A DNA stretch of 37,981 bases from Planctomycetota bacterium (GTDB taxonomy: Bacteria; Planctomycetota; Phycisphaerae; Phycisphaerales; Phycisphaeraceae). A program made the position numbers and the translations under genes. Shown piece by piece: positions 1-37,981 of the stretch (position 1 is its first letter; each line of letters begins with the position of its first letter). The DNA is taken from NCBI GenBank assembly GCA_024279865.1, contig JAJRRC010000065.1:1-37981 (forward strand), in the 5' to 3' direction. The notes under the pieces were generated by a model, which was not told where the DNA came from, searched no databases, and saw only the letters and a list, made by a program, of their open reading frames with translations.

Positions 1-1
1 A

Positions 2-163
2 CGTCGTTGGGTGGTGGAACGGAGTTTTGGCTGGTTAAACCGCTTTAGACGGTTGGCAAGGGACTATGAAAGGCTCGCGACCACGCTCGCGGGAATGCAT
101 GTCTTGGTGTTCACAATTCTCATGCTGCAGAGACTCGTGAGCATACTGGAGAAAAGTGCATAA
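2..163 (+). CDS. IS5-family transposase, C-terminal part (runs off left edge)
   Basis: An open frame enters from the left edge and ends at TAA 161-163. It reads [18 protein letters not shown], followed by a hydrophobic helix with [12 protein letters not shown]. The [11 protein letters not shown]...R segment with its glutamate is the C-terminal DDE signature of IS5/IS427-type transposases. Only 53 residues are inside the window, so I cannot tell whether the element is complete. The IS end probably lies just after the stop, near CACGCTC at 165-171, but the partner inverted repeat is outside. It is not in frame with the following YihY gene. Confidence 0.85.
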
Positions 164-287
164 CACGCTCTAGATGCGGTGGCCCTGGCCTTGAGAGAGA
201 ATCTAGCAAACTCCAATCTCCCATCCTTTTATTTTCTTCTTCTTGCTGATGGCTGATCGCTACGAGCTGATCGCTTATAATAAAATC

Positions 288-1850
288 ATGCGATTATTCA
301 CTTCTGTTTCATCCCAACTTCGCCAGTTCATTTCTGAGCCTTCAGCCCAATTGGGCAAGGGCAAGCGGTCTTTGTTGTTTTTTGCAACGTTGGCGTGGCT
401 GTGCGCTCGCAAGCTCAAACGTGACAATGCGACCCAAATGGCCGCAGCCTTGACCTACCGCACCATGTTCAGCCTGTTGCCAATGGTAGTTTTGGCGTTG
501 ATTGTTTTGCAGGCTTTTCGTGGCATGGAGGAGTATCAAGTTCAGTTCAAGCAGAGTGTGATTAAGTTTCTCTTGCCTGAGGAATTGCTCAACCGGGACA
601 CGCAAACAGGCGAATTTTTACCAAACGCCAAAACCAAAGCATCCATTGAAGTTCCTGTTTCAGAAGAAACGGGATGGCCTTTATTTGAAGAAGAAAACAC
701 CACCGCGACGGCTAAGGGAATGGCCGGGGGAATGGCCGGGGGCGGAGGGGCTTCCGGGGGGACTGTTGCTGATGCGCGGGGTTTGCTAGGGGATAGCATT
801 CAGAAAATTCTTGACAACCTTGAGCAGGTCGATTTTGGGAAAATTGGTTGGGCTGGTTTGCTTTTGTTTATTTACGGGGCGACCACTCTTTTGGAAACCA
901 TTGAAAAAAGTTTTAATTCGATTTTTGATGTCCACCAAGGCCGTCCTTGGTATTTGCGTCTCACGTTTTATTATACGGTGGTCACGCTTGGGCCGTTAAT
1001 CATTATTGCGGGGCAAGTTTCACAACGGCAACTGGTGGGCACAATTGAATCGGGCGCATGGACCAACTGGCTAGCGGGTCCGTTGTCGGTCCTGACGCCG
1101 GTGCTGACGACTTGGCTGGTCTTGCTGGCCATGTTTGTTTTATTGCCTCACGCCAAAGTACGTTGGCATAGTGCTGCTTTGGGAAGTTTTGTTGCCGCAG
1201 CGCTCTGGGTTATCAGTAAGGAATTGTTTGCCATTTACGCGACCCGCACCGCGGTCACCAGTCTGTACGGCGCGTTGGCGTTGGTCCCTTTGTTCTTACT
1301 TTGGGTCTATATTACCTGGGTGATTATTTTGTTTGGTCTGGAATTGGCGTATACGCTTCAAAGCATGAAAACCCGCCGTTTTCATCGTGAAACACGGTCC
1401 AGTAAACCGCGAGAGCTCTGTGACACCAGCACCCTCATTGGCCTGATGGCAGTCGTCGGCGAAGCTTTTGGCAAAGGCAATCTCATCGAAGCTGAGCAAG
1501 TGACCGAGCAGCTCAACTTACAACCCCACGCTTCAAAAATATTGCTGGACAAGCTCGAATCTCAAGGCTGGCTTCAGCGGGTGTCCGAACGGCAAGATGG
1601 CCAATCGGGCCTGACGTTGGCAAAGCCTCCGCAGCAAATTGCATTGTCGGAACTTTTAAAACTAGGGCGATCTCTCACGGCCTTGCCTCAACAAGACGAT
1701 ACGGGGAAACCCGGGGGACCGGGGGAACCGGGGGGGACACTTCCGCTTCCGGGGGCGGGGGGGATTTGTTTGGCCAATTTGTACAATGCCCAGCAACAAG
1801 CAGTGGCCAACCAGACGCTCGCCGATGTGCTATCACCTGGATCATCATGA
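288..1850 (+). CDS. YihY/BrkB family inner-membrane protein with C-terminal winged helix
   Basis: This is an integral membrane protein of the YihY/BrkB family, whose function is poorly known. The family signature is visible: an N-terminal MAAALTYRTMFSLLP helix, then LLLFIYGATTLLETIEKSFNSIF, then several hydrophobic helices ending near TWVIILFGLELAYTLQ. A soluble C-terminal domain (STLIGLMAVVGEAFG through LLDKLESQGWLQRV) looks like the winged-helix tail found in many homologues. The open frame extends to a TTG at 243, but 243-287 lies in a short repeat motif, so I place the start at ATG 288. There is no good Shine-Dalgarno. TATAAT at 276-281 lies only 6 bases before this ATG, so a leaderless message is possible. 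Two glycine-rich stretches, one before the third helix region and one near the C terminus, are unusual insertions. Its end overlaps modA by ATGA. Confidence 0.87.
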   Translation: MRLFTSVSSQLRQFISEPSAQLGKGKRSLLFFATLAWLCARKLKRDNATQMAAALTYRTMFSLLPMVVLALIVLQAFRGMEEYQVQFKQSVIKFLLPEELLNRDTQTGEFLPNAKTKASIEVPVSEETGWPLFEEENTTATAKGMAGGMAGGGGASGGTVADARGLLGDSIQKILDNLEQVDFGKIGWAGLLLFIYGATTLLETIEKSFNSIFDVHQGRPWYLRLTFYYTVVTLGPLIIIAGQVSQRQLVGTIESGAWTNWLAGPLSVLTPVLTTWLVLLAMFVLLPHAKVRWHSAALGSFVAAALWVISKELFAIYATRTAVTSLYGALALVPLFLLWVYITWVIILFGLELAYTLQSMKTRRFHRETRSSKPRELCDTSTLIGLMAVVGEAFGKGNLIEAEQVTEQLNLQPHASKILLDKLESQGWLQRVSERQDGQSGLTLAKPPQQIALSELLKLGRSLTALPQQDDTGKPGGPGEPGGTLPLPGAGGICLANLYNAQQQAVANQTLADVLSPGSS

Positions 1851-2605
1851 ACCGATTATTCAGTCTAGTCGCGGTGGCGTTGGTACTTCTTGGGGGATGT
1901 GGTCGTTCTGATTCTAATCCAGAAGCGCGGCCGTTGATGGTCTTTGCCGCAGCGAGTACGCATGAGGTGGTCTTGTCACTGGCCTCTGATTTTCAATTGC
2001 GTACGGGTCGTGAGGTGGTGTGCAATTTTGCATCGAGCGCGACGTTGGCTCGTCAAATCCGAGCGGGCGCAGCAGCAGATATTTTCATTAGTGCTGATAT
2101 TCGATGGATGACTGCGTTGGTGGAGGAGCAATTGGTTTTAGAGGATTCTATTTTGCCGTTTGCGGTGAATGAACTGGTATTGGTCTCGCCAAGGGATCAA
2201 GCGGTCGCATTGGATTGGCCCCATTGCCCGACAGAGATACGCTATTTTGCCATTGGTGACCCGGGGCACGTTCCTCAAGGCCGGTACGCCAAAGAAGCGA
2301 TGGTTTCTCTGGGCTGGTGGAAGACGCTTGAGCCTTGCCTCATCACCGCCATGGACGCGCGAGCGACCTTGCGTCTCGTGGAATTAGGTCAAGTGGACAT
2401 GGGCATTGTTTACGCCAGTGACGCGGCCGTCTCACAAAAAGTAAAAGTGCTAGCGACCTTGCCCGCCAAGCTACATCGGCCGATTCACTATCCCATGGCC
2501 ATCAGCCACAACGCAGCCGTCGGCACAGTCGATTTGTATACATGGTTCGCCAGTGATGCCGCCAAACAAAAGCTTACTGCCGCCGGGTTTCATCGTGAAA
2601 ACTAA
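1847..2605 (+). CDS. modA: Molybdate ABC transporter substrate-binding lipoprotein ModA-like
   Basis: This is a periplasmic binding protein for molybdate or tungstate. The N terminus is a lipoprotein signal with Cys18 in LLGGC. It is followed by the ModA start MVFAAASTHEVV, the SSATLARQIRAGAAADIFISAD block and the C-terminal GQVDMGIVYASDA block. Length (252 aa) is normal. The ATG at 1847 overlaps the YihY stop (ATGA), so the two are probably translationally coupled. The longer frame from 1766 would lie inside YihY and lacks a signal peptide, so I reject it. No modB or modC permease or ATPase gene follows: the next gene, fmt, is on the other strand. It must either use components encoded elsewhere or bind another oxyanion. 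The family call is firm; the substrate is inferred. Confidence 0.88.
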   Translation: MNRLFSLVAVALVLLGGCGRSDSNPEARPLMVFAAASTHEVVLSLASDFQLRTGREVVCNFASSATLARQIRAGAAADIFISADIRWMTALVEEQLVLEDSILPFAVNELVLVSPRDQAVALDWPHCPTEIRYFAIGDPGHVPQGRYAKEAMVSLGWWKTLEPCLITAMDARATLRLVELGQVDMGIVYASDAAVSQKVKVLATLPAKLHRPIHYPMAISHNAAVGTVDLYTWFASDAAKQKLTAAGFHREN

Positions 2606-2629
2606 AACCTTTGGCATTCATGCAACCGA

Positions 2630-3577
2630 TCACGACCACGCTTCAAAACGGTCGCCAATCTGAATCGAACGCCCACGAAGGAAATCCGTAAAGGCCATCG
2701 GTTTTTTCCCAGGCGGCTGAATTTCATCCAATCGCAACACATTGCCATCACCCGCGACGACATGGCCATCAGCCAGCACCGTGCCAGCAGGCTCCTTGGA
2801 TATCACCTTCGCCACCACCGATACCCGTAAAAGCTTCAATGCCTCGGGCGCTTTGGGCGATTGACCGCAAACCCGCACCCGAACCCCCGGCCAAGGTGTC
2901 AACCCATGCACACGATTGCGAATGGTCTTGGCAGATGCCGAAAAGTCCACCGTGCCGTCGGCCTTGCTGAGCTTGGGAGCAAGCGTTGCCAAAGATTCAT
3001 CTTGAGGAAAAGCAGACAGTGTCTCCGCGTCCAATTCGTGAAGCACTTTTAAGACCACCCTAGGGCCAAGCCCCGCCAAACGATCATGCAACTCCCCTGC
3101 GGTTTCATCAGGCTCAATTTCCGTCGCAGCCGAGGCATACACCTCGCCAGCATCCATTTTTTGAGCGAGGCCGATGACGCTCACGCCCGTTTGGGCTTCG
3201 CCATGAATCATTGCCCAGTTAATCGGAGCCGCACCGCGATATCGAGGCAACAACGATGCGTGCAGGTTCACCGCCAACTGGCCTAACGATTCAATCAGCG
3301 ACTCGGACAATTTTTGACCAAACGCAATCACCACTGCCGCATCGGGCTTGAGGGCTTGGATCTGTTGGATCACGGAATCTTCATTGACGTTGGAAAATTT
3401 TAAGACCGTAAGTCCCTGCTCTTGAGCCCATTGACCAATCGGGGTCGCAGTCAATTGTCGCTTACGGCCGGCAGGTTTGTCCGGCTGGGTCACCACCGCC
3501 ACCACCTCATGTTCCTCGTGCAACACCATCAGTGTGGGCAATCCAAAAGCTCCAGACCCAAGAAAAATCAGACGCAT
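2630..3577 (-). CDS. fmt: Methionyl-tRNA formyltransferase
   Basis: This enzyme transfers a formyl group from 10-formyl-tetrahydrofolate to Met-tRNA(fMet) for initiation in the cytoplasm. The N-terminal formyltransferase domain starts MRLIFLGSGAFGLPTL. It carries the folate-binding and catalytic region NLHASLLPRYRGAAPINWAM, with the catalytic Asn-His pair, and GVSVIGLAQKMDAGEV. The C-terminal OB-like domain contains NRVHGLTPWPGVRV. Length is 315 aa, normal for Fmt. ATG 3577 is chosen over the TTG at 3583 because GAGG sits 8 bases upstream. It lies downstream of def on the same strand, about 217 bases away. Def and Fmt act in the same N-formylmethionine cycle and are commonly neighbours. Confidence 0.96.
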   Translation of the reverse strand: MRLIFLGSGAFGLPTLMVLHEEHEVVAVVTQPDKPAGRKRQLTATPIGQWAQEQGLTVLKFSNVNEDSVIQQIQALKPDAAVVIAFGQKLSESLIESLGQLAVNLHASLLPRYRGAAPINWAMIHGEAQTGVSVIGLAQKMDAGEVYASAATEIEPDETAGELHDRLAGLGPRVVLKVLHELDAETLSAFPQDESLATLAPKLSKADGTVDFSASAKTIRNRVHGLTPWPGVRVRVCGQSPKAPEALKLLRVSVVAKVISKEPAGTVLADGHVVAGDGNVLRLDEIQPPGKKPMAFTDFLRGRSIQIGDRFEAWS

Positions 3578-3793
3578 AATCAAAGCCTCACATTATGAAG
3601 AAAGAGGAATAGCCGCGAAAAACACAAAAACGCACCAAAACGTTTTTCTCCAGATCCGTGCATCACACGCTCTAAGGCTGATTCAACAACCCAAGCGTGT
3701 CTCAGTTCACAGGCATGGTAAAACACGCGAACCCTTTTTGGGAATCTTTATTGTTTTTTTTGTAACAATTTTCTTTTATTTGATGACAAAATA

Positions 3794-4309
3794 TCACTGA
3801 TCCAGTTCCAACTGGCGAATAATTTTTCGGTTGGCCATGCGATCCACCGGCGACATTTTGTCAATAATTAAGACCCCGTCTAAGTGGTCATTTTCATGCT
3901 GCCAAACCCTTGCCGCCAAGGCATCGCTGCTCAGTGTGAACTGCTGGCCTTGGAGGTTGGTCGCTTCGATACTCACCGCCCGGGGACGACGAATCTCTGC
4001 CGTCACTTGGGGAAGGCTCAGGCAGCCTTCTTCGCCATCTTCAGGCCTGGGAGATAAGACTGTAATCACTGGATTAATAAAGACTTGATCATCTTCTAGC
4101 TCTCCCGTTTCATTGGCCACAAACATCCGCCAAGACAAGCCCACCTGAGGTGCAGCAAGCCCGACGCCAGGTGCTTCACGCATTAATTCGAGCATGCGAG
4201 CCGCCACGGCCCGAACCTCATCGGTAACCTCTTTAACCTCCGATGCTTGCTTGCGAAGCACAGGATCGGGGTAGTAAACAATCGCCAGTTGATTTAAATT
4301 CACAGCCAT
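3794..4309 (-). CDS. def: Peptide deformylase
   Basis: This metalloenzyme removes the N-formyl group from nascent proteins. All three family motifs are present: GVGLAAPQVG (residues 48-57), EGCLSLP (94-100, metal ligand Cys) and HENDH (138-142, two His ligands and the catalytic Glu). Length is 171 aa, typical for the bacterial enzyme. It precedes fmt on the minus strand. The 217-base gap between them is rather long for one transcript and could hold a separate fmt promoter; I do not see a clear one. No terminator hairpin is visible between the two. Confidence 0.97.
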   Translation of the reverse strand: MAVNLNQLAIVYYPDPVLRKQASEVKEVTDEVRAVAARMLELMREAPGVGLAAPQVGLSWRMFVANETGELEDDQVFINPVITVLSPRPEDGEEGCLSLPQVTAEIRRPRAVSIEATNLQGQQFTLSSDALAARVWQHENDHLDGVLIIDKMSPVDRMANRKIIRQLELDQ

Positions 4310-4381
4310 CTACGCATGGTAAACTGGGGAAGCTTGGTTCACAAGTCTTAAAATGTTTGTTAAGTCCGCAATGACAAAGCC

Positions 4382-4410
4382 TTGACGCGACGGGTCAAGG
4401 TTGCCATACT
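4382..4410 (+). promoter_or_regulatory. Candidate sigma70 promoter upstream of the HU gene
   Basis: TTGACG (4382-4387) and CATACT (4405-4410) are separated by 17 bases, 119 bases upstream of the HU start. The -35 overlaps an inverted repeat, CTTGAC (4381-4386) and GTCAAG (4394-4399) with a 7-base gap. This could be a binding site for a regulator. It is a sequence match only. Confidence 0.4.
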
Positions 4411-4528
4411 AGGCATAACGTATGTGATTCTTCATCCGCTGATTCCATGCGGATAGCGAAAAGTTAATTGGTGTTTTTTCGATTGCTGATATATCTTGGC
4501 TCCACATGTATAAAGGGGTGGTAATCCA

Positions 4529-4876
4529 ATGGCCACTGTGACCAAAAAAGAACTGATCGACAACATTGCCGACGCCACAGGCCAAAAGCGTATTGTGGTC
4601 AAGAAAATTGTCCAAAGTTTTCTCGACCATATCATTGTCGAGCTGGGCAAAAGCAATCGCCTGGAATTTCGTGACTTCGGCGTATTTGAAGTAAAACACC
4701 GCCAAGCCCGCAAAGCTCAGAACCCCAAAACCCTTGAACCTGTTGATGTGCCACCCAAGCGAACCGTCAAGTTCAAAGTCGGTCGCCTGATGAAACAAAC
4801 CCTCAGCGAACCCACCGATGCGCCTGAACTGGACTTCACCATCACCGACGAAGATGAAGCCAATCTCAAAACCTGA
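4529..4876 (+). CDS. HU/IHF-family nucleoid DNA-binding protein
   Basis: This is a small dimeric histone-like DNA-binding protein. It has the family layout: an N-terminal helical dimerisation region (TKKELIDNIADATG), then LEFRDFGVFEVKHRQARKAQNP, which is the beta-arm region with the intercalating Asn-Pro, and PKRTVKFKVGRLMKQ at the end of the core. The core occupies about 90 residues. A further 20 or so residues form an acidic tail (TDAPELDFTITDEDEAN) that ordinary HU proteins lack. It has its own candidate promoter and precedes bioF by 55 bases. Whether it is the housekeeping HU or a paralogue cannot be told from one copy. Confidence 0.93.
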   Translation: MATVTKKELIDNIADATGQKRIVVKKIVQSFLDHIIVELGKSNRLEFRDFGVFEVKHRQARKAQNPKTLEPVDVPPKRTVKFKVGRLMKQTLSEPTDAPELDFTITDEDEANLKT

Positions 4877-4931
4877 GACCGGGCCTTGGGACACAGCCTA
4901 AGCCCTTAACATCTACCCACAAAGCAATTCC

Positions 4932-6098
4932 ATGGCACACTGGCTCGATGAGCTTGAACGCGATCTGTCTGCCCGATCCAAGGCCCGACTGTTGCGAAAA
5001 CTCAATGCCATCACTGCGTCAGGCCCCACCGTGCAGCGGGGATCAGACCAACTGGTCAACCTAGCCTCCAACGACTATCTGGGACTCACCCAACACCCGA
5101 CTCTTAAACAGGCTGCCATTGATGCAATTAACGAACATGGCACAGGCAGCGGCGCAAGCAAACTTGTCAGCGGACACACCCCTCAATGCCAGGCCACCGA
5201 ACAGGCCTTCGCCCAATTCAAGCACGCTGAAGCAGCCCTCTTTTTTCCCACCGGCTACATGGCGAACTTCGGTGTCCTCACCGCACTGACGAACAAAGAA
5301 GATGTCATCTTCATCGACAAACTCACCCATGCGAGCCTCATCGACGCAGCCCACGCATCAGATGCCACACTCCGGGTCTTCCCGCATCGCCATGTCGACC
5401 GCCTTGAAGCACTGCTCAAACGAAACGCCCAGGCCAGACGTCGCCTGATTGTGACCGACAGCGTCTTCTCCATGGACGGGGACGTGGCAGACCTTGTGAC
5501 CCTTTGTGATTTGGCAGAGCAATACAATGCCATCCTCGTTGTCGATGAAGCCCATGGCACAGGCGTGCTGGGCCCAACCAGAGCGGGTTTGTGTGAGCTT
5601 CAAAAAGTGACGGACCGCGTGGACATTGTCATCAGCACCGCAGGCAAAGCCCTCGGCAGCCTAGGCGGAATCGTCACCGCCAAACAACCCGTCATTGAAA
5701 CACTCGTCAACCACGCTCGTTCCTTGATCTATACCACTGCCCCGCCACCAGCGCAAGTCGCCACGCTCCACGCAGCGGTCAACCTGTTGCAGACGGACCC
5801 CCAACCACGTCAACGGCTTGCCGCGTTAAGCCAGCAAGTTCGCCAAGCAGTCATTGAATTAGGTTTTAAGTTACCCGAATCAAACGTCGCCACGCCGATC
5901 ATTCCACTGATTGTGGGACAACCCGATCGCGCATTGGCGTTGTCAGCCTATTTAGCCCAAGCAGGCTTCTTTGCACCAGCCATCCGCCCCCCCACCGTCG
6001 CCCCCGATGCCAGCCGCGTACGGCTAAGCCTCCGAGCCGACCTCACCGACGCACACATTGCAGACTTGCTTGAAGTGTTGGCGAAGTGGGAGGGATAA
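4932..6098 (+). CDS. bioF: 8-amino-7-oxononanoate synthase-like PLP enzyme
   Basis: This is a PLP-dependent alpha-oxoamine synthase. BioF condenses pimeloyl-ACP/CoA with L-alanine in biotin synthesis. Visible landmarks are the N-terminal LVNLASNDYLGL, the GTGSGASKLVSG substrate region, THAS (His133 stacks on PLP), DEAHG (205-209) and the Schiff-base Lys239 in STAGKALGSLGG. Length is 388 aa, as expected. Relatives in the same fold group (2-amino-3-ketobutyrate CoA ligase, serine palmitoyltransferase) share these motifs. BioF is the best fit from the N terminus and length, but no other bio gene is nearby, so the substrate is inferred. It may share a transcript with the HU gene upstream. Confidence 0.88.
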   Translation: MAHWLDELERDLSARSKARLLRKLNAITASGPTVQRGSDQLVNLASNDYLGLTQHPTLKQAAIDAINEHGTGSGASKLVSGHTPQCQATEQAFAQFKHAEAALFFPTGYMANFGVLTALTNKEDVIFIDKLTHASLIDAAHASDATLRVFPHRHVDRLEALLKRNAQARRRLIVTDSVFSMDGDVADLVTLCDLAEQYNAILVVDEAHGTGVLGPTRAGLCELQKVTDRVDIVISTAGKALGSLGGIVTAKQPVIETLVNHARSLIYTTAPPPAQVATLHAAVNLLQTDPQPRQRLAALSQQVRQAVIELGFKLPESNVATPIIPLIVGQPDRALALSAYLAQAGFFAPAIRPPTVAPDASRVRLSLRADLTDAHIADLLEVLAKWEG

Positions 6099-6206
6099 AC
6101 GAACCGAGCATATCACGGTTGAAACGTTGCTTAAACCGACCCCACATCATAACGTGACAGATCGCTGTCCGACGGGCCTATACCAACAGCAAAAGTAATG
6201 CCTGTT

Positions 6207-7048
6207 TCAAAACATTCGGCTTTGAGACAATCCTCTCGATACGAACGGGTTGGCCTGTCTTGACCTATTCCACGGCAGCCACACAGGCTGCAATTGTTTG
6301 AACACTCTCTCTCTCACATTTGTCGGCACGGGTTTATCGTGAACGAGGCAGTCCACAAACTCATCCACCTCGGCACTCACGTTATGACTGTTGATGTTGC
6401 CTAGCAATTTAGCAAAACCGCCGATAAAATTTTCAAGGCCAGCAGCCTCACAATTGGCCCGGGTACAGAGTTCAATTTCGGGGCTGGTGTTGTCACAAAT
6501 AATGGTCCCCTCCGTGCCGTAGAAAACACTCCGCATCGTATCGGGGCGAATGCCGCCCGCGGAGACCATGACTTTACCGATCACGCCGCTGTCAAAGCGA
6601 TACGTTGCCATGAAATAGCCGTTAACGGGCCAGTCAGCCAAGCATTTATGATTGGCATAGGCGAAGACTTCTTCCATCTCGCCAGCGACCCAACGCAGCA
6701 GGTCCACTGCGTAGCAACCGCCGCCGACAAAATGCTCTCTGCCTGAGGTGACCCGCCAGTCACCGGCTCCCCGAACTTTGTAATAAGCGTGGGCATATTC
6801 GCTCTTGACCATGAACAAGTCGCCGATCTCACCTCGATCTACCAGATTCTTGGCGAACACAACGCCTCTTGGTAATTAGCCATTGCTAACTCGGGCTTGA
6901 AACGCGTTTTCCCTCTTGGAGTCGTGAACTGTCTGGGTCACAGATTCCTAGGAATACGGGTTTGAGAATTACGCTCAAAGGCCTCAAGATAACGCTCGCC
7001 CATTTGCAGTCCGAATACGGCTGCCCCTAAAACTCCCTGTTTCATCAT
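6207..7048 (-). pseudogene. Gfo/Idh/MocA-family oxidoreductase, decayed
   Basis: These are remnants of an NAD(P)-dependent sugar-type oxidoreductase. The start at 7048 reads MMKQGVLGAAVFGLQMG, a Rossmann nucleotide-binding beginning, but stops at TGA after about 36 codons. A trace of the following segment (ANYQEAL) is out of frame. Most of the Rossmann domain, including the expected EKP motif, is missing. The frame reopens at 6860 with AKNLVDRGEIGDLF and runs through the C-terminal domain (GGGCYAVDLLRWVAGE). Near the end the frame shifts again: the proper tail, reading AACVAAVE then a TAG then VKTGQPVRIE, is in another frame. So there is one internal deletion, at least two frameshifts and two stops. 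It is next to the secreted enzyme-like gene and GntR regulator, which fits a lost sugar-catabolic step. Confidence 0.85.
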
Positions 7049-7117
7049 TACTTTCTTTCCTACATACGTTGATATTAATTTCATTGAAAGACATCCCCTT
7101 TCCAAAGAAAACGCCAT

Positions 7118-8758
7118 TCACAGTTCGAACTCGTTTTTAAATTTTCCCCATTGATCGGACCCCTTGGGTGCGAGAAAAATGAGCCGACCACCACCGGGCG
7201 TAACTGGTAATGTCATCGTCTGATCTCTGTTTAGCTTCACCGCTTTACCGGTTTGAAGATCAAAGCATGCCATGTTGTCTAAAAGAATTTCGCATAATAA
7301 TTCCCGAGGCTTCGTGAAGGGAACGTAGTCTACGAGTTCACCCTTGTCGTCGATTCGGAATGTGTCCCGGGGAGAAAGATACTTGGGCGAACGCCCGTCA
7401 CACCAACTGCCGACGGCTGTATTAACCATCACAACCACCTTTCCACTATAGCCAGGCACGCTAAATGCTTGCCACGCCACGTCATCACCCTCGATGTTCA
7501 GAATCACCTTCGCGCCATTCGTGTCGGGCACCAATTCGTGGCCAAGCGGGAACTGCGAAGGAAATGGAACACCTTCTTTGGTCATGACTCTGATCAGTCC
7601 CGCATAGCGTTGAACCTCACCCGCAAACTCGACATATTCGGCATACTGTGCCGAGCCCAACCCCTTCTTCCCGCTAAGATAATTCCAATAGGATTTGCCC
7701 GGCTTGGTATAAGCGAGTTCTTCATAGGTCTTCGTTTTGCTCAAAACCCCTGGAGGAATCCAAGCCCAGATCGCAGTGGATCGCGCACCCTCCATGATCG
7801 AGAGCCACGACATCGCGCGTACGCTATTAACGGGGGGACGGTAGTAATACCAGTAGCGTAAATCCTCATCCTGCGCCTTGGTCCATCCCTGGTTCTCCTT
7901 GTCCGCCAATCCCTTCACCATGCGGTAGAATTTTTCACGGCCATCAGGCGTATCTGCACCGAGGCCATAGAAAGACTTCTTTAGCTTTTCGGGCGAAATG
8001 ACGTAAGCTGATACCGCAGTGGTAAAGACCGATTGAAAATCCACGCCCCTCTGTGCTGCGAACTGGTGGTACAACGATAATTGCGTATGAAACCATTCCA
8101 ACGCGTATGCGGGGGTCGCTCGATGACCGCTCATCTCCCACCAGAACCCATAGCGATCGCTTCCCATGATTTGCGGATAAGGCGGTTGGGTTGCCAACGC
8201 TGCTTTTAGATTATTATGAAGCAGATGCAACGACGCATCGGGAACCTCTCGACGAATGCCTTCATAGTACTGTTTCACTATCGGCATCATGGAAAGGTAT
8301 GGCTCCTCACACACCGAAAACGCCATCACCGCAGGATGATCCTTATACTTTTTGATAAACGGCACCGCTCTCGCCACCAAGGCATCCACCTCGCTCATAT
8401 TACGTTTACTGAGATAGCTAAAATCTAGTTGTGGCACCACAGCAATCCGATATTTTTCACACAACTCCAACAGGCGGGACCATGCGGGCGTATCGCTTAC
8501 TCCGCCCACATAAAGATAATTAAGCCCGTCTTTCGCCATTTCCGCGATGGCATCGTCAAGATCATGAGCCGCGGGGTCACTATTTTGCTTCCAAGCATAC
8601 ATGTAAATATAGACTCCCACCGGAATTTGACCTTCTAAAAACCGCTCCACTTTTGTCATATGTTCGGCCGCCAAATCAGACGCGGTGGATTGAGCGTTCG
8701 TCAGTGATACGGCTGTAATTAAGCAGCATCCAACAATCACTAGGTTCCACTGATTCAT
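7118..8758 (-). CDS. Secreted TIM-barrel glycoside-hydrolase-like protein
   Basis: The function is not firmly recognised. The 546-residue product has a signal peptide (MNQWNLVIVGCCLITAVSL, with likely cleavage after TNA). It then shows a pattern of strands and helices typical of a (beta/alpha)8 barrel: GVYIYMYAW, LNYLYVGG, IAVVPQLDFSYL and AVMAFSVCEEPYL. The CEEP at residues 150-153 sits where clan GH-A enzymes carry their acid/base Glu (often NEP), so a glycosidase-like active site is plausible. The C-terminal 120 residues look like a beta-sandwich. ATG 8758 has GGAG 9 bases upstream, and the longer frame lacks a signal peptide. It lies in an accessory block with a Gfo/Idh/MocA pseudogene, a prepilin-type protein and a GntR regulator, which suggests carbohydrate degradation. 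Confidence 0.65.
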   Translation of the reverse strand: MNQWNLVIVGCCLITAVSLTNAQSTASDLAAEHMTKVERFLEGQIPVGVYIYMYAWKQNSDPAAHDLDDAIAEMAKDGLNYLYVGGVSDTPAWSRLLELCEKYRIAVVPQLDFSYLSKRNMSEVDALVARAVPFIKKYKDHPAVMAFSVCEEPYLSMMPIVKQYYEGIRREVPDASLHLLHNNLKAALATQPPYPQIMGSDRYGFWWEMSGHRATPAYALEWFHTQLSLYHQFAAQRGVDFQSVFTTAVSAYVISPEKLKKSFYGLGADTPDGREKFYRMVKGLADKENQGWTKAQDEDLRYWYYYRPPVNSVRAMSWLSIMEGARSTAIWAWIPPGVLSKTKTYEELAYTKPGKSYWNYLSGKKGLGSAQYAEYVEFAGEVQRYAGLIRVMTKEGVPFPSQFPLGHELVPDTNGAKVILNIEGDDVAWQAFSVPGYSGKVVVMVNTAVGSWCDGRSPKYLSPRDTFRIDDKGELVDYVPFTKPRELLCEILLDNMACFDLQTGKAVKLNRDQTMTLPVTPGGGRLIFLAPKGSDQWGKFKNEFEL

Positions 8759-8836
8759 AATAGCTATCTCCATATTAAAAAAATCTGTGAGAAGTGGCAG
8801 CCCCAAACTGAGGGTAATGCCACTTGCTCAAGTCGA

Positions 8837-8908
8837 TTAAAAGTCACTGTTGGCTGCCATGTTCATGTGGCAGATAACACGGCGTTCTTGTTCGGCAAGA
8901 TGTTGATA
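8837..8908 (-). pseudogene. Possible IS30-type transposase N-terminal remnant
   Basis: The intergenic stretch 8759-9123 has no intact gene. Within it the minus strand reads YQHLAEQERRVICHMNMA, then a stop. This resembles the first helix of IS30-family transposases (YxHLTxxERxxI). There is no start codon, the piece is only about 23 residues, and I see no inverted repeats, so this is a weak call. The rest of the gap is AT-rich and featureless to me. Confidence 0.3.
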
Positions 8909-9123
8909 GGGGATCGGGGGATCGGGTGGTATTTGAGGTCATTAAACAACCCTAATTTACCAACACCGACCCAGTGTCGCTATTTTTTGACCCTATGTTG
9001 CGTTTCGGAATTGAATCCACCAAATAAAAATACAAACTAGCTTACGGAGCCTATAAAATCTATTGTTTATTACACAATTTTTTTCTTTGTTTCTGTTTTA
9101 TAAAATGGGACATCATTCCCAAA

Positions 9124-9822
9124 TTAAAAATCTTTCTTAACTGTATACGCTTGCCATGAAATGAAATTCATAGAGCTCACATGGCCATCTGAGAAAAGAT
9201 AATTAATCGCCTCGTTATGTCTCTCCTCGGCTGATATTGGAGGATTGTCCGAATGTCCCCAGTACCATGTATTAAAGTCTGATGCGGAGTCGCCGTCATA
9301 TACCAACGTATCTGTAGAAGGATTTTTTAAATTGCTAAGCCTAGACGGGGGATATATCCAAACATTACTTGTGTTTAAATAGCCCGTATTGTAATTCCAT
9401 AAAATTCCTTGATTAACATAGTCTGTGGCATTCAGTTTTCGCCATGCATGCCCGTAATAATCTGTTGTTGTTTGAGTTGCAAAAACCCCTCTCTCTCGGG
9501 TCAGGTCCGAGGGGCAATCCATCAAGAGCTTGCTCATCCCCACCCCATGAACCGAGCCGGTCAAGGCATCCCAAGAGCCTTGAAAAACCTGTCTAGCAGG
9601 GAGTAAAAGGTCATTGTTAATGTCTGCCCAGATAAAAACAGCTGGGCCAATTTGTCGGATACTGTTGGCGCAGACGATCTGCCGTCCTCTTTCCCTAGCC
9701 GACCCCAAGGCTGGCAAAAGTATTGCGATCAAAAGACTGATTATACTAATCACTACAAGAAGTTCGATTAAAGTAAAACCGGTGATTCCTGAAAAACGGG
9801 TAATTTGCTTGCGTCTCATCAT
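9124..9822 (-). CDS. Prepilin-type secreted protein with H-X9-DG motif
   Basis: This is a type II secretion/type IV pilin-like protein of the kind abundant in Planctomycetota. The N terminus has a short basic leader, then [25 protein letters not shown], with the prepilin peptidase site at Gly-Phe and the conserved Glu+5. It is followed by the [18 protein letters not shown] helix. Near the end, [12 protein letters not shown] matches the H-X9-DG motif of this family. The length of 232 aa is normal. ATG 9822 has AAGGAA 6 bases upstream; the longer frame from 9858 would run into the GntR gene. It is 11 bases downstream of the regulator stop and so probably in the same transcript. Function is unknown; it is presumably exported and membrane-anchored. 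Confidence 0.88.
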
Positions 9823-9833
9823 GACAGTTCCTT

Positions 9834-10940
9834 TTAGGAAGGGTTTGTGTTGTTGCATTTTGGCAACACATGTATATGTGGCTGTTCAATACGATGGCCG
9901 GAAATGGCATCGTCTAACAAATTCAAGGCCTGCTGGATCATGTTGTCTGTGTCCAGCTCAAATTTTGTAAAATCAAGCGTTAGAGACTGAATATTATCTT
10001 TGTTCCAATGGGTGACCACCATTAATTGTTCGGGAACAACCACCCCTTTTTCAATGAGATAGCGTTCAACACCCTGAGCCATCACATCATCAGCCACCAC
10101 GAGGCTATCGAGTTGTTCCAGTTGAAGCGATGCGGCTGCGTGGTAACCGCCTTCAATACTAGCTTTATCATCGTGCAGGGAAACAGGCATGATTTTGTTG
10201 CCTTGGCTACGTTGATAGGCAACAATGCCATCTGCGGAGGAAATTTGGCTTCGCCGTGAACTGAAAATAACTGCGGTTCGCTGCCTACCTCTTTGAGCAA
10301 GGTGGCCGATGGCATTGTTAATAAAGCCATATAAATCAAAAGAAACCGTGTAAGGTGCTTTGCCCACGTCAGACATGTTCACCACAGGCACTTGATTGGT
10401 TTTTGCCAAATCAAGCATGGGCTGTAACAAAGGGTCAGAGTTCAAAAGTAATAGACCCACGATACCCCGACGGCTAATATCATCGGTCAAATCTGTCACG
10501 GCAGAATTGGTTGAAAAACGACTCAATTCGCCACCAAGGTACAACCGGTAGTTACGTTGTTGCGAATCAAAAAAATCAGACGCCAACGCCATTCCCCTTC
10601 GCACAAAAATACCTGGAACATCTGCTGACAGGAGAACCGTATGACAGTAAATTCCAACAAGACCAAGCTTGGGCACGCCTTTGACAAAAGTCCCCTTACC
10701 CCGATATCGTTCGACAAAACCTTCATTCGCCAACTGTTCCATGGCTTGATGCACGGTCTTGTAGGTGACGTTCAACCGATCCTGAATAGCACGGTTTGTG
10801 GGAATCATCGTTCCCTGAGGAAACTGACGGCTACGAATCGCAACACGAAACTGCTCGCTGATCTGCTCGTACATCGGTAGCGGCGATCGACGATCGATGC
10901 TTAATCCGTCAATTGCAATGCCAGCTTGTTGCGATCCCAT
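9834..10940 (-). CDS. GntR-family regulator with LacI-like effector domain
   Basis: This is a transcription repressor or activator. The N-terminal winged helix reads [19 protein letters not shown], then [25 protein letters not shown] and [10 protein letters not shown], a standard GntR DNA-binding domain. The rest (from about residue 95) resembles a LacI/periplasmic-binding sugar sensor ([63 protein letters not shown]). The AraR-type combination typically senses a sugar. I prefer the ATG at 10940: it has AGGGA 10 bases upstream, while the ATG at 10970 would fall on the predicted transcription start. It heads the minus-strand sugar locus, and its own promoter contains a palindrome, suggesting autoregulation. 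Confidence 0.92.
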
Positions 10941-10977
10941 TTCAGATTGATCCCTATTGAACCCCTTCATGGAACTT

Positions 10978-11006
10978 ATGGTACTCTTCTAACAAATAGA
11001 AGTCAA
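10978..11006 (-). promoter_or_regulatory. Promoter and operator of the GntR-type regulator
   Basis: On the minus strand TTGACT (11006-11001) and TACCAT (10983-10978) are spaced by 17 bases. The spacer contains a perfect 6-bp inverted repeat, CTTCTA (10986-10991) and TAGAAG (10997-11002), with a 5-base gap. A dimeric regulator bound there would block RNA polymerase. That the GntR protein itself binds is inferred from position. Confidence 0.55.
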
Positions 11007-11107
11007 CTAAAAACAATAAAAAGCGACTGGCAACCGACAACCAGATTCCTTAAATCTATTTCAAAAAACAAATTACATCAAAAAAATATACGTAAAAAAA
11101 TATTACA

Positions 11108-11971
11108 TTAAATCGGGATCGACAGCGATTGATCTCTCTCCAAACCAATGCACCATGCTAGCTCCGGGTTCAATTCACCAGATAGTCCCAATGCTTCTGC
11201 CAGTGCAATCGTTTTGATATCAATCAATTGCGAACCAACCGTCACAAGGCGAAGCTGGGCTGGTAATTCACCAAAGGCTGCTGTTGTGCAAGAAATAAAA
11301 GAGCCATGGTCATGTTGGCTATGAACATGATTGTGCCCACTGAGAACCAAGTGAAGGTTTGAATACTCCTGAGCCATACGCTTCCAAACAGCCAGATAGG
11401 AAGCATCAGGCAAATGAAACGCGCCTGCCTCCCCCCTCTGTTCAGCAGAAACATCATTCAGAGGAGCATGGGTCACCGCAATCACCGGACGATTCGCTTG
11501 ATCAAGCATGGCACGCAAAAGATCTTCTTGACGCTGATCCAGTCGAGGCTCCGAAGATCCCCGCCACTGAAAGTCCACCTCCGAATCCCAATGATGACTC
11601 ATCACAAGCAAAACCGCAGCCCCTGCATCAACACTGAAACAGTCTTGCCCCCCAGGCAAAAAGCCCCCTCTGGCCTGACGCCAATGCTCTATTGATTCAG
11701 GAAGGGCAAGATCATGATTCCCCAAACATAAATAAACAGGACAATCAAGCTGAGAATACCATTCACTCGCCTGATTTATTTCCTCCAATGAACCGTGATC
11801 GATCATGTCCCCGCCATGCACAACAAATGCGACGTCATTGTTCTTCAACCATCGCGAAAGATTCTTTAACAATTCACCTTGATCTGCAATCCGTGGCTGC
11901 ATGTGCCAACCAATCTCCTTCGCTGCCCCCAAATGCGTGTCCGTTAAGTAAGCAAATCGCAACGCACTCAT
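11108..11971 (-). CDS. Calcineurin-like metallophosphoesterase
   Basis: This is a binuclear-metal phosphoesterase. The five family blocks are all visible in order: FAYLTDTHLG (D-x-H), VVHGGDMIDHG (GD), YLCLGNHDLAL (GNHD), VIAVTHAPL (H) and LVLSGHNHVHSQ (GHxH). The fold group covers 3',5'-cyclic-nucleotide phosphodiesterases, purple acid phosphatases and others. The substrate is not determinable, although the layout resembles the CpdA/Icc type. ATG 11971 is chosen because AAAGGA lies 6 bases upstream and the D-x-H strand begins right after. The longer frame from 12046 has no conserved sequence. It is in the same direction as the GntR locus but separated by about 100 AT-rich bases. Confidence 0.9.
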   Translation of the reverse strand: MSALRFAYLTDTHLGAAKEIGWHMQPRIADQGELLKNLSRWLKNNDVAFVVHGGDMIDHGSLEEINQASEWYSQLDCPVYLCLGNHDLALPESIEHWRQARGGFLPGGQDCFSVDAGAAVLLVMSHHWDSEVDFQWRGSSEPRLDQRQEDLLRAMLDQANRPVIAVTHAPLNDVSAEQRGEAGAFHLPDASYLAVWKRMAQEYSNLHLVLSGHNHVHSQHDHGSFISCTTAAFGELPAQLRLVTVGSQLIDIKTIALAEALGLSGELNPELAWCIGLERDQSLSIPI

Positions 11972-12235
11972 GTGTTTTCCTTTTTTTGAAACATTGCATA
12001 CCAGTCTCGCCACTGGCGAATAAAAGACCTCAACATTCATGCACAAATCAGGAAAGATGCTACGGCCAAATCATGGCCCTGTCTAAACCAGACAAAATTT
12101 CGAGCATGAAGACATCTTCGATGCCACAAAAAATCTGGACTTGAACAAAACCCCATGGACCTGATGAATTTTCATCCATCACACAGAATTCTTCGAATCA
12201 CCATTGCCTAGTAAACCATTCTCAATACACATACA

Positions 12236-12285
12236 AAATCCGCCACGAGCAAATTGACTCGTGGCGGATTTGTATCTTTTTTTAA
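12236..12285. terminator. Strong intrinsic terminator hairpin at the ilvD 3' side
   Basis: A perfect 14-bp stem, AAATCCGCCACGAG (12236-12249) and its complement (12258-12271), encloses an 8-base loop. A T7 tract follows on the plus side and a weaker TTTTGT on the minus side. ilvD reads into it from the right, so it probably ends ilvD; it may act in both directions. Confidence 0.8.
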
Positions 12286-12327
12286 TTTTCAAGTGTTCGC
12301 CATACGCTTCATGGCGAGCGTTTTGAT

Positions 12328-14037
12328 CTACTCGTCAGTGACGCAGCCTTCGGAGGCGTTTTTGACGGTTTTGATGTATTTGTAAAGTGTGCCTCGGGTG
12401 GCTTTGTAGGGTGGCTGGACCCAGGTTGCTTTGCGAATTGCGAGTTCTTCGTCTGAGACTTCCATGTTAATTTCGCCTGCTTCGGTGTCGATGGCAATCG
12501 TATCGCCGTTTTTGACCAAAGCGATGGGACCGCCTTCGATGGCTTCGGGGGTGACGTGGCCGATGATAAAGCCATGGCTACCGCCGGAGAAACGGCCGTC
12601 GGTGATGAGGGCGACATCTTTGATCAAACCAGCACCTGCGACGGCTGAGGTGGGTGTGAGCATTTCGGGCATGCCTGGTCCGCCTTTGGGTCCTTCGTAT
12701 CGGATGATGATGACATCACCTTTGCTAATTTTTCCTTGTTCCAGTGCTGCGAGCATGTTTTCTTCGGAGTCAAAGACATTGGCTGGACCGGTGAATTTGG
12801 TTCCTTCTTTGCCGGTGATTTTTCCGACGCAGCCGGTGGGAGTGAAGTTGCCTCGCATGATCTGGATGTGGCCGTCAGCTTTGATGGGATCGCTCAAGGG
12901 GCGAACGATGTCCTGCTGGCCTTCGCCGGTTCCATAGGGAGGTAAGCTGGGCAGGTCGCTGACATTTTGAGCGATGGTTTTGCCGGTGACGGTCATTTGA
13001 TCGCCGTCGATGAGATTGTTTTCGATGAGCATTTTGATCACCGCGGGCGTTCCGCCGATGGCGTGAAGTTCTTCCATGACGTAACGGCCTGAAGGCTTAA
13101 GGTCACAAAGGAATGGGGTTTCATCGCTGATTTTCTGCCAATCGTCAATGGTCAGATCGATATCGAAAGAGCGTGCCATGCCGATGGAATGGAGAACCGC
13201 GTTGGTTGATCCGCCGAGGATGATGGTCAAGCGGATGGCGTTGAGGAAGGATTGGCGGGTAATGATGTCCCGTGGTTTGAGGTCTTGTTCAAGCAGGAGG
13301 CGGATTGCTTTTCCGGCTCGGACACATTCGTCGTACTTGGCATCATCTTCTGCGGGAGTGCAAGAAGAGTAAGGTAGCGAAAGGCCTAGGCATTCGATAA
13401 ACGAGGCCATGGTATTGGCGGTGTACATCCCGCCACAGGCACCTGCGCCGGGGCAGGATTTTTCGATGATCGTTTGGCGTTGCTCTTCGGTGATCGAGCC
13501 TGCGATGGATTGGCCGTAGGCTTGGAAGGCTGAGACGATATCGAGTTTTTCTTCTTTGCCGTCTAGGACAGCACAGCCCGCTTTGATCGTTCCGCCGTAG
13601 ATCATGATCGAAGGTCGGTTCAGTCGTCCCATGGCCATGACGGTGCCTGGCATGTTTTTATCACAGCCTGGCAATGCGATCATTGCGTCGTACCACTGGG
13701 CCGCCATGATGGTTTCAAAGGAGTCGGCAATGAGGTCACGCGACTGGAGCGAATAGCTCATGCCGTCGGTTCCCATGGAGATACCGTCGGACACGCCGAT
13801 TGTGTTGAATCGCATGCCGATGAGGTCTGATTCGGTGACGCCTTGCTTGACTTTGATACTCAGTTCGTCGAGGTGCATATTGCAGGAGTTGCCTTCGTAC
13901 CAGACGCTGCCGATACCAACTTGGGCTTTGTTCATATCTTCAGCGGTCATGCCTGTGGCATAGAGCATGGCCTGAGAGGCGCCTTGGCTTTTTGGCTGTG
14001 TGATTCGTTTGCTGTACTTATTAAGGGACTGTGTCAT
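12328..14037 (-). CDS. ilvD: Dihydroxy-acid dehydratase
   Basis: This is an iron-sulfur enzyme of branched-chain amino acid synthesis that dehydrates 2,3-dihydroxy-isovalerate and -methylvalerate. IlvD/Edd hallmarks are present: SKIMPGCDK-type [15 protein letters not shown] (cluster Cys), [17 protein letters not shown] (second Cys and family signature) and the C-terminal [23 protein letters not shown]-terminal [16 protein letters not shown] carries another conserved Cys. The length of 569 aa is standard for IlvD. It is preceded by an own 70-base leader and ended by the hairpin at 12236-12271. The neighbours are not related to branched-chain synthesis. GC-rich antisense frames over it are shadows. 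Confidence 0.97.
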
Positions 14038-14109
14038 CGTGGGTTTCTCGTGGTCAAGGGTTCATCAAGGGTCAAAGGGAATTATTTTAGCGTACAAAGA
14101 GAGCCGTTG

Positions 14110-15126
14110 TCATTTGGAGACAGCCGCCTGGACAGCTTGTTTAATTTGCAGGGCAACATCGTCGACAGGCAGGTCCATTTTCAGGCCCGCGGCACGGGCA
14201 TGCCCCCCGCCACCAAACTGTTGAGCAATTGCTGCGACATTGATGGCGTTGGGGCCTGGCTTACTGCGAAAGCTCACGCGTACCGACCCGCCGTTGAGGG
14301 TTTCACTGATTAAAACCACGACCTGAACAGTGGAGACCATTTGAGGCAAGTCCACAAACCGTTCGGTTTCTTCGGACAAAGCGTCGGTCTGTTCAAAGTC
14401 TTCTTTTTTGAGGACCATGATCGCTGCCTGATCGTTGCCTAGCAGTTCAAGGCTATCCAAAGCTCGAATCATCAGTTTTAATTTTTGAGGACGTTCGGTC
14501 TGCTCGGTTCGTTCATACAAGGCTGCATGATCCACGCCCGCTGCAATGAGTTTGGCGGCCAGTTCATGGGTTTGAGGCCGAGTATTGGAAAAGCGAAACC
14601 AGCCGGTGTCCGTGGCAATGCCCAGATACAAACTATCCGCCACGAGGCGATCTTCCAGAGCAGTCGAGTCCAGTTCGGTGACCAATTGCGCGATCAGTTC
14701 GCAACAGGCAGCCGCTTGTCCGTCGATCAAACGGTACGCGGCGGGGATGTCGCCGTTGAGATGGTGATCAATAATCAGTGTGCGGTGCAGGCAAGGCTCA
14801 AGCTGTTTGCGTAAGGGATGAACCTGAGACCAAGCCCCGGTATCCACCACGACGTACAAATCGGCCTCGGGCAATGGCTGATCTTCATCTTCGAATAAGG
14901 CCAAAGGATAATCCCCTGAAATCAAGGCCAACCCCGGCGGGATCGGCGGCATGAACAGCGAAGTCACCTCAGCCCCGCCCCGTGTGAGCGTTTCACTTAA
15001 TGCAATCACACTGCCAAAGGCATCGCCGTCGGGCTTGGCATGGGTGGCAATCACCACCCGTTTGGCTTGACGCAGCATGTTCGCCGCAGCTTCAAAATCG
15101 AGATTGGATTGATACGAGCTATTCAT
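14110..15126 (-). CDS. nrnA: DHH-family phosphoesterase, NrnA/oligoribonuclease type
   Basis: This is a DHH/DHHA1 phosphoesterase of the nano-RNase/pAp-phosphatase group, which degrades 2-5 nt RNAs and recycles 3'-phosphoadenosine 5'-phosphate. Motifs in order are ATHAKPDGDAFGS (metal-binding D-x-D), VVDTGAW, LIIDHHLNGD (the DHH triad) and the C-terminal DHHA1 substrate motif GGGHARAAGLKM. Length is 338 aa. The exact substrate is inferred from the family. ribF starts 23 bases after its predecessor region on the same strand: transcription runs ribF then nrnA with a short gap, and this pairing (often with truB and rbfA) is common in bacteria. Confidence 0.93.
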   Translation of the reverse strand: MNSSYQSNLDFEAAANMLRQAKRVVIATHAKPDGDAFGSVIALSETLTRGGAEVTSLFMPPIPPGLALISGDYPLALFEDEDQPLPEADLYVVVDTGAWSQVHPLRKQLEPCLHRTLIIDHHLNGDIPAAYRLIDGQAAACCELIAQLVTELDSTALEDRLVADSLYLGIATDTGWFRFSNTRPQTHELAAKLIAAGVDHAALYERTEQTERPQKLKLMIRALDSLELLGNDQAAIMVLKKEDFEQTDALSEETERFVDLPQMVSTVQVVVLISETLNGGSVRVSFRSKPGPNAINVAAIAQQFGGGGHARAAGLKMDLPVDDVALQIKQAVQAAVSK

Positions 15127-15149
15127 AAAATTGCCTACTCACCTATGGT

Positions 15150-16064
15150 TCATTGGCTCTGGAGGTGTACCTGTTTGATATCACATCCAAGCTGAAAGCG
15201 TAAATCTTCAATACACGGAAATGGCCGTTGCTCTCGAATCCATCGGGTAAAGGATAGCTTTAGCACTTGGCCATATAAATCTTCACAAAAGTCTAGTAAA
15301 TGGGCTTCGACCACCAGGCCATGCACGTCAAAGGTGGGCTTGGTTCCCACACTAATCGCAGCATTAAAAACGCGGCCGTCCTCTAAACTCGCTTGGCCTG
15401 CGTAGACCCCTTCGCCGGGGGTGGCCCGACCGGTCGCAGTCAAAACGGACATATCCAAATTGGCGGTGGGGATACCCAAAGCACGCCCCCGTTGCTCGCC
15501 TTGGACTACTTGGGATTCCAGTTCAAACGGACGATTCAAACAGCGGGTCACATCCGCAACGCGGCCGTCTTTTAACAAGTGCCTCACCAGGGAACTGCTC
15601 ACCGGTGCAACGAGTTGATCGGACAAACACTGACGCACCGTGGGAACAATTGAAATTTCAAACCCAAAGGCCTCTCCCAATTCAGCAAGAACCTTGTCGT
15701 CCCCTGCACGATCTTTGCCGAAGCAAAAATTTTCTCCTTCGACCATCGCCACAGGATGATAACGATCCATCAAAGACGCGATAAAAGCAGTGGGAGACTG
15801 GTCCAAAAGCTCTGCTGTGGGCTCAATCACCTGGACCTCGGCGGCCCCGGCTTGTCGCAAACGGGCCACCCGGTCAGTCAAGCTCAAAAGCTGTAACGGC
15901 TGACTTCCCGGCCGTAATACCGCAATGGGCAAAGGGTCAAACGTCAATGCCAAAACAAACGCATCATGTTGCTGGGCCGACTTTTGCGCACGGGCAAGGA
16001 TCGCACGATGTCCCAAATGAACGCCGTCGAAATTTCCAATTGTGATGACAGATCGATGAGCCAT
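15150..16064 (-). CDS. ribF: Bifunctional riboflavin kinase / FAD synthetase
   Basis: This enzyme makes FMN from riboflavin and FAD from FMN. The N-terminal nucleotidyltransferase domain has VITIGNFDGVHLGHRAIL (the HxGH-like ATP motif) and VEGENFCFGKDRAG. The C-terminal flavokinase domain has GRALGIPTANLDM, with the conserved PTAN, and GVYAGQA...NAAISVGTKPTF and VEAHLLDF. Length is 304 aa. ATG 16064 is used because GTGGGA lies a few bases upstream and the FAD synthetase strand begins at once; the open frame extends to 16115. It is transcribed divergently from the phosphofructokinase gene. Confidence 0.95.
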   Translation of the reverse strand: MAHRSVITIGNFDGVHLGHRAILARAQKSAQQHDAFVLALTFDPLPIAVLRPGSQPLQLLSLTDRVARLRQAGAAEVQVIEPTAELLDQSPTAFIASLMDRYHPVAMVEGENFCFGKDRAGDDKVLAELGEAFGFEISIVPTVRQCLSDQLVAPVSSSLVRHLLKDGRVADVTRCLNRPFELESQVVQGEQRGRALGIPTANLDMSVLTATGRATPGEGVYAGQASLEDGRVFNAAISVGTKPTFDVHGLVVEAHLLDFCEDLYGQVLKLSFTRWIREQRPFPCIEDLRFQLGCDIKQVHLQSQ

Positions 16065-16132
16065 AATCCCACAGGATAAAGGAAATCTCATAGAACCGCC
16101 CAATGTCACGTTCAATTGAACAAATCCATGGA

Positions 16133-16162
16133 TTGACTTACACTGGCCTGTTAGTTCATTAT
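16133..16162 (+). promoter_or_regulatory. Candidate promoter of the phosphofructokinase gene
   Basis: TTGACT (16133-16138) and CATTAT (16157-16162) are spaced by 18 bases, about 48 bases before the start codon. The match is by eye only. Confidence 0.4.
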
Positions 16163-16209
16163 GACTCCGTTTTATAGTTAGATAAACCGTTCGTTAAAGG
16201 AATTTACTT

Positions 16210-17433
16210 ATGGCATCGATCACTCAAGCCCCAGTCTCTGGCAACGCCGTCATCGGACAGTCCGGCGGCCCGACCATGGTCATCAACCAATCCATGGTGG
16301 GTATTGTAGAAGTCTTGCGAAATGTGAAGGGCATTGACCGCATCCTCGGCGCTCAGCATGGCGTGCGAGGCATCATCGAAAATAAATTCGTCGATTTACA
16401 AAATGTCCCTGCTGAACGTCTCGAACAAGTCGCCAATACCCCCGGTGCAGGTCTGGGGTCATCCCGTGACAAGCCCGATGAAGAATATTGCCACAAGATT
16501 TTGTCCGTCCTTGAAGAAAACAATGTTCGCTACTTTTTCTACATCGGCGGCAACGATAGCTCTGACACTTGCCGCATTGTCAATGACCTAGCCAAACGTG
16601 AAGGCTATGACCTTCGCGCATTCCATGTGCCCAAGACCATCGACAACGATCTGGTTCACAACGACCATACGCCGGGCTTTGGGTCTGCTGCAAAATTTGT
16701 CGCACAAGCTTTCATGGGTGACAACCTAGACAACCGTGCATTGCCTGGCATTAAAATCAACATCATCATGGGTCGTCACGCAGGCTTCCTCACCGCAGCG
16801 AGCATGCTCGCTCGTCAGCACACCGATGACGGTCCGCATCTGATTTATGTGCCTGAAGTTTCTTTTAGCGTTCCAAAGTTTCTCACGGATGTGGAAGAAG
16901 TTTATCGTCGCTATGGCCGTTGCCTCATCGCCGTCAGTGAAGGGATTCACGCTTCGGACGGCACGCCGATGATGAGCAAACTTGCTCAAGAAATTGAAAC
17001 CGATGCCCATGGCAACGTACAACTTTCTGGTACTGGTGCGTTGGGCGATCATCTTTCTAATGCCATTAAAGAAGGCCTCGGCTCAAACCTGCGTGTCCGA
17101 GCCGATACGTTTGGCTACCTACAGCGATCCTTTGCAGGTTGTGCTTCCCCGGTCGATGCCGATGAGGCACGAGCCGTCGGCCGCAAGGCTGCGGAGCTTG
17201 CTCTTGAAGGTGAACTCGCCGAAGCATCGGTCACCATTCAACGCGTGAGCAATGAGCCTTACAAGGTTCAATTCAAGCCGATTGAACTTTCAGCCGTCGC
17301 AGGTAAAACCCGCACGCTTGACCGCAAGTTCATCGTCAATGATTGCAACATCTCCGAACGCTTCCATGAATACATTGACCCGTTGGTCGGCCGTCTGCCT
17401 GTGATTGAGTCTCTTCGACTGAACCACGGATAA
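16210..17433 (+). CDS. Pyrophosphate-dependent 6-phosphofructokinase-like enzyme
   Basis: This phosphofructokinase-family enzyme of glycolysis interconverts fructose 6-phosphate and the 1,6-bisphosphate. The nucleotide or PPi site region reads GQSGGPTMVINQS; GGND is at residues 113-116 and PKTIDND at 141-147. The lysine in PKTIDND is the hallmark of PPi-using enzymes, where ATP-dependent PfkA has GTIDND. MGRHAGFL (187-194) binds the sugar phosphate. The 407-residue length is also that of the PPi-dependent clade, so the reaction is probably reversible. AAAGGA lies 8 bases before the ATG. It has a promoter upstream and a strong terminator downstream and so looks monocistronic. The PPi preference is inferred from the motif. 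Confidence 0.88.
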   Translation: MASITQAPVSGNAVIGQSGGPTMVINQSMVGIVEVLRNVKGIDRILGAQHGVRGIIENKFVDLQNVPAERLEQVANTPGAGLGSSRDKPDEEYCHKILSVLEENNVRYFFYIGGNDSSDTCRIVNDLAKREGYDLRAFHVPKTIDNDLVHNDHTPGFGSAAKFVAQAFMGDNLDNRALPGIKINIIMGRHAGFLTAASMLARQHTDDGPHLIYVPEVSFSVPKFLTDVEEVYRRYGRCLIAVSEGIHASDGTPMMSKLAQEIETDAHGNVQLSGTGALGDHLSNAIKEGLGSNLRVRADTFGYLQRSFAGCASPVDADEARAVGRKAAELALEGELAEASVTIQRVSNEPYKVQFKPIELSAVAGKTRTLDRKFIVNDCNISERFHEYIDPLVGRLPVIESLRLNHG

Positions 17434-17494
17434 GACGCTTGTCGACGCATGAATAAGCATGCTCGTCGCAATTAAATGTACGACATTTCAAACT

Positions 17495-17532
17495 AAAACA
17501 GCCACAGGCCAATCGCTTGTGGCTGTTTTTTT
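17495..17532. terminator. Intrinsic terminator between the phosphofructokinase gene and murQ
   Basis: A 12-bp stem, AAAACAGCCACA (17495-17506) pairing with 17518-17529, has an 11-base loop and a T run to 17532. It sits 60 bases after the phosphofructokinase stop and touches the murQ stop from the other side, so it probably serves both convergent genes. Confidence 0.85.
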
Positions 17533-18445
17533 AACGGGGTGAACCCAGAATGGCGTAGAGCTTTTGGTGGTGCGATTCTAGAAGCTTAAGGGCTTCATCC
17601 ATATTTAAATTTTTCATTGCCATGACCAAAGCAACCTTGACTTTGCCCTGTGTGTCATCGAGCAAGGCCATTGCTTGCGTACGATCCAAATCACATTGGT
17701 GCATCAAAATCCGAGCAGCTCGATCTCGCAACTTGGCGTTGGTGGCTCGCAAGTCCACCATTAAATTGCCCCACACTTTACCCCGCCCCACCATGACGGA
17801 GGTGCTGATCATATTTAACGCTAATTTCGTGGCGGTCCCAGCTTTCATGCGGGTCGAACCGGTCACCACTTCAGGGCCGACGGGCAACGCAATGAGATGA
17901 TCCAACGCACACAACCGACGCGGATCAGGTACGCAACAAATCAAACCCGTCACAGCACCGCAAGATTGAGCATAGGCCAGACCGCCCCACACCCAGGGCG
18001 TGGTTCCGCTGGCAGCAATGCCCACCACCACGTCTGAAGAAGTTAAATTCATGGCCTCGAAAATGTCGCGTGGGCCGCCAGGATCGTCTTCGGTTTTTTC
18101 ACTGCTCACGCGTAACGCCCCGTCTCCGCCGGCAATGATGCCAATCACTTCACCGGGTTCACTGAAAAACGTAGGCGGGCATTCAGACGCATCCAACACC
18201 CCTAGCCGTCCTGACGTGCCAGCACCGAAATAAATCAACCGTCCCCCTGCGTTCATCCCCCCAATCACGTCATCAACAAGTTTGCTCATCGTCCCAATCG
18301 CGTGCCGCACAATCCCTGGAACCGTCGCGTCTTGATCGTTGATGATCGTCAGCACCTGCTCAGTGGACTGGGTATCCATCATTGCTGAGGCAGCCAGACG
18401 CTGCTCGGTTAAGAGATAACCTCGGTCTTGGGAATCATTTGTCAT
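17531..18445 (-). CDS. murQ: N-acetylmuramic acid 6-phosphate etherase
   Basis: This enzyme cleaves the lactyl ether of MurNAc-6-phosphate to give GlcNAc-6-phosphate and D-lactate in cell-wall recycling. It is a SIS-domain protein with the MurQ signatures YFGAGTSGRLGVLDASECPPTF and, further on, GPEVVTGSTRMKAGTATKLALNM, the family signature near the active site. SSEKTEDD carries the catalytic glutamate region. The length of 304 aa is normal. The start overlaps the end of anmK by 11 bases, with GGAGG before the ATG, so the two are translationally coupled. anmK makes its substrate. Confidence 0.97.
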   Translation of the reverse strand: MTNDSQDRGYLLTEQRLAASAMMDTQSTEQVLTIINDQDATVPGIVRHAIGTMSKLVDDVIGGMNAGGRLIYFGAGTSGRLGVLDASECPPTFFSEPGEVIGIIAGGDGALRVSSEKTEDDPGGPRDIFEAMNLTSSDVVVGIAASGTTPWVWGGLAYAQSCGAVTGLICCVPDPRRLCALDHLIALPVGPEVVTGSTRMKAGTATKLALNMISTSVMVGRGKVWGNLMVDLRATNAKLRDRAARILMHQCDLDRTQAMALLDDTQGKVKVALVMAMKNLNMDEALKLLESHHQKLYAILGSPR

Positions 18446-19610
18446 GCTTGGGGCCTCCGACCCAACAACCTGCGACCCCCGGATTCGTCGCTCCTGTAAT
18501 CTGCTCTAACGTGATCGGCACACCGTCTTGACAGAGCCCGCCTAGCACGGCCATGGCCACGGCTTCACGGGCTTGAACCCCGACGCGCCCCCGGGCGCAA
18601 GTTTGTTTACAGCTCTTTTCTAGCGTTACTTCTTGATTAGAAACTTCATCACAGAGAGAAACGTTGCACGTCACATATTTTTTAATGGCAGTGACCAAGG
18701 TCTCGTTCAATGCTCCACCACCTGCGAGTACGACCTCCAGCCCATCCGTCTGTTCAATCCCATCGGCAATCAAACGAGCCACCGAATCGACCACCGAAGC
18801 CGCCGCATCGTGCGGGTTTAATCCCAAGGGCTTAAGCAATTGTTCGACCCATGCTGCATTAAAATCTTCTCGGCCGGTGGTGCGAGGCATCGGCCTTTTG
18901 AAAAACGCTGCTTGGCAAACAAGGTCATAAACTTCCGGATGAACCTGACCCAAAGCCGCCAATTGACCCCCTTCATCAAACGGCAAAGCAAACCGTTTTT
19001 TCACCACCGCGTCAATCATTAAATTGCAGGGGCCCACGTCTTGACCTTGAATATGGCCAATTGCGTGGGGCTCTTTTTCTGCTGGTAAATAAGTTACATT
19101 GCAGATGCCGCCGAGGTTGACGATTTGCCTGGGATGGTTTGCTCTAAAAAGAATCCAGTCTGCTAGTGGCGTGATCGGCGCGCCTTGTCCGCCGGCAATC
19201 AGGTCCGCCTGTCGCAGGTCATGACACACGGGCAAACCCAATTCACGCACCATCGGCCAAGGGTCCAATAGCTGCACGCTGAGCGATTCATCAGGCCCGT
19301 GCCAAATGGTTTGGCCGTGAGCGACGATAAAGTCGACCTTGTCTAAATATTGTAATTTTGCAATGGCCTCTACATGAATTTGTCCCAGGCAGCGAGCGAC
19401 CCGCGCATGGTCAGCCGCGGGGAAAGGCATACCCTTGGCGAGTTCTTGCAAATCACCTGCGAGGGTGCCCAAGGGATGGCTGGCCCATTGGATCAACTGG
19501 GCGGTCATGTTCAACCCATGGCCGACAAGTCGGACCAATGCCACATCTAGGCCATCAAGGCTGGTTCCGGTCATGCATCCGACGACATATCTGGTAGGCT
19601 TGGTATTCAT
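18435..19610 (-). CDS. anmK: Anhydro-N-acetylmuramic acid kinase
   Basis: This enzyme phosphorylates and opens 1,6-anhydro-MurNAc to give MurNAc-6-phosphate, the step before MurQ. The N terminus VVGCMTGTSLDGLDVALVRL contains the ATP-binding GTSLDG (residues 15-20). VAHGQTIWHGPD and NLGGICNVTYLP are further ASKHA-fold motifs, and VVLAGGGALNETL is in the second half. Length is 391 aa. It forms a two-gene operon with murQ and is divergent from the AmpG-like permease, whose start codon is only 26 bases away. Together these three make a muropeptide salvage module. No clear Shine-Dalgarno is visible. Confidence 0.96.
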   Translation of the reverse strand: MNTKPTRYVVGCMTGTSLDGLDVALVRLVGHGLNMTAQLIQWASHPLGTLAGDLQELAKGMPFPAADHARVARCLGQIHVEAIAKLQYLDKVDFIVAHGQTIWHGPDESLSVQLLDPWPMVRELGLPVCHDLRQADLIAGGQGAPITPLADWILFRANHPRQIVNLGGICNVTYLPAEKEPHAIGHIQGQDVGPCNLMIDAVVKKRFALPFDEGGQLAALGQVHPEVYDLVCQAAFFKRPMPRTTGREDFNAAWVEQLLKPLGLNPHDAAASVVDSVARLIADGIEQTDGLEVVLAGGGALNETLVTAIKKYVTCNVSLCDEVSNQEVTLEKSCKQTCARGRVGVQAREAVAMAVLGGLCQDGVPITLEQITGATNPGVAGCWVGGPKHDK

Positions 19611-19636
19611 TGTCTAAGTTCAAGGATGATACTTTG

Positions 19637-20881
19637 ATGCCCCGTTCTCAGCGACCCCACTTGTATGGTAATCGACGCATGGCAGCGTTGGTGGCGTTGG
19701 GGTTTGCATCGGGATTGCCTGGTGCGTGGACGCTGTTGGGGCCACCTTTACAAGCTTGGCTGGGACAGATGCAGGTGGACCTTGCCACGATTGGTTTGTT
19801 TGGCCTTGTTGCGTTGCCGTTTACATTGAATTTTGCATGGGCTCCGTTGATGGATCGTTTTACGTTGCCTTGGATGGCTGATCGTCGCCGGGGTTGGTTG
19901 CAAGTGATTCAGTGGTTACTCCTTTTTGCGATTGCGGGAATGGCGTTGGTTGGACCGACGGAGGTGGGGGACGCGTTGTGGCCGTTGGCGGTTGGGGCGA
20001 TGGTGGTTGCTTTTTTAGCTGCGACGCAGGACGTGGTGGCCGATGCGTATCGTACGGACGTTTTGGAAGACCATGAACTGGGAGCGGGTGCTGCGGTTTT
20101 TGTCAACGGCTACCGCATTGCGATGGCGGTCGGGACCGGCGGCTCACTGATGGCTGCGGGTGTCATCGGCTGGCGATGGACGTATCTTTGCCTGGCGTTA
20201 CTGATGGGCATTGGCTTACTGGGAACGCGTTTGTCGCCCAAGCCTCCCCATGCAGATGAAAAACCCACGAGCTTGGCAGCAGCCTTTACCCAGCCGGTAC
20301 TCGACTTTTTTACAAGGCATGGCAAACGAGGTTTATTGATCCTACTCTTTGCCGTCCTGTTCAAATTGCCTGATGCCACGGCCAGGGTAATGACAACCCC
20401 CCTCTTACAAACCAAACTCGGCCTAGACCTTGCAGAGATCGGCCTGCTCCAAAGCTGGTTAGGTATGGGCGTAACCATGATCGGTGCGATGCTCGGCGGT
20501 ATCGTCATTGCCAAAATGGGATTGATGCGAGCGATGTGGCTGTTGGCGGCATTGCAAATGCTCAGCAATCTGGGATTCTCCGTGCTAGCTGCGGTGGGGC
20601 CCATCAAGTGGGCGGTCGCGACGGTGATTGGTATTGAAGCACTTTGCGGAGGCATGGTGACGGTTGGCTTCATTGCCTTTCTCATGGCCCAATGCAACCG
20701 TCGCTACTCTGCATCTCAGTATGCTCTATTCACGAGTCTCAATGCGCTGACGGGTATTTTGACGGGGGCGTTTACGGGGTATGTGGTTCAGTGGGTTGGC
20801 TTTGAATGGTTCTTCGTTCTGACTGCGTTGGTGGGTTTGCCGGCCGTGGTGGTTTTGGCGTTGCTACACAGGCCTGAATAA
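19637..20881 (+). CDS. ampG: AmpG-like muropeptide permease (MFS)
   Basis: This is a 12-helix major facilitator protein of the AmpG group, which imports GlcNAc-anhydroMurNAc peptides into the cytoplasm. The AmpG N-terminal pattern is clear: ALVALGFASGLPGAW, PPLQAWLGQMQVDLATIGLFGL, LNFAWAPLMDRF and RRRGWLQVIQWLLL. A later DVVADAYRTDVL segment matches the family Asp-rich motif. Its position beside anmK-murQ strongly supports a peptidoglycan-recycling role. ATG 19637 is chosen because AAGGA is 12 bases upstream; a TTG at 19610 would overlap the anmK start. Exact solute specificity is inferred. Beta-lactamase signalling by AmpG is specific to some Proteobacteria and is not implied here. Confidence 0.88.
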   Translation: MPRSQRPHLYGNRRMAALVALGFASGLPGAWTLLGPPLQAWLGQMQVDLATIGLFGLVALPFTLNFAWAPLMDRFTLPWMADRRRGWLQVIQWLLLFAIAGMALVGPTEVGDALWPLAVGAMVVAFLAATQDVVADAYRTDVLEDHELGAGAAVFVNGYRIAMAVGTGGSLMAAGVIGWRWTYLCLALLMGIGLLGTRLSPKPPHADEKPTSLAAAFTQPVLDFFTRHGKRGLLILLFAVLFKLPDATARVMTTPLLQTKLGLDLAEIGLLQSWLGMGVTMIGAMLGGIVIAKMGLMRAMWLLAALQMLSNLGFSVLAAVGPIKWAVATVIGIEALCGGMVTVGFIAFLMAQCNRRYSASQYALFTSLNALTGILTGAFTGYVVQWVGFEWFFVLTALVGLPAVVVLALLHRPE

Positions 20882-20910
20882 AAAAAAAGTCCATCCAACG
20901 GTTTTACCCA

Positions 20911-20939
20911 TTGCATTAAATTCTTTTGGACGTTACAGT
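20911..20939 (+). promoter_or_regulatory. Promoter leading into the cobalamin riboswitch
   Basis: TTGCAT (20911-20916) and TACAGT (20934-20939) are spaced by exactly 17 bases. The expected start (about 20946) falls at the foot of riboswitch stem P1, at 20948. The fit of promoter to aptamer supports both calls. Confidence 0.6.
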
Positions 20940-20947
20940 CTCCATCA

Positions 20948-21191
20948 GTCAATACAGGTTGCTGTTGAATTTTGTGTTCAACAGCTGAAAAGGGAAGTGA
21001 GGTGCGCAGCTTTGATTTATTTGAAGCTGCAAGACCTCCGCGGACGCGCCGCCGTAAAGGGTGAACCCTCTGGAAACAGAGCGTTAACCAAAACTGGGCG
21101 ACATGCCACTGACCTGATCCGCAATGGATCGCCGTCGGGAAGGCTTGTCCAGTTTTGAAACACCTAAGTCGGAAGACCTGCCAGTAATGAC
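20948..21191 (+). ncRNA. Cobalamin (B12) riboswitch aptamer
   Basis: The conserved core of the cobalamin riboswitch is visible in order. A 9-bp hairpin at 20961-20985 is followed by GAAAAGGGAAGTGAGGTG (20987-21004). Then come a peripheral hairpin, AAGACCTCCGCGG, GCCACTG (21105-21111) and CGGGAAGGC (21136-21144). The near-invariant B12 box AAGTCGGAAGACCTGCC is at 21166-21182. The closing stem P1 pairs 20948-20958 with 21181-21191 (9 of 11 pairs). The element is on the plus strand, 166 bases before the next start codon. There is no terminator-like U tract after it, so regulation is probably at translation. The downstream gene is a prepilin-type secreted protein rather than a usual B12 gene. Confidence 0.93.
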
Positions 21192-21315
21192 CGAGTGTTG
21201 GGTCCCTCGCGATCGGGACGACTCGGGTGGGCTTGATCTGAACAGCCCGGCAGCATTGCCTCCCCCCCCGTTCTTAATTCGATTGCGTTGCATGGCCCGT
21301 TGTACAGTCTGTTAA

Positions 21316-21357
21316 CCGGGCAATGTCCTGCGCGAATCAGGACAAGGAGTTTTCCCC
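21316..21357 (+). promoter_or_regulatory. Probable expression platform: hairpin abutting the ribosome site
   Basis: A perfect 6-bp stem GTCCTG/CAGGAC (21327-21332 and 21340-21345) ends directly before AAGGAG (21346-21351), the ribosome binding site of the gene at 21358. Refolding here could expose or hide the site. Upstream, 21198-21230 holds a second stem with GTCCC/GGGAC. The link to the aptamer is inferred. Confidence 0.4.
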
Positions 21358-22164
21358 ATGTGCCATCGCACCCACGTTTCGAAACCGTCCCACGCCTTCA
21401 CCCTGATCGAATTACTGGTCGTAATCTCGATTATCTCGCTACTAATCGGCATTTTACTGCCTGCCTTGGCCTCGGCAAGAGTCGCAGCCCAGACCTCGGT
21501 CTGTGCGTCAAACATCAGGCAACTGGCCATCGCCAATACCACCTACACCGCTGATTACAAAAACTTTTACTGCCTGGGATCTGAAGACCTTTACACCACC
21601 AATCTCACACGCTGGCATGGCAAACGCTTAACGAATTCTAGCCCTTACGATGCGGCCAAAGGCCCTTTGAGTCCCTTCTTTAATGCCGCCCAAGTCAAAC
21701 ATTGCCCCACCTTTCTTAACCTTATCGAAGCGGGCAGCGGCTACGAAGAAGGCTCCGGCGGCTATGGCTACAACTCCACCTACATCGGAGCACGTCAAGA
21801 CCTGTTCCCCCTGTTCACCGCAGCAGCCTACACACGCAGCGCCCGAGTGGATGACCCCAAAAACCCCACCGAAACGATCATGTTCGCCGATGCGGCAGGG
21901 TTGACCTTCCCCGATTCCAAACTCATCGAAGAATCGGCACTGTACTCCCCCTATGGAATCTCCACCGCGGGTGTGGGTTCTGCAAACCAGCCCTCCATGC
22001 ACTTTCGCCATAACATGGCCACCAATGCCGCCATGCTTGATGGCCATGTCGAAACCCAAGCCATGACCTTTAGCCAGAACCCTTATTTTTCACTCACGCC
22101 TGAATTGCAAAAACTTCTCGGCTGGTTCGGCCCACAGAGCAACGAACTATTCGACCTGGAATAA
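21358..22164 (+). CDS. Prepilin-type secreted protein under a cobalamin riboswitch
   Basis: The 268-residue product starts with a short leader, then the prepilin signal [25 protein letters not shown] with the conserved Glu+5. It continues with an [19 protein letters not shown] helix and a globular part rich in Tyr, Gly and Ser. It ends with [12 protein letters not shown], the H-X9-DG motif, like the protein at 9124-9822. A strong AAGGAG lies 6 bases before the ATG. The cobalamin riboswitch upstream predicts that its synthesis falls when B12 is plentiful. Possible roles are capture or transport of corrinoids at the cell surface, or a B12-independent function that substitutes for a B12-dependent one. 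Neither is shown by the sequence. A terminator follows directly, so it is transcribed alone. Confidence 0.88.
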
Positions 22165-22177
22165 AGCTATACACCGG

Positions 22178-22237
22178 TACCAGCGATGAAAATAGGCAAT
22201 TCCCCCGCCAACCTTTCATCGCTGGTATCTTTTTTTA
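22178..22237 (+). terminator. Intrinsic terminator of the riboswitch-controlled gene
   Basis: A perfect 14-bp stem, TACCAGCGATGAAA (22178-22191) and 22214-22227, is followed by TCTTTTTTT. It lies 13 bases after the stop codon and separates this gene from trxB. Confidence 0.9.
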
Positions 22238-22295
22238 TTCCTCTCCAGCAGAGTCCTCTCTGACGTGCCTGAGATAATTGTTACAATCTCAAGCC

Positions 22296-23285
22296 ATGAA
22301 TGAACAAAATACCCCTATCGAAAAAATTGTGATCATTGGCTCTGGACCTGCTGGCTGGACCGCTGCAATCTACGCGGCCCGCGCCAACCTCAGCCCAGTG
22401 GTCTATGAAGGCATCCCCAAACAGAACCCCAGTCTGGTCCTGCCCGGCGGACAACTCATGCTCACCACCGAAGTGGACAACTTTCCAGGCTATCCCGAAG
22501 GTGTTGAAGGCCCACAACTCATGAACGACATCAAAAAGCAGGCGCTGCGATTCGAAACACGAATCAAGTCCCTCGATGTCGATACATGTGACTTCACCCA
22601 ACGCCCTTTCACACTGAACGTGTCCGATGGCTCGGTCGTCAAAGCCCATTGTGTCATCATCGCCACCGGTGCGACGGCCAACTGGATCGGCCTGGACAAT
22701 GAAATGCGACTGGCCCGTTCCGGCGGCGGCGTCTCGGCGTGTGCTGTCTGCGATGGCGCGTTGCCTGTCTTTCGGGATCAACCGCTGGCCATCGTCGGCG
22801 GCGGCGACAGTGCCATGGAAGAAGCAAGCTATCTCACCAAGTTTGCATCCAAGGTCTATGTGATCCATCGTCGCGATGAATTCCGCGCGTCAAAGATCAT
22901 GGCCCAACGTGTGCTGGACAATCCCAAGTGTGTCCCCGTCTGGAACAGTGTCGTCACCGATGTCCTAGGCGAAGATAAAATCTCTGGCCTGCAACTCAAA
23001 GACACCAAAACAGGCGAAGAGTCTACGCTGGACGTCAAAGGCTTGTTCGTCGCCATCGGCCACACCCCTGCGACCAAGTTTCTTGATCCAGAACAAATCC
23101 TGCTTGATGACAAGGGTTATATCCAAATGCCCGTGCCACATCAGAGCATGACCAGCATCGAAGGTGTTTTTGTCGCAGGCGACTGTGCCGACTCACTGTA
23201 CCGCCAAGCCATCACGGCCGCGGGCATGGGATGCAAATCTGCCATTGACGCTGAACGCTGGCTTGCCGACCAAGGGATTCATTAG
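22296..23285 (+). CDS. trxB: Thioredoxin reductase
   Basis: This FAD/NADPH enzyme reduces thioredoxin. The N-terminal FAD motif is IIGSGPAGWTAAIYAARANL (GSGPAG, residues 15-20). The redox centre is CAVC (149-152), within SACAVCDG where CATC is usual. The NADPH motif is AIVGGGDSAMEEASYLTKF with the following HRRDEFRASK. The C-terminal FAD motif is VFVAGDCADSLYRQAITAAGMGC. The length is 329 aa. ATG 22296 is preferred over the TTG at 22278. Close before it, CTGACG and TACAAT (22260-22265 and 22282-22287, 16-base spacer) could be a promoter, which would give an almost leaderless message. Confidence 0.96.
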   Translation: MNEQNTPIEKIVIIGSGPAGWTAAIYAARANLSPVVYEGIPKQNPSLVLPGGQLMLTTEVDNFPGYPEGVEGPQLMNDIKKQALRFETRIKSLDVDTCDFTQRPFTLNVSDGSVVKAHCVIIATGATANWIGLDNEMRLARSGGGVSACAVCDGALPVFRDQPLAIVGGGDSAMEEASYLTKFASKVYVIHRRDEFRASKIMAQRVLDNPKCVPVWNSVVTDVLGEDKISGLQLKDTKTGEESTLDVKGLFVAIGHTPATKFLDPEQILLDDKGYIQMPVPHQSMTSIEGVFVAGDCADSLYRQAITAAGMGCKSAIDAERWLADQGIH

Positions 23286-23324
23286 GAAGCTATCAGCTCT
23301 CACTACTGTCCCGTTAACTTTTTG

Positions 23325-24497
23325 TCATAGATCGAACAATGCCAACTGGTTATGGCTTTGGTCGTTTTCGTTGCATTGACCTGATTTAGAAAACCGCTCT
23401 AAAACAGGGACGTTTTCGAAAATTGACACACTGAAACCCTGTAAAATTGTGTAGAGGCTTTGACCGAGTTTTAACTCTTTTTTGAGAATTGCCACAAGCA
23501 AATAAGTCGAGATCGCGGCCCATATCTGCGTTTTGACGGCATTGGGAGTTGTCCCATAGAACACCTTGATGCGCAGGTGTTGTTTGATCCATTTGAAAAA
23601 CAATTCGATCTGCCATCGAGCTTTGTAAAGCAATGCGATTGTAAGCGGTGGGAGCTCGAAGTTGTTGGTTAAGAATACGAGTTTCTTTTTGGTCTCCGGG
23701 TCGACGAATCAAATTCTCCGTAATGGTTCTGGATAATTTTTTGAAGGGTAAAATGATGTCAGAACAATGGTTTGATCGCACTGAATGCCGGTATCTTTGT
23801 CGACAGGTTTTGAATAACGTCGTCTGAACTTCTGGTTGCTTCTGGCTCGTGTAATAAAGAAAGACCGGGCTTGATGAATGGTATAAAGGCGTTTGAAATC
23901 GAGGTAGCCACGGTCCATGATATAAAATGCGCCAGCCTCCAGAACCAGAAGGTCCAAGACATTGGCATCGTGCAGTTTTCCGTCTGAGATATGAATAAAC
24001 GTCGGGATATTGCCGCGCAAATTCATCAAGGTATGCAACTTGATAGCAGCTTTTTGCTTCCTAAATTTCGCCCATGGGAAAATGGACCAGCACAAATCGA
24101 TCGTACTTGAATCCAGTGCATAGAGCGTTGCATTTTCTAATTCCTTGCCGAAATCCTCGTCTGCATACAATCGACAAGCTCGATTTGTCTGCAAGTTCGA
24201 AAGGTCTACAAAGATGCGCCAGTCGCGTATCTCGTTTGCTTTGGCAAGCGTACTTCGCCCAACGCAATGACGAATACCCATGTGGTAGAGTTTGGGCTCC
24301 ATCGCTCGTAAGCATGACTCGATATCGCGTAAACTTTCGCGATAAGTTAACTGGGCAAAGGCCATGACTCGAAATTGGTCCAGACATGAAAAGGCTTTGA
24401 TCCGCGAGTTGCCTTGGTAACGCTTGACGCAAGTATAAAATTGGCGAAGAGGGGAAAAGTCCATGATCTGTGCAAAGACTGGGCGTCCAGAGTACAT
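23325..24497 (-). pseudogene. IS4-family transposase interrupted by one in-frame TGA
   Basis: This is a DDE transposase of the IS4 family. The N-terminal part reads GRPVFAQIMDFSPLRQF and FSCLDQFRVMAFAQLTYRES. The catalytic Asp regions are TLYALDSSTIDLC and AFYIMDRGYLDF. The C-terminal catalytic block YKARWQIELFFKWIKQHLRIK has the conserved Tyr-Arg-Glu-Lys pattern. At 23711-23709 a TGA interrupts the frame between EPLRRI and FVDPETKKKLVFLTNNF. Both halves are in the same frame and otherwise intact. Relatives have Arg or a similar residue here, so a single CGA to TGA change is enough. Start ATG 24497 matches the family; the frame extends to 24572 but that part lies in the palindrome. About 390 codons in all. 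Confidence 0.9.
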
Positions 24498-24499
24498 CG

Positions 24500-24635
24500 G
24501 GAGATATAACCGAAAGCTGTGGATGACGAATTGAAAAAGGCGGCGTACCTTGGGTGTATTGATGCACCCCAAACTTTTTACACAAAGGAGTACGCCACCA
24601 TGAAAGAGATTCCCACAGCTTTCGGTTATATCTCC
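24500..24635. repeat. Nested palindrome with 23-bp perfect inverted repeats
   Basis: A 23-base sequence (24500-24522, starting GGAGATATAACCG) recurs as its exact reverse complement at 24613-24635. Inside it lie an imperfect pair (GGCGGCGTAC at 24540-24549 against GTACGCCACC at 24590-24599) and a central hairpin, GGGTG and CACCC (24553-24568). The order suggests two diverged inverted copies of one 50-base unit facing each other. The left copy ends at the transposase start and the right copy interrupts the Doc fragment. Confidence 0.8.
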
Positions 24636-24802
24636 TGGCCGGTTGCCACTGAAAGAGTCAGGTCGTAGAGGCTTCTGGATGGTGCATAAATTTCAATACC
24701 ATTAAGGCCAAGAAAGACCAATGCTGCAACGGTGTCCGCTCGCTTATTACCATCGACAAAAGGATGGTTTTGAACGATATGAAAAAACCCTTCCAAGCAC
24801 AT
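24626..24802 (-). pseudogene. doc: Doc (death-on-curing) toxin fragment
   Basis: A 58-codon frame reads HIVQNHPFVDGNKRADTV, then AALVFLGLNGIEIYAPS and LYDLTLSVATGQ. HPFVDGNKR is the Fic/Doc active-site motif (HxFxDGNKR). Doc proteins phosphorylate EF-Tu and normally have about 125 residues; the first 60 or so and the last stretch are missing. At the C-terminal end the frame stops inside the right copy of the inverted repeat. At the N-terminal end homology begins exactly where the tRNA-Val terminator ends, and the ATG lies in the terminator loop. No antitoxin is seen. It is a remnant and probably not functional. Confidence 0.8.
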
Positions 24803-24821
24803 GACTTGAAAGGGTTTTTTT
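24782..24821 (-). terminator. Terminator of the tRNA-Val gene
   Basis: Reading leftward, a near-perfect 16-bp stem (24820-24805 with 24797-24782, one mismatch) encloses a 7-base loop and ends in a T6 run. It starts 4 bases after the tRNA and overlaps the beginning of the Doc remnant. Confidence 0.8.
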
Positions 24822-24824
24822 AAG

Positions 24825-24898
24825 TGGGCGATACAGGACTCGAACCTGTGACCTCACGCGTGTGAGGCGTGCGCTCTAGCCAACTGAGCTAATCGCCC
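24825..24898 (-). tRNA. tRNA-Val (anticodon CAC)
   Basis: The cloverleaf folds fully: acceptor GGGCGAT/ATCGCCC, D stem GCTC/GAGC, anticodon stem CACGC/GCGTG with loop CTCACAC, and T stem ACAGG/CCTGT with loop TTCGAGT. The anticodon CAC (24864-24862) reads GUG. It is 74 nt with discriminator A; CCA is not encoded. The 3' side abuts a Doc fragment and an IS, a common integration site arrangement. Confidence 0.97.
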
Positions 24899-24947
24899 GT
24901 TGCAAATTGCAATCAGGACACACACCATACCGAACCAACATTCAGCG

Positions 24948-25232
24948 TCAAGTTTGAGGAGGCTGGGATTGGGATGAGGTAGTTTCTTGTGTTTGATTGG
25001 TGGCAGAGGAGGGATCTTGGGCTGGTGGAATTTTACCATTCGAAGCCGTGCCGTTGGTTGCATTGGTGAGGTCGTCTTCGAGGCCTGAAAGCCCCTTCTT
25101 GAACTCGACAATACCTTTGCCCAAACTACGGCCAACTTCGGGCAAACGCTTGCCAAAAATAAGCAAACCCAAGGCTGCAAGGAGAAGCCATTCCCAACCG
25201 CCGATGTTCCAAAATGCTAAACAAGTCGTCAT
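24948..25232 (-). CDS. tatA: Twin-arginine translocase subunit TatA/TatE
   Basis: This small membrane protein forms the twin-arginine protein-export pore. It has the expected layout: a single N-terminal transmembrane helix (WEWLLLAALGLLIF), the FGKRLPEVGRSLGKG hinge and amphipathic helix with the invariant Phe-Gly, then a Ser/Thr/Gln-rich disordered tail. At 94 aa the size fits TatA/E rather than the longer TatB. AGGA lies 9 bases before the ATG. No tatB or tatC is nearby. It is transcribed toward tRNA-Val and follows alr on the same strand, with a gap of 117 bases. Confidence 0.93.
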   Translation of the reverse strand: MTTCLAFWNIGGWEWLLLAALGLLIFGKRLPEVGRSLGKGIVEFKKGLSGLEDDLTNATNGTASNGKIPPAQDPSSATNQTQETTSSQSQPPQT

Positions 25233-25349
25233 GATTAAGTCCTATACACATAAAGCAGAACAGCATTGCCTGCCATTACTTCTTATTGTACCACTAGCCT
25301 TCACAAAACAAAACTAAACTAAACAGAAGTCAGATCAATCCTCTGTTGG

Positions 25350-26483
25350 TTAATCCACCAAAACATATTTAATGCGTGGCCCGCCAAGACGGCAAGTTAT
25401 TTCGTACACAATCGTATCACTCAAACGAGCCAAATTCTCCGCACTGTGCCGAGCAGTTGGGTTTGGCGAGATGATTTCAACCTCTTGTCCCACTTCCAAT
25501 GCAGGCAAATCGGTTAAATCCACCACAATTTGATCCATGGACACACGGCCTCGCACGGGAGCCAATTTCCCGCGAATGCTCACCATCGACCGATTGGACA
25601 AACTGCGTAAATAACCATCGCCATACCCAATCGGCACACGTCCCAAAACCGAAGGCCGATCAAAGGTAAATGTTCCGCCATAACCACAACAAGTTCCCGC
25701 AGGCACTTTTTTAATCTGCAACAGCGGACCCATGAGCCGTAGCGCGGGAACCAAAGGCAAAGCAAGCCCACCCACTTCATCCGACGGCTGATAGCCATAA
25801 ACCGCAATGCCCGGCCGCACCATGTCCAGATGAGCCTCGGGCATACACAAAATGGCAGCAGAATTGGCTGCATGGCACAGAACAGAATCATCTAACGGAC
25901 AAGCCTCAACCGCCTTTTGAAACACATCTAGCTGTTCTTGGGCAAAGGTTTTGTCGGCCATGTCCGCAGAGGCGAAGTGGGTATAGATGCCAGTGAGCCG
26001 AACGCCTGGTTGGTCATTGATGGCTTTGACCAAAGCAAAAGCGTCTTGGGCAATGGCTCCGCTTCGCCCCATGCCTGTATCTATTTTAAGGTGGACTTGG
26101 GCCTCTTGACCTAGTTGTTGAGCAGCTTCACCAATGAGGCATACTTCCCGCATGTCCCAGACGGTTTGTGTGACATTGGCTTCTAATAACTCTTGGGCAA
26201 TCCCAAGCCCTTCTTTGGCTGAGTAAGCTCCCATGGAGAAAAACATGAGCAGCGGCCCAGCATATCCCTTTTGTCGCAAGGCAACCGCTTCTGCCGGGCA
26301 AGCCACGCTCAGCCAGTCAGCTTCTTGAGCGATGATGCCATGCAGCAGATCCAAGCCGTGGCCATAAGCATTTGTTTTGACTGATGGGCAAACCTTAACT
26401 CTTGGTCCTATAACGCTTTTGATCAATTTTAGATTGGTTTGGATGGCCGAGGCAGATATCTGTGCTGTCAAATAAGGATCCAT
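25350..26483 (-). CDS. alr: Alanine racemase
   Basis: This PLP enzyme makes D-alanine for peptidoglycan. The N-terminal barrel carries the PLP lysine Lys36 in SVKTNAYGHG (usually VKADAYGHG). The C-terminal beta domain carries the catalytic tyrosine region, as in VPIGYGDGYLRSLSN, and the MDQIVVDLTDLP motif. Length is 377 aa, normal. No other wall gene is adjacent. The gap of 208 bases to arsC on the other strand should hold both promoters; I see no unambiguous boxes. Confidence 0.96.
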   Translation of the reverse strand: MDPYLTAQISASAIQTNLKLIKSVIGPRVKVCPSVKTNAYGHGLDLLHGIIAQEADWLSVACPAEAVALRQKGYAGPLLMFFSMGAYSAKEGLGIAQELLEANVTQTVWDMREVCLIGEAAQQLGQEAQVHLKIDTGMGRSGAIAQDAFALVKAINDQPGVRLTGIYTHFASADMADKTFAQEQLDVFQKAVEACPLDDSVLCHAANSAAILCMPEAHLDMVRPGIAVYGYQPSDEVGGLALPLVPALRLMGPLLQIKKVPAGTCCGYGGTFTFDRPSVLGRVPIGYGDGYLRSLSNRSMVSIRGKLAPVRGRVSMDQIVVDLTDLPALEVGQEVEIISPNPTARHSAENLARLSDTIVYEITCRLGGPRIKYVLVD

Positions 26484-26691
26484 AAGAGATAGTTATACCA
26501 AATTTGCAATCCAGCCTTTGGGACTATTTTCTATTAAGCATTTACAACCCCGCCCCCAAAGGTTTACGCAGACCCTTGGCCTGAGTTTTGAAGCCCATGC
26601 GTATCTTCACTCTTTTTTATCTTTTTATTTTGAGCTTGAGGATCCATAAACACTTGCGTCATCGAATCATCAATACGATGATGGCGTTTCT

Positions 26692-27036
26692 ATGCCAACG
26701 CTTTACCACAATCCAAAATGTTCTAAAAGCCGCCAAGCCCTTCAATTACTCCAAAATCAAGGGCTTGAGCCCCATATTGTGGAATACCTCAAGGACCCAC
26801 CTAGTGAAGCGACCCTCCGCGACCTGCTGAAGATGCTCAAGCGAAGCCCTCTGGAGCTGATGCGTCAAAAAAATTCTCTCTTTAAGGAACTGGGGCTAGA
26901 TCAAAAACGAGACGACGAGGAAGCTCTCATCACGGCCATGCTCACTCACCCCAAGCTGATCGAGCGTCCCATTTTCGTCCATCAAGGCCAAGCACGGATC
27001 GGCAGACCGCCCCAAGATGTTCTCCAAATCCTTTGA
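26692..27036 (+). CDS. arsC: ArsC-family (glutaredoxin-dependent) arsenate reductase
   Basis: This is a small thioredoxin-fold reductase of the ArsC/YffB/Spx group. It starts MPTLYHNPKCSKSRQAL with catalytic Cys10 followed by the arginine-bearing loop. The DPPSEATLRDLLKML helix, the LIERPIFVHQGQARIGRPP C-terminal block and the IGRPPQDV motif of the arsenate reductases follow. The length of 114 aa is typical. No arsR or arsB is nearby, so the physiological role could differ; YfgD-type homologues of this kind are often outside ars operons. There is no clear Shine-Dalgarno upstream. Confidence 0.9.
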   Translation: MPTLYHNPKCSKSRQALQLLQNQGLEPHIVEYLKDPPSEATLRDLLKMLKRSPLELMRQKNSLFKELGLDQKRDDEEALITAMLTHPKLIERPIFVHQGQARIGRPPQDVLQIL

Positions 27037-27248
27037 GATACCAATCGCAATTGAGTTTTCCCGTTTGCCCCCGGTTTCTTGCGTACGTGACATCTTGTTT
27101 CAGTTGAGGTTGTCCCCAAAAACTGGGCGCATGTTTAAGGTGTCCGATTCTCTTCCTCTTGCTGACAACTGATCGCTGATAACTGATCGCTTTAAAAACT
27201 TGCATCGCGGGAATTCTCATGCCTGATGGGTATAGCCTTGAAAAACGG

Positions 27249-27277
27249 TTGACATAAGCCGCCTCCCCCCCGACAAT
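27249..27277 (+). promoter_or_regulatory. Candidate promoter of the lipoprotein gene
   Basis: A perfect -35 TTGACA (27249-27254) and GACAAT (27272-27277) are spaced 17 bases apart, 38 bases upstream of the start at 27315. The spacer is C-rich (C7 run). Confidence 0.5.
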
Positions 27278-27314
27278 AGACAACAACTTCAAACACCGGT
27301 AATCGAGAACCTTC

Positions 27315-27713
27315 ATGATGGTAAAATCTTATCGCGCTACAATGCTCGGACTGACCCTTGGTTGTGGCATGCTGCTATTGGCCAGTGGATGCCAAACAAA
27401 ACAAGTGATGGACTTACGAGCGAGCAATCAAACCGTCGCCCGAACTCCCGAACCCTCGTTTTTGAGTGCCTTTAAACTGAGTAATCTCAATAAGCTCAAT
27501 CCGTTTAAAGCGAAGCCGGATTCGGAACTTTCACTTCGAAAAATCCGATCCAACCCCAGTCCCGAGCTAAAAGGCATGGCCAACAACCACTGGTACAACA
27601 AAAACATTGAAGCCATCACACGCGACGTCAATCGCCGCCAGCTTTCTGATGATGTGAATACGGTCTTGTTTCTGACTGAACCCAGTAAAATGAGTTACTA
27701 CGTCGTTCCCTGA
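27315..27713 (+). CDS. Small lipoprotein of unknown function
   Basis: I do not recognise the family. The N terminus is a clear lipoprotein signal: two basic residues, a hydrophobic stretch (LGLTLGCGMLLL) and the lipobox LASGC with Cys26. The mature part is about 106 residues, rich in Lys, Asn and Ser, without further hydrophobic segments and with no recognisable domain. The C-terminal NHWYNKNIEAITRDVNRRQLSDDVNTVLF looks helical. It has its own promoter, and the downstream phosphotransferase starts 20 bases after its stop, so the two are probably co-transcribed. Confidence 0.75.
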   Translation: MMVKSYRATMLGLTLGCGMLLLASGCQTKQVMDLRASNQTVARTPEPSFLSAFKLSNLNKLNPFKAKPDSELSLRKIRSNPSPELKGMANNHWYNKNIEAITRDVNRRQLSDDVNTVLFLTEPSKMSYYVVP

Positions 27714-27733
27714 TTTTCAAAAGGCAGGGCTAC

Positions 27734-28741
27734 ATGGACGAAGCGTCGTACGGCTTAGCCCCAAGCCATCTGGCAACACAGGCTAAGCCAAACCACAACC
27801 CAACTCTTTGTGCCGCGGATTTGGCAAATGCGCTGGATCAGGTCTGTCCTGATGCCATCTCCGATTTACATTGGTTTCGAACCGATTGGCAACGAGGCGG
27901 TGCGTTTACCGCCACCGCAACCTACACCGATCAAAACAACCACGCCTCCAAAGCCGTCATTAAACTTCCCGTCCCCCAAGTGGAACTGCAATGGATCAGG
28001 CGGCTGCAAAGTACCAACCGAGATTTGGGAATCGCTGACGTGGTGCCGACGCTTTATGCATCGGGAGATCAACTTGACGGCCAACCCCTCGCGTGGGTCA
28101 TCATGGAATACCTCCCTCACGGCCCATTGTGCCATCAATGGCGTGGCCACGAATTTGAACTGTTCATCGCAGCCGCCGGCCGCTTGGCCTATGCCACGAG
28201 CCAATATCCCCCACCACCGCCACAAGCTCGCCCGCCACAAAAAAATTGGAATGCCATCCACCGTCTCGCTAGGCAATTTGTACATCAACACAACATCGAC
28301 CATGAACAACGCTGGAACAAAGCCCTTAAAAAAGTACATCGCAAACTCAAAGACTGGACCCAAACGCTTCAAGACCGACCCGTCGACCAATGGTGTCACG
28401 GCGACCTGCATCTGGGAAATGCCCTCACACGCACGCCACCGCCGCAAGGACCCGCCCTCTTAATCGACTTTGCCTGTATCCATGGCGGACACTGGCTCGA
28501 TGATGCCATCTATTTTGAACATCTGTTCTGGGCCCAGCGTAAACGCCTCGACGGCCGCAAGATTGTCAGCCTCATCGCCAAAGAACGACACCGCTACAAC
28601 CTCCCCGTCGATGAACGCTGGCCTCACTGGGCAAAAATCCAACGAGCACTCCTTGCCATGAGCACCCCCGCCATGCTCGAACACAACGGCGACCGAAGAC
28701 ATGTTCAGGCGGCCTTGGAAATTCTTGAAGCCAATCTTTAA
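27734..28741 (+). CDS. Aminoglycoside/choline kinase-like phosphotransferase
   Basis: This is a kinase-fold phosphotransferase of the APH/ChoK group. The catalytic loop is QWCHGDLHLGNAL (Asp base) and the metal-binding segment is ALLIDFACIHGGHWLDDAIYFEHLFW (Asp of the DFG equivalent). Upstream, FTATATYTDQNNHASKAVIKLP looks like the N lobe with the ATP-binding lysine, and AWVIMEYLPHGPL is the hinge. The length is 335 aa. The substrate is unknown: such proteins include aminoglycoside, homoserine, choline and fructosamine kinases, and nothing indicates drug resistance. It has an AAGGCAGGG ribosome site and lies in line with the lipoprotein gene. Confidence 0.88.
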   Translation: MDEASYGLAPSHLATQAKPNHNPTLCAADLANALDQVCPDAISDLHWFRTDWQRGGAFTATATYTDQNNHASKAVIKLPVPQVELQWIRRLQSTNRDLGIADVVPTLYASGDQLDGQPLAWVIMEYLPHGPLCHQWRGHEFELFIAAAGRLAYATSQYPPPPPQARPPQKNWNAIHRLARQFVHQHNIDHEQRWNKALKKVHRKLKDWTQTLQDRPVDQWCHGDLHLGNALTRTPPPQGPALLIDFACIHGGHWLDDAIYFEHLFWAQRKRLDGRKIVSLIAKERHRYNLPVDERWPHWAKIQRALLAMSTPAMLEHNGDRRHVQAALEILEANL

Positions 28742-28826
28742 AAAACCAGTCTTTCCCATTGAGTCCTACTCAAAACTCGCTATCCTATTCCTCGTATTCG
28801 TACCGTTAAGAAATAGGATGAAAGCC

Positions 28827-29921
28827 ATGAATTACGTCGTCCCCGTCGAACTACACAACCAAATCGCCCAAGCAGCCTATGAAAAGCGAGGTTTTAGCTC
28901 CCAAGAAGCAACCCGGGGCGCTCGTTTTTGCGAAATGGCCTCGTGGCATGGGATCAAAACCCACAACCTGCTCAAAGCTCTCCACCTCGACGAATTGTTC
29001 GGATCGGGAAACACCACCAGTCCCGGCTGCGTCCCACAAGCAGCCATCATCAAACATCCTTCACGATTTGAAGCGGCCCAGACGTGGGATGCACAGAAAA
29101 AACTCGGGCAAGCTGTCGCCTTTGAAGCCATGGACACCGCCATTGAACTCGCAGATAAATATGGCGTCGGGATCGTCAGTGTCGACCAGGCCTTCCACTA
29201 TCTCTGGGGGGGCGGCTATGTCATGGACGCGGCAAAAAAAGGCTACATCGCCTACACCAACTGCACCGCAGCACTTGCCGAGGTCGTCCCCTTCATGGGC
29301 AAATTCCCAACCCTCGGAACCAACCCACACTCTTGGGGCTTTCCCACCACCGAAGCAGTCGGCTTTCCCATCGTGATCGACTGGGCCACCAGCACCGTGG
29401 CCATGGGACGTGTGCAGCAATTCCTGCGTGAAGGCAAACAACTGCCCCCCAACGCAGCCGTCGACAAAGAGGGAAATCCCACCACCGACCCGAGCAAAGT
29501 TTCATCCCTGCTTCCTTTTGGTGCCCACAAAGGTTACGGCCTCTCCCTGATCAACGAACTCGTTGGCGCTTTCATCGGCGGCTCACTACCCACCATCCGA
29601 TCACGGCCACAAAATGCCAGCCATGGTGAAAAAACCACGCCTAACTTCTTCTTCCAAGTCATCCATCCCGATGCCATGAATGCCAACGCCTTTGCCGTCG
29701 GACGCAATCAGGCCAGCAACATCAAAGCTGTGCTGAACGATATCCTCGGCCATGGCAACGAAAGCTGCCTCCTCCCCGGACAGATCGAACACCAAGCAGC
29801 CGTCGCCTCCGAAAAAGCAGGTGGACTGCTCTTCACCGAAGCAGAACTCCAAGAACTCCAACACATCGCCCAAGAAGCAGGCGTCGCGTTGAACCTGCCA
29901 TCATTGGCAACACAAAACTGA
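28827..29921 (+). CDS. Ldh/YlbC-type NAD(P)-dependent malate/lactate/ureidoglycolate dehydrogenase
   Basis: This is a member of the malate/L-lactate dehydrogenase family (the non-Rossmann fold of AllD, DlgD and YbiC). The visible landmarks are VDQAFHYLWGGGYVM (the His-containing family region), NCTAALAEVVPFMGK, TLGTNPHSWGFPT, PIVIDWATSTVAMGRV and LLPFGAHKGYGLSLINELVGAFIGG. The length is 364 aa. Its substrate is unclear. The reading frame extends back to 28701, but AGGA at 28815-28818 points to ATG 28827 (an ATG at 28818 is the alternative). It is followed after 29 bases by the Gfo/Idh/MocA gene, which suggests a sugar-acid catabolic pair. Confidence 0.88.
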   Translation: MNYVVPVELHNQIAQAAYEKRGFSSQEATRGARFCEMASWHGIKTHNLLKALHLDELFGSGNTTSPGCVPQAAIIKHPSRFEAAQTWDAQKKLGQAVAFEAMDTAIELADKYGVGIVSVDQAFHYLWGGGYVMDAAKKGYIAYTNCTAALAEVVPFMGKFPTLGTNPHSWGFPTTEAVGFPIVIDWATSTVAMGRVQQFLREGKQLPPNAAVDKEGNPTTDPSKVSSLLPFGAHKGYGLSLINELVGAFIGGSLPTIRSRPQNASHGEKTTPNFFFQVIHPDAMNANAFAVGRNQASNIKAVLNDILGHGNESCLLPGQIEHQAAVASEKAGGLLFTEAELQELQHIAQEAGVALNLPSLATQN

Positions 29922-29950
29922 TACGCATCACAGACAGACAAGGAATTTTA

Positions 29951-31004
29951 TTGATGAAAGCATTCTCTTCGACCAAAGAAATCAAAGTCGGTGTCATCGG
30001 ATATGGCGGTGCGTTTAACATGGGACAAGCACATCTGTCGCAAATGAAAAAAGCGGGCATGTCACCCTTTGCCGTCTGCGAACTGGACCCCAAACGACTC
30101 GAAGTCGCACAGCAGGATTTCCCAGGCATCGAAACCTACACAAACCTCGACCAAATGCTCAAACAATCCGACGTGAACCTGATCATTCATATCACGCCAC
30201 ACAACCTCCACTACCCACTGGCGGCCAAATGTCTCAAAGCAGCCAAGCACGTCGTCACTGAAAAACCCTTTGTTCTGACCACCGCCGAGGCGAACAAACT
30301 CATCAACCTCGCGCAAAAAAACAAGGTCATGGTCAGCACTTACCACAACCGACATTGGGACGGCTGTATCCTTCGGGCAGTCAAGCAAATTGTCGAAAAA
30401 AAAAACCATCGGCGATGTCATACGAATCGAAGCACACATGGGAAGCTATAACATACCTCGAACATGGTGGCGGTCGAGCAAAACCATCTCCGGAGGGATC
30501 CTCTACGATTGGGGCGTCCACTTACTCGAATACAGCCTGCAACTGATCCCATCACAAGTCACCGAGGTGGCGGGCTTTGCCCATCAGGGGTTCTGGGCCT
30601 CGAACATGCCCAAAAGCCATCCCTGGAAAAACGACTGTATCGAAGATGAAGCCACCGCCATCGTTCGCTTTGCCAATGGGGCGATCATCAACCTGAGCAT
30701 CTCCCATCTTCAGGCCAACCCAGCTACGGACATGCTCCAGATCGTCGGGACCAGAGGAACCTACAATATTTTATGGGAGCAGTGGACCACCCGCAAACCC
30801 GGCCGCAATGGTGAAATCATTGAAAAAACAGGGAAACACCCCAAAGATCGAGGCGATCTGTTTTATAAAAATGTCGCCAACTATCTCATCGGCCAGGAAA
30901 AGTTAATCATCACCCCCCAATGGGCACGTCGCCCGATCCATATTCTGGACCTTGCCGTCCGAAGCGCCAAACAGGGTAAAACACTCAAAGCCAAATACGG
31001 CTAA
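29951..31004 (+). pseudogene. Gfo/Idh/MocA oxidoreductase with frameshift at an A10 run
   Basis: This is an NAD(P)-dependent sugar-type oxidoreductase. The N-terminal Rossmann domain has VGVIGYGGAFNMGQAHL and HVVTEKPFVLTTAEAN with the catalytic-type Lys of EKP. The C-terminal domain has VIRIEAHMGSYNI, GGILYDWGVHLLEY and LDLAVRSAKQGKTLKA. Two frames overlap at 30390-30451. Removing one A from the ten-A run at about 30396-30405 joins them into 350 residues with no lost homology. Everything else is intact. It may be a true lesion, a sequencing or assembly error, or a slippage site. I call it disrupted until that is settled. The first frame has a Shine-Dalgarno (AAGGA) before ATG 29954. Confidence 0.85.
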
Positions 31005-31025
31005 GACGAACGTGCATAGAGCACG

Positions 31026-31883
31026 CTAGGCAAACACCACCGTCTTGTTGCCGTTGATGAACACGCGGTCTTCGAGATGATTGTGTACGCCTCGGGTAAG
31101 CACTGCCACTTCGGTGTTACGTCCCAGTTGAATCATCTGTTCAACTGAATGAGCATGATGCGTACGCGTGGCATCCTGTTCAATGATCGGCCCCGCATCT
31201 AGCTCGCCGGTCACATAATGGCACGTCGCCCCGACCCATTTCACCCCACGCTCATAAGCCTGATGGTAAGGCTTCGCCCCGACAAAACTAGGCAAAAAAC
31301 TGTGGTGGATATTGATAATCCGACCGGGATAAGCCTCGCAAAAGTCCGGCGGCAAAATCTGCATGTACCGCGCCAACACCAGCGTATCGGTCCCCCACTG
31401 ATCCACTTGCTCACGAACCTTGGCAAACCCGGCTGTTTTGTCTGTCTTGGAAATTGGGATATGAACATAAGGCACACCATGCCACTGAACCAACTCACGA
31501 CAATCATCGTGATTGGAAATCACCCCCACCAAATCAAAAGATAAATCGCCCGTCCGCCAACGATAAAGCAAATTGTTTAAGCAGTGATCCATCTTGCTCA
31601 CCAAAATGACCACCCGTTTTTTTTCGTTGGCCCGACGAATCAACCAATCCATTTCAAATTCATCCGCCACCACTTTGAACCGGTCTCGAAATTCATCGAG
31701 ACCCATACTCATGGTATCTACTTTGACGACTTGTCTTGTAAAAAATTTGGCGGTGGGCAAATCCGTATGGTGTTGAGCATCCACGATCCAGCCGTTCAAA
31801 TCAGCGATCAACGTACTGACAGCCGCCACGATCCCCACACGATCCGAACAAGCCAGTTTTAGAACGTAATGTTCACTTGACAT
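31026..31883 (-). CDS. purU: Formyltetrahydrofolate deformylase
   Basis: This enzyme hydrolyses 10-formyl-tetrahydrofolate to formate and THF, feeding PurT or balancing one-carbon pools. The N-terminal ACT domain reads LKLACSDRVGIVAAVSTLIAD. The C-terminal formyltransferase domain has NLLYRWRTGDLSFDLVGVISNH, the catalytic stretch IINIHHSFLPSFVGAKPYHQAYERGVKWVGAT and the Asp in GELDAGPIIEQ. Length is 285 aa, normal. GGAAGG lies 5 bases before ATG 31883; the longer frame to 31907 is not used. It converges with the frameshifted oxidoreductase (end 31004) and lies downstream of the ynb-like cluster, unrelated in function. Confidence 0.95.
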   Translation of the reverse strand: MSSEHYVLKLACSDRVGIVAAVSTLIADLNGWIVDAQHHTDLPTAKFFTRQVVKVDTMSMGLDEFRDRFKVVADEFEMDWLIRRANEKKRVVILVSKMDHCLNNLLYRWRTGDLSFDLVGVISNHDDCRELVQWHGVPYVHIPISKTDKTAGFAKVREQVDQWGTDTLVLARYMQILPPDFCEAYPGRIINIHHSFLPSFVGAKPYHQAYERGVKWVGATCHYVTGELDAGPIIEQDATRTHHAHSVEQMIQLGRNTEVAVLTRGVHNHLEDRVFINGNKTVVFA

Positions 31884-32017
31884 ATCGACCTTCCAAATCC
31901 ACACCACAAGTCCTTGCGTGTTCTCCCATCATACGCATTGCGGACCTTTTTGGCGCATTGATCACTTGGCCAATGCGAGCCCGATCACGACACCAAACCC
32001 AATAGGCCAGTCTTTTC

Positions 32018-32596
32018 TTAACCGGGCATCAAGATAAAATAGGCTATATAAAAAATCGTCCACACCCCCAAATGAATCGCAAACTTCAGACGATAGGGAA
32101 ATCGTTGACGCACCCAAAAAGTAATGACTGTGGCAAACAACGACACCAGCACAAACCGTATGAGCCTCGCGGGAATGCTGACCAATAAAAACGAGGTCCG
32201 CGACAACTGTTCTGCACCCACAAACGCCGCGTAAAGTTTATACGACACACCACGCATCGGGCCCAAAAACAAACTGCTCACACCATGCTCCACAACCTCA
32301 CCCTCAACTGACTGCATCATCTGAGGACCAATGGCCGGAATGCGATCCATCACAGCTACCACACGATCAATATCCGATTCGCCCCAAGTGTAAACAAGCA
32401 GCCCGCCACCCAGTGCGCCAACCGTCGCAAAGACACAACAAACCATCGCCAAGCGAGGGCTTGATATTGCAATAGCGGACAACAAAACGTCTGGCACAAT
32501 GAAAAATAAAGTGGCCTCGGCAAACCCCCATGCCATCGCCAAAACCGCCAGAGCGAATGGCCCACGTTGTCGTCTTGTGAGACGCTCTAGCTCCAC
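32018..32596 (-). CDS. VTT/DedA-like membrane protein
   Basis: This is a small integral membrane protein of about 192 residues. The sequence GFAEATLFFIVPDVLLSAIAI, followed by GALGGGLLVYTWGE and a later GPMRGVSYKLYAAFVGAEQ, resembles the VTT (DedA/YqaA/SNARE-associated) pattern: a proline-bearing re-entrant loop, a Gly-rich turn and an arginine-bearing loop. That is a moderate-confidence reading. There are four or five hydrophobic segments. I choose GTG 32596, which overlaps the plsC stop by 10 bases, because AAGG sits about 9 bases upstream. The frame to ATG 32677 would overlap plsC by 91 bases. It is the last gene of the ynb-like phospholipid cluster. Confidence 0.7.
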   Translation of the reverse strand: MELERLTRRQRGPFALAVLAMAWGFAEATLFFIVPDVLLSAIAISSPRLAMVCCVFATVGALGGGLLVYTWGESDIDRVVAVMDRIPAIGPQMMQSVEGEVVEHGVSSLFLGPMRGVSYKLYAAFVGAEQLSRTSFLLVSIPARLIRFVLVSLFATVITFWVRQRFPYRLKFAIHLGVWTIFYIAYFILMPG

Positions 32597-33270
32597 GGCT
32601 TGAAATCGCCTTCTTCGGCCAGTGTTTGCATCCGACAATTTAGCATCTCCATAAAGGTCTGTTTCTTCCCGCTCCAATACATCGGCTCTCCGACAAATAC
32701 ATCACAGAAAAACGGAACCAACAAGGCCTCGTCACGTGGCAATGCTTTACCAAGCCCGTGCAGAAAAACAGGCGTGATCGGCACATCAGGATAACGACGG
32801 GCCAAATGAGCAATCCCTGTCTTGAATTGCTCAAACACCTCAGGCTCACCACGTTGACCTTCTGGGAAAAGAATCACAATATCGCCACGCTCCACAGCAA
32901 CCCCGATACCTGCTAATGGGTCTTGACGCATCCCCGCAATTTCACGTTCCAAAGGGAGAATCCCAATAATACGATGAGCAAACCATGCCAAGGGTTTATA
33001 TAAAAAAAAATAGTCTGCGGCAGCCACAGGGCGCAAACGCGGCAAAATACTTCGGGGAAACAAAGTCATCAGTAACAACACATCAAGATGACTATTATGA
33101 TTGGCCACAACAAAAGCAGGCCCCTTCTTGGGCAACTGATGCCGGCGGCGAACATTCACCCCCAAAACGACCAAGCAGACCACCTTCACGACCAGCGTAA
33201 AAAAAAGCCATCGCAAAACAGGATTGATCCCTGGCAACACGTCATGACCGGGTAGATGTTCACGCACCAT
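32587..33270 (-). CDS. plsC: 1-acyl-glycerol-3-phosphate acyltransferase-like (PlsC family)
   Basis: This is a membrane-associated acyltransferase. VVANHNSHLDVLLL holds the HX4D catalytic motif, IVILFPEGQRGEPEVFEQFK holds the FPEG (glycerol-phosphate binding) motif, and PITPVFLHGLGKALPRDE is the later block. One N-terminal hydrophobic helix is seen (LRWLFFTLVVKVVCLVVLGV). The length is 227 aa from ATG 33270, which has GGGAG 4 bases upstream and overlaps the end of the CdsA-like gene by 11 bases. The acyl acceptor is probably lysophosphatidate, but other acceptors are possible in this large family. Confidence 0.9.
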   Translation of the reverse strand: MVREHLPGHDVLPGINPVLRWLFFTLVVKVVCLVVLGVNVRRRHQLPKKGPAFVVANHNSHLDVLLLMTLFPRSILPRLRPVAAADYFFLYKPLAWFAHRIIGILPLEREIAGMRQDPLAGIGVAVERGDIVILFPEGQRGEPEVFEQFKTGIAHLARRYPDVPITPVFLHGLGKALPRDEALLVPFFCDVFVGEPMYWSGKKQTFMEMLNCRMQTLAEEGDFKPWS

Positions 33271-34222
33271 GAGACTCCCACAAGAACAACCAGTAAACGT
33301 AATGGAAAAACAGCGGAGCCGTAAACGTGAGGCTATCGACACGGTCTAGAATGCCGCCATGCCCTGGAAGTAAGCCGGAGGTATCTTTGATGCCAAGGTC
33401 TCGTTTAAGTGCGGAAATATTGATATCGCCCACGAACCCACCTAGGCCGATGATCAGGCCTGCGGCCAATGACTGCGTCCGGTCAAACGGCGTGAGCCAT
33501 TCCCCCAGCAGAACCGCGCATGCGGTGGTGCTCACAACGCCTCCGATAAAGCCAGCCCATGTTTTATTGGGACTAATTTTTGGAATAATTTTTCGTTTTC
33601 CCAATAGTTTGCCCCATATATATTGAAATATATCATTGGCTTGCGTGAGAAAAACCAGATAGAGAAGTAGCCCAGGCCCGGGTATGGCAATGGGGTTGCC
33701 TTTGATTTTCAGCACCAGTAAAAAGGCGGCATGGCTGAGATTGAAAACCATCAACATCAGTCCCCAGTGAATCTGGGCGGTCGAACGAAGAAACGATTCT
33801 GTTTCGCCGATCATGATCATGCGGAATGGTAAAAACAGGAACATGTAGACAGGGATAAAAACAATGAACATGCCGTACCATCCGTGGTACACCCAGTAAA
33901 ATTGGATCGGGATTGCCAGATACGCCCAAAAAATAGCGCGGCGATCCGCGCGGCGAGTCGGGATCAATGAAAAATATTCCTTCACCGCCAAAAAACTCAC
34001 AAAGGCCAGAAACAAAAGTGAAATCGTACGGCTAAGCACCATCGCCAACGCAAACACGCCAGCCATCACCCACCAAGTACGAACACGCAAAGACAACTCG
34101 GTATAGTCCGCATCAGGCTTCAAGCGGCGTAAAATAGCCACGATGATCTGTGTAATCACCAGCAGACCAAAAATACCACCAATCGCATATTGCACCGATT
34201 GCGGTAGATTTCCTAACGACAT
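33260..34222 (-). CDS. Phosphatidate cytidylyltransferase-like protein (CdsA/YnbB)
   Basis: This polytopic membrane enzyme forms CDP-diacylglycerol from CTP and phosphatidate. The C-terminal CDS signature is complete: KISPNKTWAGFIGGVVST, then GGFVGDINISALKRDLGIKDTSGLLPGHGGILDRVDSL. About eight hydrophobic helices precede it. The length of 320 aa exceeds E. coli CdsA (285), and the gene follows an YnbA-like CDP-alcohol transferase as in the E. coli ynbAB pair, so it is likely the YnbB type. A perfect GGAGG lies 7 bases before ATG 34222. That start overlaps the ynbA-like stop by 10 bases, and this gene overlaps plsC by 11. Confidence 0.9.
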   Translation of the reverse strand: MSLGNLPQSVQYAIGGIFGLLVITQIIVAILRRLKPDADYTELSLRVRTWWVMAGVFALAMVLSRTISLLFLAFVSFLAVKEYFSLIPTRRADRRAIFWAYLAIPIQFYWVYHGWYGMFIVFIPVYMFLFLPFRMIMIGETESFLRSTAQIHWGLMLMVFNLSHAAFLLVLKIKGNPIAIPGPGLLLYLVFLTQANDIFQYIWGKLLGKRKIIPKISPNKTWAGFIGGVVSTTACAVLLGEWLTPFDRTQSLAAGLIIGLGGFVGDINISALKRDLGIKDTSGLLPGHGGILDRVDSLTFTAPLFFHYVYWLFLWESHGA

Positions 34223-34841
34223 GATGAAACCTCCATGAGTGCTTTGCGGGCGCGATTGATAATCGTGATGACCAATAAAACAAGAACCACCCAAAGTAGC
34301 AAACTGACCCATGGCCCCTGCGTCACCCCACTCCCAATCGCCAAACCCAGAGCGCCGAATACAAACGCTCGATCACTTTTCCCCATCGGCCCGTCATAAC
34401 GACGCGTTGCTCCAATCATCACAGCCACCACGCCCGTCATTTCCGTCATGATCGCCAACGCGACAAGAACCGACATCACTGGCCATCCGAACCATATCGC
34501 CAAGGGTAAGTAAATCGCAGCGTCGCTCACCACGTCTCCCAATTCATTGAGAATCGCGCCCATGTTTGATTTCATATCAAATTCACGTGCGAGCATGCCG
34601 TCGATTGCATTGAGTGCCATGCGTATAAAGAGAATCGCAGGCAACAAGAGGAGTACTTGAGGTGCTGGGGAAAATGCCACAGTGCATAACCCGTCGCCAT
34701 TGATAGAGCTGCCGCGGCGACGGTCACTTGATTGGCAGTCACACCCATTTTGGCAAGCATGCCACAGAGTGGTCGAAGCATCGCTTGAAAGCGTGGTTTA
34801 AGGTCATAAACACTCACTAAGCAACTCACCCTCTGTGCCAT
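34213..34841 (-). pseudogene. YnbA-like CDP-alcohol phosphatidyltransferase, frameshifted
   Basis: Two overlapping minus frames make one protein. The first (from 34841, possibly from a GTG at 34817) reads VYDLKPRFQAMLRPLCGMLAKMGVTANQVTVAAAALSMATGYALW. The second continues through VLLLLPAILFIRMALNAIDGMLAREFDMKSNMGAILNELGDV. The join is at TTTTCCCC (about 34672-34679). The CDP-alcohol motif D-x2-DG-x2-AR-x8-G-x3-D-x3-D reads here N-x2-DG-x2-AR-x8-G-x3-N-x3-D, with two aspartates changed to asparagine. E. coli YnbA has the same kind of change, to my recollection, so this is a family trait rather than damage. The shift is one base (frame -1). It sits at the head of the ynbB-plsC-VTT cluster, whose remaining genes are intact. 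Confidence 0.85.
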
Positions 34842-35136
34842 TTCGCCAATCTAACTCATTGTGTTGAAATCGCCCTGCGATCAGGCGCACACTGCCCATT
34901 TTTTTAATATGACAATTGAATATTTTCCATTATAGGATTTTTTATTTTCAATGCGTCAAACGTTCATCAACCGACCCGCACACCGAGCCAAACCAATGAT
35001 CCGTCTGGCCACCGCAGGCTGATCTAAACTTGATTCTAAAAAAAAACACCTTAGCATTGATCCCCATCTGCTGGCCATGATTAAACCCATGGCCAATGCC
35101 ACTACAAGCTCAATTTTTCTCACAGAAAGCTCAATT

Positions 35137-36639
35137 ATGAAAGCCATCATGGTTATGTTCGACTCGCTGAACCGTCACTTTTTACCCCCCTATGGCTGTG
35201 ACTGGACCCACGCACCGAACTTTCAACGACTTGCCCAAAAGACCACCACCTTTGACCGAAGCTACGTCTGCTCCATGCCCTGCATGCCCGCGCGTCGGGA
35301 CTTGCACACCGGACGACCCAACTTTTTACACCGCTGCTGGGGACCCCTCGAACCCTTTGACGATTCCATGCCCCAGCTTCTAAAAAATGCAGGCGTGCAT
35401 ACCCATCTCGCCACCGATCATGGACACTACTTTGAAGATGGCGGAGCAACTTACCACGGCCGCTACACCACCTGGGAATATTTCCGAGGCCAAGAAGGAG
35501 ACCCCTGCATCGGACAAATTGCCAACCCCACCATCCCCCCCATGGTCCTCAAAAAGCAACGCAACGAAGCCTTCTTTCGTCAAGACTGGATCAACCGCTC
35601 GCACATGGCTCGCGAAGAATGCCAGCCGCAACACAAAACATTTGTCGCGGGCCTGGACTTCATCGAACGCAACCACGATGAAGACAACTGGCTTCTACAA
35701 ATTGAAACCTTCGACCCCCACGAACCCTTCTTCACCCAACGTCAGTACAAAGACCTCTACGCAGAACACTACGAAAAATACCAAGGCGAACATTTTGATT
35801 GGCCTCCCTATACCAAAGTCAATCAATCCCCCGAAGAAATTGAACACGTTCGCTATGAATACGCTGCACTGCTAAGCATGTGCGACGCAAGGCTAGGCCA
35901 CGTCCTTGATGCCATGGACCAGCACAACCTTTGGGAAGATACCATGCTCATCGTCTGGACCGATCATGGCTTCCTGCTCGGCGAACATGACTGTTGGGCC
36001 AAGTGCCACATCCCCTTCTACGAACACGTGGCCCACACGCCCTTTTTTGTCTGGGACCCTCGCAACCCCCAAGCAAACCAAAGACGCAACGCCCTCACAC
36101 AGCCCGCCATTGACCTGCCCGTCACCTTGCTCGAATATTTCAATCAACCCATCCCCCCAGACATGCTTGGCCAATCACTCGCACCTGCCATCGCAAACGA
36201 CACTCCCCTCCGCGATGCCGCCATCTTCGGCATCCACGGCGGACACATCAATGTCACCGACGGACGCTATGTCTACATGCGTGGACCTGTCAATGATGAC
36301 AATCAACCACTCAGCAATCACACCTTGATGCCCACCCGAATGCGTGGCTACTTCGATCTCGAAAAATTTGGCCCCGACCTAGAACTCGCCCCGCCCTTTA
36401 GCTTCACCAAAAGTTGTCACACCCTAAAAACCTCTGTTCATGGGGGAAATGGCCTCGCAACTGAAAAATTTCCCACCTTACTCTTTGACCTACAAACAGA
36501 CCCACACCAGGAATCGCCCCTAGAAGACCAGTCCATCGAGCAACAAATGGTGACCCATCTGATCAAACAAATGCAAGCCTGCGATGCCCCTACCGAGCAG
36601 TACCAACGGGTCGGACTACCACAGCCAAGCACAGATTAA
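35137..36639 (+). CDS. Formylglycine-dependent sulfatase
   Basis: This is a type I sulfatase (alkaline phosphatase superfamily), which removes sulfate from polysaccharides or other esters. The modification motif C-x-P-x-R is CMPAR (residues 49-53), in MPCMPARRDLHTGRPN, so Cys49 would become formylglycine. DHGHYFEDGG and IVWTDHGFLLGEHD (the second metal-binding Asp-His) and FDPHEPFF follow the family pattern. The N-terminal metal site is FDSLNRH rather than the usual DDxR. The 500-residue length is normal. No signal peptide is visible, so a cytoplasmic location or non-classical export is implied, unlike most secreted sulfatases. ATG 35137 is chosen because the strand with the metal Asp follows at once. 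It stands alone between a divergent gene cluster and the CRISPR array. Confidence 0.9.
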   Translation: MKAIMVMFDSLNRHFLPPYGCDWTHAPNFQRLAQKTTTFDRSYVCSMPCMPARRDLHTGRPNFLHRCWGPLEPFDDSMPQLLKNAGVHTHLATDHGHYFEDGGATYHGRYTTWEYFRGQEGDPCIGQIANPTIPPMVLKKQRNEAFFRQDWINRSHMAREECQPQHKTFVAGLDFIERNHDEDNWLLQIETFDPHEPFFTQRQYKDLYAEHYEKYQGEHFDWPPYTKVNQSPEEIEHVRYEYAALLSMCDARLGHVLDAMDQHNLWEDTMLIVWTDHGFLLGEHDCWAKCHIPFYEHVAHTPFFVWDPRNPQANQRRNALTQPAIDLPVTLLEYFNQPIPPDMLGQSLAPAIANDTPLRDAAIFGIHGGHINVTDGRYVYMRGPVNDDNQPLSNHTLMPTRMRGYFDLEKFGPDLELAPPFSFTKSCHTLKTSVHGGNGLATEKFPTLLFDLQTDPHQESPLEDQSIEQQMVTHLIKQMQACDAPTEQYQRVGLPQPSTD

Positions 36640-36662
36640 AAAAAAGCAAGAGCCTCTTTTGC
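36638..36662 (-). terminator. Minus-strand terminator-like hairpin beside the CRISPR array
   Basis: Reading leftward, GCAAAAG (36662-36656), loop AGG, and CTCTTGC (36652-36646) with one mismatch are followed by T8 (36645-36638). It overlaps the first bases after the sulfatase stop. It would end a leftward transcript coming from the array side. No minus-strand gene is otherwise in view. Confidence 0.45.
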
Positions 36663-36760
36663 AAGAAAAAGAAAGACGACAACAACGCCGAGCCCTGCAC
36701 CCCTCCGGGGGTAAAGGGCCGGATTCCCCTCTTCACAAAACGCAATAAACCACGCCAGCC

Positions 36761-37841
36761 GTTGCGGATTGCTAACAGGTCGGGATCGATTACACTCTTT
36801 GCCATTTCGTTGCCTGTCAACCATTAGTTGCGGATTGCTAACAGGTCGAGATCGATTACACTTGCCAGTAAAGCACATCATCAGGGTCGTCGTTGCGGAT
36901 TGCTAACAGGTCGGGATCGATTACACTAGATACCGCCGGTAAAGCGATGGACCAATCGTTGCGGATTGCTAACAGGTCGGGATCGATTACACTCACCGGC
37001 GTGTGGGGTGAACTTGACGCTGGTTGCGGATTGCTAACAGGTCGGGATCGATTACACTCGGATCAACAAGGCTGGCAATGCTCAGTTTGTTGCGGATTGC
37101 TAACAGGTCGGGATCGATTACACTGCAGTGCATGAGCAGACCGCGAACTTTCCAGTTGCGGATTGCTAACAGGTCGGGATCGATTACACTATCATTCTTC
37201 GAGTTGCGGGTGTGGTCATTGTTGCGGATTGCTAACAGGTCGGGATCGATTACACTAAAAGCGTCTCGCCTCGCGTGGCGTGCGTGTTGCGGATTGCTAA
37301 CAGGTCGGGATCGATTACACTGGTGTAAATTTTTGGCCTAAAGGGAATAATGTTGCGGATTGCTAACAGGTCGGGATCGATTACACTCCCCGACCGAGGC
37401 TTCCCTGGACGCGACGGTTGCGGATTGCTAACAGGTCGGGATCGATTACACTCCGGATCGCCCTGTCATAGTCAAACCCACTGTTGCGGATTGCTAACAG
37501 GTCGGGATCGATTACACTGTCTGCACCAACGACCGCCGCGCTGACTAGGTTGCGGATTGCTAACAGGTCGGGATCGATTACACTTCTGCCCATTCGGGGC
37601 AGCGTGCATAGTTAGTTGCGGATTGCTAACAGGTCGGGATCGATTACACTAGCGATCTTGGATTGACGGGTGCTGTTGTCGTTGCGGATTGCTAACAGGT
37701 CGGGATCGATTACACTATTACGCAACGCCGTACCGCCACGCTCGCCGTTGCGGATTGCTAACAGGTCGGGATCGATTACACTCAATCACTGGCGTTTCGT
37801 ACTACGATACAGGTTGCGGATTGCTAACAGGTCGGGATCGA
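36761..37841 (+). CRISPR. CRISPR array, 36-bp repeat, type II-like, cut by an IS
   Basis: There are 16 complete 36-bp repeats, starting GTTGCGGATTGC and ending TCGATTACACT, plus a partial seventeenth (37813-37841) cut off by an IS. The 16 spacers are 29 or 30 bases, all different by eye. Repeats start at 36761, 36827, 36892, 36958, 37023, 37089, 37155, 37221, 37286, 37352, 37417, 37483, 37549, 37615, 37681, 37747 and 37813. Repeat 2 has one G to A change; the others are identical. 36-bp repeats with 30-bp spacers are characteristic of type II (II-C) systems, but the type is inferred. No cas gene or anti-repeat (tracrRNA) is visible. The 120 bases to its left (36640-36760) hold the hairpin noted above and no gene. 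Confidence 0.97.
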
Positions 37842-37981
37842 TGCGGTAGCCCACGAATAGTGGATTCCAAACCGGGTTGATTTTACGCCACTTGTTTTTC
37901 TATGCAAGCCTGGGCGTGGTCGGCTGCATAATACGCTGCTTCATACTGATCTGGCGTCTTGTAACCCAATGTCTGATGAAT
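37842..37981 (-). mobile_element. IS3-family element end (runs off right edge)
   Basis: The element begins TGCGGTAGCCCAC at 37842, with the terminal TG usual for IS3-family ends, and has inserted inside CRISPR repeat 17. The C-terminal part of its transposase lies at 37883-37981. The other end, and the target duplication, are outside the window. Confidence 0.75.
37883..37981 (-). CDS. IS3-family transposase (OrfB), C-terminal part
   Basis: Thirty-two codons read inward from the right edge: IHQTLGYKTPDQYEAAYYA then a polar tail, ending in TAA at 37885-37883. The H-x-LGYKTPxQ segment is the end of the IS3-family OrfB/integrase (rve) domain, which follows the catalytic Glu helix. The start and the rest of the domain are outside the window. 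There is a 41-base non-coding stretch from the stop to the IS tip. Confidence 0.85.
   Translation of the reverse strand: MHQTLGYKTPDQYEAAYYAADHAQACIEKQVA

Follow-up and report, generated by a model that had tools for sequence, protein, structure and literature searches.

The closest described relatives of the locus analysed here are the BtuG, BtuH and BtuJ capture proteins of Bacteroides, whose loci carry an upstream cobalamin riboswitch (excerpts of PMC8941943, PMC10404256 and PMC12751083). In the excerpted text of these and related papers, Bacteroides BtuH2 binds B12 (PMC8941943), BtuG1 has a BtuH domain as its C-terminal part (PMC10404256), and DUF4465 proteins are the B12-binding BtuJ proteins (PMC13398666, PMC12751083), one of which, from the Phycisphaerae species Mucisphaera calidilacus, binds B12 (PMC13398666). 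The BtuB-TonB-BtuFCD route is a second point of comparison. As for pilins, the planctomycete H-X9-DG proteins (DUF1559, PF07596, SBP_bac_10) are prepilin-like and have been termed a family of solute-binding proteins (PMC2754498, in excerpt), and pili-like fibres of planctomycetes bind dextran (PMC5394234, in excerpt). Taken together, the dextran-binding fibres and the solute-binding label make uptake by a pilus plausible, not proven.

The locus lies in a window of 37,981 nucleotides (the whole stretch of DNA that was analysed) from a planctomycete draft genome. Its likeness to the Bacteroides loci consists in the cobalamin riboswitch upstream and in the BtuH-domain and DUF4465/BtuJ homologues found in relatives. 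It differs in that the planctomycete cassettes bear PEP-CTERM tails rather than the lipoprotein signals of the Bacteroides excerpts and include a dedicated pseudopilin; a BtuB-like gene belongs to the locus in only one genus, and the window is without any Btu-type binder. With the BtuB-TonB-BtuFCD route it shares the upstream riboswitch, a BtuC-like permease in the window genome and, beside the pilin of one genus (g33), a BtuB-like receptor with ExbB-, ExbD- and TonB-like genes, whereas no TonB-dependent receptor was found in the window genome. The N-methylation motif, the H-X9-DG motif and the pilin fold are common to the window protein and other H-X9-DG/DUF1559 proteins, but B12-riboswitch control, a shared WHGxR motif and a GWFGPxxNxLFDL-like end set the riboswitch-linked group apart. 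The dextran-binding fibres come from the same phylum and likewise involve a fibre in uptake; there the substrate is a macromolecule and no pilin gene is named in the text searched of PMC5394234, whereas here a vitamin would be concerned and the pilin gene is defined.

Within the open-access literature, our scope (subscription papers and preprints fell outside it), we found no paper that connects cobalamin riboswitches to pilins of planctomycetes or to PEP-CTERM proteins. One report, in the part seen, places PEP-CTERM genes with c-di-GMP riboswitches and cobalamin switches with synthesis genes, and is unrelated (PMC12530212). Switch, binders and pilin fold each belong to a known kind; what appears to be new is the combination, the PEP-CTERM form of BtuH and the pilin as core.

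The riboswitch and the gene behind it

An earlier note on this DNA had read a full cobalamin aptamer with a B12 box ahead of the gene, and the covariance search with the cobalamin model bears this out. RF00174 matches positions 20939-21199 on the + strand at 71.3 bits against a gathering score of 31.5 (E 8e-16), with the whole model covered (positions 1-189, all 189). This is the single RF00174 match in the window's own genome (a draft, 95.7% complete); the score and the sole match rule out a chance hit or a wrongly assigned aptamer. The B12 box region (21105-21144, +), read from the sequence and lying within the RF00174 alignment, consists of GCCACTG at 21105-21111 and GGGAAGGC at 21137-21144. 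From the aptamer to the start codon runs a leader (21200-21357, +) with a hairpin adjoining an AAGGAG at 21344-21349, 8 nt ahead of the pilin ATG at 21358. Folding against shuffles gave no expression platform, as three folds within 21200-21375 were not better than the shuffles (z 0.21 to -0.77). The promoter that had been placed ahead of the aptamer was not confirmed either: a sigma-70 scan of 20870-22320 listed no + strand site upstream of it, though in a planctomycete such a negative counts for little.

The gene itself (21358-22164, +) encodes a protein of 268 aa that contains the H-X9-DG motif and an N-methylation motif found above cut-off by both PF07963 (30 versus 21.2 bits, E 3.4e-7) and TIGR02532 (23.8 versus 16.3 bits), in agreement with the earlier description of an H-X9-DG prepilin-type protein. 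Its predicted structure (mean pLDDT 80) has a long N-terminal helix (16-66) followed by strands forming a beta domain. The best PDB match of the model is PilA4 of T. thermophilus (6xxd; rmsd 3.1, 121 aligned), with a Z of 5.7 that, being under 8, is only moderate. Judged by the model, then, the protein looks like a pseudopilin. The fold comparison listed type IV pilins only, at modest Z, and no B12-binding fold was among the matches, which does not exclude one; we know of no B12-binding motif in the protein. The gathering score of PF07596 is not reached (14.7 versus 23.3 bits, E 0.031), and that model matches 16 of 22 aligned riboswitch-linked pilins at E 1 or better. These aligned pilins share the WHGxR motif and the C-terminal GWFGPxxNxLFDL-like end, which occur in none of 25 other pilins of the window genome; the alignment (A1) comprises 22 of the 42 cassette pilins, selected by their GWFGP-type end.

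Behind the pilin gene, a terminator-like hairpin (22176-22229, +) with a 16-pair outer stem followed by seven T folds at -29.3 kcal/mol (z -7.5, none of 200 shuffles as good), so that the proposed terminator is upheld; a pattern scanner did not report it, probably owing to its loop limit of 8. The next gene is a thioredoxin reductase gene (trxB; 22278-23285, +; TIGR01292 above cut-off), a neighbour outside the unit here, and the gene upstream of the aptamer encodes an AmpG-type transporter; neither is a B12 gene. Elsewhere in the window we observed a peptidoglycan-recycling cluster of adjoining MurQ, AnmK and AmpG-type genes (17531-20881), another prepilin motif, this one on the minus strand (9715-9780), and an IS4-family transposase gene (23709-24898; a 287-aa frame against a 332-position model) adjoining a tRNA-Val(cac) gene.

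The window genome (G000) holds 52 N-methyl pilin matches in 3.42 Mb, so pilins as such are common and it is the riboswitch that sets the window pilin apart. Loci could be resolved for 28 of 30 pilins, and the window locus alone has a B12 box. None of the 28, the window locus included, has a PEP-CTERM pattern upstream (~1.5 kb). This count, together with the 20 control pilins described below, rules out a generic layout in which pilins sit beside PEP-CTERM genes. The same genome encodes MetH (above cut-off), a corrinoid-protein-like gene and a permease with BtuC as its best models (both below cut-off), and two exosortases along with PEP-CTERM tails. PF00593 gave 0 matches to TonB-dependent receptors in this 95.7% complete draft, a search that may miss divergent receptors. 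A profile search did not find DUF4465 there. A BtuH-like domain is absent from the window and was not found in the genome, where the A3 search matched PEP-CTERM tails only. The binders may thus be missing here, the pilin may work alone, or the draft may be incomplete.

Conservation of the switch-pilin pair

The aptamer is kept upstream of related pilins. RF00174 matches 45 of the 51 genomes of the GTDB family (54 matches), and a same-strand pilin lies within 5.5 kb downstream of 43 of the 54, all of which were examined on that side; 41 of these pairs were called by pattern, and two loci were added to them, L056 separately and L087 by reading. The pilin density of the window genome would give ~0.04 same-strand pilins per 5.5 kb, or about 2 in 54, by chance. 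Among the 11 switches without a pilin, four (L080, L084, L086, L088) run off the contig. Most other family switches head B12-related genes, which we count in favour of our preferred reading: four precede TonB-dependent receptors (the second switch of L042, L070 and L071; L082), three of them with BtuB models as the best match, below cut-off; one (L046, genome G010) heads a CobO gene with BtuFDC-like genes; and one (L051, genome G003) heads a class-I-type ribonucleotide reductase alpha gene, above cut-off. A further switch (L061) heads a PEP-CTERM gene without a pilin. All such counts refer to related genomes rather than independent events, and the pilin and PEP-CTERM assignments are pattern-based, not curated gene calls. 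Two near-complete family genomes (G042, G045) have no RF00174 match though they have many pilin matches.

At the level of the class, RF00174 is present in 139 of 150 genomes. In 40 class regions outside the family, picked by hand for spread over families, a pilin lies downstream of 28 switches and is absent in 12, two of these with only ~1.2 kb of sequence; the 12 weigh against our reading. Three genomes contain divergent cobalamin riboswitch pairs on opposite strands, ~30-100 bases apart (G159:C54, G075:C44, G169:C40). A strong homologue of the window pilin was found in 11 of 24 order-level genomes, and RF00174 stands upstream in all nine of the 11 that were fetched. The Rfam run on named records covered nine of 80, the best eight (L106-L113) and L123. 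The pair was found in six of the best eight, namely L106 and L113 (Phycisphaerales, Phycisphaerae), L107 (Chthoniobacteraceae), L108 (Spartobacteria), L110 (Planctomycetaceae) and L111 (Hydrogenedentota), and also in the Armatimonadetes record L123, which had been spotted by its B12 box. The pair thus occurs in a few named records of other classes and phyla as well. RF00174 was not found upstream of the pilin in L109 and L112; L109 is a clade-A pilin without a detectable riboswitch, even in a low-threshold Rfam scan, and counts against our reading.

Because a control drawn from the window genome alone is weak, we added 20 pilins without a switch, taken from weaker pilin matches in relatives. 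Over ~3 kb upstream (1.1 kb for L284), none of the 20 showed RF00174, a B12 box or a PEP-CTERM pattern. The control L284 (genome G015) has a BtuH-like frame upstream and is perhaps a second cassette; only ~1.1 kb of contig precedes the pilin motif there, too little to show whether a switch is present.

We placed 109 pilins, of which 57 are riboswitch-linked, in a quick tree. The linkage label requires six changes on it, compared with 36.5 on average over 500 shuffles. The tree leaves out non_G000_L215 (for its length), G072 (not extracted), L087, the class-sample pilins and any own-genome pilins not found or not over 150 aa (29 of the 51 other matches in G000 had loci). Clade A, which includes the window protein, has 37 rows, 36 linked and one unlinked (SH-aLRT 98); clade B has 14 linked rows (SH-aLRT 96), and clade C has five (SH-aLRT 99). 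With these three clades and the separate rows L123 and G021, and with many weak inner branches, a single origin of all riboswitch-linked pilins is not supported. Several pilin lineages seem to have been placed under a switch of this kind, a pattern that speaks for function over mere descent.

Partner genes and TonB receptors

The earlier supposition that the switch controls one gene is true of the window genome but not of most relatives: in 29 of 41 family pilin stretches, the first gene after the switch is a PEP-CTERM (exosortase-type) gene, recognised by its pattern, and the pilin follows. Many of these partners fall into two families. A profile of the first (A6, built from 40 of the 75 retained stretches) aligns over the full length of the BtuH domain in Bacteroides BtuG1 (8blw_B 391-659) at E 2.7e-21, the next match being at 0.63, and a smaller profile of the same family reaches the BtuH domain at E 5.8e-5. 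By sequence, then, these PEP-CTERM partners would belong to the BtuH family, for whose Bacteroides member BtuH2 corrinoid binding has been shown. We found no fitting Pfam model for them (one stray repeat match among 40 sequences), and their predicted structures (three sequences, mean pLDDT 32) were not used. In 24 of 42 family cassettes, and in 22 of 28 from the class sample, the switch and the pilin have a BtuH-like gene between them. These counts used a model iterated on those same loci, which the PDB match checks independently. No BtuH-like gene was recognised in the other 18 of the 42 family cassettes, and this counts against our reading.

The second family is DUF4465 (PF14717), found in eight of the 51 family genomes. 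All eight genes sit by their coordinates in switch-pilin cassettes, seven with a pilin within ~1.1 kb after them and one (G014) at a contig end. A third partner type is beta-propeller-like, with designed propellers as its best PDB matches (E 1.4e-8); a kinship with BtuG is only suggestive. Two long open frames may combine these parts: in Hydrogenedentota (L111, 4781-7861), a BtuH-like secreted domain and a clade-A pilin share one 1026-codon frame, a possible fusion, and in genome G037 (L052, 3201-5357), BtuH-like and DUF4465 domains share one, a possible two-domain binder.

The pilin is the first gene after the switch in the window, at both loci of G010, in G047, G048 and G050, in L238 and in the Armatimonadetes record L123. 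Such an arrangement points to a cassette built around the pilin, with the binders accessory, though draft genomes could hide partners.

In three genomes of one genus (G047, G048 and G050 of g33), the pilin stands behind one switch and a BtuB-like receptor operon behind another. For the receptor the best match is the BtuB model TIGR01779, at E 4e-84 to 1e-86 and short of the curated cut-off. ExbB-, ExbD- and TonB-like genes follow it; in G050, where they were tested, these fall below cut-off except for the TonB domain. A trxB gene comes after this operon. TonB receptor matches occur in 21 of the 51 family genomes; of the 40 with a switch-pilin pair, 23 have no such match and 17 have one or more (in G002 below cut-off), so the pilin is not, in general, a simple replacement of BtuB.

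A proposed corrinoid-capture cassette and its alternatives

At a probability of roughly 0.7, we favour the reading that the locus belongs to a widespread, B12-repressed corrinoid-capture cassette with a dedicated pseudopilin, and that the window holds a form reduced to the pilin. A role in B12 acquisition is well supported by context, that is, by the conservation of aptamer and pilin together, by the BtuH and DUF4465/BtuJ homologues alongside, and by the BtuB-like operon in one genus. The same evidence favours the earlier idea of corrinoid capture or import by an undescribed envelope system up to the point of the pilin itself, whose binding of corrinoid we infer. Under the favoured reading, low intracellular cobalamin would let the riboswitch permit expression. 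In most relatives the switch would then drive PEP-CTERM secreted proteins, many of them BtuH or DUF4465/BtuJ proteins, together with the dedicated H-X9-DG pseudopilin. The surface binders would capture corrinoid, and the pseudopilin would form or join a pseudopilus or pilus in the envelope, by which the captured corrinoid is carried, displayed or handed on. Corrinoid would finally pass inward to a BtuC-type inner-membrane permease, such as the BtuC-like protein of the window genome, in cells where no TonB receptor was found. What the computations establish is the switch, the pilin, the conserved linkage of the two, the partners' homology to B12 binders and the absence of a detected TonB receptor; repression by B12, assembly into a pilus and contact between pilin and corrinoid are deductions from these.

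A wider proposal is possible, and we hold it tentatively. Planctomycetes and other bacteria without TonB-dependent receptors would move corrinoids across the outer envelope by means of a dedicated pseudopilin under riboswitch control. Exosortase-anchored binders of the BtuH/BtuJ type would load it, or it would act alone, as in the window genome. By extension, the H-X9-DG pilins, which number in the dozens in a planctomycete genome, would serve uptake with specificity for particular substrates, and the present pilin would be the first whose substrate is known.

It is also conceivable, if unlikely, that the pilin is a mere display or secretion scaffold for PEP-CTERM B12 binders, never touching corrinoid itself, and a leftover in the window genome, its partners lost or elsewhere. 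The ordinary pilin fold, the 29 of 41 family stretches with the pilin downstream of a PEP-CTERM gene, and the two exosortases and PEP-CTERM tails of the window genome would all fit a scaffold. Yet the pilin is kept without a preceding partner in the window and at the other loci where it comes first behind the switch (two in G010, then G047, G048, G050, L238 and L123), and a PEP-CTERM gene is not a general companion of pilins, being upstream of 0 of 20 control pilins and 0 of 27 other resolved pilins of the window genome. Pilins often serve attachment, and B12 might instead be a signal by which the switch tunes an adhesion or motility pilus under scarcity, for example for attachment to B12-producing neighbours, with no uptake by the pilin. 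Nothing sequence-based tells such a signal from uptake; the recurring partners from B12-binding families and the BtuB-like operon in one genus nonetheless favour acquisition, and we consider the signal improbable. Least credible of all is a switch that exists mainly for trxB, with the pilin incidental. A trxB homologue does start within 7 kb downstream of the switch in 15 of 41 loci, the window included, but the strong terminator-like hairpin separates pilin and trxB in the window, and at the other 26 of the 41 the examined stretch, which in some cases ends with the contig, contains no trxB.

Under the favoured reading of a corrinoid-capture cassette, one pilin clade has its likely substrate marked by the riboswitch. 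This bears on the route of B12 into planctomycetes that lack a recognisable BtuB and on the role of their dozens of H-X9-DG pilins. If the reading is true, the BtuH/BtuJ capture proteins of Bacteroides would extend to an exosortase-type form in other phyla, and vitamin scavenging would be joined with pili, a link absent from the open-access papers covered.
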